64,000 bases of DNA from contig JAFSOA010000005.1 of NCBI GenBank assembly GCA_017447265.1, forward strand, positions 100,798 through 164,797, read 5' to 3'. The translations under genes and the position numbers were made by a program. Positions 1 to 64,000 of this stretch are shown here, in pieces (position 1 is the stretch's first letter; every line of letters starts with the position of its first letter). The notes beneath the pieces are model-generated. The model was given only the letters and a program-made list of their open reading frames with translations, made no database searches and was not told the DNA's origin. Source of the stretch: Bacteroidales bacterium. GTDB taxonomy: Bacteria; Bacteroidota; Bacteroidia; Bacteroidales; UBA932.

Positions 1-1
1 T

Positions 2-73
2 GCCTATGGTGACAGCCGGGGAGATAAGGAAATGATAGCTTTTGCAGATTATGGGACACTCATTACCAAGTAA
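2..73 (+). CDS. C-terminal end of a HAD-superfamily phosphatase (partial)
   Basis: The first bases read in frame as a protein tail ending at the taa at 71-73. It contains GDSRGD followed by KEM and then a short hydrophobic stretch, which is motif IV of HAD-IB type phosphatases, where the aspartates bind Mg2+. The rest lies outside the window. In polysaccharide clusters such domains often sit on, or next to, UbiA-type prenyl-phosphate glycosyltransferases and remove the 5-phosphate of a polyprenyl-phospho-sugar. That role here is inferred from the transporter and membrane enzyme that follow. The family call rests on 23 residues, but the motif is characteristic. Confidence 0.6.
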   Translation, partial: AYGDSRGDKEMIAFADYGTLITK

Positions 74-86
74 ATGTAAAAGAAAT

Positions 87-446
87 ATGGACAATATTTT
101 GTTGATTTTAGGAAGTGTCTTGCTTAATGCTCTTGCTCAACTTCTTATTAGAAAAGGAATGCTTGAGATTGGCCCTGTTGGACTTGGGAATATAGTTAAT
201 AATCTCGGGGCCATGGTTACCAACTGGTGGTTATGGGGAGCCATGTTGAGCTATGCGGTCAGTATCCTTTTGTGGATGTCCGTTCTCTCTAAAGTGGAAG
301 TGAGTTATGCTTATCCTTTCTTGAGTGTGGGATATATAGTTGCAGCTGTAGCTGGTTATATGCTTTTTAATGAGCATTTATCTGCCACGCGCATAGCCGG
401 TATAATTGTTATTTGTATAGGCGTTATCTTAATATCCAGAAGCTGA
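87..446 (+). CDS. SMR/EamA-type small membrane transporter
   Basis: A protein of about 119 residues with four hydrophobic segments, typical of small multidrug resistance-like transporters and the ArnE/ArnF flippase subunits. The N-terminus runs LLILGSVLLNALAQLLIRKG, in which the polar residues within helix 1 match the family. I chose the ATG at 87 over the in-frame ATG at 42 because the earlier residues are charged, lack membrane character and overlap the HAD tail. The stop overlaps the next start (tgatg at 444-448), so the two are probably translationally coupled. In this setting it may flip a polyprenyl-phosphate-linked sugar across the inner membrane; drug efflux is the alternative. Confidence 0.75.
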   Translation: MDNILLILGSVLLNALAQLLIRKGMLEIGPVGLGNIVNNLGAMVTNWWLWGAMLSYAVSILLWMSVLSKVEVSYAYPFLSVGYIVAAVAGYMLFNEHLSATRIAGIIVICIGVILISRS

Positions 447-1417
447 TGAAGTTTATTATTTTTGGAGGAAATGGTTTCGTCGGCCGCTTTCTTGCCAACA
501 AGCTCTCTGAGCAAGGCAAGAAGGTACTGATCGTGGATAAACTTGAAGAGATGGATCAGCGAATAAAGCCTCAGTGCGATTTCCTGTCCTTGGATATTCG
601 AGATTATCAAAAGGTGGAGCAGATAGATATTAAGAGGGAGGATATTCTTATTAATCTTGCGGCCAATCAGTATCATACCAAAGTTCCGAGAGACAGAAAA
701 ACTTATTTCTTTGTAACTAATACTGGAGCTACGCGGAATATTCTTGAAGCAGCCTATAATAAAGGTTGTTCGAATATAATCCTTTTCTCCACGGACATGA
801 TATATGGCAAACCGCTATACCTTCCTGTGGATACCAAACATCCACAGAATCCCTTTGGCCCGTATGGACAAAGCAAGAAGGTTTGTGAAGAAATTTGTAG
901 AGAGTATCGCAAAAAAGGACTGAACATTACTATTTTTCGACCGCGGATGATTGTGGGTCCCGGTCGCCTCGGCATTTTGGAAAAGTTGTTCAAACTCATC
1001 GATTGGAACCTTCCCGTACCGACAATAGGTAATGGCAAGAATCATTATCAGATGATTTCTGTTTTTGACTGTGTGGACGCCATCCTATGCGCCATTGAAA
1101 AAGGTATTCCCAATAATGAGTATAATCTTGGATCGAAACTGTCTCCCGATATAACCACTCTTTTGAAAGGAGTAATTAAGTCAGCGAAATCGCATTCTTT
1201 TGTTATGCACACTCCTGGGAAATTGGTAAAATCAGTGTTGACGTTATTTGATAAAATGGGGCTGACTATCATGTACCCCGAACAGTTTATGATAGCCGAT
1301 GAAGAGTATGTGCTTGATATTAGTGAGACGGAAAAGGATTTGGAATGGAGTCCTATTTATAATGATGAGGATATGTTGAAAGAGGCGTACAGAATGTATG
1401 AAAGGAGTAATAAATAA
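446..1417 (+). CDS. NAD-dependent epimerase/dehydratase (extended SDR)
   Basis: A 323-residue extended short-chain dehydrogenase. The N-terminus carries the Rossmann motif GGNGFVG (residues 7-13), and the middle has YGQSK, the YxxxK catalytic pair, preceded by a serine-rich STDMIYG stretch. Such proteins epimerise, dehydrate or reduce nucleotide- or lipid-linked sugars in the cytoplasm. I chose the ATG at 446 because it follows directly on the transporter stop and gives a proper SDR N-terminus; an ATG at 413 would add residues overlapping the transporter. The substrate cannot be told from sequence. Its position between an SMR transporter and a GT-C-like protein suggests the polyprenyl-linked sugar donor. 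Confidence 0.8.
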   Translation: MKFIIFGGNGFVGRFLANKLSEQGKKVLIVDKLEEMDQRIKPQCDFLSLDIRDYQKVEQIDIKREDILINLAANQYHTKVPRDRKTYFFVTNTGATRNILEAAYNKGCSNIILFSTDMIYGKPLYLPVDTKHPQNPFGPYGQSKKVCEEICREYRKKGLNITIFRPRMIVGPGRLGILEKLFKLIDWNLPVPTIGNGKNHYQMISVFDCVDAILCAIEKGIPNNEYNLGSKLSPDITTLLKGVIKSAKSHSFVMHTPGKLVKSVLTLFDKMGLTIMYPEQFMIADEEYVLDISETEKDLEWSPIYNDEDMLKEAYRMYERSNK

Positions 1418-3068
1418 TAAGATTGTGCTGGGGATAGGAATGTATATAGTTACGTTCCTGGTGTCCATATTAATCGTTTCGGGCATTGTCTGGCATTTAG
1501 GGTGGCATATTTCACCTTTTGTCATGATTATCGCCATCCTATTGGCACTCCCCGTATTTATGTTGATTAAGATGGACAAAAAAGAGGTGTTGACGGCCGT
1601 AAGTATCAGCTTGTCAATAATCTTTTTATCAACGCTGATGGAGACATTCGTATATGATGTGAGTTATGATGGGAACGCCTATCATCAACCGACCATATAT
1701 GCACTTGCTCATGGTTGGAATCCTGTCCGTGAACACCATAACCCTGTGATTGCTGATAGTTGGGATATGAATGTGTGGATTGACCACTACAGTAAAGGGG
1801 CGGAAACGATTTCGGCGGTGTTTTACGCTGTTACCGGAAATATAGAGTCTGGCAAGGCGCTGAATTTACTTTTGCCTATCTCGCTTTTTCTGATCTTGTA
1901 TTATTTTTTTAAAGAACGATTTATCGTACGATTATCAAATAGAAAAAGCATCCTGTATAGTATCGGCATTGCGTTCTCAATGATTACTATGGGGCAACTG
2001 ACATCCTTCTATATTGATCATGTCGGCTATTTTACCTTCATCTTAGCATTGATTGGTACTTATGATCTGATCAATGGGCGAAGTGATGGAAAGTTTGCAT
2101 ACTGGTGTATAGCATGCAGCATTCTTCTCGCTGGGTCTGTCAAAGTAAATATGTTGTTCTGGGGTGGCTTTATTATGGCATGCGCCATTATCATATTACT
2201 CATCAAGAAGAGAGCAAAAATAGCCATGAGTTTGGCGGTATTTTGCTCTTTAGTAGCGATAGCTGCTATAGTCGTTTTGGCTTATAATCCATTTGTTTGT
2301 AACTATCTCGATTATCGAAATCCTTTCTATCCTTTGTTTGATAAGCGCTCGCCAGCTGGCGATGCCATATCAATTTGTGGACAGCCCCCCTACATACAAA
2401 ACGCTCCCCGGTACAAGCAGATTGCGTACAGTTATTTCCAGCGTCCCACAAATGATATGACTGCAACCGGCTACGTGCCGCCTTATATCATTACGCCTAC
2501 AAATATCTTTCGATCCGGTTTCTGCTCGACAAATGTTGGCGGAGGAGGGCTGTTCTTCATTGAAATACTATTGATGACATTCTTCATCTATTTATTTTTT
2601 AGAAAAGGAAAGTATTATAAGCAATTTGTTGTCGTTGCTATATTGCTCATCTCCACCTTGTTTATCCTACCCCTTGGCTCTCTATTTCGCTATGTCCCTT
2701 TTATTTATCTTCTTCCATTTTTGGCATTACTATATTTGGAGACCATTGAAAGTCAGACTAAACAATATCGGATAGCGAAAAATATACTTGCAGCATTGCT
2801 TATTTGTAATATTACTCTTTGCACAGGTGTAACTTTTGCTACAACAGCTCTTGAGCAGACAGTTACGATGCGAAGCGTCAAAATGTTGGAAGGGCAGGGG
2901 GGGGAGTCATTCTATACCTCAAACTGGGGATTTTGCAATAAACTTTATCATGGAGATATGAACGGGAAACACCCCGTTTCTCCTTTGTTTCCTGAAAGTC
3001 AATATGAACGAGAGAAGTATATAGGCGGACCGTATGTTTACATTAAAACGATGATAACGGATGAGTGA
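1398..3068 (+). CDS. Multi-pass membrane protein, probable GT-C-type glycosyltransferase
   Basis: A 556-residue protein with about eleven hydrophobic segments. After the second or third segment comes a polar loop with SYDGNAYHQP and then HGWNP. This resembles the acidic first periplasmic loop (D...YHLP) of GT-C glycosyltransferases that use polyprenyl-phosphate sugars. A large soluble loop with several cysteines follows near residues 310-370. The start overlaps the epimerase by 20 bp; an ATG at 1440 is a possible later start. Its stop overlaps wzx by 8 bp. A Wzy-type polymerase is the main alternative, since these proteins diverge greatly and the family cannot be fixed by eye. Confidence 0.55.
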   Translation: MKGVINNKIVLGIGMYIVTFLVSILIVSGIVWHLGWHISPFVMIIAILLALPVFMLIKMDKKEVLTAVSISLSIIFLSTLMETFVYDVSYDGNAYHQPTIYALAHGWNPVREHHNPVIADSWDMNVWIDHYSKGAETISAVFYAVTGNIESGKALNLLLPISLFLILYYFFKERFIVRLSNRKSILYSIGIAFSMITMGQLTSFYIDHVGYFTFILALIGTYDLINGRSDGKFAYWCIACSILLAGSVKVNMLFWGGFIMACAIIILLIKKRAKIAMSLAVFCSLVAIAAIVVLAYNPFVCNYLDYRNPFYPLFDKRSPAGDAISICGQPPYIQNAPRYKQIAYSYFQRPTNDMTATGYVPPYIITPTNIFRSGFCSTNVGGGGLFFIEILLMTFFIYLFFRKGKYYKQFVVVAILLISTLFILPLGSLFRYVPFIYLLPFLALLYLETIESQTKQYRIAKNILAALLICNITLCTGVTFATTALEQTVTMRSVKMLEGQGGESFYTSNWGFCNKLYHGDMNGKHPVSPLFPESQYEREKYIGGPYVYIKTMITDE

Positions 3069-4506
3069 TACAACACTTAAGGAAAAAACGTCCCGCGGGT
3101 TGTTCTGGGGTGGCTTTAGCAACTTGCTGCAGCAATTGCTAAGTGTGGCATTTGGCATTTACCTCGCCAGAGTTCTGTCTCCTGATGATTATGGCCTGGT
3201 AGGGATGCTTACTATTTTTATCATGCTTTCTTACGCCTTGCAAGATGGAGGCTTTATTTCTGCGCTTATCAATCGCAATGGCGTCAGTCACAATGATTAT
3301 AACGCTGTTTTTTGGTTTAGCACGATAGTATCTCTCTGTTTTTATTTAATTCTTTTCGCTTGCGCTCCTTTAATCGCACGATTCTTTCATCGCCCGGAAC
3401 TAGTCGCTCTGTCACGTTGGACATTTTTGGGCATCATTGTCTGCGGATTAGGCATAGCCCATAGAGCCATGCTTATGAAAAAGATGATGATACGGGAGAT
3501 CGCCATTGTTAATATTCTGTCGATTGCTGTGTCGGGTTTTGTCGGTGTCTTTTTGGCTCATAAGGGTTTTGCGTATTGGGCATTGGCTATTCAGGGGGTG
3601 CTTGCCGCGACGATAACAAATGCTGGTTATTGGATAGCATCTCATTGGAGGCCTACATTTCATTTTGACACGAGTCCTTTAAAGGAGATGTTCCCATATG
3701 GATTCAGACTGATGGTAACCAACATCCTTAATAACATCAATCCCAGTTTAGTGACCGTTATCCTTGGCAGGTTTTACAATGTCGCTCAGGTCGGTTTTTA
3801 TACTCAGGCTAGCAAATGGCAGACAATGAGCAACAATGTTTTGTCAGGCATGGTTAATGGTATTGCCCAGCCCGTTCTTTTTGAAGTCTCTGGCGAAAGT
3901 GACCGTCAATTGCGAATACTTCGAAAGATGGTAAGATTTATCGCATTTGCGACATTTCCGGCCATGGCAGGACTCGCTTTTATTGCTCCGGAGTTTATTG
4001 TAACATTCCTTACTTCAAAGTGGAGTGAAAGCATCCTGCTGTTGCAAATTCTTTGCATCGGAGGGATGACAACGCCGATTTCAAATGTTTTAATCAATCT
4101 TATACTCAGCAAGGGGCGTGCATCTCAGTATATGTATTCCAGCCTTATCTATTTCACTTTGACGTTGGCGTTGGCTTATTTTCTTCATCCCCATGGGGTC
4201 GTTTGGATGGTGGCGGGTGTAACAGCGCTGACAGTTCTTTGGCTTCTTGTATGGTTGCTATTGGTGCAGAAAGAGGTTAGGTACTCTTTGAAACACTTTC
4301 TATTAGATATAGCTCCTTTTTTTTGTGTTACCGGCATCAGTATTATAGCAGCTTTTTTTATCACACGGGGTATTTCGAGCCTCGCCTTGCGATTGGTAGC
4401 TAAAGTCTTCGTGACGGCCCTTATTTATATACTGATTATGTGGAGTTCGGGCTCTGTTATTTTCAAGGAATGTGTTAGATTTGTCAAGAATAAACTAAAT
4501 AGATAA
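3061..4506 (+). CDS. wzx: O-antigen/polysaccharide flippase of the MOP superfamily (Wzx-like)
   Basis: A 481-residue protein with about twelve to fourteen membrane segments. The N-terminal stretch TSRGLFWGGFSNLLQQLLS and YLARVLSPDDYGLVGM is the hallmark of the polysaccharide transporter branch of the MOP family. The enzyme moves undecaprenyl-diphosphate-linked repeat units to the periplasmic face of the inner membrane. It lies between the GT-C-like gene (8-bp overlap) and rfbF (4-bp gap), as expected in a Wzx/Wzy-dependent cluster. The whole gene has the low GC of the surrounding cluster. The family is certain; the exported glycan is inferred from neighbours. Confidence 0.85.
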   Translation: MSDTTLKEKTSRGLFWGGFSNLLQQLLSVAFGIYLARVLSPDDYGLVGMLTIFIMLSYALQDGGFISALINRNGVSHNDYNAVFWFSTIVSLCFYLILFACAPLIARFFHRPELVALSRWTFLGIIVCGLGIAHRAMLMKKMMIREIAIVNILSIAVSGFVGVFLAHKGFAYWALAIQGVLAATITNAGYWIASHWRPTFHFDTSPLKEMFPYGFRLMVTNILNNINPSLVTVILGRFYNVAQVGFYTQASKWQTMSNNVLSGMVNGIAQPVLFEVSGESDRQLRILRKMVRFIAFATFPAMAGLAFIAPEFIVTFLTSKWSESILLLQILCIGGMTTPISNVLINLILSKGRASQYMYSSLIYFTLTLALAYFLHPHGVVWMVAGVTALTVLWLLVWLLLVQKEVRYSLKHFLLDIAPFFCVTGISIIAAFFITRGISSLALRLVAKVFVTALIYILIMWSSGSVIFKECVRFVKNKLNR

Positions 4507-4510
4507 AAAA

Positions 4511-5287
4511 ATGAAAGTTGTGCTCCTTGCCGGTGGCTTCGGCACCCGTATTTCCGAAGAATCGCAGTTTAAGCCTAAGCCGATGATTGAGATTGGCGGA
4601 ATGCCAATCCTTTGGCATATCATGAAAGAATATGCTTGGTATGGGCACAAGGAGTTTATCATCTGTGCAGGGTACAGGCAGAATATGATAAAACAATGGT
4701 TCTCAGAGTATTTCTTGTACAGTAGTGATGTGACGTTTGATTACTCTAAAGGAGAGAATGCGGTTGAGGTCCTTTCCTCTCAATGTGAGCCTTGGAAGGT
4801 AACCGTTGTGGATACTGGCCTGAATACGATGACGGGTGGCCGCATCAAGCGCATCCAGAAATATGTCGGTGACGAGCCATTCCTCATGACCTATGGAGAT
4901 GGCGTGTGTGATGTGAATATCAATGACTTGATTCGTTTCCATCAGTCTCATGGCAAAATCGCGACCCTTACAGCCGTGCTTCTTGAGCAGCAGAAAGGAA
5001 TATTGGATATCGGCGGTGATAATGCTGTGAAGTCTTTCCGTGAGAAGAATCAGGCTGATAGTGCTCCAATCAATGCCGGGTATATGGTACTTAATCCGGA
5101 GATTTTTTCCTATCTGGAAGGCGATCAGACTGTGTTTGAGCGCTGCCCGATGGAGCAACTTGCAGCAAATGGTCAGTTGATGTCATATATGCATCGTGGC
5201 TTTTGGCAGTGTATGGATAACATCCGGGAGAAGGAAATGTTGGAAAAACTATTGGCTGAAAACAAGGCGCCTTGGAAAAAATGGTAA
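4511..5287 (+). CDS. rfbF: Glucose-1-phosphate cytidylyltransferase
   Basis: A 258-residue nucleotidyltransferase that makes CDP-glucose from CTP and glucose-1-phosphate, the first step towards CDP-3,6-dideoxyhexoses. The N-terminus has LLAGGFGTR (residues 5-13), the nucleotide-binding loop, followed by KPKPMIEIGG and LWHIMKEYAWYGH, which are characteristic of RfbF/DdhA rather than of RfbA or GalU. TYGDGVCDV carries the metal-binding aspartate. Its length matches the family (about 257). Together with rfbH and rfbG downstream it forms a complete route to the E1 intermediate. Confidence 0.95.
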   Translation: MKVVLLAGGFGTRISEESQFKPKPMIEIGGMPILWHIMKEYAWYGHKEFIICAGYRQNMIKQWFSEYFLYSSDVTFDYSKGENAVEVLSSQCEPWKVTVVDTGLNTMTGGRIKRIQKYVGDEPFLMTYGDGVCDVNINDLIRFHQSHGKIATLTAVLLEQQKGILDIGGDNAVKSFREKNQADSAPINAGYMVLNPEIFSYLEGDQTVFERCPMEQLAANGQLMSYMHRGFWQCMDNIREKEMLEKLLAENKAPWKKW

Positions 5288-5295
5288 GAATAACC

Positions 5296-6636
5296 ATGAG
5301 CAAAGAAGAGATAAAAAAACAGATACTGGAGTTAACCCGCGAATATTACCGTGAGGCACATGCTCCAAAGGTTGACTTTGTACCTGGCAAGACGAAGATC
5401 AACTATGGCGGCCGTTTCTTTGACGACGAAGAAATGGTCAATCTTGTGGATGCTTCGTTGGACTTCTGGTTGACCGCCGGACCGTGGGCCCACAAGTTTG
5501 AAACCCGTTTTGCCAAGTGGCTGGGTGTGAAGTATTGTTCACTTTGCAACAGTGGATCTAGTGCCAATTTACTCGCTTTCAGTGCACTGACTGCGCATGA
5601 ATTGGGTGATCGCCGCATTAAGCGAGGTGATGAGGTTATTACCGTAGCTGCAGGATTCCCGACAACTGTTGCCTGTATTGTTCAGTACGGAGCTGTGCCT
5701 GTTTTTGTGGATATGAGCATTGAGGAAGGCAATATGGACTGCTCTCATTTGGAGGCCGCTCTTAGCCCAAAGACCAAGGCTGTGATGGTGGCTCATTCTC
5801 TGGGTAATCCTTTCAACCTTGAAGCAGTGGTTGCGTTCTGTAAGAAACATAGCTTGTGGCTGGTTGAAGACAACTGTGATGCTTTGGGTTCAGAGTACTT
5901 CATTGATGGTGAATGGAAGAAGACTGGTACCATTGGTGACATTGGAACGAGTAGTTTCTATCCGCCTCACCACATGACTATGGGCGAGGGTGGTGCTGTA
6001 TATACCAACAACCGCGAACTGGATAAGTACGTGAAGAGTTTCCGTGACTGGGGCCGTGACTGCTGGTGTGTTGGCGGAGTGGATAACACCTGTGGATGTC
6101 GCTTCACTGGTCAGTTTGGAAAACTGCCACAGGGATATGATCATAAGTACGTTTACAGCCACCTTGGTTACAACCTGAAGGCTACTGATATGCAGGCAGC
6201 TATTGGTTGTGCTCAGTTGGAGAAGCTGGACTTTATTGTAGGCCGTCGTCGTGAGAACTACCAGACCATGTATGATGGCTTGAAGGGAACACCCGGACTG
6301 TTACTCCCTGAGCCTCAGAAGAACAGCAAACCATCCTGGTTTGGTTTCTTCATCACTGTGAAGGAAGATGCTGGTTACTCTCGTAACGAACTGACCCGCT
6401 ATCTGGAAGAGCATCAGGTGCAGACACGTAACCTTTTTGCTGGCAACCTGCTGATGCATCCCGCTTTCGAGGAGTATGTGGAAGGCAAGGACTATCGTAC
6501 CGTTGGCGACCTGCCTGTTACTACCAGCATCATGAAGAACTGCTTCTGGCTGGGAGTCTACCCAGGTATGACCCCGGAGAAGTTGCAGTACATGATTAAG
6601 ACCATCAAGGATTTTGTTGCCAGCAAAACCAAGTAA
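5296..6636 (+). CDS. rfbH: CDP-4-keto-6-deoxy-D-glucose-3-dehydrase (E1)
   Basis: A 446-residue PMP-dependent [2Fe-2S] enzyme of the DegT/DnrJ aminotransferase fold, removing the 3-hydroxyl of CDP-4-keto-6-deoxyglucose. Family-defining changes are visible. The PLP-anchoring lysine is replaced by histidine in SFYPPHHMTMGEGG (His225), as in Yersinia E1, which prevents transamination. Cys256, Cys258 and Cys266, with Cys194 upstream, match the iron-sulphur ligands (C-X-C-X7-C). I chose the ATG at 5296, nine bases after the rfbF stop; ATGs at 5272 and 5281 would overlap rfbF. The NADH-dependent partner reductase E3 (DdhD/AscD) is not in the window. Confidence 0.95.
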   Translation: MSKEEIKKQILELTREYYREAHAPKVDFVPGKTKINYGGRFFDDEEMVNLVDASLDFWLTAGPWAHKFETRFAKWLGVKYCSLCNSGSSANLLAFSALTAHELGDRRIKRGDEVITVAAGFPTTVACIVQYGAVPVFVDMSIEEGNMDCSHLEAALSPKTKAVMVAHSLGNPFNLEAVVAFCKKHSLWLVEDNCDALGSEYFIDGEWKKTGTIGDIGTSSFYPPHHMTMGEGGAVYTNNRELDKYVKSFRDWGRDCWCVGGVDNTCGCRFTGQFGKLPQGYDHKYVYSHLGYNLKATDMQAAIGCAQLEKLDFIVGRRRENYQTMYDGLKGTPGLLLPEPQKNSKPSWFGFFITVKEDAGYSRNELTRYLEEHQVQTRNLFAGNLLMHPAFEEYVEGKDYRTVGDLPVTTSIMKNCFWLGVYPGMTPEKLQYMIKTIKDFVASKTK

Positions 6637-6637
6637 T

Positions 6638-7717
6638 ATGATAGATATATTCAAAAACTTCTACAGAGGCAAAAGAGTTCTTGTAACCGGCCATACGGGT
6701 TTCAAAGGTTCCTGGTTTTCCATCTGGCTCCACGAGCTGGGTGCAGAGGTGGTTGGCGTAGGCTTGGAACCCTACAGCGAGAAAGACAACTTTGTTCTCT
6801 CTGGTATTGGCAAGAAGATCAAGGCCGACATTCGTTCAGACATCCGTGACGAAGTAAAGATGAAAGAAATCTTCGCACATTACCAACCTGAAATTGTCTT
6901 CCATCTTGCCGCCCAGCCGCTGGTACGTCTCAGCTACGAGATACCCGTTGAGACCTATCAGACCAATGTGATGGGAACCATCAACATCATGGAGGCTATC
7001 CGTGCAACGGAAAGCGTGAAGGTTGGCGTGATGATTACCACAGACAAGTGCTATGACAACAAGGAGCAGATGCGAGGCTATAAAGAGGATGATCCCTTTG
7101 GTGGTTATGACCCTTATAGCTCCAGCAAAGGTGCTTGCGAGATAGCCATCCAGAGCTGGCGAAGGAGTTTCTTTAATCCGGAAGATTATGGAAAGAAGCA
7201 TCACGTAAGTCTTGCTAGCGTTCGTGCCGGTAATGTGATTGGAGGAGGAGACTGGGCCAAAGACCGCATCATTCCTGACTGTATCCGTGCGCTGGAAGCA
7301 GGTAAACCCATAGATATCCGTAGTCCGAAGGCTGTACGCCCATGGGAGCATGTGCTAGAACCGTTAAGCGGTTATATGCTGCTTGCACAAAAGATGTGGG
7401 AGCATCCAACGGAGTACTGTGAGGGTTGGAACTTTGGACCAGAAGCCGACGCTGTTTCTACCGTATGGGAAATTGCGACAAAGTTGGTTCAGTGCTTTGG
7501 TAAAGGAGAATTGAAAGACGTATCTGCGCCCAATGCTTTACATGAAGCTAAGCTGCTGATGCTGGATATTAGCAAGGCAAAGACACGCTTAGGCTGGAAG
7601 CCTCGTTTGGATGCTTTGCAGACCATAGATTTAGTAGCTGACTGGTATAAGAAATACCAAAACCAAGAGGTGTATTCACTCTGTATAGAGGAGATTGATA
7701 AGTTCCTTACGGTATGA
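6638..7717 (+). CDS. rfbG: CDP-glucose 4,6-dehydratase
   Basis: A 359-residue extended SDR converting CDP-D-glucose to CDP-4-keto-6-deoxy-D-glucose. It shows the NAD-binding motif TGHTGFKGSW (from residue 17), typical of RfbG/DdhB where a histidine sits in the glycine loop. It also has TTDKCYDN and YSSSK, the active-site Thr-Asp and YxxxK pair. I chose the ATG at 6638, immediately after the rfbH stop, over an upstream in-frame ATG at 6614. Order here is rfbF-rfbH-rfbG. It overlaps the next gene by 4 bp, implying co-translation with the ThDP enzyme. Confidence 0.95.
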   Translation: MIDIFKNFYRGKRVLVTGHTGFKGSWFSIWLHELGAEVVGVGLEPYSEKDNFVLSGIGKKIKADIRSDIRDEVKMKEIFAHYQPEIVFHLAAQPLVRLSYEIPVETYQTNVMGTINIMEAIRATESVKVGVMITTDKCYDNKEQMRGYKEDDPFGGYDPYSSSKGACEIAIQSWRRSFFNPEDYGKKHHVSLASVRAGNVIGGGDWAKDRIIPDCIRALEAGKPIDIRSPKAVRPWEHVLEPLSGYMLLAQKMWEHPTEYCEGWNFGPEADAVSTVWEIATKLVQCFGKGELKDVSAPNALHEAKLLMLDISKAKTRLGWKPRLDALQTIDLVADWYKKYQNQEVYSLCIEEIDKFLTV

Positions 7718-9435
7718 AGGCTTCAGATTACATAGTATCATTCTTTGAGCAGCGAGGCGTTAATGTGGTGTTTGGCTACATTGGCGGCATGATTACACAC
7801 ATAGTTGATTCGTTGGGGCAAAACGAAAACATGCGGTACATCCAGACCTACCACGAGCAGACGGCTGCTATTGCTGCTGAAGGCTATGCAATTGAGAGTG
7901 GAAAGTTTGGTGTTGCCATCTGTACCAGTGGGCCTGGCGTTACCAACATGATGACTGGTATAGCAGACGCATTCTTTGGGTCTATTCCTGTTATCTTTAT
8001 CTCGGGACAGGTTAATACTTATGAATATAAGTATGGTAAGCCCATCCGTCAGTTGGGTTTTCAAGAGATGGAAGTGGTGAATGTGGTAAAACCCATTACA
8101 AAATATGCCGTTTTACTGGACAAACCAGAAGACATTCGCTACGAATTGGAAAAGGCGGTCTATATTGCTACGCACGGGCGCAAAGGCCCGGTTGCTATTG
8201 ACCTGCCTATGAATATCTCACGTGCGGAGATTGATCCGGAAAAGCTGAAAGGTTACGTACCAGAGGTAGAGGAAGCCGCTACTATTCCTATTGCAGAGGT
8301 TATCAAATTGATAGAAAACGCAAAACGTCCTATCATTTTGTTAGGTGGAGGTGCTACTGGTGAGGGCGTGGATAAAAAACTAAATAAGTTCCTCGCCGAA
8401 ACCGGCATTCCTGTTATTACATCTCTGATGGGTCGAGGTATTATAGATGAAACCTATCCGCATTATGTTGGTATGGTCGGTAGTTATGGAAACCGTTGTG
8501 CAAACATGGCGGTAGCCAAAGCAGACCTCCTAATTACATTGGGTTCTCGTATGGATACTCGCCAGACTGGTGCTATGTATCAGGAGTTCTTGAAGGATGG
8601 TAAGATTATACATGTTGATTTAGATGAAAATGAACTGGATTATCACCGCCTGGAAAACCGTTTAAAGGTACACTCATCTGTTGCGGACTTCTTGAATGCC
8701 CTTGACAAGGAAACGATTACTTATCAAGATTATTCTAAATGGAATGCCTGGGTCGACAAGCTGAAAGAGAACTATTCGCAAGATAAGGAAGTCGAACGTT
8801 TTGTAGGTAATAAGGCTCCATATCAGTTATTGCAGCGATTGAACGATATTTCCAGAGAAGGTGATGTATTTACGGTAGATGTGGGGCAGAACCAGATGTG
8901 GTCTGCACAGACTTTAAAGCTTAAGAAAGGGCAGCGATTTGTGAATAGTGGTGGCCTTGCTCCTATGGGATTTGCAATGCCTGCTGCTATTGGAATTGCC
9001 TTTGCCAATCCTAAGAAGACGGTTTATTGCGTGACCGGTGATGGAGGTTTCCACATGGCCCTTCAGTCTATGCTCACCATTGCTCAATATAATCTGAATA
9101 TCAAGGTAGTTGTGATTAATAATTCTGCTCTTGGACTGATTACTCAATTCCAGCATCTGTATTTCAATGACAGGATGTATGGTACAACTAAGGTAAGTGG
9201 TTTTATCAATCCTGATCTCAAGAGTATAGCCAAGGCTTATGGCGTGCGTTACTTCGAATATACGAGTGATTCACTCAATGAGTTTGAAGCTGTGGAAGGT
9301 CCAGTATTGATTAATTATGTGGTTGAAGGTTTGACCACGGTAAGCCCTAAACTGGAATACAATAAGCCCATAGACAAACCTTCTCCTCAACTACCGGATG
9401 ATGAGTATCAGAGGGTGATGGACTCAATTGATTAA
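7714..9435 (+). CDS. ThDP-dependent acetolactate synthase-like enzyme, candidate YerE
   Basis: A 573-residue protein of the ThDP-dependent decarboxylase/acetohydroxyacid synthase family. The catalytic glutamate that activates ThDP is Glu48 in YHEQTAA. The cofactor motif begins GDGG at residues 442-445 and closes with NN at 469-470. A central domain (about 190-340, with LGGGATGEG) fits a nucleotide/FAD-binding domain. A housekeeping AHAS would not be expected in a sugar cluster. YerE of Yersinia pseudotuberculosis is a flavin-containing member that adds the two-carbon unit of pyruvate to CDP-4-keto-3,6-dideoxyglucose to make yersiniose. Position right behind rfbFHG supports that role; the assignment is an inference, the family is not. 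Confidence 0.75.
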   Translation: MKASDYIVSFFEQRGVNVVFGYIGGMITHIVDSLGQNENMRYIQTYHEQTAAIAAEGYAIESGKFGVAICTSGPGVTNMMTGIADAFFGSIPVIFISGQVNTYEYKYGKPIRQLGFQEMEVVNVVKPITKYAVLLDKPEDIRYELEKAVYIATHGRKGPVAIDLPMNISRAEIDPEKLKGYVPEVEEAATIPIAEVIKLIENAKRPIILLGGGATGEGVDKKLNKFLAETGIPVITSLMGRGIIDETYPHYVGMVGSYGNRCANMAVAKADLLITLGSRMDTRQTGAMYQEFLKDGKIIHVDLDENELDYHRLENRLKVHSSVADFLNALDKETITYQDYSKWNAWVDKLKENYSQDKEVERFVGNKAPYQLLQRLNDISREGDVFTVDVGQNQMWSAQTLKLKKGQRFVNSGGLAPMGFAMPAAIGIAFANPKKTVYCVTGDGGFHMALQSMLTIAQYNLNIKVVVINNSALGLITQFQHLYFNDRMYGTTKVSGFINPDLKSIAKAYGVRYFEYTSDSLNEFEAVEGPVLINYVVEGLTTVSPKLEYNKPIDKPSPQLPDDEYQRVMDSID

Positions 9436-9442
9436 GAAAGCA

Positions 9443-10360
9443 ATGACTTATTTCATTACAGGTGCTTCAAGTTTTATTGGCGTTGAATTATGCCGTTATC
9501 TTTCTGATAATGGGCATAGTGTGATTGCTATGTCACGCCGTGAGAATGAGTACTTGGAAGAAATAAAGAAGGACGGGCATTTACAGGTGTTCCGTGCGGA
9601 TATGCAGTCATTGTTTGATAAGGCAAAAGGTATAGCTGCAGACGTTTTTATTCACTTAGCCTGGGCGGGTACAACGCATGAAGATAGAAATACCCCCGCT
9701 ATCCATGAAGAGAATGTCCGCCTTTCTCTGGAATGTGTGAAGTTGGCAAAACAGATGGGCTGCCAGCTTTATGTAGATGCGGGCTCTCAGGCAGAGTATG
9801 GTATTGTTCCCAGAATACTAACTGAAGATACGCCTTGTAATCCTATTTCTGCATACGGAAAAGGTAAATTGAAGATGTATCAGGAATCAAGCATTCTGAC
9901 TAGAGAATTAGGGCTGAAGTATATCCATCTTCGTATTTTAAGTGTCTATGGCGAACACGACCATCCCGATACATTGATTATGCGTTCGTTGCGTAAAATG
10001 AGGGATGGTGTTCCTGTTGAGATTCGAAGTGGGGGGCAGAAATGGAATTACCTCTACGTTAAGGATGCTGCTCGGCAGATTGCTGAACTTTCATTCCATG
10101 CAGTTGCTGATGATCTATTTGTCAATGAAGTGTATAATATAGCTTCTTATGATACAAGGAAACTGAAGGACTTTGTTGTAGCTATGAAAGAGATAACCGG
10201 GTCTTTGAGCGAATTGTGTTTTGGGGTTTATGATAGAGAGCGGGATGCGAATCTAGAACCGGATATGCGAAAGACGGCTCAGTATGTGAAACCATTGACA
10301 GAAGGAATATTTGAGAATATAATCAAGCAAATGTATAACAAGATAAACATGAAGTTATGA
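9443..10360 (+). CDS. NAD(P)-dependent sugar reductase/epimerase (SDR), candidate YerF-like step
   Basis: A 305-residue extended SDR. The Rossmann loop reads TGASSFIG (residues 6-13) and the catalytic pair is in AYGKGK. I chose the ATG at 9443, eight bases after the ThDP enzyme stop; the upstream ATG at 9428 would overlap it. In CDP-3,6-dideoxyhexose pathways the last step is an SDR reducing either the C4 ketone (abequose or paratose synthase type) or, in yersiniose synthesis, the carbonyl of the attached acetyl branch (YerF). Following a YerE-like gene, the latter is likelier, but sequence alone cannot separate the two. Its stop overlaps the next start (ATGA at 10357). Confidence 0.7.
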   Translation: MTYFITGASSFIGVELCRYLSDNGHSVIAMSRRENEYLEEIKKDGHLQVFRADMQSLFDKAKGIAADVFIHLAWAGTTHEDRNTPAIHEENVRLSLECVKLAKQMGCQLYVDAGSQAEYGIVPRILTEDTPCNPISAYGKGKLKMYQESSILTRELGLKYIHLRILSVYGEHDHPDTLIMRSLRKMRDGVPVEIRSGGQKWNYLYVKDAARQIAELSFHAVADDLFVNEVYNIASYDTRKLKDFVVAMKEITGSLSELCFGVYDRERDANLEPDMRKTAQYVKPLTEGIFENIIKQMYNKINMKL

Positions 10361-11352
10361 CGGTTCTACTAAGTATATGTATACCGACATATAATAGGAT
10401 AGAAAAATTGAAACGACTTATCAATAGTTTATTATCTGTTGATGATGGACGATTTGATATTGTTGTTTCAAATAATAGCTCTACGGATGGTACTACAGAA
10501 TTCTTATCTTCTCTGCATGAAGACAAGTTGTTAATTGTTGAACAAAACGCTGTTCCGTCTTCAAGGAATATTGCTAACGCATTAATTTCAGCTAGAGGTA
10601 AATTTGCGTTGTTATTGTTGGATAAGGATCGAATAGATACTGAATACCTTCCTGGTTTATTGGATGAACTTGAGCATAATGATTCTTCGTTTGGGTATTG
10701 TTCATTATATGAGGGAAATTCCGCCAAAATATCTGAGCATATGCCTTGCTCTTTGAGTAGTTTTATCAAATTGTCCTATTCTTGTAATCATCCTTCTGGC
10801 TTTTTTTTTGAGTCCGAAAGATTGAGAATGGAGATAAATAAAACGGAAAAACTTATAGATGAGCAGTTCCCATTCGTTTATGATATTATTTTTGCGCATT
10901 TCGCATCTAGTTATAGCGGTTTAATAGTAAATATACCTGTTATTAGAACAGAGACAGAAGAAGAAGCTTCAGAAAGAGCAAGTCTGACATATCGAGAGGA
11001 TAATTTATGGTTTTCACCGCAGCAGACCATTAAACGTTATCAAATTTTTATAGATGATCTTGAAAGTTTGGGCATTAATGAATCGTGGTTATTGTTGATG
11101 AGGAAAACGTTAGTGAAAAGATGTTTCATTGATAGTATGTCAGGATATGCTCGAATAATGGCAAATGAAAATATTTGCAAACATTATGGCATATCTCCAA
11201 AGAGATTAACGATGCGAGAATTGTTAAATAATGGGAAGCAGGTATTTAGTCAATTAAAGATCGGCAGAAGCTTAAGCCCAGTCTTGATGATTAGATTTTT
11301 TTTATCGAGTATTGTAGTATCACTTCGGACTCATACAATCAAATGGTCATAG
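10357..11352 (+). CDS. Family 2 glycosyltransferase
   Basis: A 331-residue cytoplasmic GT-A fold enzyme. It opens with LSICIPTYNRIEKLKRLI, the classical GT2 nucleotide-sugar binding strand, followed by VVSNNSSTDGT and the acidic LLLLDKDR near residue 87, which takes the place of the DXD motif. The C-terminal half is unusual for the family and rich in charged residues, with no clear membrane segment. It overlaps the reductase by 4 bp. It probably adds one residue, perhaps the branched dideoxy sugar, to the lipid-linked repeat unit. Donor and acceptor are unknown. Confidence 0.8.
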   Translation: MTVLLSICIPTYNRIEKLKRLINSLLSVDDGRFDIVVSNNSSTDGTTEFLSSLHEDKLLIVEQNAVPSSRNIANALISARGKFALLLLDKDRIDTEYLPGLLDELEHNDSSFGYCSLYEGNSAKISEHMPCSLSSFIKLSYSCNHPSGFFFESERLRMEINKTEKLIDEQFPFVYDIIFAHFASSYSGLIVNIPVIRTETEEEASERASLTYREDNLWFSPQQTIKRYQIFIDDLESLGINESWLLLMRKTLVKRCFIDSMSGYARIMANENICKHYGISPKRLTMRELLNNGKQVFSQLKIGRSLSPVLMIRFFLSSIVVSLRTHTIKWS

Positions 11353-11368
11353 TTTTGCAGTAATATAG

Positions 11369-11376
11369 TATTTTTG
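11369..11376 (+). promoter_or_regulatory. Possible Bacteroidetes -7 element
   Basis: TATTTTTG fits the TAnnTTTG consensus and lies 8 bases before the ATG at 11385, in one of the few gaps (32 bp) inside the polysaccharide cluster. The only upstream TTTTG (11353-11357) is too close for a standard -33 element, so this is a weak call. Confidence 0.3.
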
Positions 11377-11384
11377 TCATTATT

Positions 11385-12275
11385 ATGAAGATAAGTATCA
11401 TAGGAAGTAATGGATTTCTTTCAACGGCAATAGCAAGATATTGCAATGAAAGAGGCTGGAAAATAGACGTTTACGGATTAGTCGCTCCTTTGAATCATCA
11501 ATATGACCGTTTTTATTATATTGATTTGATGAAAGACAATGTTGATGTTCATAATTTACTCGACAGTACGATGGTTATCTATGCCGCTGGCGCGGGTATC
11601 CAATCAAATAGGAGGGATGATACTTCAATGATATTTCGTTTGAATGTCGGTGTTCCTGTAAATATTTGCAATGAACTAAAGAAAAATTCTTTCGAAGGTA
11701 TAATGATTACCTTTGGGTCATATTTTGAAATTGGTGAAATTAACTCGCATCGTGCATTCACTGAGGAAGAGATTCTTTCTTCTATCAGTCCTGCTCCTAA
11801 TGAGTATGTAATCTCCAAGCGGATGTTCAGTTGTTTCGTTTCTTCCTATAAGCATCCTTTTCGGCATTGGCATTTTTATTTGCCTACCATCTATGGAGAG
11901 GGGGAGAATCCTATCCGATTAATTCCTTATACAATTAATTCAATAAGGAGCAATAATCCGATCAAGTACACCTCGGGCTTTCAAACTCGGCAATATATTT
12001 ATGTAAATGACTTGCCAGATTTATTATTTCTATCCGTGGATAAGAATTTGCCATCGGGTGTTTATAATGTGCCAGGTAAAGAAACTTTAACAGTAAGAGA
12101 AATTGTAACATTAATTCACCTTTATTTTGAAAGAGATGTCCCGGAGAATTGTTTCGGGGCAGAACAAAGAGATGATGTTGGTATGAGTTATCTGGCGCTC
12201 AATTGCGAAAAACTGACAAAATTAACAGGGTTTTCTCCGTCAACCTGCCTAAAGGATGTGATAAAGCTTTATTGA
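11385..12275 (+). CDS. NAD-dependent epimerase/dehydratase-like SDR
   Basis: A 296-residue extended SDR. The Rossmann loop reads GSNGFLS (residues 7-13), so the third glycine of GxxGxxG is replaced by serine. A YVISK sequence supplies the YxxxK pair. The body (FQTRQYIYVNDL, GVYNVPG) resembles nucleotide-sugar reductases of O-antigen clusters. It follows a 32-bp gap that may hold a promoter. Substrate unknown. It could be a second reduction or epimerisation step of the CDP-sugar path, or act on a different sugar. The altered loop is tolerated in some SDRs. Confidence 0.7.
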   Translation: MKISIIGSNGFLSTAIARYCNERGWKIDVYGLVAPLNHQYDRFYYIDLMKDNVDVHNLLDSTMVIYAAGAGIQSNRRDDTSMIFRLNVGVPVNICNELKKNSFEGIMITFGSYFEIGEINSHRAFTEEEILSSISPAPNEYVISKRMFSCFVSSYKHPFRHWHFYLPTIYGEGENPIRLIPYTINSIRSNNPIKYTSGFQTRQYIYVNDLPDLLFLSVDKNLPSGVYNVPGKETLTVREIVTLIHLYFERDVPENCFGAEQRDDVGMSYLALNCEKLTKLTGFSPSTCLKDVIKLY

Positions 12276-12284
12276 TTATTTGAT

Positions 12285-13217
12285 ATGAAGCCATTATTAT
12301 CCATTTGTATCCCTATCTATAATAGGGCTTTTTTTCTTGATCAGACACTAGGGGTATTTCTTCAGGAAAAAGAGTTGTTCAATAATGACGTACAATTGTT
12401 TATATCTGATAATTGTTCAACTGAGGATTTATGGCTGATATGTAAAAAATATCAAGATTTAGGTTTAAATCTGCAATATCACCGTAATGATGAAAATATT
12501 GGAATGGATGGTAACTTTACCATTTGTTTTAATAAGGCTATTGGCAAATATGTGCTATTGCTAGGTAGCGACGATATCCCATTGCCCGGTTTTGTCAAAA
12601 TGATTGTCGGCTTTCTTTCTGAGGATGACTATGGACTGGTTCACTTAAAGATTCATAAGAACAATAATGCGGTTCTGACGAAGTATCAAGACCATGATTC
12701 TTTTATGAAGGATGTGAATTATTGGATCACATTTATCAGTGCAAATGTTGTTTCTTCGAAATATGTCAAAGACATTGAATGGGCTCGTTTCGAAAAATCA
12801 ATGATCTGTCAGGTCCCTCTATATATGGAAGCATCCTGTAGGAGTGAAAATAACGCTATCTTGTATGGGAAGTTCTATCAAGAGGGGAATGATGCCAAGA
12901 ATAATGGAGGATATCACATATTCTCCGTGTTCGTTGAGAATCTGTTCGCCATAATATCAACATATGTACAGAATGGTTATTTGTCTCAAAAGACATTGGA
13001 ATCGATAAAAAAATCAGAATATTGCGAATTCCTTGTTCGTTATATAGTGGAATGTTTAATATTTAAGCGTAATGATCGATTTGATATTGAGGGTAGCTGG
13101 CAAATTTTGTGGAGATATTATGGACATAAACCATATGCTTATTTCTATTTAGCTGTTGAATTTCTACGTCGTTGCTCAGAATTATTGCTGAAATATTTGA
13201 AGAATCTATTTAATTAA
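12285..13217 (+). CDS. Family 2 glycosyltransferase
   Basis: A 310-residue GT2 enzyme. It starts [15 protein letters not shown], continues with [11 protein letters not shown], and has the metal/nucleotide motif [11 protein letters not shown] near residue 90, which is the DXD equivalent. The C-terminal third is less conserved and ends in a slightly hydrophobic helix (residues about 283-306) that may touch the membrane. It lies 9 bp after the SDR and 7 bp before the acyltransferase, in the same presumed transcript. Its sugar cannot be predicted. Confidence 0.8.
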
Positions 13218-13224
13218 AGAAGGA

Positions 13225-13875
13225 ATGAAGAAACTATTGAAAGCCATAGCTTCTGTATTGATGTGGACATGGGGCATATTGTATCCCTACCGGGCTAGTA
13301 ATCGTTGGAAATGGTTTAAAAATCATTTATATACGCTATGGATCAGCCGGTTTCTGGGGGGTCTGGGCGATAATTCATTTGTGTGCTACCCTTGCTTGCT
13401 CGAGGGTGGGGGGACAAAACATATTTCAATAGGAGATAATACATGCATTCAGGCCCATATGGTTTTGGGGTGTTGGGAACAGTATGTGTCTCAAGATTGC
13501 ATACAAACTTTTTCCCCCGAAATTATTATCGGTTCGAATTGTAATATTGGTGAATATTGTCAGATAGCCGCTTGCAATAAAGTTATTATTGGGGATGGCT
13601 TGTTGACAGGGAGATTTGTGTATATCGGTGATAATAGCCATGGTGGTCTCTCTAAGGAAGAAGCCGCGATTCCTCCAGTTAAAAGGCGTCTGGAATCTAA
13701 GGGAGATATTGTGATTGGAAAGAATGTTTGGATAGGAGATAAAGTGACGATAGTTTCGGGTGTCACTATCGGTGACAATGCCATTATTGGGGCAAATAGT
13801 GTAGTGACTCATGATGTGCCGAGTAATTGTATAGTTGGGGGAGTCCCTGCGAAATTGTTGAAAGTACTTGAATAA
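13225..13875 (+). CDS. Left-handed beta-helix (hexapeptide) acyltransferase
   Basis: A 216-residue protein built largely of hexapeptide repeats: [43 protein letters not shown]. They form a trimeric left-handed beta-helix as in WbbJ/maltose O-acetyltransferases. The loop with GDNSHGG supplies the likely catalytic histidine. It ends with VPAKLLK, the usual C-terminal cap. The N-terminal 40 residues are basic and partly hydrophobic. It probably O-acetylates a sugar of the repeat unit using acetyl-CoA. The fold is certain, the acceptor unknown. Confidence 0.85.
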
Positions 13876-13890
13876 TAGCTGAGGTTGAAA

Positions 13891-15102
13891 ATGGACAATG
13901 CTGTATTTACTGTTTGTGCGAAGAATTATTTGGCGCAGGCTCTTTCTCTGAGGGAATCAACGCGTAAGTACAATGATGCGGATTTTTATATATTTCTAGC
14001 TGATGATAGGCTAGGGCTTACTATTCCCGATGTTGTAGACTTGGATGATGAATGGATTCCAAATTGGAAATCAATGGCATTCAAATATGATGTTATTGAA
14101 TTTAATACTTCAATCAAGCCTTTTTGTATCAAAAAATTGTTTTCTATGGGGTATAAGAAGGTTATTTATTTGGATCCGGACATTTATGTGTATAGCTCAT
14201 TGGCATATGTCTATAATCTATTAGATGAATATTCCGTTGTTTTGACCCCTCACCGATGTGAGATGCTATTGAACCAAGTCGGTTTCATTAGTGAGGAAAT
14301 GTGTCTTGAAGTAGGAATCTACAATCTCGGGTTTATCGCGGTAAAGAACTCTTCTGTAGGGCTGAGTATTATGGATTGGTGGTGTAAGAGATTGAAAGAT
14401 AGATGCTATGTCGAGAAGAATGATTCCTTATTTGTTGATCAAAAGTGGATGAATTTTATCCCTGGGTTTTTCCCCAATGATATTTTTCTTTCCCATCATT
14501 TGGGTATGAATGTGGCAATGTGGAATCTTCAGGAGAGAGAGATTGTTTCTAAAGATAATGAGTATTATATCATAAACCGCAATAATCCATTAGATAGTTA
14601 TCCCCTTCTTTTCTTTCACTTCTCTGGATATAGTCCACTTTGGCCAGAAAGGTTGGATAAGAGGAATGAAGTTCTTACTACAATTACAAATCCAGAGTTA
14701 GAGCCATTGATAAAAGAGTATTGTGCGTGTGAATTAAGAAATCATTTTATGGAATATCATAAAATGGAGTATTCATATAGTGTCTATAGCAATAATGAGC
14801 AAATTCTGCCTCTTCACAGGCGCTTATACGGTTCTTGTCTTCAGGAATTCGGTGAAGGCATAGATCCATTTGATGTGTCGAATAGCGTCTATAAAAGTTT
14901 AAGGAAGAAAGGACTAATTTCTCATGAGTTGTTAAAACAAACGAAGGAGAATATAAAGAAAGATTATAGCAAGGAGGAGAAAAAGTTGAAATGTTTTTTG
15001 CGCTTTTTCCTTAAGCTATTTGGCGCGAAGCGGTATACAAATCTCATTAAGGCCTGTAATAAAGTGGGCGTTATGAGTTATCATAGCTTTTTAATGGAAT
15101 GA
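13891..15102 (+). CDS. GT8-like glycosyltransferase
   Basis: A 403-residue protein. The N-terminus (VFTVCAKNYLAQALSLRES) and the motif KVIYLDPDIYVY near residue 95 give the D-x-D metal site of GT8-like enzymes, where lipopolysaccharide hexosyltransferases read DxD in the same place. The region HNLG/VAMWNL with PLLFFHFSGYSP resembles bacterial glycosyltransferases of this type. The C-terminal 130 residues are charged and helical. I chose the ATG at 13891 rather than the TTG at 13885. It is the last + strand gene of the cluster and is convergent with the next gene. Confidence 0.7.
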   Translation: MDNAVFTVCAKNYLAQALSLRESTRKYNDADFYIFLADDRLGLTIPDVVDLDDEWIPNWKSMAFKYDVIEFNTSIKPFCIKKLFSMGYKKVIYLDPDIYVYSSLAYVYNLLDEYSVVLTPHRCEMLLNQVGFISEEMCLEVGIYNLGFIAVKNSSVGLSIMDWWCKRLKDRCYVEKNDSLFVDQKWMNFIPGFFPNDIFLSHHLGMNVAMWNLQEREIVSKDNEYYIINRNNPLDSYPLLFFHFSGYSPLWPERLDKRNEVLTTITNPELEPLIKEYCACELRNHFMEYHKMEYSYSVYSNNEQILPLHRRLYGSCLQEFGEGIDPFDVSNSVYKSLRKKGLISHELLKQTKENIKKDYSKEEKKLKCFLRFFLKLFGAKRYTNLIKACNKVGVMSYHSFLME

Positions 15103-15125
15103 ATTGAAGAATCGCGTATGAAGAA

Positions 15126-15926
15126 TTAAAGAGGTTTGTAATACCTGGCGATTAAACGAAGAATTGGCTGAGAGAGAAAGTTGGGCAGGTATTTTTTGAA
15201 TGAAATCACTATCTTCTTGTGGCGGAACATCTTTTTTCTTTCTGCTTCAATGTCCATACCCCGCGCCTCGAGAATGGAATAGTGTTCTCGGGCTGAATCA
15301 AGCATATTTTCGTAAGTCGTTCCGCTTCGCATTTCAAGCATTGCAATCTTACGGTCAATGTGAAGGAATTTGTGACCAGCAAGTGCTAAACTAGATAGTT
15401 GTTCGTAGTCGGCCGCATAGCGATAGTGTGTATCAAAAGGATGCTCCCGGAGTAGGGAAGTGCGGACGAAAGTGGATTGATGAAATACAGACATCCTGTG
15501 AGGAAGGTCTTCCGGTTTGGAAACGTTCGGAAAGGTGCCGTATTCGTAAATCATCAGCGCGTCGCCACAAATGGCATCCGCTTCCGGATGAGCCTCGATA
15601 AAACTTGCCACGTCGGTCAAAACCAGCTCATCAACAAATACATCATCAGCATTCATGAAGAGAACCCAATCGCCGGTCGCCAGACTTGCGCCCTTGTTCA
15701 TGGCATCATATAGTCCCTTGTCCGGCTCGCTGACGATGCGGCCGTGGCGTTCGATTTGGCCGCGGTAGTGATCCACGACAGCCATCGTATTGTCCTTGCT
15801 GGCTCCATCAATGATCAGATACTCCAATTTGTCGTAGGTTTGCGAAACGACAGATTGGATGGTCTTTTCAACGACATTCGCAGCATTGAAAGTAACAGTG
15901 ATGATGGATATGACGGGCTGGTTCAT
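15126..15926 (-). CDS. Family 2 glycosyltransferase (WcaA/WfgS type)
   Basis: A 266-residue GT2 enzyme with ISIITVTFNAANVVEKTI at the N-terminus, LEYLIIDGASKDNT, and the nucleotide site LFMNADDVF near residue 97. The pattern with FHQSTFVR matches colanic-acid/O-antigen GT2 enzymes that transfer GlcNAc, galactose or fucose. I chose the ATG at 15926, four bases after the fcl stop. The longer reading from 16019 would run through fcl. It is the last gene of the minus-strand operon and its GC is intermediate. Together with gmd and fcl a fucose-containing glycan is plausible. Confidence 0.85.
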   Translation of the reverse strand: MNQPVISIITVTFNAANVVEKTIQSVVSQTYDKLEYLIIDGASKDNTMAVVDHYRGQIERHGRIVSEPDKGLYDAMNKGASLATGDWVLFMNADDVFVDELVLTDVASFIEAHPEADAICGDALMIYEYGTFPNVSKPEDLPHRMSVFHQSTFVRTSLLREHPFDTHYRYAADYEQLSSLALAGHKFLHIDRKIAMLEMRSGTTYENMLDSAREHYSILEARGMDIEAERKKMFRHKKIVISFKKYLPNFLSQPILRLIARYYKPL

Positions 15927-15930
15927 GGCA

Positions 15931-16878
15931 TTATCTTTCCGCACGCATCGGGTTATTGAGGAAATCCATGTAGGCCAGACGGATACCATCTTCGAGTTCC
16001 GTCTTATAGGTCCAGCCAAGGGCGGTTGCCTTGGAGACGTCCAGGAGCTTGCGGGGGGTGCCGTTGGGACGGGTGGTGTCCCACTCTATGCGGCCCTTGT
16101 AGCCTACCACCTTGGCCACCAGCTCGGTGAGGGCACGGATGGTGAGCTCCTTGCCCGTGCCGGCATTGACGGTTTCGTTGCCGCTGTAGTTGTTCATCAA
16201 GAACACACAGAGGTTGGCCAGATCATCCACATAGAGGAATTCACGGAGCGGGCTGCCGTCGCCCCAGCAGGTGACGGACTCCAGGCCGGCCTCCTTGGCC
16301 TCGTGGAAGCGACGGATGAGGGCCGGGAGCACGTGGGAGTGCTCGGGATGGTAGTTGTCGTTGGGGCCGTAGAGGTTGGTGGGCATCACGGAGATGTAGT
16401 CCGTGCCGTACTGGCGGTTCAGGAACTCGCAATACTTGAGGCCGGAGATCTTGGCCAGGGCGTAGGCTTCGTTGGTCTTCTCCAGCTCGCCGGTGAGCAG
16501 GCAGCTCTCGGGCATGGGCTGGGGTGCCATCCGCGGGTAGATGCAGCTGGAGCCCAGGAACTCGAGTTTCTTGCAGCCATTCTTCCACGCCGCATGGATG
16601 ACGTTCATCTCCAGGATCATGTTGTCGTACATGAAGTCAGCCAGAGCGCTCTGGTTGGCCACAATGCCGCCCACCTTGGCGGCTGCCAGGAACACGTACT
16701 CGGGCTTCTCCTGAGCGAAGAAGGCTTCCACTTGGTCCTGACGCGTGAGGTCCAACTCTTTGTGCGTCCGGGTAATGATGTTGGTGTAGCCTTGCCGCTG
16801 CAGCTCGCGCACAATGGCGGAGCCTACCATGCCACGATGCCCTGCAACATAAATCTTACTATTCTTCTCCATGTGCAT
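15931..16878 (-). CDS. fcl: GDP-L-fucose synthase
   Basis: A 315-residue extended SDR that epimerises C3 and C5 and reduces C4 of GDP-4-keto-6-deoxymannose to GDP-L-fucose with NADPH. Diagnostic stretches are [28 protein letters not shown] and [13 protein letters not shown], the last holding the YxxxK pair. Length is normal for the family. It overlaps gmd by about 20 bp (start at 16878, or 16872 if the third codon is used). With gmd it makes GDP-fucose from GDP-mannose, for surface glycans. In Bacteroidales this can also feed protein O-glycosylation. Confidence 0.95.
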
Positions 16879-17932
16879 AGAGTTTCTTTACCTTCTTCAT
16901 ATCATGGGCGACCATGATACGTACCAGTTCTTCAAAGGAAGTTTTCTGGGGGTTCCATCCAAGTTTTGTACGGGCTTTGGTGGGATCGCCGAGGAGTTCC
17001 TCGACTTCGGTGGGACGGAAGTATTTCGGGTCGACTTCGACCAGCACTTTGCCAGTAGCGGCATCAATACCCTTCTCGTTGATGCCTTCGCCTTTCCAGA
17101 GCAACGAGATGCCGACTTCCTGGAAAGCGAGGGTGCAGAATTCGCGGACGCTGTGGTATTCACCGGTCGCGATGACGAAATCTTCGGGGGTATCGTTCTG
17201 CAGCATCAGCCACATGCATTCGACGTAATCTTTGGCATAGCCCCAGTCTCGCCGGGCGCTGAGATTACCCAAGTAGAGTTTATCTTGGTGGCCTTGTTTG
17301 ATACGGGCGGCGGCCAGCGTAATCTTGCGGGTGACGAAGGTTTCGCCGCGGCGCTCGGATTCGTGGTTGAAAAGGATGCCGTTGACAGCGAAGATGCCGT
17401 ATGCTTCGCGATAGTTCTTGACAATCCAGTAGCCGTATTGTTTGGCCACGCCGTAGGGACTTCTGGGATAGAAAGGCGTATTCTCGTTCTGGGGCACTTC
17501 CACTACCTTACCGAACAGTTCCGATGTTGAGGCCTGGTAGAGCTTAGTTTTCTTCTCGAGTCCCAGGATGCGGATGGCTTCGAGAAGTCGGAGCGTGCCG
17601 ACTGCATCGGCTTCAGCCGTGTATTCCGGGCAATCGAAAGAGACTTTGACGTGGCTCTGGGCTGCCAGGTTATATACCTCGTCCGGCTGAACTTGCTGGA
17701 GGATGCGGATCAGCGAACTGCTGTCGGTCATGTCACCGTAATGCAGCTCGATGGTTTTCTTGTTTTTCATGTCGCGCACCCATTCGTCCAGGTAGAGATG
17801 CTCGATGCGGCCGGTATTGAAGGAACTGCTGCGGCGCATGATGCCATGGACGGAGTAGCCTTTTTCCAGCAGGAATTCAGCCAGGAAGCTACCGTCCTGG
17901 CCTGTGATACCGGTGATTAATGCAGTTTTCAT
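16859..17932 (-). CDS. gmd: GDP-mannose 4,6-dehydratase
   Basis: A 357-residue SDR that forms GDP-4-keto-6-deoxymannose. [16 protein letters not shown] is the characteristic Gmd N-terminus, with STSELFG (catalytic Thr/Ser and Glu) and [10 protein letters not shown] (YxxxK) further on. [15 protein letters not shown] is also typical of the family. I chose the ATG at 17932, which gives the standard N-terminus; an upstream ATG at 17974 would overlap the ATPase gene. It lies 20 bp downstream of the ATPase gene and overlaps fcl. Confidence 0.95.
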
Positions 17933-17952
17933 ATGTTTTCTATCATTGATTC

Positions 17953-19089
17953 TTAATATGTCTTGACAATCCACATTTCCATGAATCGGTCGGCGACGCT
18001 GTAGACCTTGGTCTTCTTGTCGTCCTCATAGGTGATGAGCTGTGCGTCCAGCAGGGTGGAAAGCGCATACTGAACGGAACTGGGCGATTTCAGCGCATGC
18101 TTTTTTACAAAGGCGACCGATGTCAGGCTGCGCGCCTTCCGTTCTTTGGCGATGGCGATCAGTGTCTCTTTCTGTTGATAGGTAAGCCGGTTCATGATGG
18201 AAGCGAAAGTACGCCCTTTTTCTTCCAATATGCCGTCCAGCGTGCTTAGAATAGCATCTTCCGCGACTACTTTTTCCGGATCCAGATAGGCGAAGGCATT
18301 GTGAAGGACATGGTGTACGTAGTAGGTATGCCCTTCGAAGAGGTCGTAGGCAAGCGCGGCCGCTTCCGGCTTCAGTGTCCGTTTTGCTTGCCGGAATTGA
18401 TCGATGGCGAAGCGGGTGTAGACATCCTTGGAAATCCTGTCGAGATGTGTCTGCTCGACACTGTTGTAGAAAGGTTTCGCGGGAGCGTTGAACATGTTCT
18501 CCAGGATATGGCGGTTGCTGCCGGCGTAGATGAAGCGGCAGTTGTTCATGTTCTGGATATAGGAGCGGAGGAGTGCTTCTACGTTCTTCTCCGGGTACTG
18601 TGTGATTTGCTGGAACTCGTCGATGGCGAAGATACAAGGCTTTTCAGCCTGTTCCAAATACCGGAAAATTTCTTCCAAGGTGAGTTCCGGCGAATGGATG
18701 TCCCCTAATTTGACATCGAACGAAGGCGTGCCTGTCGCTGGATTGTAGCCGAAACTGCCGGCCAGCGAACGAAGGAATGCGATAAAGTGGTCCAACGCAG
18801 CTTTCCCTCTGGGAACAAGGACCGCATAGATCTCCTTGCTCAGAAAGAGCACCATTTCGTGGAGACTGCTGGTCGGATAGATGTCTGCGTAGAAGGTGTA
18901 ATAGTTGTCTTTAATGCAGGGTTGTTCAAAGACATGGCGAATCAATTGGGTCTTGCCCATTCTCCTGGGGGACGTGAGCAGGACATGCGCGTTGTTCTCA
19001 AGCGTCTTGACCAGCCATGCCGTCTCTTTGTCGCGGTCACAGAAGTAGGGCTCAGGGATGATGCCGGTAATGAAAAAAGGATTCACCAT
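17953..19089 (-). CDS. Orphan P-loop ATPase (archaeal-type ATPase family)
   Basis: A 378-residue protein with Walker A SPRRMGKT (residues 40-47) and Walker [12 protein letters not shown], followed by an arginine-containing sensor stretch and a C-terminal winged-helix-like domain ([20 protein letters not shown]). It belongs to the ATPase family common as scattered single genes in Bacteroidales and archaea; its biological role is not established. I chose the ATG at 19089 because a good promoter lies just upstream; the ATG at 19137 would include it. It splits the glycosyl genes, so it may be an inserted, separately transcribed cargo gene. Confidence 0.75.
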
Positions 19090-19106
19090 GGTTGCCGTCT
19101 TTTGCG

Positions 19107-19138
19107 CAAAGGTAAGCAAACTTGATATAATATACAAA
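19107..19138 (-). promoter_or_regulatory. Bacteroidetes-type promoter of the orphan ATPase gene
   Basis: On the minus strand TTTG (19138-19135) is followed after 20 bp by TACCTTTG (19114-19107), matching the TTTG / TAnnTTTG consensus of Bacteroidetes primary-sigma promoters. Transcription would start near 19103, about 14 bases before the ATG at 19089. Confidence 0.65.
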
Positions 19139-19141
19139 TTG

Positions 19142-19162
19142 TATTATAGAAATCCTATAATA
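19142..19162. repeat. AT-rich palindrome
   Basis: TATTATAG, a 5-base loop AAATC, then CTATAATA: a perfect 8-bp inverted repeat between the GT4 gene stop and the ATPase promoter. It could be a weak terminator or an operator overlapping the promoter region. It has no flanking T-run. Confidence 0.35.
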
Positions 19163-19168
19163 GAAAAT

Positions 19169-20257
19169 CTATAATGGTAAAACCACCCGGAATTTCGCCT
19201 CCACGGCTTCTTCCGTATACTTCTCCAAGAACATCTGCCGCGAATAGGCGTTGAACCGCGGCCGGGGATGCTGTTCGAAATCCTTGAGGCAGGCGATGAA
19301 AGCCTCGGCCGTATTGCATTTGCCGCCGACTTTGTCATAGTCGACATCATACCCAACAAACGCTTCGTCGGTGGCAATGATGTTCTTGCCGTACATGAGG
19401 CTCTCGCAAGTCTTGACTTTCATGCCGCTGCCCTTGAAAATGGGGAGGATCATGATGTCGGCTTCCTCGAAGAAAGGAAGCAGATTGGGGGCATCACTGA
19501 CGACCTCGATGTATTTCAACGCCGGCTCTTCTTCTTTTAGCTTCGCCATGCCTTTGCCCACCACCTTCATCCGGATGTTTACATGTGGCAGTACGTGCTG
19601 AACAAACCAAAGGATACCTTCGTTGTTCGGCGGGAAATAGGCGCCCAGAAACATGCAAAGCGGCTGTTTGCCTGTCATCGCTGTCGGATAGTTGTCCCGC
19701 TGATACCTGTCCTTGAACGCGACCGGAATCATGACATCGCCGTGACGTCCGTAGCGCCGGGAGATTTCTTCATCGTCGCGAGGGTTCAAAGTGATGATCT
19801 TGTCAGCGAACTGGCAAGCGTATCGGTCATTGTTGTCAACGCAACGGAGCACGATGCCGCGCCCCGGTTTTCTGCCCAGTTTGGCCTCGAAGTAGGGGAC
19901 TTCTACATTGTGGAAGAAGGCGATGACCCGTCCCTTGTAACCGGCCTTTTTCAACTTCTTGGCAATGATGCCGAAGACGCTGCGGTCGATGAAAACCACA
20001 TCGAAGGATTCGGCTTGCCTGACGATGTCCTTGACCCGCTTCGGCGTCAAGCCGAAATAGTAATTGAACGGGAACCAGAAAAGGCCCTTGACATAATCCG
20101 CGACAGATTTTTTCTTCGTTTCATCGTGCACAAAGTAAGTGGTCACGTGGCCTTCGCCCACGATGTGCGACAGCACATTGTGGTTCTTCTGACTGCCCTG
20201 CTCGCCACCCTCCAGGATGTTCCTGGACTTCTTGTACCGGATGAAAAGGATATCCAT
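19169..20257 (-). CDS. Family 4 glycosyltransferase
   Basis: A 362-residue GT-B enzyme. The N-terminal Rossmann domain starts with a GGEQGSQ loop and has AFFHNVEVPYFE. The C-terminal donor domain carries FLGAYFPPNNEG, and ILPIFKGSGMKVKTCESL, the glycine-rich and acidic E-x7-E-like nucleotide-sugar site of GT4. No membrane segment. Its ATG abuts the stop of the YfhO-like gene without a gap, so the two are likely co-expressed and may serve the same glycan. Donor unknown. Confidence 0.85.
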   Translation of the reverse strand: MDILFIRYKKSRNILEGGEQGSQKNHNVLSHIVGEGHVTTYFVHDETKKKSVADYVKGLFWFPFNYYFGLTPKRVKDIVRQAESFDVVFIDRSVFGIIAKKLKKAGYKGRVIAFFHNVEVPYFEAKLGRKPGRGIVLRCVDNNDRYACQFADKIITLNPRDDEEISRRYGRHGDVMIPVAFKDRYQRDNYPTAMTGKQPLCMFLGAYFPPNNEGILWFVQHVLPHVNIRMKVVGKGMAKLKEEEPALKYIEVVSDAPNLLPFFEEADIMILPIFKGSGMKVKTCESLMYGKNIIATDEAFVGYDVDYDKVGGKCNTAEAFIACLKDFEQHPRPRFNAYSRQMFLEKYTEEAVEAKFRVVLPL

Positions 20258-22717
20258 TTAGGCGGCGTTTTGCTTCTTCCGGACGAGTGACATGCAACCC
20301 AGGCCGATAGCGGCCAGGATGGTCAGGTACATGATTACGATGCAGATCGTAGCGATGCGGTCACCTTTCCGTACGCTGTCGGGATCGAAGAGGAAGGTGA
20401 TGTGGTGTTCGCCGGCAGGCACGTTGAGGGCGCGCAGGGTGTAGTTCACACGGTAGTGATCGACCGGCGCACCGTCGATGGAGGCTTTCCAGCCGTAGGG
20501 ATAGTAGATCTCTGAAAAGACAATCGTACCGGGTTGGGAGGTCGTGTAATCGTAGTCGAGTTGCTTGGGGGTATAGGCGGTCAGGTGAACCTCGGCGTCA
20601 GGGGCGATGCCGGGCTGGGTGTTGCTGACATGGTCGGCAAAAGTCTTGTCGAGGACCGCTGTGTGGCTGAGTTCGATCTCGTTCAGCGCATCGCTTTCTT
20701 CCCGGGCCCCGTCGGCAATAACCAGCGAGTCCACAAACCAGGCATTCCCTAATGCGTATGGATTGCGCCAAATTTCCGGCTGCCCGTCTTCATCGGCCGC
20801 AATGATGTACTTGGCGTTGAGCATGCCGATGACAGGCATGTGCATGGGGTTGAGGTGCTCGTCAATCAGGTCTTGATAGCGACGGAGCTTCGCAGCGTGG
20901 TAGCCGCCGATGGACTTCAACCAGTAGGACGAACGCGACTCATTGAAGGTATTGGTCGTGCGGTTCATGATCCGGAAATGCGGATCCGGGTCTTCCAGCA
21001 AGATTTCCTCCCAAGGCTGCTTTTCGAAGATGGCTTCCTTGGATGTGGTAGGAACAAAAAAGTTGTCGTTGAAATAACGTTTATCCACCGGCCACATGTC
21101 GACAAGGATGAGTACGCCGAGCCCGATCGTCAGCGGAACGAACTTGAGTTTCTTCTCGTTAAAGAAGAAGATGAGAGCGACGGCTGCTACGATGAAAGCG
21201 AAACTCCGCCAGGCGTCGCCGGTCAGCAAGGCGGCGCGGTCAGCTTGGATGGCAGCAATGATGGTCGGCGGCAGTTGTGCGAGATACATGGCATCCCTGG
21301 GCGCCTCGAAGCTATAGATCGATTTGCCGAAGAGGGCGAAGAAGAGACAGAGGCCAGCGGTTATGCCACCGGCGATGAAGATACTCTTTCTGGCTTTCTC
21401 TTTCGGAACGGAGCCGTCGACCAGGGCCTTGAGGGCCAAGAAGCCGAGCAGGGGCATGGCAATCTCTGCCACTACGAGGATAGAGGATACCGCCCGGAAT
21501 TTGTTGTAGAGCGGGAAGTGATTGAAAAAGAGCTCGGTGAGCCACATGAAGTTGGAGCCCCAGGCCAGCATTACAGAGAAAAGCGTAGAGACCAGGAGCG
21601 CCCATTTGTATGGGCCCTTGACGATGAGGCAGCCCAGCAGGAAGAGGAAGCAGACGATGGCGCCCATGTAGACGTTGCCGGCCGTGAACGGTTGGTCGCC
21701 CCAATACAAGGGAAGCGCTTTGACAAATTCCTTGACGGAGCGGGTTGGGAGGCCCAGGGCGACGGCCGCCTTGTAGGTGTGCGAGGATTTACCTAGCGTA
21801 TAGTTCGAAGAACCCCCTTTGAAGCCAGGGATCAGGAAGGAGAACGACTCGTCGATGCCGTAACTCCATTGGGTGGCGTAATCAATATCAAGTCCATTGC
21901 TATTCGTGCTTGCTGACGCTTCGCCCTCTTTGACAAGGTCGGAGTGTCCGCCACGCATGGTCTGTTCGGTATATTCTGCATTGGCGAAATAATGCGAACT
22001 GCCAGAGCCTATTCCAATTCCCACAGACAATACAAACAAAAGTGTGGCAATGCCAAAATCTTTCCAGCGCTTTTCCTTGGCATGGATGGCCAGTTCAGCA
22101 AAGAAGCAGACACCAATCATCATGAAAAGATAATAGGCCATTTGAGGATGGGGCATAATACCCAGTCCAGTAAACACCAGAACGAAGACAGTTCCCAATA
22201 AATAACGCTTGTGATAGATAAGGAAGAAGCCTCCCAATACCATGGAAATGTGCGTGATAGATACTGGCTTAGTAAGATGTCCCGCCCCCAGGATGATAAG
22301 GAAATAGGAAGATAAGGCTATAGCGATGCCCCCCACAATAGCTAGCGGAGGCTTAATGGAAAAACAGCGAAGCAGTAAAAAAAAGAAAAAGAAATAGTAA
22401 AAGATGAGCCAAGAAATATGGCTGTCACTGCGGGGGAAAAGATGGCCGAAAGGGCTGCCAAGAATATCAGATTTAGTTATTCCGCCTCCCATTTGGTAAT
22501 TTGGCATTCCGCTGAACACGGATCCATTCCACCACGAGTGATCACCTGTTTCTTCTGTGAAGCGAAGACATTCGGCTGTATTACAGATGGCATTCGTATT
22601 ATCGCCCGTCTGTAACTCCTTTCCGCTGAACTCCGGTTTACAATAAATGAGCGCCAGCGCTGCAAACAGGATCACTGCCAGCAAATACACGCCATATTTT
22701 TCAAAAAACGATTTCAT
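20258..22717 (-). CDS. YfhO-like large membrane protein
   Basis: An 819-residue protein with an N-terminal membrane segment, many further hydrophobic segments up to about residue 530, a soluble domain (about 560-770) and a final membrane helix. The pattern, with long loops (FSGMPNYQMGG early, then SYWLKSIGGYHAAKL), matches the YfhO family of Bacteroidetes and Firmicutes; Gram-positive YfhO is linked to glycosylation of lipoteichoic acid. Here it is likely a GT-C-type enzyme in surface glycosylation. It overlaps the preceding FAH-like gene by 4 bp. Family confident, function inferred. Confidence 0.8.
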   Translation of the reverse strand: MKSFFEKYGVYLLAVILFAALALIYCKPEFSGKELQTGDNTNAICNTAECLRFTEETGDHSWWNGSVFSGMPNYQMGGGITKSDILGSPFGHLFPRSDSHISWLIFYYFFFFFLLLRCFSIKPPLAIVGGIAIALSSYFLIILGAGHLTKPVSITHISMVLGGFFLIYHKRYLLGTVFVLVFTGLGIMPHPQMAYYLFMMIGVCFFAELAIHAKEKRWKDFGIATLLFVLSVGIGIGSGSSHYFANAEYTEQTMRGGHSDLVKEGEASASTNSNGLDIDYATQWSYGIDESFSFLIPGFKGGSSNYTLGKSSHTYKAAVALGLPTRSVKEFVKALPLYWGDQPFTAGNVYMGAIVCFLFLLGCLIVKGPYKWALLVSTLFSVMLAWGSNFMWLTELFFNHFPLYNKFRAVSSILVVAEIAMPLLGFLALKALVDGSVPKEKARKSIFIAGGITAGLCLFFALFGKSIYSFEAPRDAMYLAQLPPTIIAAIQADRAALLTGDAWRSFAFIVAAVALIFFFNEKKLKFVPLTIGLGVLILVDMWPVDKRYFNDNFFVPTTSKEAIFEKQPWEEILLEDPDPHFRIMNRTTNTFNESRSSYWLKSIGGYHAAKLRRYQDLIDEHLNPMHMPVIGMLNAKYIIAADEDGQPEIWRNPYALGNAWFVDSLVIADGAREESDALNEIELSHTAVLDKTFADHVSNTQPGIAPDAEVHLTAYTPKQLDYDYTTSQPGTIVFSEIYYPYGWKASIDGAPVDHYRVNYTLRALNVPAGEHHITFLFDPDSVRKGDRIATICIVIMYLTILAAIGLGCMSLVRKKQNAA

Positions 22718-23163
22718 ACAATGGAAATATTGTCTATGTTATCTCCCCGCCGAAGCGGCGCGGGAGCATTCAATTCAAACAAAAGGAGGTCGCCGATACG
22801 GAGGGAGACGTGGCGGCTTACCCGCTCCAGGCCCTCGATGATCGGGACAAACGCCACGTCGCCCAGCGCTTCCACGGGCTGGAACTCCCGTGCCACCCAG
22901 GTGGCGCGGTCCAGAAAGGGGGTCGTGGAGCCGTCATCCAGCACGCCGTAGAAGCAGATGCCGGGGGCCCACTGGCTGAAGTAGCGGCGGGCGAAGCGCG
23001 GCGCTACGGCTTTGCCGGCCTTATCGATGCGGACGCAGCGGCAGCGGGCGGCGAGGGCGCCGGTACAGTCGTCGGGCAGGCAGAAGCGGTCGGCATCGCG
23101 CACGAGCGTGATGTCGGGGCGGGCGTACCAGCTTCCATCGGTCCTGACGACATGGATATTCAT
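22714..23163 (-). CDS. Short, degenerate FAH-fold protein
   Basis: A 149-residue protein with the layout of fumarylacetoacetate hydrolase-family proteins but shorter than the usual 200 or more. Matching segments are YARPDITLV (usually FxKPxSAL), RIDKAGKAV then FARRYF (usually RI.K.GK.I..KFAHRYYD), and RIGDLLLFELNAPAPLRRGD near the end (usually KGDLIFTGTP...GD). The E-x-E pair that binds the metal in the family has no counterpart; the place reads ARCRCVRI. It is therefore probably not a metal-dependent hydrolase. It overlaps both neighbours by 4 bp, so it is a real translated gene in the dnaN operon. Confidence 0.6.
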   Translation of the reverse strand: MNIHVVRTDGSWYARPDITLVRDADRFCLPDDCTGALAARCRCVRIDKAGKAVAPRFARRYFSQWAPGICFYGVLDDGSTTPFLDRATWVAREFQPVEALGDVAFVPIIEGLERVSRHVSLRIGDLLLFELNAPAPLRRGDNIDNISIV

Positions 23164-23951
23164 TGCATCGAGAGCTTGATCCGGGTGAGCTGCTGCTTGG
23201 TGTCGAGCGTGAAGTCGCCGTCCATCATCCAGCTGTAGTACGAGGGCTCTTTCGTCAGCACGTCGACCACGCGGCGGCCCCGGTGCTTGCCGAAGTTGAA
23301 TACGGGCTCGTCGTCGTCGTTGAGGACGATGCGGCCGGCGTAGTCGACGAGACGGTTCTGGCAGGAATACTTGGCCAGGTAGGCCACGTCGTTCTGCAGC
23401 GGGTCTTCCTCGTCGTGGGCGTAGCGGTCGAGCTGGGCTTCCAGCACTTCGTAGGTGGCCATGGTGTCGGCTTCGGCGGAGTGGGCGTTGTCGAGGTTCT
23501 GCCCGCAGTAGAATTTGTAGGCGGCTTTCAGCGTGCGCTGCTCTTTCTTGTGGAAGATGTTCTGCACGTCCACGAGCTTGCGTTTGCGGAAGTCGAAGTC
23601 GACGCCGGCGCGGAGGAATTCCTCGGCCAGCATCGGGATGTCGAATTTCAGGGAGTTGTAGCCGGCGATGTCGCAGCCCTCCATCAACTGGGCCAGCGAC
23701 TTGGCCACCTGCTTGAAGGTGGGGCAGTCTTTCACGTCTTCGTCGCTGATGCCGTGAACGGCCTGGGCGCCGGGCGTGATGGGGATGGTGGGGTTGATGC
23801 GGCGGGTCTTGACTTCCACGTCGTTGGGCTGTCCGGGGCCGCCGGGCGACACTTTGACAATGGAGATTTCGACGATGCGGTCGGACGCAACGTTCAATCC
23901 TGTGCTCTCGATGTCGAAGAACAGGAGGGGATTCTTAAGCGCAAGCTGCAT
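23160..23951 (-). CDS. DnaQ-like 3'-5' exonuclease
   Basis: A 263-residue DEDDh exonuclease. Motif I is FFDIESTGL (Asp13, Glu15), motif II lies in GYNSLKFDIPMLAEEF, and motif III in HSAEADTMATYEVL with the catalytic histidine and aspartate. A C-terminal 90-residue extension (FNFGKHRGRRV, YYSWMMDGDF) is shared with Bacteroidetes homologues. It may be the proofreading epsilon-type activity for DNA polymerase III or a repair exonuclease. Its place 10 bp behind dnaN supports a replication role. Confidence 0.9.
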   Translation of the reverse strand: MQLALKNPLLFFDIESTGLNVASDRIVEISIVKVSPGGPGQPNDVEVKTRRINPTIPITPGAQAVHGISDEDVKDCPTFKQVAKSLAQLMEGCDIAGYNSLKFDIPMLAEEFLRAGVDFDFRKRKLVDVQNIFHKKEQRTLKAAYKFYCGQNLDNAHSAEADTMATYEVLEAQLDRYAHDEEDPLQNDVAYLAKYSCQNRLVDYAGRIVLNDDDEPVFNFGKHRGRRVVDVLTKEPSYYSWMMDGDFTLDTKQQLTRIKLSMQ

Positions 23952-23961
23952 GGGCGGTCGC

Positions 23962-25089
23962 TTAGGCGTTGATCATCACGGGCATGAGCAGGGCGCGGAT
24001 GTCCTGTCCGGCAGCGGTGTCGTCGGCGGGGACGATGAGCGCGGCGCGGGCCGGGTCGGCCAGCTGTATGCAGATGTGCTGGTACGGGAGGTTGCTGAGA
24101 ATCTCGAGCAGGAACGGCGCCTTGAAGCCGATCTCCATCTCCTGGCCGTCGTACTGGCAGGGGAGGGTCTCATGGGCGGACATCGAGAAGCCGAGGTCCT
24201 GTGCGGAGATGAGCACTTCGTTCTGCGAGAGTTTCAGGCGGATCTGGTTGGAGATCTGGTTGGAGCACACGGCGATGCGCTTGACGACGCCGAGGAGGTC
24301 GGTGCGGCCGATCACCAGGTGGTTGTCGTTGTTCTTCGGGATCACGCTCCGGTAGGCAGGGTAGTTGCCTTCGATCAGGCGGCAGACCAGGATGCTGGTG
24401 CCGAAGCTGAAATAGGCGTTCTTGTTGTCGTAGCGGATGGTGATGTCGTCGTCCACCTTGGCCAGGATGCTTTTGAGGATGGAAGCCGGCTTCTTGTGGA
24501 GGATGAAACTGGATTTCTGCGACACCTGTGCGTCGGTAAAGCTGTAGCAGATGAGCTTGTGGGCGTCGGAGGCGACCAGGGTGGTCTTTTCCGGGTCGAT
24601 GTCGAAGAAGATGCCGTTCATCACCGGGCGGAGTTCCTCCTCGGCGGTGGCGTAGATGGTGTTGTTGATGCCGTCGAGCAGAACGGATGCGGGAATGACC
24701 ACGCTCTCGGAGATGTCGCCGATCGTCGGCAGTTCGGGGAAGTCCGCAGCATCGAAGCAGGGGATCTTGGAGGCGCCGCTGGCCCAGACGATGTCCATGA
24801 CGGAGCTGCCCTCGTCCACACTGAAGGAAAGGGGCTGGTCGGGGAACTCCTTGAGGGAGTCGGTCAGCAGCTTGGCAGGCACGGCGGTGGCGCCTTCCTG
24901 CGACACCTGCGCGATTTCGATCGTGGTCTTGAGGGTGGTCTCGCCATCGGAAGCCGTCACGGTCAGGGTGTTGCCTTCCAGTTGGAAAAGGAAGTTCTCC
25001 AGGATGGAGTTGGTGGGCTTGGGGACGATGACTTTCGAAACGGACATCAGCCCGCCGAGAAGTTCGGAACTGGATACTGCGAATTTCAT
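23962..25089 (-). CDS. dnaN: DNA polymerase III beta subunit (sliding clamp)
   Basis: A 375-residue protein with the three-domain clamp architecture. The N-terminus MKFAVSSSELLGGLMSVSKV is typical, with FPELP and a final PVMIN matching the C-terminal M-P-V/M-R-type end of DnaN. The homodimeric ring tethers polymerase III to DNA. The ATG at 25089 gives the standard start. It heads a minus-strand transcript that continues through the exonuclease into membrane and glycosyl genes; dnaA is not adjacent in this window. Confidence 0.95.
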   Translation of the reverse strand: MKFAVSSSELLGGLMSVSKVIVPKPTNSILENFLFQLEGNTLTVTASDGETTLKTTIEIAQVSQEGATAVPAKLLTDSLKEFPDQPLSFSVDEGSSVMDIVWASGASKIPCFDAADFPELPTIGDISESVVIPASVLLDGINNTIYATAEEELRPVMNGIFFDIDPEKTTLVASDAHKLICYSFTDAQVSQKSSFILHKKPASILKSILAKVDDDITIRYDNKNAYFSFGTSILVCRLIEGNYPAYRSVIPKNNDNHLVIGRTDLLGVVKRIAVCSNQISNQIRLKLSQNEVLISAQDLGFSMSAHETLPCQYDGQEMEIGFKAPFLLEILSNLPYQHICIQLADPARAALIVPADDTAAGQDIRALLMPVMINA

Positions 25090-25133
25090 TTTGGTATAAT
25101 TTTTATATTTTTACTTCAATTCAGTTCGAATTA

Positions 25134-25141
25134 CAAATATA
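25134..25141 (-). promoter_or_regulatory. -7 promoter element for dnaN
   Basis: TATATTTG on the minus strand is an exact TAnnTTTG match, about 45 bases upstream of the dnaN ATG. The 68-bp gap between dnaN and the divergent protease gene is strongly AT-rich. No clear -33 TTTG at the usual distance. Confidence 0.5.
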
Positions 25142-25157
25142 ATAAAAATACAACAAC

Positions 25158-26291
25158 ATGGGTAAAAAACTTCTCTCACTGATTCTAACTGGCATAGTAT
25201 CAGCACTTGTGGGTTATTTTGCCGCAACCTGGACCCTCAACCGCCGCATCCCCGCCGACGCCTCGTCCGAAGAGGTGGCGGCCATCGTCGCGGCTGACAA
25301 AAAGTCAGCGCCGCAGCGGCGGGTCGAAGTCAAAGAAGTGGCAAACTTCTCGGACGCCGCCGAATCGGCAGTCCAGGCCGTGGTTTACGTGAAAGTGACG
25401 CAGAAAGCGCGTTACCAGCAGCCCAATTCCATCTTCGATCTGCTCTTCGGTTTCGCGCAGACGCCGCGTGACCAGGTGGGCCTGGGCTCCGGCGTGATCA
25501 TCCGTCCGGACGGCTACATCGTGACGAACAACCACGTGATCGCGGGTGCCGATGTCATCGAGGTGACGCTCGAGAACAACCAGGTCTATCCGGCGAAGCT
25601 GGTGGGCACCGATCCGGCGACGGACATCGCCCTGATCAAGATCGATGCGGAAGACCTGCCGACCGTTCCCATCGGAAACTCCGATGACCTCCGGCTCGGC
25701 GAATGGGTGCTGGCCATCGGCTCGCCCTATGACCTCCGCTCGACCATTACGGCGGGCATTGTCAGTGCGAAGGGCCGTTCGATGCCGAACTATGACGGCC
25801 AGTACCGGGTGGAGTCGTTCATCCAGACCGATGCGGCGGTGAATCCGGGCAACAGTGGCGGCGCGCTGGTGAATGCGGCCGGTGAGCTGGTTGGCATCAA
25901 CACGTCCATTATCTCGTTGACGGGTTCTTATGCGGGCTATTCGTTCGCGGTTCCTGTGAACATCGTGAGCAAGGTGGTCGACGACTTCATCGAATATGGT
26001 GCCGTGCAGCGTGCCCTGCTGGGTATCAACATTGCGGACATGACGGCGCAGCTGGCGGCCCAGGCGAACGTATCGGAGATTGATGGCGTCTACGTGGCCG
26101 GGGTCCAGAAGGACGGCCCGGCCGAAAAAGCCGGCATCCTCGTCGGCGACGTCATCAAGGAGATCAACCTGAACGCCGTCCACAACAGCGCCGGTCTCCA
26201 GGAACAGCTGAACCGTCTCCGCCCTGGCGAAAAAGCCGTTGTCACCGTCCTCCGTGACGGCAAACAGCACGAGATCATCGTCACCTTATAA
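25158..26291 (+). CDS. HtrA/Deg-family periplasmic serine protease
   Basis: A 377-residue trypsin-like protease with one PDZ domain. An N-terminal hydrophobic segment (residues 5-25) is a signal or membrane anchor. The catalytic triad is visible: His126 in NNHVI, Asp156 in TDIALIKI, Ser233 in GNSGGAL. A single PDZ domain covers about 280-377 (GVYVAGVQKDGPAEKAGI). Many DegP homologues have two PDZ domains, so this is closer to the DegS layout. It degrades or chaperones misfolded envelope proteins. It is divergent from dnaN, and its stop codon abuts a copy of the structured repeat. Confidence 0.9.
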   Translation: MGKKLLSLILTGIVSALVGYFAATWTLNRRIPADASSEEVAAIVAADKKSAPQRRVEVKEVANFSDAAESAVQAVVYVKVTQKARYQQPNSIFDLLFGFAQTPRDQVGLGSGVIIRPDGYIVTNNHVIAGADVIEVTLENNQVYPAKLVGTDPATDIALIKIDAEDLPTVPIGNSDDLRLGEWVLAIGSPYDLRSTITAGIVSAKGRSMPNYDGQYRVESFIQTDAAVNPGNSGGALVNAAGELVGINTSIISLTGSYAGYSFAVPVNIVSKVVDDFIEYGAVQRALLGINIADMTAQLAAQANVSEIDGVYVAGVQKDGPAEKAGILVGDVIKEINLNAVHNSAGLQEQLNRLRPGEKAVVTVLRDGKQHEIIVTL

Positions 26292-26521
26292 CGCTCGCTT
26301 GCTGCTCTGGTTTCCGTCCCGCTCGCTAAAAAATGCTCGCGGCTCCGGAAAACCACCCGCAGCTTGGCTCGCTATGCGCTGTTTGCTTGCGCCTTAGGCG
26401 CGGGTGGGACATTGCTTCGAGGACCCTAACCACCCGCGGTTGATAGCGGGAGGGGCCCATGCGCAGCATGGGAGGGAGACGCGAAGCGTCGGTCCGAGAA
26501 GCAATTCCCAGAGCGCCAAGC
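26292..26521 (+). repeat. Structured interspersed repeat, copy 1
   Basis: First of three related elements (also near 33.7 and 48.5 kb). It begins directly after the protease stop codon with CGCTCGCTTG. A 5' hairpin pairs GGTTTCCG (26309-26316) with CGGAAAACC (26346-26354). Then CCACCCGC can pair with GCGGGTGG. An outer stem joins GGCGC (26397) and GGGA-ATTGCTTC-ga-GGACC with GGTCC-ga-GAAGCAAT-TCCC and GCGCC (ending 26517). Inside are a possible pseudoknot (26428-26450), hairpin CCCATGC/GCATGGG (26456-26472) and hairpin GACGC/GCGTC (26478-26490). No ORF here is credible. Confidence 0.85.
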
Positions 26522-26570
26522 AAGCAAACATAAAAATATTGAAACATAAGTTTTCGATATTCGTATAAGT

Positions 26571-26605
26571 AAGTGTCGTCCCAATCGGGCGGCACTTGAT
26601 TTTTC
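26571..26605 (+). terminator. Terminator-like hairpin in the rpoD leader
   Basis: AAGTGTCGTCC pairs with GGGCGGCACTT over 11 bp (two G-U pairs in RNA) around a 5-base loop, followed by GATTTTTC. It has the shape of an intrinsic terminator and ends only a few bases before the rpoD ATG at 26609. It could end transcription from degP and the repeat, or attenuate rpoD. Confidence 0.55.
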
Positions 26606-26608
26606 TAT

Positions 26609-27469
26609 ATGCGTCAACTAAAGATTACCAAGTCGATCACCAACCGAGAGAGTGCATCGCTTGACAAATACCTGCAGGAGATCGGTCGCGAAGAATTGAT
26701 CACCGTCGAAGAAGAAGTCGAACTCGCACAACGAATTAAGAAAGGAGACCAGGAAGCCCTGGATAAACTGACACGCGCCAACCTGCGCTTCGTCGTCTCT
26801 GTCGCCAAACAGTATCAGAACCAGGGCCTCAGCCTCCCGGACCTGATCAACGAAGGAAACCTCGGCCTGATCAAGGCAGCAGAAAAATTCGACGAGACCC
26901 GCGGCTTCAAATTCATCTCCTACGCCGTGTGGTGGATCCGCCAGAGCATCCTCCAGGCACTTGCCGAGCAGAGCCGCATCGTGCGCCTGCCGCTCAACCA
27001 GGTCGGATCGCTCAATAAGATCAACAAGGCCCTTTCCCAGTTCGAGCAGCAGTACGAGCGCCAGCCGTCGCCCGACGAACTGGCCGACATGCTCGAGATC
27101 CCGCGCGAGAAAATCGCCGACACCCTCCGCGTATCCGGCCGCCACGTATCCGTCGACGCCCCGTTCGTGGACGGCGAAGACAACAGCCTGCTCGACGTGC
27201 TGGTCAACAACGACTCCCCGAACGCCGACAAAGGCCTCGTCAACGAAAGCCTCAACACCGAGATCGAACGCGCCCTCTCCACGCTGACCGAGCGCGAACG
27301 CGACATCGTGAAATATTTCTTCGGCATCGGCTGCCAGGAAATGACCCTTGAAGAAATCGGCGAAAAATTTGGCCTGACCCGCGAACGCGTGCGCCAGATC
27401 AAAGAAAAAGCCATCCGTCGCCTGCGCCACAGCGCCCGTAGCAAACTGCTCAAGGGATACCTGGGCTAA
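26609..27469 (+). CDS. rpoD: Primary sigma factor, Bacteroidetes type
   Basis: A 286-residue sigma-70 protein lacking region 1.1, the normal form of the Bacteroidetes primary sigma factor. Region 1.2 is [15 protein letters not shown], region 2 contains [18 protein letters not shown] and [16 protein letters not shown], region 3 follows, and region 4.2 is [18 protein letters not shown] with the -33 recognition helix. It directs RNA polymerase to TAnnTTTG promoters, several of which occur in this window. A terminator-like hairpin lies in its leader; it is followed after 12 bp by the symporter gene. Confidence 0.95.
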
Positions 27470-27481
27470 TCGACGGCGGCC

Positions 27482-28876
27482 ATGGGCGCTTTCTGGGATT
27501 CCATCGGACACGGCATCGCCGCCTTCAGCGACTTTATCTGCGGCTATCCGCTCTTCTTCCTGCTGATCGGCGGGGGACTTTTCTTCCTCGTCTATTCGAA
27601 GTTCGCTCCGCTGCGCTACTACGGTCGCGCCATCGGGGCGCTTCGCGTGAAAGACGACAGCGCCGCGGGCCAGATCTCCTCGTTTGAAGCCCTGACCAGC
27701 GCCATCGCGGCAACCGTCGGCATGGGCAACATCGCCGGCGTGGCGGTCGCCCTCTCGATCGGCGGACCCGGCGCCATCTTCTGGATGTGGGTCAGCGCCG
27801 TCGTAGGCATGGCCACCAAGTTCTTCGAAGGCACCATCGCCGTGATGTACAAGGGAAAAGACGACGCCGGCGAGGTCCAGGGCGGCCCGATGTACATGAT
27901 CACGGAGGGCCTGGGCAAGAAATGGAAGCCGCTGGCCGTCTTCTTCTCGATCTTCGGCCTTTTCGGCACCCTTTGCGTGATGCAGTCGAACCAGCTTACG
28001 GAGTCGGTCACGACCCTGTTCTTCACGCCCGAACAGAACACGCCGGTGCTTCGCCTGGTCATCGGCATCATCCTCACCGTCATTGTCTCGTTCGTCGTGA
28101 TCGGGGGCATCAAGCGCATCTCCAAGATCGCCACGAAACTGGTCCCCACGATGGTGGCCCTGTATTTCCTGCTGGTGATCTATATCCTGATCCGCCACAT
28201 CGGCCTGGTGCCGGGCGTGTTCGGGGATATCTTCTCCGGTGCTTTCACCCCGCGAGGCGCGCTGGGCGGCGGCATCGGCTCCATCATCATGATCGCGCTG
28301 ACGGGCGTGCGGCGTGCCGCCCTGGTCAATGAGGCCGGTGTGGGCACCGCATCCATGATGCACGGCGCATCAAAGAACCAGGAGCCTGTGCGCGAAGGCC
28401 TGGTGGCCATGATCGGCCCTTCCATCGATTCGGGCCTGGTCTGCACCATGACCGCGCTGGCCATTCTGGTCGGCGCCGAACTCAACCCTGCGCTGCTGCC
28501 CGAAGCGGAAGGCATGGGCTCGATGGAAGGCCTGAAACTCGCGCTGAACGCTTTCAATGCGGCGCTTCCCGGCGTGGGCGGCTACCTGCTCTTCGTGATT
28601 GTGATCCTCTTCGCCTTCAGCACGATGTTTTCCTATTCGTACTACGGACAAAAATGTACCGGTTTCCTCTTTGGCGCCCGGTACTCCTCATACTACAATT
28701 ATTTCTTCCTGGCGATGCTGGTGGTGGCCGCCGTCATCCCGCTCAAGGTGGCCGTGAGCCTGATCGACGCCGCCTATGCGCTGATGGCTTTCCCCACGAT
28801 GTTCACGCTCTTCTGCCTGGCGCCCAAGGCCCGCAGGGAGATGGACCGCTATTTCGCCAAGCCCAAAAAGCCATAA
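27482..28876 (+). CDS. Alanine/glycine:cation symporter (AGCS family)
   Basis: A 464-residue inner-membrane protein with about eleven membrane segments. The signature SAIAATVGMGNIAGVAVA and GGPGAIFWMWVSAVVGM are diagnostic of the AGCS family, which takes up alanine or glycine with Na+. Further on, EAGVGTASMMHGAS is also conserved. Starts 12 bp after rpoD and ends 12 bp before argS, so all three could share a transcript. Which amino acid is carried cannot be told here. Confidence 0.95.
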   Translation: MGAFWDSIGHGIAAFSDFICGYPLFFLLIGGGLFFLVYSKFAPLRYYGRAIGALRVKDDSAAGQISSFEALTSAIAATVGMGNIAGVAVALSIGGPGAIFWMWVSAVVGMATKFFEGTIAVMYKGKDDAGEVQGGPMYMITEGLGKKWKPLAVFFSIFGLFGTLCVMQSNQLTESVTTLFFTPEQNTPVLRLVIGIILTVIVSFVVIGGIKRISKIATKLVPTMVALYFLLVIYILIRHIGLVPGVFGDIFSGAFTPRGALGGGIGSIIMIALTGVRRAALVNEAGVGTASMMHGASKNQEPVREGLVAMIGPSIDSGLVCTMTALAILVGAELNPALLPEAEGMGSMEGLKLALNAFNAALPGVGGYLLFVIVILFAFSTMFSYSYYGQKCTGFLFGARYSSYYNYFFLAMLVVAAVIPLKVAVSLIDAAYALMAFPTMFTLFCLAPKARREMDRYFAKPKKP

Positions 28877-28888
28877 ACTGATCCGACT

Positions 28889-30670
28889 ATGATGAATCCG
28901 CTCGATTATATCTCCGCTGCCGCCCGTAAGGCCGTGGTGGCCCTCTACGGCGTGAAACCCGCCGACAACCTGATCCAGGTCCAGCCCACCCGCAAAGAGT
29001 TCGAGGGCGATGTGACCCTCGTCGTTTTCCCGCTGCTGAAGACCAGCCATAAGGCTCCCGAAGCCACCGGGCAGGAGATCGGCGCCTGGCTTTGTGACAA
29101 CGATCCACAGCTGTGCGGATTCAACGTGGTGAAGGGCTTCCTCAATCTCAAGCTCGCCGGCAGTTTCTGGACCGGCGTGCTGGCCGGGATTGCCGCCCGG
29201 ACCGATTTCGGGCAGCTGCCCGCCTCCGGCCAGACCGTGATGGTGGAATTTTCCAGCCCGAACACCAACAAGCCGCTGCACCTGGGCCACATCCGCAACA
29301 ACCTGCTGGGCTGGTCGGTGAGCCAGCTGCTGGCTGCTTGCGGACATAAGGTGCTGAAGGTCAATCTTGTGAACGACCGTGGCATCCACATCTGCAAATC
29401 GATGCTCGCCTGGCTGAAATGCGGCGGCGGCGAGACCCCGGAAAGCTCCGGCAAGAAGGGCGACCACCTGGTGGGCGACTACTACGTGAAGTTCAACGAC
29501 CTGCTGAAAGCCCAGGTGGCGGAGCTGGTCGCGGGCGGCATGCCGCAGGAAGAGGCCGAGAAGAACGCGCCGCTGCTGCAGGAAGCCCAGACCATGCTGG
29601 TCAAATGGGAGCAGGGCGATCCGGAAGTCCGGGCACTCTGGGAGAAGATGAACGGCTGGGTCTATGCCGGTTTCGACGAGACGTACCGCCGGCTCGGCAT
29701 CTCTTTCGACCGCATCTACTATGAGTCCCAGACCTACAAGGACGGCAAGGCGCTCGTGGAAGAGGGGCTCGCGAAGGGCGTGCTGTACCGCCGGGACGAC
29801 GGCTCCGTGTGGTGCGACCTCACGGCTGACGGGCTCGACGAGAAGCTCCTGCTGCGCCGTGACGGCACTTCGGTCTACATGACCCAGGACCTCGGCACGG
29901 CGAAGCAGCGCCACGACGAATACAACTTCGACGAGATGATCTATGTGGTGGGCAACGAGCAGAACTACCACTTCCAGGTGCTGAAGCTCGTGCTGGGCAA
30001 GCTGGGCTTCGACTGGGCGGAGACCATCTATCACATGTCCTACGGCATGGTGGAGCTTCCCGAGGGCAAGATGAAATCGCGCGAGGGCACGGTGGTCGAC
30101 GCCGACGACCTGCTCGACCGCATGTATGCCACGGCGAAGGAGACTTCGCTGGAGCTGGGCAAGCTCGAGGGCATGTCGGAGCAGGAGCAGGACGAGCTTT
30201 TCCGGATGCTGTCGCTGGGCGCGCTCAAGTATTTCATCCTGAAGGTCGATCCGCGCAAGACCATGCTCTTCGATCCGAAGGAATCCATCGATTTCAACGG
30301 CAACACGGGTCCTTTCATCCAATACACCCATGCACGCATCTGCTCGATCCTGCGCAAGGCCGCCGAGGCAGGCTTCGTGCCGGCCGTCACGGGGGCGACA
30401 CTGCTGCCGAAGGAAGAGGCCATCGTACAGATTCTCAGCGGCTATCCCGACAAGATCCGCGAAGCGGGCCTGGCGCATTCGCCGGCGCTGGTCGCGAACT
30501 TTGCCTACGACCTGGCGAAGGAGTTCAACCAGTACTACCACGATACGCAGATCCTGCGCGAGCCTGACGCCGCCGTCCGTGACCAGCGTCTCGCCCTTCT
30601 GGAGGTCATCGCCCGTACCCTCCGCCACGCCATGAACATCCTCGGCATCTCGCTTCCGGAGCGGATGTAG
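28889..30670 (+). CDS. argS: Arginyl-tRNA synthetase
   Basis: A 593-residue class Ia synthetase charging tRNA-Arg. It has the N-terminal Arg-specific additional domain, the HIGH motif as NTNKPLHLGHIRNN, and the KMSKS-equivalent GKMKSREGTVV. The C-terminal anticodon-binding domain includes FIQYTHARICSILRKA and ends in RHAMNILGISLPERM, the usual C-terminus. The start has two consecutive ATGs. It is followed by the first REP-like palindrome, four bases after the stop. Confidence 0.95.
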   Translation: MMNPLDYISAAARKAVVALYGVKPADNLIQVQPTRKEFEGDVTLVVFPLLKTSHKAPEATGQEIGAWLCDNDPQLCGFNVVKGFLNLKLAGSFWTGVLAGIAARTDFGQLPASGQTVMVEFSSPNTNKPLHLGHIRNNLLGWSVSQLLAACGHKVLKVNLVNDRGIHICKSMLAWLKCGGGETPESSGKKGDHLVGDYYVKFNDLLKAQVAELVAGGMPQEEAEKNAPLLQEAQTMLVKWEQGDPEVRALWEKMNGWVYAGFDETYRRLGISFDRIYYESQTYKDGKALVEEGLAKGVLYRRDDGSVWCDLTADGLDEKLLLRRDGTSVYMTQDLGTAKQRHDEYNFDEMIYVVGNEQNYHFQVLKLVLGKLGFDWAETIYHMSYGMVELPEGKMKSREGTVVDADDLLDRMYATAKETSLELGKLEGMSEQEQDELFRMLSLGALKYFILKVDPRKTMLFDPKESIDFNGNTGPFIQYTHARICSILRKAAEAGFVPAVTGATLLPKEEAIVQILSGYPDKIREAGLAHSPALVANFAYDLAKEFNQYYHDTQILREPDAAVRDQRLALLEVIARTLRHAMNILGISLPERM

Positions 30671-30674
30671 GCTC

Positions 30675-30781
30675 CGTGGCAGTATCCCCGCTGATTATCA
30701 GTGCTTTAACCGAATCCGCTTGCGTATTTTGACGCAAGCGGATTTTGGAATGTGCTGATTTTCAGCAGGGTTTCTGCCACG
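30675..30781. repeat. REP-like palindrome A (RAYT-associated)
   Basis: A 107-bp imperfect palindrome with termini CGTGGCAG and CTGCCACG, an inner CTGATTATCAG / CTGATTTTCAG pair, and a central hairpin GAATCCGCTTGCGT / ACGCAAGCGGATT. It lies between argS and the 3' end of the RAYT transposase gene, 5 bp from the latter's stop. Two other copies are in the window. It may act as terminator between the convergent genes. Confidence 0.85.
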
Positions 30782-30786
30782 CGCTA

Positions 30787-31713
30787 TTATTGAGTGAAGG
30801 GGAGATGCAGGAATTTTGCGATTTCATGAGGGCTGGCACCGGTCTCTGCAGACAGAATCCAGGCGAGCTGTAACTTCTCCTGTTCTGGGAGTGCGAGAAC
30901 TTTCGTTATATCGGAGTATCCTTTGATTGTACGGAGCGTCGCGGACAAGCGATGGTAGATGGCGTCTGAACCGGGAACGATGATTTCTTTGACTTGATAC
31001 TCGCTGCCCGTGTTGGAGTGGATGGCGAGCAACATCATTTGAAAGTTATCGTAATAGGATGATAACTTTGAATAATCGATGCAGTTGTATTGCGTTATGA
31101 TGAAATCGGTTAATTGTCGGATTTCTTTGATACTCATTTGATGGGTAACCCTTTCGATGAATTCATAGGTCAGCGGGATAGTTGAGGCGCGTAACGCCTT
31201 CACCTCATTTACCGCTCTGCGGAGTTGTCTTGAGGCCGTGTTTAGCTTCAATGGCTCCGAATAGGGGTGTGAATCGTGCGCATAAGCGAGAAAGCACCAC
31301 TGGAACTCTTCGGGGTATGCACATATTTTCTTTTCTACGGGATTATTGTACAGGTAGGAGATGGCGGTCCTGACTTTCTTGTCACCTACTTTGGCCGCAC
31401 TGCCAAATCGATGTTGGAAAAACTGGCCTTTTCGCTGATAATGAACATTCCTCCGATGGGAAAATCGACAGGTATAATCTCTGACAAAGGCAGATAACGT
31501 ATCCTTTGATGGCGCAACGACCAGCACATGGATGTGATCATACATCAAGCATAAGCCGAGCACTTGGATGCCATGTTGGCGAGCCAGGGTGCAGAACAAA
31601 GAGAAAAAGACCAGAAAATCTCTCCCGGAATAAAAAATCAAATACCCGTTGACAGTCCGTTGATAGATGTGATGGAGTTCACCCACCTTGAAAACCCGAT
31701 ATCTCCCCTTCAT
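30787..31713 (-). CDS. REP-associated tyrosine transposase (RAYT)
   Basis: A 308-residue Y1 transposase of the IS200/IS605-related superfamily. The HUH motif is MYDHIHVLV, and the catalytic tyrosine is expected in ISYLYNNPVEKK, the RAYT form of the Y-x-x-NPV motif. Beyond the about 150-residue catalytic domain is a helical C-terminal extension with GASPHEIAKFLHLP, which looks like a helix-turn-helix. I chose the ATG at 31713, where the family N-terminus begins; an ATG at 31788 would lie in the flanking palindrome. Flanked on both sides by REP-like palindromes, the classic REPtron arrangement. Confidence 0.85.
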   Translation of the reverse strand: MKGRYRVFKVGELHHIYQRTVNGYLIFYSGRDFLVFFSLFCTLARQHGIQVLGLCLMYDHIHVLVVAPSKDTLSAFVRDYTCRFSHRRNVHYQRKGQFFQHRFGSAAKVGDKKVRTAISYLYNNPVEKKICAYPEEFQWCFLAYAHDSHPYSEPLKLNTASRQLRRAVNEVKALRASTIPLTYEFIERVTHQMSIKEIRQLTDFIITQYNCIDYSKLSSYYDNFQMMLLAIHSNTGSEYQVKEIIVPGSDAIYHRLSATLRTIKGYSDITKVLALPEQEKLQLAWILSAETGASPHEIAKFLHLPFTQ

Positions 31714-31780
31714 GGCGTTCCCACATTTGGTTTGTACAAAGATACAAAGGAAGAATCGAGTTTTGCAAATCTTTTTATTC

Positions 31781-31888
31781 CGTGGCACTACCCCCGTTGA
31801 TTATCAGGAAGATACTCAATTTCGCTTGCGTTAAAAAGCGCAAGCGGATTGTGTTAAATCATTGAAAATCAGATATACTTGTGCCACG
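31781..31888. repeat. REP-like palindrome B (RAYT-associated)
   Basis: A 108-bp copy in the same orientation as copy A: termini CGTGGCAC and GTGCCACG, inner TTGATTATCAG, central TTCGCTTGCG paired with CGCAAGCGG. It lies upstream of the RAYT start (31713) and before the ygiQ stop at 31936. Confidence 0.85.
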
Positions 31889-31935
31889 GGGAGGACTGCT
31901 GACCTGAACGAATTAGACATGCAGTCGGTCCAAAA

Positions 31936-33456
31936 TCACCGTTTTTTGAAGAAAAACGACTTCTGACGCTGTTTTTTGGCGATGTCGCGCTCCACGAAGA
32001 TATGTTTGCCGGTACGGGGGTCACGGCCGGTTGCGAACATCTCGGTCGAGACGGTCATGGGCGTGGGCGTGAAATCCTGGACCTGCTCGGTGCGCACGCC
32101 ATGCAGGGCGGAATTCTTCGAGAGGGCCTCCATGTCCTGCATGGTGCAGCCCGGATGGGCGGAGATGAAATATGGGATGATCTCGTATTTCAGGCCCTTT
32201 TCGCGGATGAGCCGCCGGAACTCCTTTTCGAGGCGGACGAAGAGCTTGAAAGAGGGCTTGCCCATGGCGTCGAGGACTTTGTCCTCCGTATGCTCAGGAG
32301 CCACTTTCAGCCGGCCGCTGGTGTGCTTCGTCACCAGCTCTTCGAAGTAGCGGCGGCAGGTCGCGTCGAGGAAGCCGTTCTCGTCGAGGAAGAGGTCGTA
32401 GCGGATGCCGCTTCCGATGAACACGTGCTTGACGCCGGGCACGCGGAGCACCTTTTCGTAGAGCTGCAGCAGGGGCGTGTGGTCGTAATTGAGGTTCTTG
32501 CAGCGGTTCGGATAGAGGCACGAAGGCCGCTGGCATTTCGCGCAGAGCTCCTGGTTCCGGCCGCCCATGCGGTACATGTTGGCGGTCGGAGCGCCCAGGT
32601 CCGAGATGGTGCCCTTCCACTCGGGATGGCGCGTGAGCGCTTCGACCTCCCGCAGGATCGAGGCTTCGCTGCGCGACTGGATGAGCTTGCCCTGATGGGC
32701 CGTGATCGCGCAGAAGTTACAGCCGCCGAAGCAGCCCCGGTGCGTGGTGATCGAAAACTTGATCATGTCGTAGGCAGGGATGCGCTTGCCTCTGTAGCGG
32801 GGGTGCGGCAGCCGGGTGAACGGAAGGTCGTAGATCCAGTCCATCTCTTCGGTGGTCAGCACGGGGCCGAAAAGGATGCGGGGCAACTGCGCGAAGGTGC
32901 CGTTCTCGCAGGCCTCCGCCACCTGGATCATGGGCATCTCGCCCATGCCGGCGACCAGCAAATCTGCGCCGCTCTCTTCGAGGATCGGCGGCTTTATGCA
33001 GTTGTCCCAATAGTCGTAGTGCCGTTCGCGCCGCAGCGAAGCTTCAACGCCGCCGATAACCACGGGGACATCGGGCCATAGCTGCTTCAGTATCTTCGTA
33101 TAGACGATGGTCGCCCGGTCCGGGCGGGCACCGGCGCGGCCTTCGGGCGTATAGGCGTCGTCGCTGCGCAGGCGCTTGGCGGCCGTATAATGGTTGACCA
33201 AGGAGTCCATGGCGCCGGCACCCACGCCGAAGAACAGGCGCGGTCTTCCGAGCTTGCGGAAGTCGCGCAGGTCGTCGCGCCAGTTGGGCTGCGGCACGAC
33301 GGCCACCTTATACCCTTTGTCCTCGAGTACGCGCGCGATGACGGCCACGCCGAACGAAGGATGGTCGACATAGGCGTCGCCCATGAAAAGGATCACGTCG
33401 GCCTGCTCCCAGCCCAGCGCGTCCATCTCCTTCTTCGATGTTGGCAGGAAGTTCAT
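31936..33456 (-). CDS. YgiQ-family radical SAM protein
   Basis: A 506-residue radical SAM protein. The N-terminal B12-binding-like region (DVILFMGDAYVDHPSFG) is followed by the cluster motif GCFGGCNFCAI (C-x3-C-x2-C) and a second cysteine-rich patch, LCAKCQRPSCLYPNRC. The end, HIFVERDIAKKQRQK, is typical. Many YgiQ proteins run beyond 600 residues; this one lacks the disordered C-terminal tail. The substrate of the family is unknown. The ATG is only a few bases downstream of a good -7 element. Confidence 0.9.
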   Translation of the reverse strand: MNFLPTSKKEMDALGWEQADVILFMGDAYVDHPSFGVAVIARVLEDKGYKVAVVPQPNWRDDLRDFRKLGRPRLFFGVGAGAMDSLVNHYTAAKRLRSDDAYTPEGRAGARPDRATIVYTKILKQLWPDVPVVIGGVEASLRRERHYDYWDNCIKPPILEESGADLLVAGMGEMPMIQVAEACENGTFAQLPRILFGPVLTTEEMDWIYDLPFTRLPHPRYRGKRIPAYDMIKFSITTHRGCFGGCNFCAITAHQGKLIQSRSEASILREVEALTRHPEWKGTISDLGAPTANMYRMGGRNQELCAKCQRPSCLYPNRCKNLNYDHTPLLQLYEKVLRVPGVKHVFIGSGIRYDLFLDENGFLDATCRRYFEELVTKHTSGRLKVAPEHTEDKVLDAMGKPSFKLFVRLEKEFRRLIREKGLKYEIIPYFISAHPGCTMQDMEALSKNSALHGVRTEQVQDFTPTPMTVSTEMFATGRDPRTGKHIFVERDIAKKQRQKSFFFKKR

Positions 33457-33460
33457 GGGA

Positions 33461-33488
33461 CAAAGGTACTAAAAGAAATCCGTTTCAA
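33461..33488 (-). promoter_or_regulatory. Promoter of the ygiQ-like gene
   Basis: On the minus strand TTG (33488-33486), 17 bp, then TACCTTTG (33468-33461), an exact TAnnTTTG match. The last G is only five bases from the ATG at 33456, so the transcript would have almost no leader. Confidence 0.55.
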
Positions 33489-33504
33489 GCATGCTCATTT
33501 CTTT

Positions 33505-33610
33505 GTGGCACATCCTATACTGATAATCAGTAATTTACATGAATCCGATTGCGTCGAAATGCGCAAGCGGATTGTGGTAATTAGTTGATAATCAGTGCGG
33601 GTCGTGCCAC
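33505..33610. repeat. REP-like palindrome C (solo copy)
   Basis: A 106-bp copy with GTGGCAC and GTGCCAC ends, ACTGATAATCAGT and TGATAATCAG, and a central GAATCCGATTGCG / CGCAAGCGGATT hairpin with one mismatch. It has no transposase of its own and sits directly against copy 2 of the structured repeat, between divergent genes. Confidence 0.85.
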
Positions 33611-33620
33611 GAAACTGCGG

Positions 33621-33832
33621 ACGGTTTTCGTCCCGCTCGCGAAAAAATGCTTGCGGCTCCGAAAAACCACCCGCCGCTACGCTCGCTTGTGCGCTCAGGC
33701 GCGGGTGGGACATTGCTTCGAGGACCCTAACCACCCGCGGTTGATAGCGGGAGGGGCCCATGTGTCAGCATGGGAGGGAGACGCGAAGCGTCGGTCCGAG
33801 AAGCAATTCCCAGAGCGCCCAAGCACAAGCCA
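33621..33832 (+). repeat. Structured interspersed repeat, copy 2
   Basis: Closely matches copy 1. The 5' hairpin is GGTTTTCG (33623-33630) with CGAAAAACC (33660-33668), so a C-G pair of copy 1 is T-A here. The outer stem runs from GGCGC (33698) to GCGCC (33819). The middle hairpin loop is one base longer (CCCATG-TGTCA-GCATGGG). It ends GCCCAAGCACAAGCC like copy 3. It lacks the CGCTCGCTTG start because REP-like palindrome C abuts it. Confidence 0.85.
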
Positions 33833-33879
33833 GCAGAGCCGCGGAGCGAGTGCCAGGCGCACGGCTGCGATGATTTTTT

Positions 33880-33911
33880 TTTGCGCAGAATAAAAAAAAC
33901 ATCTATACTTG
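33880..33911 (+). promoter_or_regulatory. Promoter of the small acidic protein gene
   Basis: TTTG (33880-33883), 20 bp, then TATACTTG (33904-33911), one mismatch from TAnnTTTG. Transcription would start near 33916, about 19 bases before the ATG at 33935, so the structured repeat copy 2 is outside the predicted transcript. Confidence 0.6.
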
Positions 33912-33934
33912 CAGCACCAAACATAAATCGAACT

Positions 33935-34288
33935 ATGGCAGGACAGAATATCCCTAAGAAACGGGCTGTAATCAGCTACGAAAACATGTCGGAAGCGTTG
34001 ATGGATGCTTTCAAGGAGAAGTATCCGCACGGCTATGCCGATTATATGGGAGATATTTTCAAAGTGGACAAGCCTGACGGCACTTCTTTCTATGCCGTCA
34101 CCCTGGAGATTCCGGACGCACTCTACCTGGTCAAGATCAAGGTGAGGGTGGACGACTACGAAGATGCAGAGGAAGTTTTCAAGAATGAGGATGGAGACGA
34201 TGGAGAGGAGGGCGAAGGCGGAAGCTTCCCGGCATCGGACGATGATATCGCCGCGGCCGAAGCTGCCCAGGAGGAAGGTGAAGACTGA
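33935..34288 (+). CDS. Small acidic conserved hypothetical protein
   Basis: A 117-residue protein. The first 80 residues look folded (VISYENMSEALMDAFKEKYP, then a predicted beta-rich segment TSFYAVTLEIPDALYLVKIK). The last 35 are a low-complexity acidic tail rich in Asp, Glu and Gly. I chose the ATG at 33935, which follows a promoter; the longer frame would run through the structured repeat. I do not recognise a function. It overlaps the ClC gene by about 11 bp and may be co-regulated with it. Confidence 0.75.
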   Translation: MAGQNIPKKRAVISYENMSEALMDAFKEKYPHGYADYMGDIFKVDKPDGTSFYAVTLEIPDALYLVKIKVRVDDYEDAEEVFKNEDGDDGEEGEGGSFPASDDDIAAAEAAQEEGED

Positions 34289-36023
34289 TCGGTCCAGCAA
34301 TCTGACAGAAAAGACCAAACTGCTGCTGCTGGCAGTATTGGTAGGATTGCTGTGCGGATGCGCGGCAATCCTGCTTAAAACCCTGATCCATTGGATCCAG
34401 AACGGGCTGCGCTCGTGGTTCAACGACCCGTCCGACAGCCTGCTCCTGCTGGTCTACCCGGGCGTGGGCATGCTGCTTTCGCTGCTCTTCGTCCGCTATC
34501 TGCTCAAGGACAACATCAGCCACGGCGTGACCAAGGTGCTGCAGGCCGTGTCGAAGCACGATTCGAACATCAAGCCGCACAATACATGGTCGAGCCTCGT
34601 CGCCAGTTCCGTGACCATCGGCTTCGGCGGCAGCGTCGGTGCGGAGGCCCCGATCGTCTATTCGGGCGCCGCCATCGGCTCGGTGATCGGGCGCAAGGCG
34701 GGCCTGTCGTACAAGAATATGACCATGCTGCTGGGCTGCGGCGCGGCGGCGGCCATCGCGGGCATCTTCAAGGCCCCGCTGGCCGGCGTACTCTTCACGC
34801 TGGAGATCCTGATGTTCAACATGTCGATGAACGCCATCCTGCCGCTGCTGCTTTCGTCGGTGACGGCCACGGTGGTGACATATCTTTTCATGGGAACGGA
34901 GGTGCAGTTCGGCGGCTCGATCGAAGCCTTCCGCATGGCCCGGATTCCGTTCTACCTGATCCTCGGCATCTTCTGCGGCTTCATGTCGCTGTGGTTCATC
35001 CGCATGACCCTGCGGGTGGAGGACCGCATGCGCCGCTTCAAGAATCCTTTCGGCCGCTGGGCCGTCTGCGCCGTGCTGCTGGGCGTGCTGATCTATCTCT
35101 TCCCGCCGCTTTACGGCGAGGGATACAGCTCGCTGTCCCTGATGCTCAACAACAGCGCGGCGGAGATTCCCTCGCTCTTCGGTGCCCGCTTGCAGGCAAG
35201 CTCCTGGCTGTTCCTGATTTATTTTGCCGCCATCATGCTTTTCAAGGTGTTCGCCACGGCCTTTACCAATGCCGGCGGCGGTGTGGGCGGTACGTTCGGC
35301 CCGACGCTGGTCTGCGGCGGCCTGGCCGGCTTCGTGGTCGCGCGCCTGGTCAACCTGCTGGGCTTCGCGGCCCTGCCCGAGGCCAATTTCGTGCTGGTGG
35401 GCATGGCGGGCCTGATGGCCGGTGTCATGCAGGCACCCATGACGGCCATCTTCCTGATCGCCGAGATCACGGGCGGCTATGAACTGCTGATTCCCCTGAT
35501 TATCGCTGCGACGGTGAGCTACGGCACCATTCGCATCTTTGAACGCTATTCCATCTATACCAAGCGCATCGCGGCGCAGGGTGAACTCCTGACGCACGAC
35601 AGCGACCAGGCCGTCCTGACCCTGCTCAAGACCTCCGACCTGGTGGAACGGGACTTCACGACCATCTGCTATACCGACACGCTGGGCAAGCTGGTCGATG
35701 CGATCTCCCGTTCGCGGCGCAACCTCTTCCCCGTGCTCGACGAGCAGGGACGCTTCCAGGGCGTGGTGACGCTCGACGACGTGCGCGAGATCATGTTCGA
35801 CCGCGGCAGCTACGACACGGTGAAGATGTACAACATCATGAAAAGCGCGCCGGCCTTCGTCTACCTCGACGAGAAGATGGAAAGCGTGATGGACAAATTC
35901 GAGTCGACGCAGGCATGGAACCTGCCCGTGCTCGACGACGAGAACAAATACCTGGGTTTCGTGTCGAAGAGCAAGATCTTCTCTTCGTACCGCGACCAGC
36001 TCAAAGCTGTCTCCGATGAATAA
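34278..36023 (+). CDS. ClC-type chloride channel/transporter with CBS domains
   Basis: A roughly 581-residue protein with the ClC membrane core (about residues 10-420) and a C-terminal pair of CBS domains (about 445-575; LVDAISRSRRNLFPVLDE and AWNLPVLDDENKYLG). Family loops are GFGGSVGAEAPIV, which keeps the gating-type glutamate, and GVGGTFGPTLVCGG. It moves Cl- or other halides, and CBS domains usually sense adenine nucleotides. I chose a GTG at 34278 as start because ATGs further up (34242, 34164) overlap the previous gene more and add residues without family likeness; this choice is uncertain. It overlaps tex by 8 bp. Confidence 0.85.
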   Translation: MKTDRSSNLTEKTKLLLLAVLVGLLCGCAAILLKTLIHWIQNGLRSWFNDPSDSLLLLVYPGVGMLLSLLFVRYLLKDNISHGVTKVLQAVSKHDSNIKPHNTWSSLVASSVTIGFGGSVGAEAPIVYSGAAIGSVIGRKAGLSYKNMTMLLGCGAAAAIAGIFKAPLAGVLFTLEILMFNMSMNAILPLLLSSVTATVVTYLFMGTEVQFGGSIEAFRMARIPFYLILGIFCGFMSLWFIRMTLRVEDRMRRFKNPFGRWAVCAVLLGVLIYLFPPLYGEGYSSLSLMLNNSAAEIPSLFGARLQASSWLFLIYFAAIMLFKVFATAFTNAGGGVGGTFGPTLVCGGLAGFVVARLVNLLGFAALPEANFVLVGMAGLMAGVMQAPMTAIFLIAEITGGYELLIPLIIAATVSYGTIRIFERYSIYTKRIAAQGELLTHDSDQAVLTLLKTSDLVERDFTTICYTDTLGKLVDAISRSRRNLFPVLDEQGRFQGVVTLDDVREIMFDRGSYDTVKMYNIMKSAPAFVYLDEKMESVMDKFESTQAWNLPVLDDENKYLGFVSKSKIFSSYRDQLKAVSDE

Positions 36024-38133
36024 ACTGTATGTCAACCACATCGCCAGCCAGCTGCAGACGGCTGCCTGGCAGGTCGAGCATTGCATCGACCTTCTGGAGG
36101 AAGGGGCGACGATCCCTTTCATCAGCCGCTACCGCAAAGAGCGCACAGGCGCGCTCGACGAGATGCAGGTGGCGGCCGTCCGGCACTACTGGCTGCGCTT
36201 CACCGAACTGGAGAAGCGCAAGGCGGCTATCCTGGCGAGCATCGAGGAACACGGCAAGCTGACTCCGGAGCTGCGTAAAGCCATTGAAAACGAGGTGGAT
36301 GCGCAGACCGTAGAGGACCTCTACCTGCCGTATCGCCCCAAGCGCAAGACGCGCGCATCCGTGGCCCGCGAGAAAGGCTACGAACCGCTGGCCCTGAAGC
36401 TGTGGGACATGAAACTCGACCACCCGGAGCGTGAGGACGAGGAGGCGCTGGCGGGCGCCCGCGACATCATCGCCGAGATGGTGGCTGACAGCCAGCCGGT
36501 GCGCGCCCAGCTGCGTGACCTCTACACCCAGTGGGGGACGGTCACGGCCCATGTGGTCAAAGGCAAGGAAGACGACGCCGAGGCCCAGAACTACCGCAAC
36601 TATTTCGACTTTTCGCAGCGGCTCGACCGCATCCCGTCGCACCGTCTGCTGGCCATGCTGCGGGCGCAGGATCAAGGCGCGATCAAGGTCCGCATGGAGG
36701 TCAATCCCGACCATGCCCTGGAGCGCATCGCCCGGAAAGTCTACGATCGCAAGCAGCGCCCGACTCCGGCCTGCCGGGCCCAGGTCAATGCCGCGCTCGA
36801 GGATTCCTACAAGCGGCTGCTGCATCCGTCCATCGAAAACGAGGTGCTGGCGCGCGCCAAGGAGAAAGCCGACATCGAGGCCATCCGCGTGTTCGGCGAG
36901 AACCTCCGGCAGTTGTTGCTCGCCCCGCCGGTGGGGCAGAAGCGCACCCTGGCCATCGATCCGGGTTTCCGCACCGGCTGCAAGGTGGTATGCCTCGATG
37001 CGCAGGGAAACCTGCTGCACAACGACACCATCTACCCGCATCCGCCCGTGAGTGAGAAGATCGTGGCCATGAAGAAGATCTCGCAGATGGTGGAGGCTTA
37101 CAAGATCGAGGTCATCGCCATCGGCAACGGTACCGCCGGCCGCGAGACGGAGGCTTTCATCCAGAAGATCGCCCTGCCCGAAGGCGTACGCGTCTACTCC
37201 GTGAGTGAAGACGGCGCCTCGGTGTACTCAGCCTCGGACGTGGCCCGCGAGGAGTTTCCGGACTACGATGTGACGGTGCGCGGCGCCGTGTCGATCGGGC
37301 GCCGGCTGATGGACCCGCTCTCCGAACTGGTGAAGATCGATCCCAAGAGCATCGGGGTGGGGCAGTACCAGCACGATGTGGACCAGGGTCTGCTCAAAGA
37401 GCAGCTCGACGAGACGGTCGAAAGTTGTGTCAACAGCGTGGGCGTGAACCTCAATACGGCGAGCAGCTGGCTGCTGCGCTATGTGTCGGGCATCGGACCG
37501 GTGCTGGCCCGCAACATCGTGGACTATCGCGCCGAGAACGGTCCTTTCCGCTCCCGTAGTGAGCTGATGGAAGTCAAACGCCTGGGCGCCAAGGTTTTCG
37601 AGCAGTGCGCCGGTTTCCTCCGCATCCCCGGCGCCACCAATCCGCTCGACAACACGGCCGTCCATCCGGAGCGCTACGCCCTGGTGGAGCGCATGGCCGC
37701 CGATGCGGGCGTGACGGTCGACGCCTTCATCGCTGACGGGAAAGTCCGCGAAGGGGTCGAGCTCAAGCGTTATGTGACGGACGAGGCGGGCATGCCCACG
37801 CTGACCGACATCATGACGGAAATCGCCAAGCGCGGACGGGATCCTCGCGGCTCGATCCAGGTGTTCGAATTCTCCCATGAGATCCAGTCGATCGAAGACG
37901 TGCAGGTGGGCATGATCCTGCCGGGCATCGTGACCAATGTCACGGCCTTCGGCGCTTTCGTCGACATCGGCATCCACGAACATGGCCTCATCCATGTGTC
38001 GCAGATGGCAGACAAATACGTGTCCGATCCTTCCAAGGTGCTGAAAGTGCACCAGCACATCGAGGCCCGGGTCATCCAGGTCGATCTCGACAGGAAGCGG
38101 ATCGGCTTATCACTGAAAGGTTTACAAAAATGA
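36016..38133 (+). CDS. tex: Tex-family RNA-binding transcription accessory protein
   Basis: A 705-residue protein with the full Tex layout: an N-terminal helical region with FISRYRKERTGALDE, a YqgF-like RNase H fold domain (LAIDPGFRTGCKVVCLD), tandem helix-hairpin-helix (LNTASSWLLRYVSGIGPVLA, VKRLGAKVFEQCAGFLRI) and a C-terminal S1 domain (GIVTNVTAFGAFVDIGIHE). It binds nucleic acid and affects transcription and stress tolerance. Overlaps ClC by 8 bp and the TonB receptor start by 4 bp. Confidence 0.95.
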   Translation: MNKLYVNHIASQLQTAAWQVEHCIDLLEEGATIPFISRYRKERTGALDEMQVAAVRHYWLRFTELEKRKAAILASIEEHGKLTPELRKAIENEVDAQTVEDLYLPYRPKRKTRASVAREKGYEPLALKLWDMKLDHPEREDEEALAGARDIIAEMVADSQPVRAQLRDLYTQWGTVTAHVVKGKEDDAEAQNYRNYFDFSQRLDRIPSHRLLAMLRAQDQGAIKVRMEVNPDHALERIARKVYDRKQRPTPACRAQVNAALEDSYKRLLHPSIENEVLARAKEKADIEAIRVFGENLRQLLLAPPVGQKRTLAIDPGFRTGCKVVCLDAQGNLLHNDTIYPHPPVSEKIVAMKKISQMVEAYKIEVIAIGNGTAGRETEAFIQKIALPEGVRVYSVSEDGASVYSASDVAREEFPDYDVTVRGAVSIGRRLMDPLSELVKIDPKSIGVGQYQHDVDQGLLKEQLDETVESCVNSVGVNLNTASSWLLRYVSGIGPVLARNIVDYRAENGPFRSRSELMEVKRLGAKVFEQCAGFLRIPGATNPLDNTAVHPERYALVERMAADAGVTVDAFIADGKVREGVELKRYVTDEAGMPTLTDIMTEIAKRGRDPRGSIQVFEFSHEIQSIEDVQVGMILPGIVTNVTAFGAFVDIGIHEHGLIHVSQMADKYVSDPSKVLKVHQHIEARVIQVDLDRKRIGLSLKGLQK

Positions 38134-40544
38134 GAAGAGAGATGAAGAGAAAGGGAAGGGGGATGATCGCCGCCATCGTCGCGGCGATTCTCGCACTGGT
38201 GGCCACCCCTGCCGCCGCCCAGCAGAAATGTACCGTCAGCGGCTACATGACCGACGCCGCGTCGGGCGAATCGCTGATCAGCGCCGCCCTGCTCGAACAA
38301 TTGTCGAAGCAGGGCACGGTGACGAACAACTTTGGCTTCTATACCCTGACGCTGCCCGCGGGCGAGGTGTCGCTCGAGTGGTCGTATATCGGCTATGAGA
38401 CCGTGACGGCCTCGTTCCGGCTCCAGCGCGACACCGTGATCCATGTGGCCCTGAAACCCTCCGCCGAGATGCTGGCCGGCGCGGCCGTGACGGCCTCCCG
38501 CTCCGAGACCGGCGTGCGCGGCTCCCAGATGAGCGCCATCGAGATCCCGGTCTACCAGATCAAGCATGTGCCCGCCCTGGCCGGCGAGGTTGACGTGATC
38601 AAGGCCATCCAACTGCTCCCGGGCGTGCAGTCCGGTACGGAAGGCTCGGCCGGCCTCTACGTGCGCGGCGGCGGTCCCGACGAGAACCTGCTGCTGCTCG
38701 ACGGCGTGCCGATCTACAACGTCAACCACATGATGGGCTTCTTCTCGGTGTTCAACGCCGACGCCATCAAGAACGTGACCCTCTACAAGGGCAGTTTTCC
38801 GGCCCGTTTCGGCAGCCGCCTCTCCAGCATCGTGGACGTCCGCATGAAGGACGGCAACGACAAGGAGTACCACGGCAGTGCCTCCGTCGGCCTGCTGTCT
38901 GCCAGGTTCCAGGTGGAAGGCCCCATCGTCAAGGGCAAGACCACCTTCAACGTATCGGCGCGCCGCACCTACTACGACATCCTTTCGCAGCCTTTCATCG
39001 CCATGTACCTCAAGATGGAGGGCGGCGACGGGGACCGCGCCACGGGCGGCTACTATTTCTACGACATCAATGCTAAGCTGACGCACCGCTTCTCGAACCG
39101 CGACAAGCTCTACGCAAGCTACTACATGGGCGACGACCGCGTGTATGCCCGCTACAAGATCAGCGACGGCGACGACAACACGAAGATGAACCTGGGGTGG
39201 AACTGGGGCAACATCGTGGGGTCCGTGCGCTGGAACCATGTGTTCGGTCCCAAGCTCTTCGTCAACACGACCGTCAACTACACGCGCTACCGGCACGGCC
39301 TGGGCATCAAGGCCACGGAACGCGTCAGCGGCTGGCCGGAAGCGGAGATCTCGCTCGACTACCTGTCGCGTATCGGCGACATCTCCACGGCGGCGGACTT
39401 CGAGTACAACCCCAGCCCCGCGCACGACATCCGTTTCGGCGCCACCTATATCCACCACTCCTTCAAGCCGTCCATTTCGACCCTTCGCTACATGGAGGGT
39501 GGCAGTTCTGGTTCGCCCATGTCCATCGACACGACCTACGGTGACAAGAAACTCTTTACCCACGAGGCGGCTGCCTATATCGAGGACAACTGGTCGATCG
39601 CCCGTTGGCTGAAGGTCAACCTCGGCGTGCGCTACGTGCTCTATAATACAGACGGGCGGACCTATCACTCCGTGGAGCCCCGCGTGAGCCTGCGCGCCCT
39701 GATCACCGACGACCTTTCCGTCAAGGCCTCCTGGTCGCGGATGAGCCAGGCGGTGCACCTGCTGAGCAACAGCAACATCACCCTGCCCACGGACCTCTGG
39801 GTCCCGGTCACGAACAAGATCCTGCCCATGTATTCCAACCAGGCGGCGGCCGGCGTGTTCTACAGCGTGGGCCCGGTGGACCTCTCGGTGGAAGGCTACT
39901 ACAAGACCATGGACAACGTGCTGGAATACCGCGACGGCACCTCCTTCTTCGGCTCGACCACGGGCTGGGAAGAGAAAGTGGCGATGGGCCGCGGATGGGC
40001 CTATGGCGTGGAGTTCCTGGCCCAGAAGAAGACGGGAAAGCTGACCGGCTGGGTGGGCTACACCTGGTCGAAGAGCATGCGCCAGTTCGACCGGGAGGGC
40101 AACATCCTTAATTTCGGAGAACCTTTCCCGGCCAAGTACGACCGCCGGCACGACTTGAGCGTCACCGCTTCCTACGAGATCAACAAGAAGATTGACGTGG
40201 CAGCCACCTTCATCTACGGCACGGGCGTCTGCGGCTCGCTGGCCATGCAGAGCATCAGCGTGATTCCCGGCTTCACCAAGGAATTGGATTACTATTATCC
40301 CACCACGCCGGTGGACTATCTGGAAGGGCGCAACAACTACCGCATGCCTTCCTACCAGCGGCTCGACCTGGGCGTCAACTTCAAGCGGACCTTCCGCAAC
40401 GGCTGCCACCGCAGCATCAACGTGAGCGTCTACAACACCCTGAACCGGAACAACCCGTTCCTTGTCTTCCGGGATGGCAGCGAGCTCAAGCAGCTGTCCA
40501 TCTTCCCGATCATGCCGTCGGTTTCTTATACATTTGAATTTTAG
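38130..40544 (+). CDS. TonB-dependent outer-membrane receptor with carboxypeptidase-regulatory-like domain
   Basis: An 804-residue protein. A signal peptide (about 1-30, ending TPAAAQ) is followed by a CarboxypepD-regulatory-like domain (TVSGYMTDAASGESL) of about 90 residues. Then comes a plug domain (GVQSGTEGSAGLYVRGGGPD, LLLLDGVPIYNVNH) and a beta-barrel to the aromatic C-terminus PSVSYTFEF. Such receptors import bulky ligands, and those with a DUF4249 partner have unknown ligands. It is distinct from SusC. It begins inside the tex stop codon (ATGA), and the lipoprotein gene follows. Confidence 0.9.
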   Translation: MRREMKRKGRGMIAAIVAAILALVATPAAAQQKCTVSGYMTDAASGESLISAALLEQLSKQGTVTNNFGFYTLTLPAGEVSLEWSYIGYETVTASFRLQRDTVIHVALKPSAEMLAGAAVTASRSETGVRGSQMSAIEIPVYQIKHVPALAGEVDVIKAIQLLPGVQSGTEGSAGLYVRGGGPDENLLLLDGVPIYNVNHMMGFFSVFNADAIKNVTLYKGSFPARFGSRLSSIVDVRMKDGNDKEYHGSASVGLLSARFQVEGPIVKGKTTFNVSARRTYYDILSQPFIAMYLKMEGGDGDRATGGYYFYDINAKLTHRFSNRDKLYASYYMGDDRVYARYKISDGDDNTKMNLGWNWGNIVGSVRWNHVFGPKLFVNTTVNYTRYRHGLGIKATERVSGWPEAEISLDYLSRIGDISTAADFEYNPSPAHDIRFGATYIHHSFKPSISTLRYMEGGSSGSPMSIDTTYGDKKLFTHEAAAYIEDNWSIARWLKVNLGVRYVLYNTDGRTYHSVEPRVSLRALITDDLSVKASWSRMSQAVHLLSNSNITLPTDLWVPVTNKILPMYSNQAAAGVFYSVGPVDLSVEGYYKTMDNVLEYRDGTSFFGSTTGWEEKVAMGRGWAYGVEFLAQKKTGKLTGWVGYTWSKSMRQFDREGNILNFGEPFPAKYDRRHDLSVTASYEINKKIDVAATFIYGTGVCGSLAMQSISVIPGFTKELDYYYPTTPVDYLEGRNNYRMPSYQRLDLGVNFKRTFRNGCHRSINVSVYNTLNRNNPFLVFRDGSELKQLSIFPIMPSVSYTFEF

Positions 40545-40548
40545 GAGG
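40543..40548 (+). promoter_or_regulatory. Strong Shine-Dalgarno sequence
   Basis: AGGAGG overlaps the TonB receptor stop region and is seven bases from the ATG at 40556. Such a perfect site is rare in Bacteroidetes and here probably ensures translation of the lipoprotein gene from the polycistronic transcript. Confidence 0.6.
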
Positions 40549-40555
40549 ATACACC

Positions 40556-41515
40556 ATGAAGAAATATATCATCCCTTGTGCTTTGGCGCTGGTGGCGCTC
40601 CTGGGAAGTGCCTGCGAAAAGGTCATCGAATTCAAAGGTGAGATTGCGGAGCCGCGCCTGACCATCTCGGCGCAGGCCGTGGCCGGCGACCCGTTCCCGG
40701 TCTATGTGGCCAACTCGGTCTTCTTCCTGCAGCGCGACGTGACCGGCAAGACGTATACCGAAAAGCTGGACACCCTGCGGGGTGAAGTGCGCTGCTTCGT
40801 CAACGGTTCGCAGCAGAGCAAGCAGATGGTGCTGCACGCCAATGCCAGTTATTCGAGCTATTGCTACCTGGCGGAAGATTATGTGCCCGCGCCGGGCGAC
40901 CATATCCGGGTGGAAGCGGAATTCCCCGGCTTCGACCCGGTCTGGGCGGAAACCGACGTGCCGTTCCCGCCGCAGTTCGAGCTTGTTTCGACTGAATGGA
41001 AACTGATGGAGAAGGAGTACGACGAACAGCCCGATTACTACCAGGTGGATATGACCCTCTCCGTGACGGATGACGGCTCCTATGACAAATACTATTGCCT
41101 GCAGCCCTTCCAGGCCTATTTTTTCGAACCCGCACAGATCCATATCGTGGAAGTGGTGCCCTTCGTGTCGAGCGACATCGTCTTCCAGCAGCTCGATGCC
41201 AGCGCTTTCGAGCGCTTTGACTTTCAGACGGGAGACAGGCTGGCGGCCAATTACTTCCCCGACACTATCATCAAGGGGGAGAGCCGTACTTTCAAGATCC
41301 AGCTGCTGCGGGTGGTCGCACCGGAGGAGCTCGAACTGTTCTCCGTCCGGCTGTCGACGGTCAACGAGAGCCTGTACTGGTTCGACATGTCCTACTCGCA
41401 GCAGGAATTCCAATTCAACTTCTTCTCGGAGGGCGTCACGATCTACAGCAACGTACACGGCGGCTACGGCGTGCTCTGCGCTGCAGCCCCGGTCTGGAAG
41501 GATGTTGAACGGTAG
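40556..41515 (+). CDS. DUF4249-type outer-membrane lipoprotein
   Basis: A 319-residue lipoprotein with signal peptide and lipobox LLGSAC (lipidated cysteine about residue 20), then FKGEIAEPRLTISAQA and a beta-rich body typical of DUF4249. These proteins almost always follow a TonB-dependent receptor of the kind just upstream, and probably form its surface-exposed cap, similar in principle to SusD. The perfect Shine-Dalgarno in front supports the ATG at 40556. Ligand unknown. Confidence 0.85.
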   Translation: MKKYIIPCALALVALLGSACEKVIEFKGEIAEPRLTISAQAVAGDPFPVYVANSVFFLQRDVTGKTYTEKLDTLRGEVRCFVNGSQQSKQMVLHANASYSSYCYLAEDYVPAPGDHIRVEAEFPGFDPVWAETDVPFPPQFELVSTEWKLMEKEYDEQPDYYQVDMTLSVTDDGSYDKYYCLQPFQAYFFEPAQIHIVEVVPFVSSDIVFQQLDASAFERFDFQTGDRLAANYFPDTIIKGESRTFKIQLLRVVAPEELELFSVRLSTVNESLYWFDMSYSQQEFQFNFFSEGVTIYSNVHGGYGVLCAAAPVWKDVER

Positions 41516-41534
41516 GAAATTATTTCTATCTTTG
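41505..41534 (+). promoter_or_regulatory. Promoter of the polyprenol-phosphate mannose synthase gene
   Basis: TTG (41505-41507), 19 bp, TATCTTTG (41527-41534): an exact Bacteroidetes -33/-7 pair. It overlaps the end of the DUF4249 gene. The start would lie near 41540, some 20 bases before the ATG at 41560. Confidence 0.7.
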
Positions 41535-41559
41535 CAAGATAGCATAAATACGAAGGTCC

Positions 41560-42285
41560 ATGGACAAGAAAGTCATTATCATCCCGACGTACAACGAGAA
41601 GGAGAATATCGAGAAGATCATCCGGGCGGTGCGCGCCCTGGAAGGTGATTACCATGTACTGATCATCGACGACGGCTCGCCCGACGGCACCGCCGCCATC
41701 GTCAAGGGCCTCCAGCAGGAGTTTCCGACACAGATCCATCTCATCGAGCGCGCCGGCAAGCAGGGGCTGGGCACGGCTTACCTGACGGGTTTCCGCTGGT
41801 CGCTCGAGCACGGCTATGACTATATCTTCGAGATGGATGCCGACTTTTCGCACAAACCCTCCGACGTGCCGCGGCTCTATGCCGCCTGCGCGGAAGGAGG
41901 CGCCGACATGGCCATCGGCTCGCGCTACTGCAACGGCATCAGCGTGATCAACTGGCCCATCGGGCGCGTGATCATGTCGTATTATGCTTCCGCCTATGTT
42001 CGTACCGTGCTGCGCATGAAGATCTACGACACCACGGCGGGCTTCAAGTGTTACTCACGCAAAGTATTGGAAGCCATCGATTTCGACCGCATCCAGATGC
42101 ATGGATACGGCTTCCAGATCGAGATGAAATACAACGCCTACAAGCTCGGCTTCAAGATTGCCGAGGTGCCCATCATCTTCGAGGACCGCAAGGAAGGAAG
42201 CTCCAAGATGAGTTCCGGTATCTTCGGCGAGGCCTTCTGGGGCGTGCTCAAACTTCGTTTCCGTAAAATCCGTCCGCGCAAATGA
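41560..42285 (+). CDS. Polyprenol-phosphate mannosyltransferase (Dpm1-like GT2)
   Basis: A 241-residue GT2 enzyme. The sequence IIIPTYNEKENIEKII, then LIIDDGSPDGTA and IFEMDADFSH (DXD), with TTAGFKCYSRKVLEAID, is the signature of dolichol/polyprenol monophosphomannose synthases. It transfers mannose from GDP-mannose to undecaprenyl phosphate at the inner membrane, supplying GT-C enzymes. It lacks C-terminal membrane helices, as in many bacterial homologues. Own promoter; overlaps the exporter gene by 4 bp. Confidence 0.9.
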   Translation: MDKKVIIIPTYNEKENIEKIIRAVRALEGDYHVLIIDDGSPDGTAAIVKGLQQEFPTQIHLIERAGKQGLGTAYLTGFRWSLEHGYDYIFEMDADFSHKPSDVPRLYAACAEGGADMAIGSRYCNGISVINWPIGRVIMSYYASAYVRTVLRMKIYDTTAGFKCYSRKVLEAIDFDRIQMHGYGFQIEMKYNAYKLGFKIAEVPIIFEDRKEGSSKMSSGIFGEAFWGVLKLRFRKIRPRK

Positions 42286-43199
42286 GCAAGGGCGGGCGCA
42301 TGGGCTGGATTTGGTACCTGGCGATCCTCGTGACCGTCTTCTTCTGGGGGATGTCGTTCCTCTGGAGCGATTCGGTGCTGGACCAGAACGTGCCCGTCTT
42401 TACCTTCATTTTCACCCGGATGGTGCTCGCGGCTGTCGCGCTGACGCTCTTCAGCCTGCTGACGGGCCAGTTGCAGAAGATCCGCCGCGGCGACTTGAAA
42501 TGGTTCGCCGCGATGACGGCCTTCGAACCTTTCCTATATTTTCTGGGCGAGACTTTCGGCCTGAAGATCACGGGTTCGCCGACGCTGTGCTCGGTGATCA
42601 TCGCCACGATTCCGGTCTTCACCCTCATCGTGGGCCAGCTTTTCTTCCACGAGAAGCTTTCGACGCTCAACAAGACCGGCATCTTCGTGGCGGTGGCGGG
42701 CGTCATCTGCTTCATCGTGCTGGGCGGTTCCCTGCACACGGACTACCTCTATGGCATCGGCATCCTCTTTCTGGCCGTGGCCGGCTCAACCGGCTACACG
42801 GCCATCTGCAAGAAGCTGGTGGACAAGAAATACAACGCTTTTACCATCGTTACCTGGCAGTTTATCCTGGCCGTGGGCTATTTTCTGGTCCCGTTCCTGA
42901 TCTGGGATGCGCCGACCTGGACGCCGGCTTACCTGTCGTGGTCCGTGCTGCGGCCCATCCTGTCGCTGGCGGTGCTCTGCTCGGGCGTGGCCTTCGTGCT
43001 TTACGCGGCCTGTGTCGAGCATATCGGCATGACGCGCACAGTGGTGTTCCTGCCGCTGGTGGCCATCGTCTCGGCGGTGGCGGCCTCCCTGATGGGACAG
43101 GATACGATCCTGCCGCTGCAGATGGCGGGCATCGTGGTGGCGATGGCCGGCGTAGTGATGGCGCAATATGTAAAACCTGCAAAAGACAATGAAGCATAA
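42282..43199 (+). CDS. EamA-type drug/metabolite exporter
   Basis: A 305-residue inner-membrane protein with ten hydrophobic segments arranged as two five-helix EamA repeats (about 10-145 and 160-295). GSPTLCSVIIATIPVFTLIV and SVLRPILSLAVLCSGVAFVL show the repeats. DMT proteins export amino acids, nucleosides or other small metabolites. Overlaps the mannose synthase by 4 bp and the racemase by 11 bp, so it may be co-transcribed. Substrate unknown. Confidence 0.85.
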   Translation: MSKGGRMGWIWYLAILVTVFFWGMSFLWSDSVLDQNVPVFTFIFTRMVLAAVALTLFSLLTGQLQKIRRGDLKWFAAMTAFEPFLYFLGETFGLKITGSPTLCSVIIATIPVFTLIVGQLFFHEKLSTLNKTGIFVAVAGVICFIVLGGSLHTDYLYGIGILFLAVAGSTGYTAICKKLVDKKYNAFTIVTWQFILAVGYFLVPFLIWDAPTWTPAYLSWSVLRPILSLAVLCSGVAFVLYAACVEHIGMTRTVVFLPLVAIVSAVAASLMGQDTILPLQMAGIVVAMAGVVMAQYVKPAKDNEA

Positions 43200-43896
43200 C
43201 GGTCTGACTTTGGGTGTGCTCGGCGGGATGGGTCCCGCAGCGACGGCGGAATTCCAGCGGCTGCTGGCTGTCAAGGCGCCGGCCGGCTGCGACCAGGAGC
43301 ATCCGCGCATGATCGTGTATTCGCATACCGTGACCCCCGACCGTACCACCTTCCTGCTTGGGAAGGGACCGGATCCGGAACCTTACCTGCTCGACGGGAT
43401 GCTGACCCTGGAGAAATGGGGCGCCGACCGCCTGGCCGTTACCTGCAATACGGCCCACCATTTCATCGACAAGTTCATCGCACAGGGACTGATCCATGTG
43501 CCGGTGATCCATATCATCGACGAGACCATCCGCAGCTGCCGGGAGCGTAGCCCGGAGGGTGCCTGGCTCACCGCGACGCTCGGCACCATGAAGACAGGCC
43601 TGTACCAGGACCATGGCGCCGCCTCCGGTTACCGCTTCCGCATCCCCACGCCGGAGATGCAGGCGCGCATCCATGCCGTGACCGACATGGTCAAGGCGGG
43701 CCGGCAGGACGAGGCGGGCGCCGGCTTCAAGAAGATCGTAGAAGAATTATGGCAGGAGGAGCGCATCCCCGTGGTGTGCGCCTGCACGGAACTTCCCGTG
43801 GCCTACCAGAAGGCCGGACTTCCGGCCGACATGGGCATCTCCTCGCTGGAGGCCCTGGCCGACGGGTGTATCCGGGAACTATATAAAGCATTGTGA
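43189..43896 (+). CDS. Aspartate/glutamate racemase-family protein
   Basis: A 235-residue cofactor-independent racemase of the Asp/Glu superfamily. LGVLGGMGPAATAEF is the N-terminal signature; the two catalytic cysteines are in VTCNTAHHF and VCACTELPV. It is closer to the RacX/broad-specificity racemases than to MurI. It may supply a D-amino acid for peptidoglycan or another polymer. Ends one base before the ftsY start. Confidence 0.85.
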   Translation: MKHNGLTLGVLGGMGPAATAEFQRLLAVKAPAGCDQEHPRMIVYSHTVTPDRTTFLLGKGPDPEPYLLDGMLTLEKWGADRLAVTCNTAHHFIDKFIAQGLIHVPVIHIIDETIRSCRERSPEGAWLTATLGTMKTGLYQDHGAASGYRFRIPTPEMQARIHAVTDMVKAGRQDEAGAGFKKIVEELWQEERIPVVCACTELPVAYQKAGLPADMGISSLEALADGCIRELYKAL

Positions 43897-43897
43897 C

Positions 43898-44866
43898 ATG
43901 GGACTTTTCAATTGGCTGAAGAAAGATAAGGAACAGCAGGCGACTCCGGAGCGTCCCCTCGACGCCGGACTCGAGAAGACGAAGCGTTCGATCTTCGAGA
44001 AACTCTCGTATGCCATCGCCGGCAAGAGCGTCGTGGACGACGAGGTGCTGGATTCGCTGGAAGAGGTGCTGATCGCCTCCGACGTCGGGGTGGAAACCAC
44101 CCAGAACATCATCGAGCGGTTGGAGGCCCGTGTGGCCCGCGACAAATACCTCAATGCCGACGAGGTGAACCGCTATCTCTGCGAGGAGATCGTGGACCTG
44201 CTCGACGCGGCCGCCGACGGCAAGAGCGCCGAGCCCTTTGATTTCAGCAAGAAGCCTTACGTGATGATGGTGGTGGGCGTCAACGGCGTGGGCAAGACCA
44301 CGACCATCGGCAAGCTCGCCGCCCAGCTTCGGGCGCAGGGCAAGAAGGTGGTGCTGGGCGCCGCCGACACCTTCCGGGCCGCGGCCGTCGACCAGCTTGT
44401 GATCTGGGCGGAACGCGCCGGCGTCGACATCGTGAAGCAGGAGATGGGCTCCGATCCCGCCTCCGTGGCCTACGACAGTGTCAAGAGCGCCGTGGCCAAG
44501 GATGCCGACGTGGTGATCGTCGACACGGCCGGCCGTCTGCACAACAAAGTGAACCTGATGAACGAGCTCACCAAGATCCGCAACGTCATGCGGAAGGTCG
44601 TCCCCGACGCCCCGCACGAGGTGCTGCTGGTCATCGACGGCTCGACCGGCCAGAACGGCTTCCTGCAGGCCAAGGAGTTCACCCGCGCCACCGACGTGAC
44701 GGCGCTGGCCGTCACCAAGCTCGACGGCACGGCCAAGGGCGGCGTGGTGATCGGCATCAGCGACCAGTTCAAGATCCCCATCAAGTTCATCGGGGTGGGG
44801 GAAAAGATCGAGGACCTCAAGATCTTCGACAAGAAAGAATTCGTGGAATCCCTTTTCGAAAAATAG
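43898..44866 (+). CDS. ftsY: Signal recognition particle receptor
   Basis: A 322-residue SRP-type GTPase with a short acidic N-terminus, the NG domain, and the G motifs [15 protein letters not shown] (P-loop), [19 protein letters not shown] and [10 protein letters not shown]. It pairs with Ffh/4.5S RNA to bring ribosomes to the Sec translocon. The very short A domain is normal for Bacteroidetes. Placed between the racemase and pheT with gaps of 1 and 9 bp. Confidence 0.95.
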
Positions 44867-44875
44867 AATAACGAT

Positions 44876-47335
44876 ATGAATATCTCATTTAACTGGCTGA
44901 AAGATTATCTGAAGTTCGACTTGACGGCGGAGCAGGTATCCGCCATCCTGACCTCCACGGGACTCGAAGTGGAGCACATGGAAACCGTGGAACAGATTCC
45001 CGGCGGACTGGCCGGCGTCATCGTGGCGGAAGTGGTGGAGTGCGTGCCGCATCCCGATTCCGACCACCTGCACATCACGAAACTCAACACAGGTGAGCCC
45101 GAACTCCTGCAGGTCGTCTGCGGCGCGCCCAACGTGGCCCAGGGGCAGAAGGTCCTGCTGGCCACCGTCGGCACGGAACTGCCGACCGACGACGGCAGCA
45201 AATTCAAGATCAAGCGCTCCAAGATCCGCGGTGTCGAGAGCAATGGCATGATCTGCGCCGAAGACGAACTGGGCATCGGCAACGACCATTCCGGCATCAT
45301 GGTGCTCGAGCCCTCGGCCGTGGTGGGAACCCCCGCCCGGGTGCAGCTCCGGCTGAAGGAAGACACCCTCTTCGAAATCGGCCTGACGCCCAACCGCGTG
45401 GACGGTGCCAGCCATATCGGCGTGGCGCGCGACCTCTATGCCTACTGCAAGCAGAACGGCATCCCCGTGGAATGGACCCTGCCCGACGTGCGCGCGTTCA
45501 AGCCCGGTGAAGGCACGCCCATTCCCGTCGAGGTGCAGGCGCCCGATCTGGCGCCCCGCTACATCGGCATTACGCTCAAGGATGTGAAGGTGGGGCCGTC
45601 GCCCGACTGGATGAAAGAGCGCCTGATGGCTATCGGCCAGCGCCCGATCAACTGCGTGGTCGACGTCACGAACTTCGTGCTCAATGAGATGGGCCATCCG
45701 CTCCATGCCTTCGATGCGGCGAAGATCGCCGGCCGGAAGGTGGTGGTGCGCCGCAGCACGCCTGGTTGCAAGTTTACGACCCTCGACGAGGTGGAGCACA
45801 CGCTCTGCGGCGACGACCTGGTGATCTGCGATGCGGAGAAGCCGATGTGCATCGCCGGCGTCTTCGGCGGCCTTGATTCCGGCGTGACCGAATCGACCAC
45901 CGAGGTGTTCCTCGAAGCCGCCTATTTCAATCCCGTGGCCATCCGCAAGACCTCGAAGCGGCAGGGCCTCAAGACCGACGCCTCGTTCCGCTATGAGCGC
46001 GGCATCGATCCCACGGCCACGATGACCGCCGCCCGCCGCGCCGCCCTGCTCCTGCAGGAAATTGCCGGTGCGACCGTCGTCGGCGCGCCGCAGGAATGCT
46101 GCGGGAAGCCCTTCGAACCCGTCCGGATTGAACTGTCGTACGCCCGCATGGACAGCCTCATCGGCAAGGAACTGGGCGCCGATACCTACAAGCGGATCCT
46201 CGAAAGCCTTGATTTCCAGCTTCTTTCTGAAACGAAAGAGGGCTGCACCGTAGCCGTCCCGGCCTATCGCGTGGACGTGACGCGCGAATGCGACGTCGTG
46301 GAGGAAGTCCTCCGCATCTACGGCTACAACAACATTGAGCTCCCCGTGAGCATGAAGGCCTCCATCAATCCGTCGGAACATCCCGATCCGGAGAAGGTGC
46401 GCAAGACGGTCTCCGACCTGCTGGCCGACCGCGGCTTCGTGGAAATCATGAACAATTCCCTGACGAAAGGAGCGTACTACGACAAGCTCAAGACCTATCC
46501 CGCCGAGCAGTCGGTGCCCATCGTCAATCCGCTCAGCAACGACCTGAACGTGATGCGGCAGACACTCATTTTCAATGCACTGGAAGTGGTGGCGCGCAAC
46601 ATCAACCACCAGAACAGCAACCTGCGCCTCTTCGAGATCGGCAACTGCTACTGTTTCCAGCCGAAAGAGGGGAGCGAGTGCCCGAAGGCCGAGCTGAAGA
46701 GCTACCGCGAGGAGCAGCGGCTCTGCCTGGTGGTCACCGGTCCGGGTGCCAAGGCCTGGCGCAACGAGCTGGGTTCCGGCCACTATTTCGAGCTGAAGGG
46801 TTATGTGGAGCTGCTGCTGCGCCGTTTCAAGGCCGACCTTTACGACCTGGAGATGGAGGCTGCACCGTCGGATCTCTTCGCTGAGGGCCTCACCTACAAG
46901 CTGGGCAACAAGCGTCTGGCGATGATGGGCACGGTGTCGAAAGCGCTGCTGAAGCAGTTCGACATCAAGCAGCCGGTTTTCGTGGCGGAGATTCACTGGC
47001 CGGTGTTCTTCGAGCTGGTCAAGCGCGACAAGATCAAGTACAAGGAGCTTCCGCGCTTCCCGGAGGTGCGGCGCGACCTGGCGCTGCTGCTCGATGAGGG
47101 CGTGTCCTTCGCCGAGCTGCGCAAGACGGCCTTCCAGACGGTCCGCGGCATCCTGCGGCAAGTGAGCCTCTTCGACGTGTACCGCGGTCCGAAGATCCTT
47201 ACCGACAAGAAGCAGTACGCGATCAGTTTCATCCTGCAGGACGAAGAGAAGACCCTTACCGACGCGGCTGTCGAGGCTGCGATGGCGAAGTTGCTCAAGG
47301 CCTTCGAGACGAAGCACGGCGCGACGCTGCGTTGA
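44876..47335 (+). CDS. pheT: Phenylalanyl-tRNA synthetase beta subunit
   Basis: An 819-residue protein with full PheT architecture: MNISFNWLKDYLKFD start, an EMAP-type tRNA-binding domain (about 40-155, PHPDSDHLHITKLN), the B3/B4 domain (PNRVDGASHIGVARDL), B5, the catalytic-like core and a C-terminal FDX-ACB anticodon domain (PRFPEVRRDLALLLDE). It forms the alpha2-beta2 enzyme with PheS, whose gene is not in the window. Confidence 0.95.
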   Translation: MNISFNWLKDYLKFDLTAEQVSAILTSTGLEVEHMETVEQIPGGLAGVIVAEVVECVPHPDSDHLHITKLNTGEPELLQVVCGAPNVAQGQKVLLATVGTELPTDDGSKFKIKRSKIRGVESNGMICAEDELGIGNDHSGIMVLEPSAVVGTPARVQLRLKEDTLFEIGLTPNRVDGASHIGVARDLYAYCKQNGIPVEWTLPDVRAFKPGEGTPIPVEVQAPDLAPRYIGITLKDVKVGPSPDWMKERLMAIGQRPINCVVDVTNFVLNEMGHPLHAFDAAKIAGRKVVVRRSTPGCKFTTLDEVEHTLCGDDLVICDAEKPMCIAGVFGGLDSGVTESTTEVFLEAAYFNPVAIRKTSKRQGLKTDASFRYERGIDPTATMTAARRAALLLQEIAGATVVGAPQECCGKPFEPVRIELSYARMDSLIGKELGADTYKRILESLDFQLLSETKEGCTVAVPAYRVDVTRECDVVEEVLRIYGYNNIELPVSMKASINPSEHPDPEKVRKTVSDLLADRGFVEIMNNSLTKGAYYDKLKTYPAEQSVPIVNPLSNDLNVMRQTLIFNALEVVARNINHQNSNLRLFEIGNCYCFQPKEGSECPKAELKSYREEQRLCLVVTGPGAKAWRNELGSGHYFELKGYVELLLRRFKADLYDLEMEAAPSDLFAEGLTYKLGNKRLAMMGTVSKALLKQFDIKQPVFVAEIHWPVFFELVKRDKIKYKELPRFPEVRRDLALLLDEGVSFAELRKTAFQTVRGILRQVSLFDVYRGPKILTDKKQYAISFILQDEEKTLTDAAVEAAMAKLLKAFETKHGATLR

Positions 47336-47456
47336 GTTACTGGGGCTTCGCCCCTCCCGAGCCGCAGGCGAGAGCACGACCATCGGGAGTAAACCCCCGC
47401 CGCTCCGACCTTGCTATTGCGCTTGGCTATCCCTGCCCGGTCTCCGTTAGCGCCGG
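47336..47456. other. Intergenic region with two hairpins
   Basis: This 121-bp gap between pheT and the prenyltransferase has GGGGC-TTC-GCCCC (47342-47354) and CTCCCGA (47354-47360) facing TCGGGAG (47383-47389). There is no T-run, so it is not an obvious intrinsic terminator. No coding signal or promoter match was seen. Confidence 0.5.
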
Positions 47457-48386
47457 ATGATGCGAAAGTCGTTAATTGTCATTCTGAACGCAGTGAAGAA
47501 TCTATTCTCATCGGTTCAACAGTATGCATCGCTGGTGAAGTTCGCGCATACGATCTTCGCCCTGCCGTTTGCGCTCGTCGGCTTCCTGCTGGGACTGAAG
47601 GAGCCGGGCGCCCACTTTACCTGGGTGCTCCTGATCCAGATACTCGGCTGTATGGTCTTCGCCCGCAGCGCCGCGATGGGCTTCAACCGCTGGGCCGACC
47701 GTGAGATCGATGCACGCAATCCGCGCACCGAGGGACGCGATATTCCTGCCGGCCGCATCTCGCCCCGGCAGGCACTCGTCTTCTCGCTCGTCAATGTCGC
47801 GCTTTTCGTGGCCGTGGCCTGGACGATCAACCCGCTCTGTGGCGGCCTGTCTTTCGTTGCGTTGGTTTTCCTGCTGGGTTACAGCTATTTGAAACGTTTC
47901 ACCTGGCTTTGTCATTTCGGCGTGGGCGCGGCACTGGGCATTGCCCCGGCGGGCGCTTTCATCGCCGTGACGGGCCATCTGACGCTGCCTGTCGTCCTGC
48001 TGACGCTGATGGTTTTCTTCTGGTCCAGCGGCTTCGATATCCTTTATGCGCTGGCCGATGAAGAGATCGACCGGTCGCAGGGTCTGCACTCCATTCCGCA
48101 GCGTTTCGGCCGCAAGCGTGCCATGGGCATCGCCCGGGCGGTCCATGTGCCGGAGTTCGCGCTGGTGCCCTGGTTCCTGGTTGCTGCCGGCCGGGCCAAT
48201 CCGGCCGTCTGTCTTACCGACGTCTGGGGCGTCGCTGCCGGTGTTTTCTTCCTGGCCATGCTGGTCTATCAGCACGCCATCATCTCCCCGCAGGACCTCC
48301 GTCGCCTGGATGCGGCCTTCTTCACGGCCAACGGCGTCGCCTCCCTCGCCTTCTGCGTCCTCATCTACCTCTCCGTCCTACTTTAG
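47457..48386 (+). CDS. UbiA-family polyprenyltransferase
   Basis: A 309-residue (or shorter) membrane prenyltransferase with about eight helices. The entry SLVKFAHTIFALPFALVGF and the two Mg-diphosphate motifs NRWADREID and DILYALADEEID are diagnostic of 4-hydroxybenzoate or MqnP-type prenyltransferases. In Bacteroidales lacking ubiquinone it would prenylate a menaquinone precursor, which fits MqnP. The first 16 codons come from a dispersed repeat (47477-47503). Alternative starts are a GTG at 47493 or one at 47535. Followed directly by structured repeat copy 3. Confidence 0.85.
   Translation: MMRKSLIVILNAVKNLFSSVQQYASLVKFAHTIFALPFALVGFLLGLKEPGAHFTWVLLIQILGCMVFARSAAMGFNRWADREIDARNPRTEGRDIPAGRISPRQALVFSLVNVALFVAVAWTINPLCGGLSFVALVFLLGYSYLKRFTWLCHFGVGAALGIAPAGAFIAVTGHLTLPVVLLTLMVFFWSSGFDILYALADEEIDRSQGLHSIPQRFGRKRAMGIARAVHVPEFALVPWFLVAAGRANPAVCLTDVWGVAAGVFFLAMLVYQHAIISPQDLRRLDAAFFTANGVASLAFCVLIYLSVLL
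47477..47503 (+). repeat. Dispersed repeat of the TGTCATTCTGA...GAAGAATCT type
   Basis: TGTCATTCTGA-ACGCAGT-GAAGAATCT is a 27-bp unit of a well-known widespread bacterial intergenic repeat, recognisable in one frame as CHSERSEES. Here it lies inside the reading frame of the prenyltransferase, supplying part of its annotated N-terminus. Confidence 0.6.
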
Positions 48387-48616
48387 GCTTGTGCTTGGGC
48401 GCTCTGGGAGTTGCTTCTCGGACCGACTCGCTACGCTCGTCTCCCTCCCATGCTGCGCATGGGCCCCTCCCGCTATCAGCCGCGGGTGGCTAGGGTCCTC
48501 GAAGCAATCTCCCACCCGCGCCTGGCGCACAAGCGAGCGAAGCAGAGCGGGTGGTATTCGGCGAAGCGACCTTTTTTTGGGAGCGAGACGAATACCAGAG
48601 CTCAGCGTAGCGAGCG
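48387..48616 (-). repeat. Structured interspersed repeat, copy 3
   Basis: An inverted 230-bp copy that fills the whole gap between the convergent prenyltransferase and 150-residue hypothetical genes. The 5' hairpin on the minus strand is a perfect GGTATTCG/CGAATACC (48553-48560 and 48589-48596). The outer stem runs from 48522 to 48398. Pseudoknot stem 1 reads AGCC/GGCT instead of AACC/GGTT. The last hairpin has a different, longer sequence with paired GA mismatches. It starts right after the TAA of the hypothetical gene, as copy 1 does after degP. Confidence 0.85.
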
Positions 48617-49069
48617 TTAGTACAAACCTGGAATAACGTTGCCTTCGGTGCCGGGTGCGATGGTGCTGAGCACCTCGGTGTTCTGGTCGTCGATGGACGT
48701 GTTCTTCTCCCGGATCGAAACGATGTCGTCCACGATGTAGCGCGTGTGGCCGCGCCAGGGGAGACGGCCGAAATACTCCTTGTAGTGCAAATCCATCACC
48801 TTGCCGCTTTCCATCATCAGCCGCTCGGCAATCTCCTTGTCGGCCACCGAGAATTCGAAGGTGTTCGACTGCACGCCCGTGGTCTGCGCCTTGATGCCGG
48901 TCTGGATGAGTTTGCCCTCGTAGGTTTTCCAGATGACGCCCTTGTAGACGACATAGTTGAGTTCGCCGCTGCGGACGCCTTCGCCGAAGACGAAATAGAA
49001 ACGGAAGAAAACAAAGGCCCCCAGTCCCAGAACGAGGACGGCAAGCAGGATCCAAATAAACTTTTTCAT
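48617..49069 (-). CDS. Conserved hypothetical membrane-anchored protein
   Basis: A 150-residue protein with an N-terminal membrane segment (IWILLAVLVLGLGAFVFF) and a soluble domain outside. Conserved-looking stretches include GVIWKTYEGKLIQTG and LPWRGHTRYIVDDI. It resembles a Bacteroidetes-wide protein sometimes named 6-phosphogluconate dehydrogenase, but it has no dehydrogenase motif. Function unknown. It is the downstream gene of a two-gene minus-strand unit, 16 bp after the next gene. Confidence 0.75.
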   Translation of the reverse strand: MKKFIWILLAVLVLGLGAFVFFRFYFVFGEGVRSGELNYVVYKGVIWKTYEGKLIQTGIKAQTTGVQSNTFEFSVADKEIAERLMMESGKVMDLHYKEYFGRLPWRGHTRYIVDDIVSIREKNTSIDDQNTEVLSTIAPGTEGNVIPGLY

Positions 49070-49085
49070 GGTATGAATGGAATGA

Positions 49086-50021
49086 TTAAAGATTGACGAA
49101 GAAAGCGATGCGCTCCGCCGCCAGCAGCAGGAGCAGGGTGACGAACCAGGGCAGGGTGCCCCGGCGTGAAAGCGTGTCGAGCAGGAAAACGCTCAGCAGC
49201 GGCGCGGCAGGCAGCATGACCAGCAGGCCGGCCGGCAGGACCGGGTAGTCGAGGAAGAGGACGGCATGGACGCTGAAACAAAGTGTCAGCAGCATGAGGC
49301 GCAAGGTAGCGTCGTACTGGGCCGTCTTGAAGCGGGACAGCCGCGGCAGGATGCGCAAGAAAGCCGTGGCTGTCATGAGTACGGTAAAGCCGATGCGGAC
49401 CAGCGTCGCGACAGTCAGATTGGTGGAAGGGAGGTGCAGGGTGACCAGACCCGACCAGCAAGCGGACAGCAAGTCGCCGGGTGACAGGGGATTGCCGTGG
49501 AGAAAGCGGAGTGCCATCCACACGGCGGCCGGCAGCAGCAGGCCCGTCAGCATGAGAAAAATGTATTTCCCTTTATCTGCCGCCTTGCGAATCGAAGAGA
49601 GCAGCAGGACGGGTGTCAGCCAGAGCAGGGAAGGAAGCAGCAGGGTGGCGATCCCGAAGGAAAGCCACAAGCCGGCAGCATAATCCAGACTGGGGCGCAG
49701 GGTTGAAAAGCACAGGTAACAGTAGAGGCAGCAAACCAGCAGGATCGCAATCCCATGAAAGCGGGAAAGCGTGAAGGAGACCGGATTGGCTGCGGCCAGA
49801 AAGACATAGAACAACACGGTTACCATGCTGGAACCCGACAGCATCCACTGATGGATGAAGTAGAGCGGAACGGCGCAGGCCAGGATGGCAAGCATGGCCG
49901 GAAGCCCGCTTGTGAGCAATTTCCCGGCATCCGGTGCGGCCAGCCAGCCCGTCAGGAAATAAAGGACGAGCACCAGCGCCATGGAAGCGTAGACCAAAAA
50001 ATCTGAAATCCTGCGATTCAT
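49086..50021 (-). CDS. Hypothetical multi-pass membrane protein
   Basis: A 311-residue protein, almost entirely hydrophobic, with about nine or ten membrane segments. Long runs such as LLPSLLWLTPVLLLSSIRKA are seen, with few charged residues and no catalytic motif. It resembles the uncharacterised Bacteroidetes membrane proteins next to DUF4296 lipoproteins (DUF6427-like), but I cannot confirm the family. The ATG at 50021 leaves almost no 5' leader after a nearby -7 element. Divergent from the DUF4296 gene. Confidence 0.65.
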   Translation of the reverse strand: MNRRISDFLVYASMALVLVLYFLTGWLAAPDAGKLLTSGLPAMLAILACAVPLYFIHQWMLSGSSMVTVLFYVFLAAANPVSFTLSRFHGIAILLVCCLYCYLCFSTLRPSLDYAAGLWLSFGIATLLLPSLLWLTPVLLLSSIRKAADKGKYIFLMLTGLLLPAAVWMALRFLHGNPLSPGDLLSACWSGLVTLHLPSTNLTVATLVRIGFTVLMTATAFLRILPRLSRFKTAQYDATLRLMLLTLCFSVHAVLFLDYPVLPAGLLVMLPAAPLLSVFLLDTLSRRGTLPWFVTLLLLLAAERIAFFVNL

Positions 50022-50028
50022 TGCGCTA

Positions 50029-50036
50029 CAAAGTTA
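50029..50036 (-). promoter_or_regulatory. -7 element upstream of the membrane protein gene
   Basis: TAACTTTG on the minus strand matches TAnnTTTG, ending eight bases before the ATG at 50021. Divergent transcription of the DUF4296 operon would start in the same 54-bp gap, where TATATTTA is a weak -7 candidate on the + strand. Confidence 0.4.
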
Positions 50037-50075
50037 GTAATTCGCTAAAAAAGTATTATATTTACGAATTATATT

Positions 50076-50642
50076 ATGAGGCGAACCGCAAAGATTATCC
50101 TGTATTCCGCAGTTTTCCTGTCGCTGTTCCCGGCGACGGGGTGCCGCCCCGAGGGAGTAATTCCCCCGCAGGACATGGCTGCGCTCATCGCCGACTTTTA
50201 CCGGGCCGATGCCGTGATTGAAGTCGAACAGGAGAGCGGCTCCCGGCAGCTGCACTACGATTCGCTCCGGGTATACCGTCCGATCCTCGAGGCGCGCGGT
50301 TACACCGACTCCGTCTTCCGGGTCTCGCTCGACTATTACCTGCACGATCCCAAGACACTGGTGAAGATCTGCACGAAGGCCCGCGATGAACTGCAGCGGC
50401 TGGCCGAGCAGCGGCCGGGCGAGATTCCCGTGGACGAGCTGGACCGCGAAGAACCGGCCATCGAAGAAGGGGAGGTGCCTGCCGGGCGCCCTGCCGTGCG
50501 GGAAGGCGTTGAACCGGAGATCGAAAAGCGGGAAGCCGTGCCTGACAGCGGCGACAAGCCCGTCCGCAAGCGCCTCGAACGCAAACAGCGCAAGAAGATG
50601 ACCCGTCAGGAACTGAGACAACTGGAAAAAGAACTGCAATAA
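50076..50642 (+). CDS. DUF4296-type lipoprotein
   Basis: A 188-residue protein with a signal peptide and lipobox-like FPATGC (cysteine about residue 23), then VIPPQDMAALIADFYRADAV and a helical DUF4296 domain to about residue 110 (YYLHDPKTLVKI). The C-terminal 70 residues are charged and of low complexity (Glu, Arg, Lys). The DUF4296 function is unknown. It opens the long + strand operon, two bases before deoC. Confidence 0.8.
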   Translation: MRRTAKIILYSAVFLSLFPATGCRPEGVIPPQDMAALIADFYRADAVIEVEQESGSRQLHYDSLRVYRPILEARGYTDSVFRVSLDYYLHDPKTLVKICTKARDELQRLAEQRPGEIPVDELDREEPAIEEGEVPAGRPAVREGVEPEIEKREAVPDSGDKPVRKRLERKQRKKMTRQELRQLEKELQ

Positions 50643-50644
50643 AT

Positions 50645-51436
50645 ATGGAGAAACAAGCGATATACAAGGCCGTGCTCGGGATGATCGACCTGACCTCCCT
50701 CAACAGCACCGACACCTATGCCAAGATTGCCGGCATGACGGAGAAAGTCAACCATTTTCACGATTCTTTCCCCGATTATCCGCTTCCGGCGTCGATTTGC
50801 GTCTATCCCAATTTCGCCGCCACCGTGGCCCGTACCCGTGCTACGAGCGATGTCCACGTGACCGTCGTAGGTGGCTGTTTTCCCGCCTCGCAGAGCCCGC
50901 TGCCCGTAAAGGTCGCCGAGTGTGAGACCGCCGTGCGCGATGGTGCCGATGAAGTCGACATCGTGCTCGCGCTGAACTCCTTCCTGGAGAAGAACTATCC
51001 GGAAGCTGCGCGGGAGATCGTGGCCATCAGCCATGCCATCCGCGCTGTCAATCCGATGGCGCACCTGAAAGTGATTCTCGAGACCGGCGCCCTGAAAGAG
51101 AAGGCGCTCATCGAAGACGCTTCCTTCCTGGCCATGGAAGCCGGCGCCGACTTCATCAAGACATCCACCGGCAAGATGCAGCCCGCGGCCACGCCCGAAG
51201 CGGCTGAGATCATGTGCCTTTGCATCAAACAATACTACGACAAGACAGGCCGGATGGTGGGCTTCAAGCCCGCCGGCGGCATCGCCACGCCGGAAGACGC
51301 GGTCACCTATTGGGATATCGTGGAAGGCACACTCGGCGAGAAGTGGCTCGACAAGCGCTGGTTCCGTTTCGGCGCCAGCCGCATGGCCAACAACCTGCTC
51401 TCCGCCCTGGAAGGCCGTGAAGTAAAATACTATTAA
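50645..51436 (+). CDS. deoC: Deoxyribose-phosphate aldolase
   Basis: A 263-residue class I aldolase that cleaves 2-deoxyribose-5-phosphate to glyceraldehyde-3-phosphate and acetaldehyde. The Schiff-base lysine is in ADFIKTSTGK, and the start of the barrel is LGMIDLTSLNSTDTYAKIA. The second lysine is in GFKPAGGI. It is the longer DeoC type (about 260 residues). First enzyme of an operon that also holds an adenosine-type deaminase, so nucleoside salvage is a theme. Confidence 0.95.
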   Translation: MEKQAIYKAVLGMIDLTSLNSTDTYAKIAGMTEKVNHFHDSFPDYPLPASICVYPNFAATVARTRATSDVHVTVVGGCFPASQSPLPVKVAECETAVRDGADEVDIVLALNSFLEKNYPEAAREIVAISHAIRAVNPMAHLKVILETGALKEKALIEDASFLAMEAGADFIKTSTGKMQPAATPEAAEIMCLCIKQYYDKTGRMVGFKPAGGIATPEDAVTYWDIVEGTLGEKWLDKRWFRFGASRMANNLLSALEGREVKYY

Positions 51437-51447
51437 TCCCCGCAGCC

Positions 51448-52644
51448 ATGGACGATATCCTCATCAAGAACGTACTGCTCTTCAACAAGAAAGCGAATGT
51501 GCTGATTCGCGGCAAGCGCTTCTGCAGTGTCTCCGCACCTGCGGATGCACAAGCCCGCCAGGTAATCGACGGAGAGGGAATGGCGATTCTGCCGCCCTTC
51601 TACAATACCCACTGCCATGCGGCGATGACCCTGCTCCGTGGCTATGCCGACGACATGCCGCTCCACAAGTGGCTGACCGAATACATCTGGCCTTTCGAAC
51701 AGAAACTGACAGCGGCCGATATCCGCGAAGGCTCGCGCCTGGCCGTCCGGGAGATGATCAAAACGGGTACGGTCTTTTTCTCCGACATGTATTTCGACAT
51801 CGAGGAGACTGCGGCCGTGGTGCAGGAATACGGCATGCGCGCCGCCCTGGGCGTGACCTTCATGGAATCGCACAGCAAGTCGCAGCAGCAGGACAAGCTC
51901 AACCAGCTCAGGAACTGGGTCGACCCGACCGGCGGCCGGATCACCCTCACCGTGGCACCGCACGCCATCTATACGGTCGGGGCAGACATGCTGCAGCTTT
52001 GCTCCCGCACGGCCCGCGACCTGGGCCTCAAACTCCATATCCACGTGTCGGAGACCAGCAAGGAAGTGGAAGACTGCCGGCGCGAGCACGGCACCACGCC
52101 GGTCCGATACCTCGACAAACTGGGCGTGCTGGGTCCCGAAGTGGTGGCCGCCCATGCTGTCCATATCGACGAGGAAGAGGCGGACATCCTGGCCGCCCGG
52201 GGCGTCACCCTGGCCCACTGCCCCTGCTCGAACCTGAAACTTGCCTCGGGTACCTTCCCCTACAAGCGGGCCCTTGCAGCCGGTTGCCACGTGACCCTGG
52301 GAACCGACGGCGTGAGCTCGAACAACAATCTCGACATGCGCGAGGAGATGAAATTCGCCGCCCTGCTGGCCAAAGGGGCGAGCGGCGACCCGCAGACCAT
52401 GCCGGCCCACGAGGCCCTGGACATCGCGACCCGCAACGGCTCGGAGGCCTTCGGCATCGACGCCGGCGTCATCGCCGAAGGAAAGCTGGCCGACGCCATC
52501 CTCATCCGCCTTGACGTCGAGAGCATGCAGCCCCTCCATCACCTGATCTCCAACTGGGTCTATGCGGCGGACAGCGGCATCGTCGACACCGTGATCTGCG
52601 ACGGCCGCATCCTGATGCAGAACCGTGAATTTACCAAAGCGTAG
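51448..52644 (+). CDS. mtaD: Amidohydrolase, probable 5'-methylthioadenosine/S-adenosylhomocysteine deaminase
   Basis: A 398-residue amidohydrolase of the MtaD/TrzN branch. Metal ligands are visible: FYNTHCHAAMTLLRGYADD, LHIHVSETSKE, VAAHAVHID and LGTDGVSSNNNLDMREEM. The MPLHKWL segment is characteristic of MTA/SAH deaminases, which convert these nucleosides to the inosyl forms. It lies 11 bp after deoC and 6 bp before the alarmone synthetase-like gene. The annotation as deaminase is good; exact substrate is unproven. Confidence 0.8.
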   Translation: MDDILIKNVLLFNKKANVLIRGKRFCSVSAPADAQARQVIDGEGMAILPPFYNTHCHAAMTLLRGYADDMPLHKWLTEYIWPFEQKLTAADIREGSRLAVREMIKTGTVFFSDMYFDIEETAAVVQEYGMRAALGVTFMESHSKSQQQDKLNQLRNWVDPTGGRITLTVAPHAIYTVGADMLQLCSRTARDLGLKLHIHVSETSKEVEDCRREHGTTPVRYLDKLGVLGPEVVAAHAVHIDEEEADILAARGVTLAHCPCSNLKLASGTFPYKRALAAGCHVTLGTDGVSSNNNLDMREEMKFAALLAKGASGDPQTMPAHEALDIATRNGSEAFGIDAGVIAEGKLADAILIRLDVESMQPLHHLISNWVYAADSGIVDTVICDGRILMQNREFTKA

Positions 52645-52650
52645 CGAACG

Positions 52651-53748
52651 ATGAAGAAGGCACTGGAAGAATATGGCCTTGACCTGCACGGCACGATGAT
52701 CCTGGAGGATTACCGGGAGAATCTGCCCATCTTCAACAAGATGAAGGATGTGGTTCTCAAGGCGCTGACGGAGTGCCTGACGCGCAGCAACATCGTGGTC
52801 AGCGGCATCGAGGGCCGGGTCAAGACGGAAAGCAGCCTGGTCGGAAAGCTGGAGCTGAAGGGACATAAATACCGCGACCTGACCGACATCACCGACGTCG
52901 TGGGCGTGCGCGTGATTACCTTCTACACCGAGGAGGTCGACAAGATCGCCGCCCTGGTCGACAAGCTGTTCAGCGTGGACTGGAAGAATTCCGTGGACAA
53001 GCGCAAGCAGCTGGGCAAGGATACCTTCGGCTATATGTCGCTTCACTACATCTGCCGCATCCCCGCCTCCCTCTTTTCGGATCCCGCCTGCCCGGGCATC
53101 AACGAATATCGTTTTGAAGTGCAGATGCGCACGGCCCTGCAGCACGTGTGGGCCACCATGAACCACGATACGGGCTACAAGAGCGGGGTGGAAGTGCCGC
53201 CCGAACTCCTGCGCAGCCTCACGCGCCTGGCCGGCATCCTCGAACTGGCCGACGAGGAGTTCAGCCGCATCCGCAAGGAACTGACGGACTACCGCCGCAA
53301 GGCCGAACAGCTGGTGAAGGACGGCAGTTTCGACCAGGTCTCGCTCAATGGCGACACCTGGCGCAGCTACCTCGGCCTCGATCCTTTCGGCACGCTCAAC
53401 GCCAAGATCGCCGCCATCAACCAGGCCGAGATCCAGCAGTTGAGCGGCATGCCGTATCTGGAACCCATGCTCCAGATGGATCTCAAGACCCTGGGCGATG
53501 TGGAAGAGATGCGCAAGAACTGCTTCGACCGGGCCTACCAGCTGGCCGTGCACCAGATCAGCGGCACCGACCTCGACATCATCGCCTCGACCCTGGGCCT
53601 GCAGAACATCTGCATCATTCATGCCTTCGACCTGGGCGGCAAGAAAGGCATCGAGCACTTCCTCGACAACCTCAACGGCCCGTCGAAGTACAATGCCGAA
53701 ACGGCCGGGCGTCTTTATACGAGTATTAACAATATACACAATATGTAA
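52651..53748 (+). CDS. RelA/SpoT-domain protein, probable (p)ppGpp or related synthetase
   Basis: A 365-residue protein with a RelA/SpoT nucleotidyltransferase domain in the first about 200 residues. Synthetase motifs look intact: GRVKTESSLVGKLELKG, ITDVVGVRVITFY, FGYMSLHYICR and FEVQMRTALQHVWATMNHD. It has no HD domain of its own; the next gene supplies one. The C-terminal about 150 residues, helical and partly RSH-unlike, are of unknown role. Different from the long RSH enzymes; similar in layout to small alarmone synthetases with an extension. Product could be ppGpp or another pyrophosphorylated nucleotide. Confidence 0.75.
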   Translation: MKKALEEYGLDLHGTMILEDYRENLPIFNKMKDVVLKALTECLTRSNIVVSGIEGRVKTESSLVGKLELKGHKYRDLTDITDVVGVRVITFYTEEVDKIAALVDKLFSVDWKNSVDKRKQLGKDTFGYMSLHYICRIPASLFSDPACPGINEYRFEVQMRTALQHVWATMNHDTGYKSGVEVPPELLRSLTRLAGILELADEEFSRIRKELTDYRRKAEQLVKDGSFDQVSLNGDTWRSYLGLDPFGTLNAKIAAINQAEIQQLSGMPYLEPMLQMDLKTLGDVEEMRKNCFDRAYQLAVHQISGTDLDIIASTLGLQNICIIHAFDLGGKKGIEHFLDNLNGPSKYNAETAGRLYTSINNIHNM

Positions 53749-55160
53749 TGGCAAACAAGTTCATGGACAGCTCCTTGCTCGACAAGGCCATCTGCTTCGC
53801 AGTCCGGGCGCACCAGAATACCGAGCGCCGCGGTAAAGGATTCCCCTATATTGTCCATCCGATGGAGGCCGTCTCCATCGTGGCGACCATCACGCCCGAT
53901 CAGGAACTGCTGGCCGCCGCCGCCCTGCACGATGTGGTGGAGGACACTTCCATCACGCTGGATGAGCTGCGCCGCGAGTTCGGCGAGCGTGTCGCTGCGC
54001 TCGTGGAACAGGAAAGTGACAAGTTCATGGAAGGGGTCAGCGAGACGGACAGCTGGCGCGATCGCAAGCAGGCCGCCATCGACCGCATCGCCGAGGCGCC
54101 CCGGGACGCCCAGATCGTCGCCATGGGCGACAAGCTTTCGAACATGCGCGCCATTGCCCGTGATTACGACGAACTGGGCGACAAACTCTGGGAGCGTTTC
54201 CACGCACCGGGCGGCCGCGCTGACCATGAGTGGCATTACCGCGGGCTGGCCCAGTCGCTCAGCACCCTGGCCGGGACCCATGCTTTCCGGGAGTTCATGG
54301 CGCATATCGAGCACGTGTTCGGCAAGCCCAAGCCCGAGCTGATCAACATGGACGACTATGAGGTGAGCGGCGACGGCTACACCGCCATCAGCTACAACCA
54401 TAAGGGCGGCAAACGCATGATGAAGCTCTATGCTGAATACATGCCCACCGCCGAGCCGGAGCGCGAGCTGCAGCAGAGCTGGTCCATCATGGAACTGGGC
54501 ATGAACATTCCGCGGGCCTTCCGCCTGGTAACGGATGGCAAGCGGGTAGGGGTCGAGTTTGAGCGCATCCCCGGCAAGCGATCCTTCTCCCGGGCCATCT
54601 CGCAGGAACCGGAGCGCATGGAGGAGTACATGATGCACTTCGCGGAAGCCTGCCGTAAGCTCCATGCCACGCCTTGCAACACCAAGGTGTTCGCTTCGGT
54701 CAAGGACCATTTCAACCGGTCTATCAGCGTCTCGCGCGACTTCAATGATGCAGAGAAAGAGCGCCTGCATGCGTTCGTGGACAGCGCGCCTGACGCCACC
54801 ACCTGCCTCCATGGCGACATGCACATGGGCAACATCATCACCGACGGCAAGCAGACCTGGTGGATCGACCTGGCGGATTTCCGCTACGGCCATCCGTATT
54901 TCGACATGGGCATGCTTTATTTCGTGTGCGTCAGCAACCCGTCCGAAGAGATGTCGCAGAAAATTTTCCACTTGTCTCACGCGCAGATGTTGAAAGCCTG
55001 GGAGCTCTTTGTCCGTTACTATTTCGGACCGGATGTCACGGTAGAAGAAGCCAGTCGCCTGATTGCGCCCTATGCTTCGCTCTATATGATCCATTTCGCC
55101 AACCGGGAAGCCATGCTCCCGCACTGGCGCCCTGCTGTCTACAACACCCTGCTGAAGTAA
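53748..55160 (+). CDS. HD (ppGpp-hydrolase-like) - APH kinase fusion
   Basis: A 470-residue two-domain protein. Residues 1-about 190 are an HD domain with the SpoT-type metal set: His37 (YIVHPMEA), His61-Asp62 (LHDVVEDT) and Asp128 (MGDKLSNMRA). Residues about 200-470 resemble aminoglycoside/choline phosphotransferase-like kinases, with catalytic CLHGDMHMGNIITDG (His355, Asp357, Asn362) and metal-binding WWIDLADF. Its start overlaps the preceding synthetase stop by one base. The pairing implies one protein that removes and one kinase activity that is unassigned. The kinase substrate is unknown. Confidence 0.8.
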   Translation: MANKFMDSSLLDKAICFAVRAHQNTERRGKGFPYIVHPMEAVSIVATITPDQELLAAAALHDVVEDTSITLDELRREFGERVAALVEQESDKFMEGVSETDSWRDRKQAAIDRIAEAPRDAQIVAMGDKLSNMRAIARDYDELGDKLWERFHAPGGRADHEWHYRGLAQSLSTLAGTHAFREFMAHIEHVFGKPKPELINMDDYEVSGDGYTAISYNHKGGKRMMKLYAEYMPTAEPERELQQSWSIMELGMNIPRAFRLVTDGKRVGVEFERIPGKRSFSRAISQEPERMEEYMMHFAEACRKLHATPCNTKVFASVKDHFNRSISVSRDFNDAEKERLHAFVDSAPDATTCLHGDMHMGNIITDGKQTWWIDLADFRYGHPYFDMGMLYFVCVSNPSEEMSQKIFHLSHAQMLKAWELFVRYYFGPDVTVEEASRLIAPYASLYMIHFANREAMLPHWRPAVYNTLLK

Positions 55161-56480
55161 ATGCACTATATCTTTATCATCAACGGACGGGAAGACAAGG
55201 CGTTCATCGCGGATGAGGTGGATCGCCAGATCCGGGATTACGGCCCGGGCCTGGACTATGAGATCTACAAGACCCGCGGCGTGGGTGACGCCACCCGCTT
55301 CGTCAAGGTCCACTGCGACCTGCACCCGAACGCGAAGGTCTGCTTCGTGGCGTGCGGCGGCACAGGAACCCTCAACGAAGTGGCTTCGGGCATGGCCGGC
55401 TCGCACGACAAGCAGCTGGCGCTCCTGGCCTACGGTGCCACGAACGACTTCTGCAAGTGCTTCCCCGACCGCGATTTCACGTCGCTGCGCAAGTTGGTCG
55501 ATGGAGAAGTCCATCCCGTCGACTTGATCAGGGTCAACGACAGTTATGCCATCAACGTCATCAACATCGGTTTCGACGCCGTGGTTGCGTCAATGGCCAA
55601 TCAGGCCATCGAAGAAGGGAAAACGGATGAGGAAAGTGTCCGCCGTGCTTATAACTGGGGCATCTTCCGTGCACTTGTAACCGCACGCAACAACCGCATC
55701 CGGGTGGTGGCCGACGGCGAGCGCCTGAACCGTTATTGGATCCTGCTCTGCACGGTGGCGAACGGCCGCTGGTGCGGCGGAGAGTTCCTCTGCGCACCCC
55801 GCGCCGAAGTCGACGACGGCTTGATGGAAATCTGCCTGATCAAGCCGATGTTCTTGCTGTCGTTCCTCCGCATCCTCCCCATTTACCGGAGCGGCAGGCA
55901 CCTGGACACGCCCTGGGCCATGTTGCACATGCGTTATAGGCGTGCCCGCCACGTAGATGTGATTTCCGATGACTTGATAGATGTTTCCCTTGACGGAGAG
56001 ATTTTCTCCAGCCATACCTTCAGTATAGATATTTTACCCCACGAAGTAAACTTTATTCTTCCTTCACTCATAACTATGAAAAAGAGATTTGAACCCATCA
56101 TCGACAAATGCGGCGAGATCATCGACTATCTGATGTCTTCCCCTGATATCCCGCAGGATGAATCGTTGCAGTTCAAGATCCGGCTCTCCATCGAAGAGGC
56201 TGTCGAGAATGTCGTACGCTATGCGTATGAAGGCGGCATGGGCTGGATCGAGGTCGGGACGGAACTCGACCCGGAAGGCGTGATGCTTACCATCCTGCTC
56301 CGCGACGCTGGCGTTCCCTTCAACCCGCTCGAAAAGGCTGACCCCGACATCTCCCTGTCGGCTGAGGAGCGTGAGATCGGTGGCTTGGGCATTTTCCTGT
56401 GCAAGCAGTTGATGGACGATATTGAATATAAGTATGAGGACGGATGCAACGTCTTGATCATGCGCAAGAAAGTGGCCTGA
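55161..56480 (+). CDS. Diacylglycerol kinase-like - RsbW-type ATPase fusion
   Basis: A 439-residue two-domain protein. The first about 300 residues form a diacylglycerol/sphingosine kinase catalytic fold, with CGGTGTLNEVASG in place of the usual GGDGT motif, then LALLAYGATNDF and APRAEVDDGLMEI. From Met306 on is an anti-sigma RsbW-like histidine-kinase fold: LSIEEAVENVVRYAYE (N box) and EIGGLGIFLCKQLMDDIEY (G box). Such ATPases phosphorylate STAS antagonists. Met306 follows an AT-rich stretch, so separate translation of the RsbW part is possible. It starts right at the previous stop. Confidence 0.85.
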   Translation: MHYIFIINGREDKAFIADEVDRQIRDYGPGLDYEIYKTRGVGDATRFVKVHCDLHPNAKVCFVACGGTGTLNEVASGMAGSHDKQLALLAYGATNDFCKCFPDRDFTSLRKLVDGEVHPVDLIRVNDSYAINVINIGFDAVVASMANQAIEEGKTDEESVRRAYNWGIFRALVTARNNRIRVVADGERLNRYWILLCTVANGRWCGGEFLCAPRAEVDDGLMEICLIKPMFLLSFLRILPIYRSGRHLDTPWAMLHMRYRRARHVDVISDDLIDVSLDGEIFSSHTFSIDILPHEVNFILPSLITMKKRFEPIIDKCGEIIDYLMSSPDIPQDESLQFKIRLSIEEAVENVVRYAYEGGMGWIEVGTELDPEGVMLTILLRDAGVPFNPLEKADPDISLSAEEREIGGLGIFLCKQLMDDIEYKYEDGCNVLIMRKKVA

Positions 56481-57427
56481 TGAAACGCCTTCTAACAGTT
56501 GCATTGCTGCTTCTGGCTGTTGTCGCCCTGCCGGCGCAGGAGGTCGTCACCTTCATGCCGCAGTGGCTTCCGCAGACTCAGTTCGCCGGCTATTATGTCG
56601 CGCTCGAAAAGGGCTTCTATGCAGAAGAAGGCCTGGACGTGATCGTCGATCATTTCGGTGGCAGTTCCACCGGCACGGCGCTGGAAAAGATCGAACAGCG
56701 CAAGGTCGACATCATCACGTCGCAGCTGATCTCGGTCATGATCGAGCGGGAACGGGGCATGCACTTGATCAACGTGCTTCAGACATCCCAGGTCAACGGC
56801 CTGATGTGCGCCACCCATTTCCCCATCACGTCGCCGGCGTCGCTCGACAGCGCCCTGATCGGCCGTTGGAAAGTGGGCTTCGGCGAGGTATGCGACCTGT
56901 TCTGCTACAAGCATGGCCTGCATGTGGAGTGGGTACCCTATATCCAGGGCATCAATCTCTTTATTTCGGGCGCCGTGGACGGGCTGCTCTGCTACAGCTA
57001 CAGTGAATTCCTCCAACTCGAGCTGGCAACGGGCGGCATCCGCGAAGACCATCGGATCCGCTTCAGCGACTACGGGCTCAATTATCCGGAGGACGGTCTT
57101 TATGTGACCGAGGAGTTCTACCGGAATCACAAGTCCACGGTCGACAAGTTTGTCCGTGCGTCGCGGCGGGGCTGGGAGTATGCCCGGGCCAACAAGGAAG
57201 AGGCCCTGGACATCTCGATGAAAGTCATTGCCGAATTCAACGTGGCCACCAACCGGACCTTCCAGCGCATGATGCTCGACGAGATCCTGCGCCTGCAGGT
57301 CAATCCGCTTACAGACATAGCCGACTATGCGCCGGTGCGCCGCGAAGTCTTCGAGGAACTCAACCGCTCGCTGATCGAGGCAAAGATCCTGAAGACCACC
57401 CTGAATTATGAGGAGATGATACGATGA
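56480..57427 (+). CDS. NMT1/THI5-like periplasmic substrate-binding protein
   Basis: A 315-residue protein with a cleavable signal peptide (about 1-20, LLLLAVVALPAQ) and an NMT1/SsuA-type fold: FMPQWLPQTQFAGYYVALEKGF, GLDVIVDHFGGSST, and IITSQLISVMIERERG. Such proteins normally bind thiamine precursors or sulfonates for an ABC transporter, but no permease or ATPase gene is beside it. I chose the ATG at 56480, sharing a base with the preceding stop. It probably acts as the ligand-sensing partner of the following Cache-type phosphatase. Confidence 0.85.
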   Translation: MKRLLTVALLLLAVVALPAQEVVTFMPQWLPQTQFAGYYVALEKGFYAEEGLDVIVDHFGGSSTGTALEKIEQRKVDIITSQLISVMIERERGMHLINVLQTSQVNGLMCATHFPITSPASLDSALIGRWKVGFGEVCDLFCYKHGLHVEWVPYIQGINLFISGAVDGLLCYSYSEFLQLELATGGIREDHRIRFSDYGLNYPEDGLYVTEEFYRNHKSTVDKFVRASRRGWEYARANKEEALDISMKVIAEFNVATNRTFQRMMLDEILRLQVNPLTDIADYAPVRREVFEELNRSLIEAKILKTTLNYEEMIR

Positions 57428-59322
57428 GCCTGAAAAAGAATTTCGCATCCAGGCTCAGCCTGTATGTCCTGCTGATTTCGGCGGGCCTGATGCTCGTGGT
57501 CACGATTCTCTTCGGACTCTTCTCCTCGTCCGCCATGCGGCTGGAGTCCCGGGCCGTTGCGGAGCGGGAACTCGACAACGCCATCCTCGACATCGAAAAG
57601 GTGATCACGGAGGTGGAACGTACCGTGGACAACCTGGACTGGGTGGTGGAGCAGCACATGGAGGACGAGAGTTTTCTCTACCTGGTTACGCGCGAGATCG
57701 TGACGGCCAACCCGAACATCATCGGCAGCGCGGTTGCTTTCGAACCGGGCTTCTACAAGGGGCGCCAGTATTTCTCTCCCTATACGTATATCGGTGACCA
57801 GACGCATGAGGTTCACAGCATCCAGATGGGCAACGAAAACTACGACTATCCGGTGCTGGACTGGTATCAGATTCCCAAACTGCTGAACAGGCCTTACTGG
57901 AGCGAGCCGTATTTTGACGACGGCGGCGGCGGACAGGCCATGTCGACTTATTCCATGCCGCTTCACGATGACGAGGGCAATTTCTACGGCATCATGACGG
58001 CCGACATTTCACTGGCCTGGCTGTCGGATCGCGTGGATGCCATCAAGCCTTATCCGCACTCCTTCACGATGCTGATCGGCCGCAACGGCTCGTTCATCGC
58101 CCATCCCGATGAGAACAAGGTGCTCAACGAGACCATCTTCACGGTGGCTATGGAAATGTTCGACACGACCGCCGTGCAGATCGGCCGGGAGATGCTGGCC
58201 GGCGCCAAAGGCATGCAGCGTTTCTCGAACCGGGGCGAGGATTCTTTCATGGTCTATGGCCCTCTGAGCAACGGATGGTCGATGGCCCTGGTCTGCAGCT
58301 ATGCCGACGTCTTCCGCAATGCCCGGATCATGAACATCGTGCTGGGTGCCCTGCTTTTCCTGGGCCTGATCGGCCTGTTCATCGGCTGCCGCCGGATCAT
58401 CCGCCAGCTGACGCTGCCCATCGTGGAATTCAGCAACTCGGCCATGACCATGGCCAAGGGCAATTTCAAGGCGGCCATCCCGGAAGTTGAAACCAAGGAT
58501 GAACTGCTGAAACTGCGCAATTCGCTCAGTTACATGCAGCAGTCCATCAATGAATATATCGAAGAGCTCAAGAGCACGACCGCTTCCAACGAGCGCTACG
58601 AGAGCGAGCTCAACATCGCCCGCGATATCCAGATGAGCATGCTGCCGCAGGACTTCCCGCAGCGGGACGACCTGTCGCTCTACGCGATGGTGCAGCCTGC
58701 CAAGGAAGTGGGGGGCGACCTCTATGACTTTGTCGTTGTCGGTGACACCGTCTACTTCCTGGTGGGCGACGTGTCGGGCAAGGGCGTTCCCGCCGCCTTG
58801 TTCATGGCCATCGCCCGTGCGGCCTTCCGCTTCATCGGCGCACTGGGCCTGCCCATGAAAGAAGTCGTACAGCGGGTGAGCGACTGCCTCTGCGACGGCA
58901 ATACCAGCGAAATGTTCGTCACCCTCTTCGCCGGCCGCCTCGACCTGAAGACAGGACAGCTGGACTATTGCAACGGCGGCCACAACCCCATTGTGGTCAT
59001 CGACCCGGACGGCAAGGCTTCCTTCCTGCAGGCCAAGCCGAACCTGGCTGCCGGCCTCTTCCCGGGGTTCCCGTACCAGGATGAAATCATCACGCTGAAA
59101 CGTGGCACACGACTTGTTTTGTACACCGACGGCGTGACGGAAGCGGAACGGGTTGACAAACTGCAATATGGCGAAGAGCAGTTGCTGGCCTGGGCGCAGC
59201 GGGTGAGTCCCGATACCCCGTCCAACGTGGTTGTTTCCGACCTGTTCACCCAGGTGAAGCACTTCACGAGGGGCGCTGACCAGAACGACGATATTACCAT
59301 CATGTCCTTATTATTCAAATAG
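57424..59322 (+). CDS. Cache-HAMP-SpoIIE phosphatase (RsbU-type)
   Basis: A 632-residue membrane protein. An N-terminal helix (about 10-35) is followed by a periplasmic double-Cache sensor (about 40-285; NIIGSAVAFEPGFYKGRQYF), a second membrane helix (about 295-315), a HAMP segment, a short coiled coil, and a PP2C/SpoIIE domain (about 395-632). Metal ligands are in GGDLYDF, VGDVSGKG and YTDGVTEAE. It would dephosphorylate the phospho-STAS protein when the sensor is engaged. It overlaps the binding-protein gene by 4 bp. Confidence 0.9.
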   Translation: MSLKKNFASRLSLYVLLISAGLMLVVTILFGLFSSSAMRLESRAVAERELDNAILDIEKVITEVERTVDNLDWVVEQHMEDESFLYLVTREIVTANPNIIGSAVAFEPGFYKGRQYFSPYTYIGDQTHEVHSIQMGNENYDYPVLDWYQIPKLLNRPYWSEPYFDDGGGGQAMSTYSMPLHDDEGNFYGIMTADISLAWLSDRVDAIKPYPHSFTMLIGRNGSFIAHPDENKVLNETIFTVAMEMFDTTAVQIGREMLAGAKGMQRFSNRGEDSFMVYGPLSNGWSMALVCSYADVFRNARIMNIVLGALLFLGLIGLFIGCRRIIRQLTLPIVEFSNSAMTMAKGNFKAAIPEVETKDELLKLRNSLSYMQQSINEYIEELKSTTASNERYESELNIARDIQMSMLPQDFPQRDDLSLYAMVQPAKEVGGDLYDFVVVGDTVYFLVGDVSGKGVPAALFMAIARAAFRFIGALGLPMKEVVQRVSDCLCDGNTSEMFVTLFAGRLDLKTGQLDYCNGGHNPIVVIDPDGKASFLQAKPNLAAGLFPGFPYQDEIITLKRGTRLVLYTDGVTEAERVDKLQYGEEQLLAWAQRVSPDTPSNVVVSDLFTQVKHFTRGADQNDDITIMSLLFK

Positions 59323-59349
59323 CAATAACCATAGACCTAAGATACTACC

Positions 59350-59652
59350 ATGAACGTAACCATTACTGAAGAAGGCGCAAAAGCGCTTGTGAAATTGGAG
59401 GGACGCCTCGACACCACCAATGCCGACCAGTTCCAGAAAGACATCCAGCCGCTGATGACAGGTTCTCACACTGAGATCGACATGGATTGCAGCGACATGG
59501 AATATACCAGCAGCCAGGGACTCCGCATGTTCCTGATGTTACAGAAGACGGTTTCCGCCCGCGGCGCGAAACTGGTGCTGCGCAACATGAAACCCCATGT
59601 CAAGGAAGTTTTTGACATCACGGGTTTCTCCCACATTATCACGATCTTATAG
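59350..59652 (+). CDS. STAS-domain anti-anti-sigma protein (RsbV-type)
   Basis: A 100-residue STAS domain with KLEGRLDTTNADQFQKDI and the phosphorylation loop MEYTSSQGLRMF, in which Ser54 or Ser55 is the likely target. It would be kept phosphorylated by the RsbW domain encoded upstream and reactivated by the SpoIIE phosphatase just before. It closes the operon; a 97-bp AT-rich gap with a promoter follows. No sigma factor gene lies nearby as its obvious final target. Confidence 0.9.
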   Translation: MNVTITEEGAKALVKLEGRLDTTNADQFQKDIQPLMTGSHTEIDMDCSDMEYTSSQGLRMFLMLQKTVSARGAKLVLRNMKPHVKEVFDITGFSHIITIL

Positions 59653-59716
59653 AGACTGTTAAAAAGTCGTTGAAAAAGTTTTGCCGAAAACGTATGGTTT
59701 TTTGGTTGGCTTGGCA

Positions 59717-59724
59717 TATATTTG
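59717..59724 (+). promoter_or_regulatory. -7 element for the uracil-xanthine permease operon
   Basis: TATATTTG is an exact TAnnTTTG match, 25 bases before the ATG at 59750, in the 97-bp gap after the STAS gene. No convincing -33 TTTG at the standard distance. Start of transcription would be near 59730. Confidence 0.55.
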
Positions 59725-59749
59725 CGACAAATTTTAAAGTCAAGTACCA

Positions 59750-61129
59750 ATGACCAATCAAGCAATCTTCGACGCCCGTACGCTCGGCAAGCCTAAGATG
59801 GCACTTCTCGGACTGCAACACTTGTTTGCGATGTTCGGAGCCACTGTCTTAGTTCCAGTCATTACAGGGTTGTCGGTATCGGCAACCCTTCTTTTTGCCG
59901 GTTTGGGAACCCTCCTCTTCCACTTCCTGACCAAGTGGAAAGTACCTGCATTCCTTGGATCTTCCTTCGCATTCCTGGGTGGTTACGCTGCCGTTACGCA
60001 GATGGGCGCCGAGCGAGGCCTCTCTCTGGCCGAGTCGCTGCCTTATGCCTGCATCGGTGTCGCCTGCGCCGGCCTGATGTATTTCATTCTGGCCGCCCTG
60101 TTCGCCGCCTACGGCGCCAAGAAGGTCATGCGCTTCTTCCCGCCCGTGGTCACCGGCCCGATCATCATCGCCATTGGTCTCTGCCTCTCGGGTACGGCTA
60201 TCCAGAGCTGCTCGTCCAACTGGTGGATCGCTCTGCTGGCCATCGTCATCATCGTCGTGTGCAACATCTGGGGCAAGGGCATGATCCGCATCGTCCCGAT
60301 CCTCATGGGTGTGCTGGGCTCCTATATCGTGGCAGCCCTCTGCGGCCTGTGCGATTTCAGCGGTGTGAAGGAAGCTGCCTGGCTGGGAACGCCGTTCCAC
60401 ATGCAGGATACCGCCTTCGCCGTGTTCAAGTCTCCCAACTGGGGCCTTGTCGTGGCCGCTATCATCGCCATCCTGCCCATCTCGCTGGCAACGATGGTCG
60501 AGCATATCGGTGACATGTGCGCCATCTCTTCGACCACCGGTGAGAACTACCTGGAGAACCCGGGTCTGCACCGTACCCTGATGGGCGACGGCATGGCCAC
60601 CCTCCTGGCTTCGCTCTTCGGTGCTCCGGCCAACACGACTTACGGTGAGAACACCGGCGTGCTCAACCTGACCCGCGTCTTCGATCCGCGCGTGATCCGC
60701 ATCGCCGCCTGCTTCGCCATCATCCTGAGCTTCTGCCCGAAGTTCGCCGCGCTGATCGGCGCCATGCCCGCCTCGACCATCGGCGGCGTGAGCCTCGTCC
60801 TCTACGGTATGATCTCGGCCGTGGGCGTGCGCAACCTCGTGGACAACAAGGTCGACCTGACCATCTCCCGCAACCTGATCGTCGCCGCCATCATCCTGGT
60901 GCTGGCCATCGGTATCAAGTACGGTGCGAACGATTCCATCAATATCGGCTTCACCTCGCTCAGCGGCCTGGCCGTCGCAGCCCTGGTGGGCATCATCCTC
61001 AATGCTGTCCTTCCGGGCAAGGACTATGAATTCGGCTCCAGCCTCCGCGGCGACATCACCGTCAACCTTGGCGGTTCGACCCGCAACCCCAACTGGCGCG
61101 AAGAGCACCCGGAACATGCCAAACTGTAA
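59750..61129 (+). CDS. uraA: Uracil-xanthine permease (NCS2 family)
   Basis: A 459-residue inner-membrane permease with about fourteen segments. It starts LGLQHLFAMFGATVLVPVIT, the UraA signature, has AEHIG-type EHIGDMCAISSTTGENYLE with the substrate glutamate, and PANTTYGENTGVLNLTRVFD. It imports uracil (or related bases) with a proton. Own promoter. Followed by a DUF5020 outer-membrane protein and a purine permease, making a nucleobase-uptake unit. Confidence 0.9.
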   Translation: MTNQAIFDARTLGKPKMALLGLQHLFAMFGATVLVPVITGLSVSATLLFAGLGTLLFHFLTKWKVPAFLGSSFAFLGGYAAVTQMGAERGLSLAESLPYACIGVACAGLMYFILAALFAAYGAKKVMRFFPPVVTGPIIIAIGLCLSGTAIQSCSSNWWIALLAIVIIVVCNIWGKGMIRIVPILMGVLGSYIVAALCGLCDFSGVKEAAWLGTPFHMQDTAFAVFKSPNWGLVVAAIIAILPISLATMVEHIGDMCAISSTTGENYLENPGLHRTLMGDGMATLLASLFGAPANTTYGENTGVLNLTRVFDPRVIRIAACFAIILSFCPKFAALIGAMPASTIGGVSLVLYGMISAVGVRNLVDNKVDLTISRNLIVAAIILVLAIGIKYGANDSINIGFTSLSGLAVAALVGIILNAVLPGKDYEFGSSLRGDITVNLGGSTRNPNWREEHPEHAKL

Positions 61130-61171
61130 CCATTGAAATTTTAACCTTTAAAACATAACCTATCTACACCC

Positions 61172-61897
61172 ATGAAAAAGAAACTCTTTTTCGCACTGGT
61201 GCTCTGCACCGCCTTTTTCGCAACTGCCAACGCACAGACCAACATCCAGGTCATGTATGATTTCGCCAAGGATCGTCAGCAGATCACCACGACGATTGAA
61301 GGTTTCTATACCGACAGGGGCGGTAACACCTTCTTCTTCGTTGACCATGACTTCGCTTTGAACAAGAACCTGGGCGACACGCAGTCTCCTGCCGGTACTT
61401 ATATGGAGGTTGCCCGCTGCCTGAATTTCTGGCAGAACAGCCCCGTGAATTTCCTCAGCGCCCATGTGGAATACAACGGCGGTGCATATAAGGGATTCGG
61501 CATCAACCACGCCTTCCTGGCCGGTGCCGACTTTTTCCTGCACAGCAAGAACTATAACAACACCCTCAACCTGAAAGTGCTGTATAAAGGCATCCTGAAA
61601 ACGAAACAGGTGGTTCCGATGCAGTTCACCGTGGTCTGGGGCATGAAGGATCTCTTCGGTGCGAAGGGTCTTAGTTTCAGCGGCTTCGCTGATTTCTGGT
61701 GGGAAGACCACGTGGTGACCGGCAAAGATTTGTCGGCATCGCTCTCCCATGTCGTGTTCATCTCCGAACCTCAGATCTGGTACAACTGCGGCACGGAGCA
61801 CTTCAATATCGGCGGTGAGGTCGAGCTGAGCTACGACTTTGGCACGACGCACGGTTTCCGTGCCCGTCCCTGCCTCGGTATCAAGTGGGTTTTCTAA
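61172..61897 (+). CDS. DUF5020-family outer-membrane protein, Tsx-like
   Basis: A 241-residue protein with a signal peptide (about 1-22, ending ANA), then NIQVMYDFAKDR and NTFFFVDHDFAL, and alternating strands ending in the aromatic GIKWVF. The pattern of an outer-membrane beta-barrel is clear. DUF5020 proteins resemble Tsx, the nucleoside-specific channel of enteric bacteria (inference). Its position between two nucleobase permeases supports a role in taking bases or nucleosides across the outer membrane. Confidence 0.75.
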   Translation: MKKKLFFALVLCTAFFATANAQTNIQVMYDFAKDRQQITTTIEGFYTDRGGNTFFFVDHDFALNKNLGDTQSPAGTYMEVARCLNFWQNSPVNFLSAHVEYNGGAYKGFGINHAFLAGADFFLHSKNYNNTLNLKVLYKGILKTKQVVPMQFTVVWGMKDLFGAKGLSFSGFADFWWEDHVVTGKDLSASLSHVVFISEPQIWYNCGTEHFNIGGEVELSYDFGTTHGFRARPCLGIKWVF

Positions 61898-61931
61898 ACC
61901 TGGCCTGACCCCCTTAAACTAACCGATAACT

Positions 61932-63251
61932 ATGAGTTTCCTCACCAAAGCTTTCGGATTCGACCCGGCGAAAAACACGGTGCGCACCGAGCTCGTGGCA
62001 GGTCTGACGACCTTCCTGACGATGGCCTACATCCTGGCCGTCAACCCGAGCATCTTCAGTGCGCTTCCGGGTATGCCGGGCGGCGCCGTCTTCACGGCGA
62101 CGGCCCTGTCCGCCATCATCGCCACGCTGGTGATGGCCTTCTGGGCGAAGAAGCCTTTTGCGCTGGCGCCGGGCATGGGCCTGAACGCGTTCTTCGTGTT
62201 CACGGTCTGCCTGACGATGGGCCATTCCTGGCAGTTTGCCTTGACGGCCGTCCTGATCGAAGGCGTCATCTTCGTCATCCTGACGCTGACCCGGGTTCGT
62301 GTGTGGATCCTGAACGCCATTCCGTTGTCGCTCAAGAATGCCATCGGTGCAGGTATCGGCTTGTTCATCGCTTTCATCGGCCTGCAGAACGCCGGCCTGA
62401 TCGTGAACAGCGATTCGACGCTCGTGACGCTGGGCGACATGACGCATGGCACCGGCCTGCTGGCTGTCATCGGCCTGGTCATTTCCTGCACGCTGGTGAT
62501 GTTGCACATCCGCGGTGGTATCCTGCTGGGTATCCTCATCACGGCCGTCATCGGCATGTTCATCAAGGACCCCGCCACGGGGGAGGCCATCACGCACTTC
62601 GGCGGCATCCTCTCGATGCCCGACAGTGTCGCCCCGATCGCCTTCCAGTTCGAGTGGCACCGGATTCTGAGCTGGGATATGCTGATCGTCGTGTTCACCT
62701 TCCTGTTCATCGACATGTTCGATACGATGGGTACGGTGATCGGTGTTGCGCAGAAAGCCGGTTTCGTCGACGAGAAAGGCAATCTCCAGGATGCTGAGAA
62801 GGTGTTCATGGCCGACGCCATCGGCACCATCGCCGGCGCCTGCCTGGGTACTTCCACCACCACGACCTACGTGGAAAGCTCGGCCGGTGTCGGCGCGGGC
62901 GGACGCACGGGCCTCACGGCCTTCTCCGCCGCCGCCTGCTTCGCCCTCGCCCTGTTCTTCTCGCCGGTCTTCCTGGCCATTCCGGGCGCCGCTACGGCTC
63001 CGTCCCTGATCATCGTCGGCATGATGATGATGCAGCCGGTCACCCGTATCGACTGGACGAACTACCGCGAGAGCATCCCCGCCTTCCTGACGGTGATCCT
63101 CATGCCGCTGGCCTACAGCATCTCCGACGGTATCCTCATCGGTGTGATCTCCTACGTGGTCCTCTACGCCCTTTCCGGCAAGGCCAAGCAGATCACGCCC
63201 ACGATGTGGGTCCTCGCCGTGCTGTTCGTCCTGAGGTACATATTCATATAG
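61932..63251 (+). CDS. Purine (hypoxanthine/guanine-type) permease, NCS2/AzgA family
   Basis: A 439-residue inner-membrane permease. GLTTFLTMAYILAVNPSIFS and GMGLNAFFVFTVC are AzgA-type, with FLFIDMFDTMGTVIGVAQKAG and GTSTTTTYVESSAGVGAGGR holding the substrate loops. It imports adenine, guanine or hypoxanthine with protons. Lies 34 bp after the DUF5020 gene in the same direction. A good terminator follows at about 63330. Confidence 0.9.
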   Translation: MSFLTKAFGFDPAKNTVRTELVAGLTTFLTMAYILAVNPSIFSALPGMPGGAVFTATALSAIIATLVMAFWAKKPFALAPGMGLNAFFVFTVCLTMGHSWQFALTAVLIEGVIFVILTLTRVRVWILNAIPLSLKNAIGAGIGLFIAFIGLQNAGLIVNSDSTLVTLGDMTHGTGLLAVIGLVISCTLVMLHIRGGILLGILITAVIGMFIKDPATGEAITHFGGILSMPDSVAPIAFQFEWHRILSWDMLIVVFTFLFIDMFDTMGTVIGVAQKAGFVDEKGNLQDAEKVFMADAIGTIAGACLGTSTTTTYVESSAGVGAGGRTGLTAFSAAACFALALFFSPVFLAIPGAATAPSLIIVGMMMMQPVTRIDWTNYRESIPAFLTVILMPLAYSISDGILIGVISYVVLYALSGKAKQITPTMWVLAVLFVLRYIFI

Positions 63252-63281
63252 TCCTCCGGACGGGTCCTGGCTTGACCCTCT

Positions 63282-63308
63282 CGTCATTCCGGGCTTGCCC
63301 CGGAATCT
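63282..63308. repeat. Dispersed palindromic repeat CGTCATTCCGGG...CCGGAATC
   Basis: CGTCATTCCGGGCTT-GCCCCGGAATC forms a hairpin (ATTCCGG/CCGGAAT) and resembles a widespread bacterial intergenic repeat, related in outline to the one at 47477. It follows the purine permease. Confidence 0.55.
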
Positions 63309-63328
63309 TGATCACTACTGATAATACC

Positions 63329-63363
63329 AAGGGCGACCTGCAACGGCCGCCCTTGATTTATTT
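63329..63363 (+). terminator. Intrinsic terminator of the nucleobase-uptake operon
   Basis: AAGGGCG (63329-63335) pairs with CGCCCTT (63348-63354), extended by CC/GG across one mismatch, followed by GATTTATTT. Position fits termination downstream of the purine permease. Confidence 0.6.
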
Positions 63364-63882
63364 CGGATCACCGCCAAAAGTGGGTGGAGAAGTATCGACC
63401 TTGATACTGTCTCTCGCGGCGCTCCTGTACAGGGGCTGAAAGCGTTTCTCCTCAAGGTTCGCGTCAGGCGCCGCCTGCGCGTCCGTCCCTTGACGGCGAA
63501 CTTCTCCCTTTTAGCTGTCGCTACGCTCCGCTAACGGTCGAAGAACCTGCGCCGTCACGAGACGGGACTCCCGCTTGGCCGCGTATTTCCTGCCGCTCAC
63601 AAATCGTCGCTCCGCTGTCAGCCCCTGCTGCTGTTCGCGCCTGCTTGGCGGCTGGGTTTTCCTCGGCCGGAAACGGACGGGACCCTCATTATCCCGCTCC
63701 GTTCTGGCCGGGAGAAAACCCTGCCCGGTGAGCCTCCGGGCAGATGCTGCGCTTCCCACCTTCGTGCGACACAGAAGCGGATGCCGCTTCTTCTGTGTCG
63801 CCAGCTGCTTGAAGCCGAAATCTACTGTTTTTGCCCATCGACACAGACGAGAAAGATAAACCATCTGTGTCGCGCAAAAGAA
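63364..63882. other. Hairpin-rich non-coding region
   Basis: No reading frame here looks like a gene, but there are seven inverted repeats: AGTATC/GATACT (63391-63408), CCTGTACAGG (63424-63433), GTTCGC...GCGAAC with an inner CAGGC/GCCTG (63457-63501), a long GGCC...GGCC stem (63665-63709), CTGCCCGG/CCGGGCAG (63721-63743), GCGACACAGAAG/CTTCTGTGTCGC (63766-63801) and CGACACAGA/TCTGTGTCG (63839-63872). The last two share a CGACACAG core. It may be a mobile-element edge, an origin-like region or a structured RNA; I cannot decide. Confidence 0.5.
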
Positions 63883-64000
63883 ATGGAATTATTACGGATC
63901 TGCGAAAAGCAGCGTGATGACCAGACCTATCTCACCCATTCTGTTGATCTCATCTTTATCTCATTGGATTGGCGCGAAAGGGACCGTTCATCTATCTCAT
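63883..64000 (+). CDS. Possible start of a gene cut by the window end
   Basis: An ATG at 63883 opens a frame (MELLRICEKQRDDQTYLTHS...) that stays open to the end of the window, 39 codons. The codon content is plausible and the GC is lower than upstream. I do not recognise the protein and there is too little of it to judge. It follows a cluster of CGACACAG inverted repeats that could regulate it. Confidence 0.3.
   Translation, partial: MELLRICEKQRDDQTYLTHSVDLIFISLDWRERDRSSIS

Follow-up and report, generated by a model that had tools for sequence, protein, structure and literature searches.

A partner-switching module linked to predicted alarmone enzymes in Bacteroidales

Introduction

Stringent-response alarmones are usually thought to follow ribosome or metabolite state. 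The described systems closest to the locus reported here are, for the regulatory switch, RsbU/V/W-sigmaB, SpoIIE/SpoIIAA/SpoIIAB-sigmaF and the SiaA/B/C partner switch of Pseudomonas aeruginosa, in which the diguanylate cyclase SiaD is activated by SiaC, according to two reports (PMC7647112, PMC8457831), and, for alarmone turnover, the proteins Tde-SAS and Tde-SAH of Treponema denticola (PMC10434055). For its eight Bacteroidia genomes, a 2011 RSH survey gives only long RSHs (Rel, RshB) (PMC3153485), and a literature search over titles and abstract openings, covering few subscription papers, returned no account pairing a partner switch with an alarmone synthetase. We describe here such a pairing in a 64,000-nucleotide stretch of Bacteroidales DNA (referred to as the window), which belongs to a genome of 2.1 Mb in 19 contigs that is 79% complete.

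Results

Organization of the locus

Between positions 50076 and 59652 of the window lie nine tightly spaced genes on the + strand, and the ORF list, Pfam and NCBIfam confirm that they carry the domains assigned to them by a first-pass annotation of the sequence. The junctions from the DUF4296 gene to the STAS gene measure, in order, +2, +11, +6, −1, 0, −1 (or −37), −4 and +27 bp; four of the eight overlap or abut, and the count of five given in that annotation is reached only if the 2-bp gap is included. Its range also began at deoC (50645), omitting the DUF4296 gene (50076–50642) although naming it. The features are as follows.

50076..50642, + strand: DUF4296 gene (PF14129, E 7e-15), first of the run and outside the core
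50645..51436, + strand: deoC, deoxyribose-phosphate aldolase (TIGR00126, 140 bits against a cut-off of 117)
51448..52644, + strand: amidohydrolase of the MTA/SAH/5'-deoxyadenosine deaminase kind (PF01979, E 1e-70; top NCBIfam model PRK06038 at 434 bits, below its cut-off of 609)
52651..53748, + strand: predicted small alarmone synthetase (SAS), 365 aa, core (PF04607, E 3e-17)
53748..55160, + strand: predicted HD hydrolase fused to a TIGR02172 APH-fold kinase, core (HD_4, E 7e-18; TIGR02172, 254 bits against a cut-off of 228)
55161..56480, + strand: DAGK_cat/YegS_C and HATPase_c_2 fusion gene (Pfam), made up of the next two domains
55161..56078, + strand: degenerate YegS/DAGK-fold domain, with GGTGT replacing GGDGT, N-terminal to the RsbW domain
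56079..56480, + strand: RsbW/SpoIIAB-type HATPase_c_2 serine kinase domain, core (PF13581, E 7e-20)
56480..57427 (listed ORF from 56444), + strand: NMT1/THI5-like periplasmic binding protein (PF09084, E 2.5e-29)
57424..59322, + strand: PDC/Cache-HAMP-SpoIIE (PP2C) phosphatase, core (SpoIIE, E 1e-46; PDC, E 1e-29; HAMP, E 8e-6)
59350..59652, + strand: RsbV/SpoIIAA-type STAS protein, core (PF01740, E 4e-16; TIGR00377, 70 bits against a cut-off of 53)
59750..61129, + strand: UraA-type nucleobase permease, downstream after a 97-bp gap (PF00860, E 3e-85)

For the NMT1 gene a start at 56480, in place of the listed 56444, is the most likely: it is coupled to the preceding stop by TGATG and gives a signal-like N-terminus. 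The UraA permease probably lies outside the module.

Conservation of the nine-gene block in close relatives

When the DAGK–RsbW protein was scanned against one genome per species (84,980 species), in a search that picks up close relatives only and so gives a lower bound, nine loci were detected, seven of which (L059–L065) encode the full fusion. Six of these seven are titled Bacteroidales and one Bacteroidia; the titles give rumen or omasum as the source for L062, L063 and L065 and red deer for L059, L060 and L061 bear RUG codes, which we take to mean rumen, and the title of L064 is without a source. All nine genes occur in identical order in three of them (L059, L060, L063), eight in L065, where NMT1 is missing and the DUF4296–deoC spacing is 465 bp, and the three that end at a contig edge (L061, L062, L064) are colinear over their readable part. 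The DUF4296 gene stands upstream at the matching place in L059, L060, L063 and L065, and a UraA permease, a short gene and a second permease follow downstream in all seven. The gene order, which the first-pass annotation had proposed to look for in other Bacteroidales, is thus not unique to this contig, and its recurrence elsewhere means that chance alone does not account for the arrangement. The observation behind that annotation is sound, and its support now exceeds what one contig could give. The block with deoC, the deaminase, NMT1 and the DAGK fusion is seen only in the close relatives of the window, and we regard deoC and the amidohydrolase as lineage-specific passengers.

A five-component core in other families

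Outside the family of the window, a core consisting of RsbW, SpoIIE, STAS, SAS and the HD hydrolase with its TIGR02172 kinase recurs in changed order. It is found in five Bacteroidales families, namely that of the window (f1), f79 (L042: SpoIIE-RsbW-STAS-SAS-HD/APH), f81 (L043–L045, three genomes of one genus: RsbW-SpoIIE-STAS-SAS-HD/APH), f41 (L086: SpoIIE/RsbW fusion-STAS-SAS-APH-HD) and f2 (L087: SAS-HD-APH-SpoIIE/RsbW fusion-STAS), and the core clusters of the other families gave no match to deoC, the deaminase, NMT1 or the DAGK domain. The earlier proposal of one integrated system therefore stands insofar as a complete RsbU/V/W-like set is linked to alarmone enzymes and conserved beyond the contig, and has to be narrowed insofar as the families share only the five-component core and not the nine genes.

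Among 393 genomes of the order searched at E ≤ 1e-40, nine have SAS and nine have the HD(-APH) protein, and the two sets of nine coincide. Partner-switch genes adjoin SAS-HD in seven of the nine. Two genomes of one genus (G101, G286) have SAS-HD at one place and NMT1-SpoIIE/RsbW-STAS at another, and a tenth (G782) has SAS-HD-APH on contig L121 and RsbW-SpoIIE-STAS-DAGK on the separate contig L066; since the pair lies apart from the switch in these three, adjacency is not obligatory. The ten genomes contain 22 SpoIIE genes, and SAS lies within 5 kb of one in five of seven genus-level groups, for which a rough Poisson-binomial calculation gives a chance probability of 8e-10, a too optimistic figure that assumes independent groups and uniform gene placement, ignores shared ancestry and counts G782 as its own group. 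SAS is rare and patchy (of the six genomes sampled from the window's own family, only that of the window has it), and RsbW-type domains are present in 249 of 374 genomes of the order, so that genome-level co-occurrence was rejected as too weak a proof. No SAS or HD match accompanied the SpoIIE/STAS/RsbW genes at 16 fetched loci (L049–L053, L055, L057, L058, L093–L100). In a 395-genome sample of the phylum, SAS was found in the genome of the window and, as partial matches of 35–36%, in two class-level genomes (G487, G667), where the 20 kb fetched held no partner-switch or HD gene match; a Bacillota SAS match (L122), on a contig other than that of L067 described below, was likewise without a partner-switch match.

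Alarmone enzymes

The functional meaning of the active-site motifs considered here is established family knowledge. The RelA_SpoT synthetase domain carries these motifs and has no HD domain in the same chain, as predicted for a SAS, and the motifs are kept in all 15 aligned sequences. Its C-terminal domain (~236–365) contains 24 residues invariant across the same number of aligned sequences, and Pfam found no TPR in it. The HD protein retains the H, HD, ED and DK..N residues (15/15) and would be a small alarmone hydrolase; those of f81 read HL where the others read HP. In L086, L087 and L121, HD and APH are encoded by two genes side by side, and the SAS tree unites L086 and L087 (99/98).

The APH-fold kinase is also met fused to STAS. 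Such TIGR02172-like fusions occur in L050, L098 and L099 (L050 and L099 being of one genus), and a Bacillota contig (L067) encodes a STAS-kinase-RsbW fusion; for the kinases of L050, L098 and L067, TIGR02172 is the best model at 104–121 bits, below its cut-off of 228. Conservation of the APH motif extends to the linked copies, while the copies fused to STAS have drifted.

Partner-switch proteins and sensor

By its motifs the switch appears complete. The RsbW domain of the window has the N, G1 and G2 boxes of an RsbW-type kinase, kept across 32 aligned sequences except for the distant L057, which lacks the Gly of the G1 box; the STAS protein has the conserved Ser of an antagonist in a Ser-Ser site (YTSSQGLR), the SS being kept in 34 of 34; and the metal-binding Asp motifs of a PP2C phosphatase are kept in the SpoIIE set (23 sequences). 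One RsbW scores above cut-off in the incomplete genome of the window. In a tree of the 32 RsbW domains, whose bootstrap is not fully settled and which has several long end branches, the label "linked" has to change at least three times across its 14 rows to fit the supported branches, and a branch with 96/100 support separates 12 linked RsbWs, together with L066 and the long-branched L051, from the SpoIIE/RsbW fusions of L086 and L087; the L066 domain belongs to the genome whose SAS lies elsewhere. The alarmone pair has thus either become associated with two distinct partner switches or had one switch swapped for another, and in both cases a functional tie is favoured over a gene order that was simply inherited.

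NMT1 stands upstream of SpoIIE at five further loci with no adjoining alarmone genes (L058, L093, L094, L095, L097), which places it on the sensor side. Among the solved proteins nearest to it is the pyrimidine-precursor binding protein 3ix1 (E 4.5e-9), a likeness that may serve only as a lead to its ligand.

The DAGK-fold domain

The Asp of the GGDGT motif is catalytically important. In all nine switch-linked DAGKs (the window, the seven other fusions and L066), eight of which are fused to RsbW, GGDGT reads GG[ST]GT and GxGND reads GxTND, a loss of the Asp that probably reflects one inherited event and not nine. Both motifs are intact in all 19 distinct other copies fetched, which are those most similar to that of the window and not every DAGK of the 393 genomes; their neighbourhoods (seven over 10–20 kb, twelve over 2.5–3.9 kb) gave no RsbW, SpoIIE or STAS match, and the other DAGK of the window's genome retains the Asp (GGDGA). 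One intact DAGK, on L121, lies 4 kb from a SAS-HD-APH set. According to a report on DGKs, GGDGT is one of their conserved ATP-binding motifs (PMC7235333), and a literature search for DAGK GGDGT mutants gave no match. Lipid phosphorylation, an output proposed in the first-pass annotation, is judged unlikely from the loss of the Asp in all linked copies.

In seven pairwise comparisons, dN/dS was 0.14–0.33 for the fused DAGK domain against 0.03–0.06 for RsbW, rough ratios at high dS (0.7–1.5); this purifying selection indicates that the domain is not a decaying relic, and it probably senses or tethers instead of phosphorylating. An AlphaFold2 model of the DAGK–RsbW protein was middling (mean pLDDT 69, pTM 0.55; motif loop 66–69 under 50) and carries no weight here.

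Discussion

The results described above lead us to propose, as a reading that we consider evenly balanced between right and wrong, a sigma-independent partner-switching module (phosphatase-STAS-RsbW) with alarmone turnover as its output, the coupling of switch and alarmone enzymes being suggested by linkage and fusions. In the predicted mechanism, an external small molecule would be sensed by the periplasmic NMT1-type protein, the Cache domain or both. By their intact catalytic motifs and by the behaviour of their families, the SpoIIE domain would dephosphorylate the STAS protein and the RsbW domain would phosphorylate it. Free STAS, exchanging with RsbW, may then dock on the alarmone pair, most likely at the TIGR02172 kinase domain of the HD hydrolase or at the C-terminal domain of the SAS, and so tip the balance between synthesis and breakdown of a (p)ppGpp-like nucleotide. 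These two docking points are favoured because STAS is found fused to TIGR02172-like kinases and the same type of kinase is fused to the hydrolase here. The DAGK fold on RsbW would be a degenerate lipid kinase, for which a sensing or tethering role is probable. A more specific version, in which STAS phosphorylation, under the control of the external ligand, gates SAS and hydrolase directly and so determines the alarmone level, with no sigma factor, and the dead lipid-kinase fold acts as a second sensor (of a lipid or a nucleotide), is put forward only tentatively. Of the earlier interpretation, the non-sigma alarmone part is accordingly plausible and the lipid part probably wrong.

The leading rival, unlikely in our estimate, is that the target is a sigma factor after all, encoded elsewhere: RsbW would hold a primary or ECF sigma, and the alarmone genes would be co-transcribed with the switch since the same starvation signal is useful to both. 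RsbW and STAS are indeed ordinary members of their families by sequence, and in one review the housekeeping sigma66 is given as the factor controlled by the Chlamydia switch, although that review also cites a model where it is the TCA cycle that the released target protein activates (PMC8256260). The absence of a cognate sigma gene, noted in the first-pass annotation, was nevertheless borne out, as Pfam found no sigma among the ten scanned proteins of the locus and the TIGR02980 model for SigB/F/G-type sigmas gave none above cut-off in nine of nine SAS genomes (that of the window being 79% complete). What these genomes do have are full-length sub-threshold matches to one or two primary-sigma-sized genes each (open frames of 287–297 aa; 348 in one) together with partial, ECF-like matches, which would offer such a switch a target. 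A transcriptional switch, however, leaves unexplained both the linkage of SAS and HD to two RsbW lineages and the STAS-kinase fusions.

We regard it as improbable that the salvage enzymes, the alarmone enzymes and the sensory switch merely share one messenger with no mutual action. In the version in the window, deoC, the deaminase and nucleobase permeases do have the look of metabolic passengers, but the other families are without these passengers and their five-component core stays clustered in rearranged order.

About as improbable is a defence pair taken from mobile elements, in which the SAS would act as a toxin-like synthetase (toxSAS), the HD protein would be the antitoxin that detoxifies, and the partner switch would be the trigger or a mere neighbour. 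SAS-like proteins similar to the synthetase domain are found in phages and plasmids (phrog_9640, E 9e-57; PADLOC candidate PDC-S33, E 8e-16); the best plasmid match, 40% over 212 residues, lies on a plasmid of Bacteroides finegoldii that also carries phage genes and has no neighbouring HD gene annotated, and the patchy distribution of SAS would suit such an origin. Against this, the C-terminal domain with its invariant residues gave no BLASTP alignment to that of the plasmid protein, and the operon neighbours are constant in close relatives. A tblastn search with SAS found partial matches in 17 plasmid and 3 phage records, none covering 80% (best phage 75%). A mobile or viral origin of the whole operon is not supported, a scan of viral_contigs with the SAS alignment having returned 78 pattern matches and no relative.

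If the proposed alarmone-directed partner switch is true, the alarmone level would be set in a new way, by an extracellular signal with its own dedicated route through a phosphorylation switch, and partner switching would extend from sigma factors and c-di-GMP to (p)ppGpp. It would also suggest a function for some of the RsbW/STAS genes in Bacteroidales without a SigB-type sigma, and the fused degenerate lipid kinase would be an unusual sensor candidate.

The locus is worth comparing with the known systems that it resembles in part. The DAGK-fold domain is similar in sequence, over most of its length, to the soluble lipid kinases YegS/DgkB (PDB 2qv7, 2jgr), from which the nine linked copies differ by Ser/Thr in place of the Asp of GGDGT and by GxTND in place of GxGND. 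All three components of the RsbU/V/W-sigmaB and SpoIIE/SpoIIAA/SpoIIAB-sigmaF switches are present with intact motifs, whereas no SigB/F/G-type sigma above cut-off accompanies them and alarmone enzymes are linked instead. With SiaABCD, as portrayed in the reports cited above, the locus shares a PP2C phosphatase and a kinase acting on a phosphoprotein that resembles anti-sigma factor antagonists, a second-messenger synthetase and a non-sigma switch. The output there is a diguanylate cyclase and here a predicted alarmone synthetase plus hydrolase, Pfam found no GGDEF domain among the ten scanned proteins, and the part of the kinase is played here by an RsbW-type HATPase that carries a degenerate DAGK fold as a fusion; the locus would thus operate in the manner of a SiaABCD-type partner switch without belonging to that system, since the target enzyme differs. 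Finally, Treponema denticola likewise has a SAS whose catalytic domain is followed by a C-terminal domain (Tde-SAS) and, as a protein of its own, an HD hydrolase (Tde-SAH) (PMC10434055). By their locus numbers (TDE1711 and TDE1690) these two lie apart, whereas in the window the SAS gene directly precedes that of the hydrolase, which forms a fusion with a TIGR02172 kinase, and the pair comes with a partner switch.

Partner-switch components in the same genome

The protein in which a degenerate YegS/DAGK-fold domain is fused to an RsbW kinase (DAGK-RsbW) is the sole RsbW above cut-off in the window's assembly, which is incomplete. Another SpoIIE and STAS pair is encoded by this genome, and no RsbW match was found adjoining it:
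L055 9710-11310, SpoIIE+STAS pair
DAGK-RsbW may serve both SpoIIE+STAS sets, that of the operon and that of L055.

The window that holds the operon also contains the primary-sigma-like gene that matches best in this genome:
window 26609-27469, + strand, primary-sigma-like gene
Its match (G000:C3:127547-128233, on the contig of the window) scored 119 bits against the SigBFG model.

Three additional TIGR02172-type kinases are encoded on contigs C4 and C17 of this genome (L090, L091 and L092, with family membership checked for L090), and no partner-switch matches were found adjoining them.

Related loci

An alarmone synthetase is carried, alongside phage portal and terminase genes, by a Bacteroides finegoldii plasmid (NZ_OY725946.1):
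L123 3989-5062, alarmone synthetase, 357 aa
Its identity with the operon synthetase is 40% across the synthetase domain; BLASTP gave no match between the C-termini.

Two further loci combine partner-switch genes with binding or transport proteins:
L058 3665-11855, NMT1-SpoIIE-RsbW-STAS, then an ABC_sub_bind protein, then a 412-aa protein with an N-terminal STAS domain
L067 8402-11919 (Bacillota), STAS gene, STAS-TIGR02172-like kinase-RsbW triple fusion, dicarboxylate symporter (SDF)
The 412-aa protein of L058 is followed, as judged by eye, by genes for ABC permease and ATPase components. The SDF symporter of L067 bears an N-terminal extension of ~130 aa, inside which an RsbW-box-like stretch can be made out by eye; in L067, the transporter is possibly the target of the partner switch.
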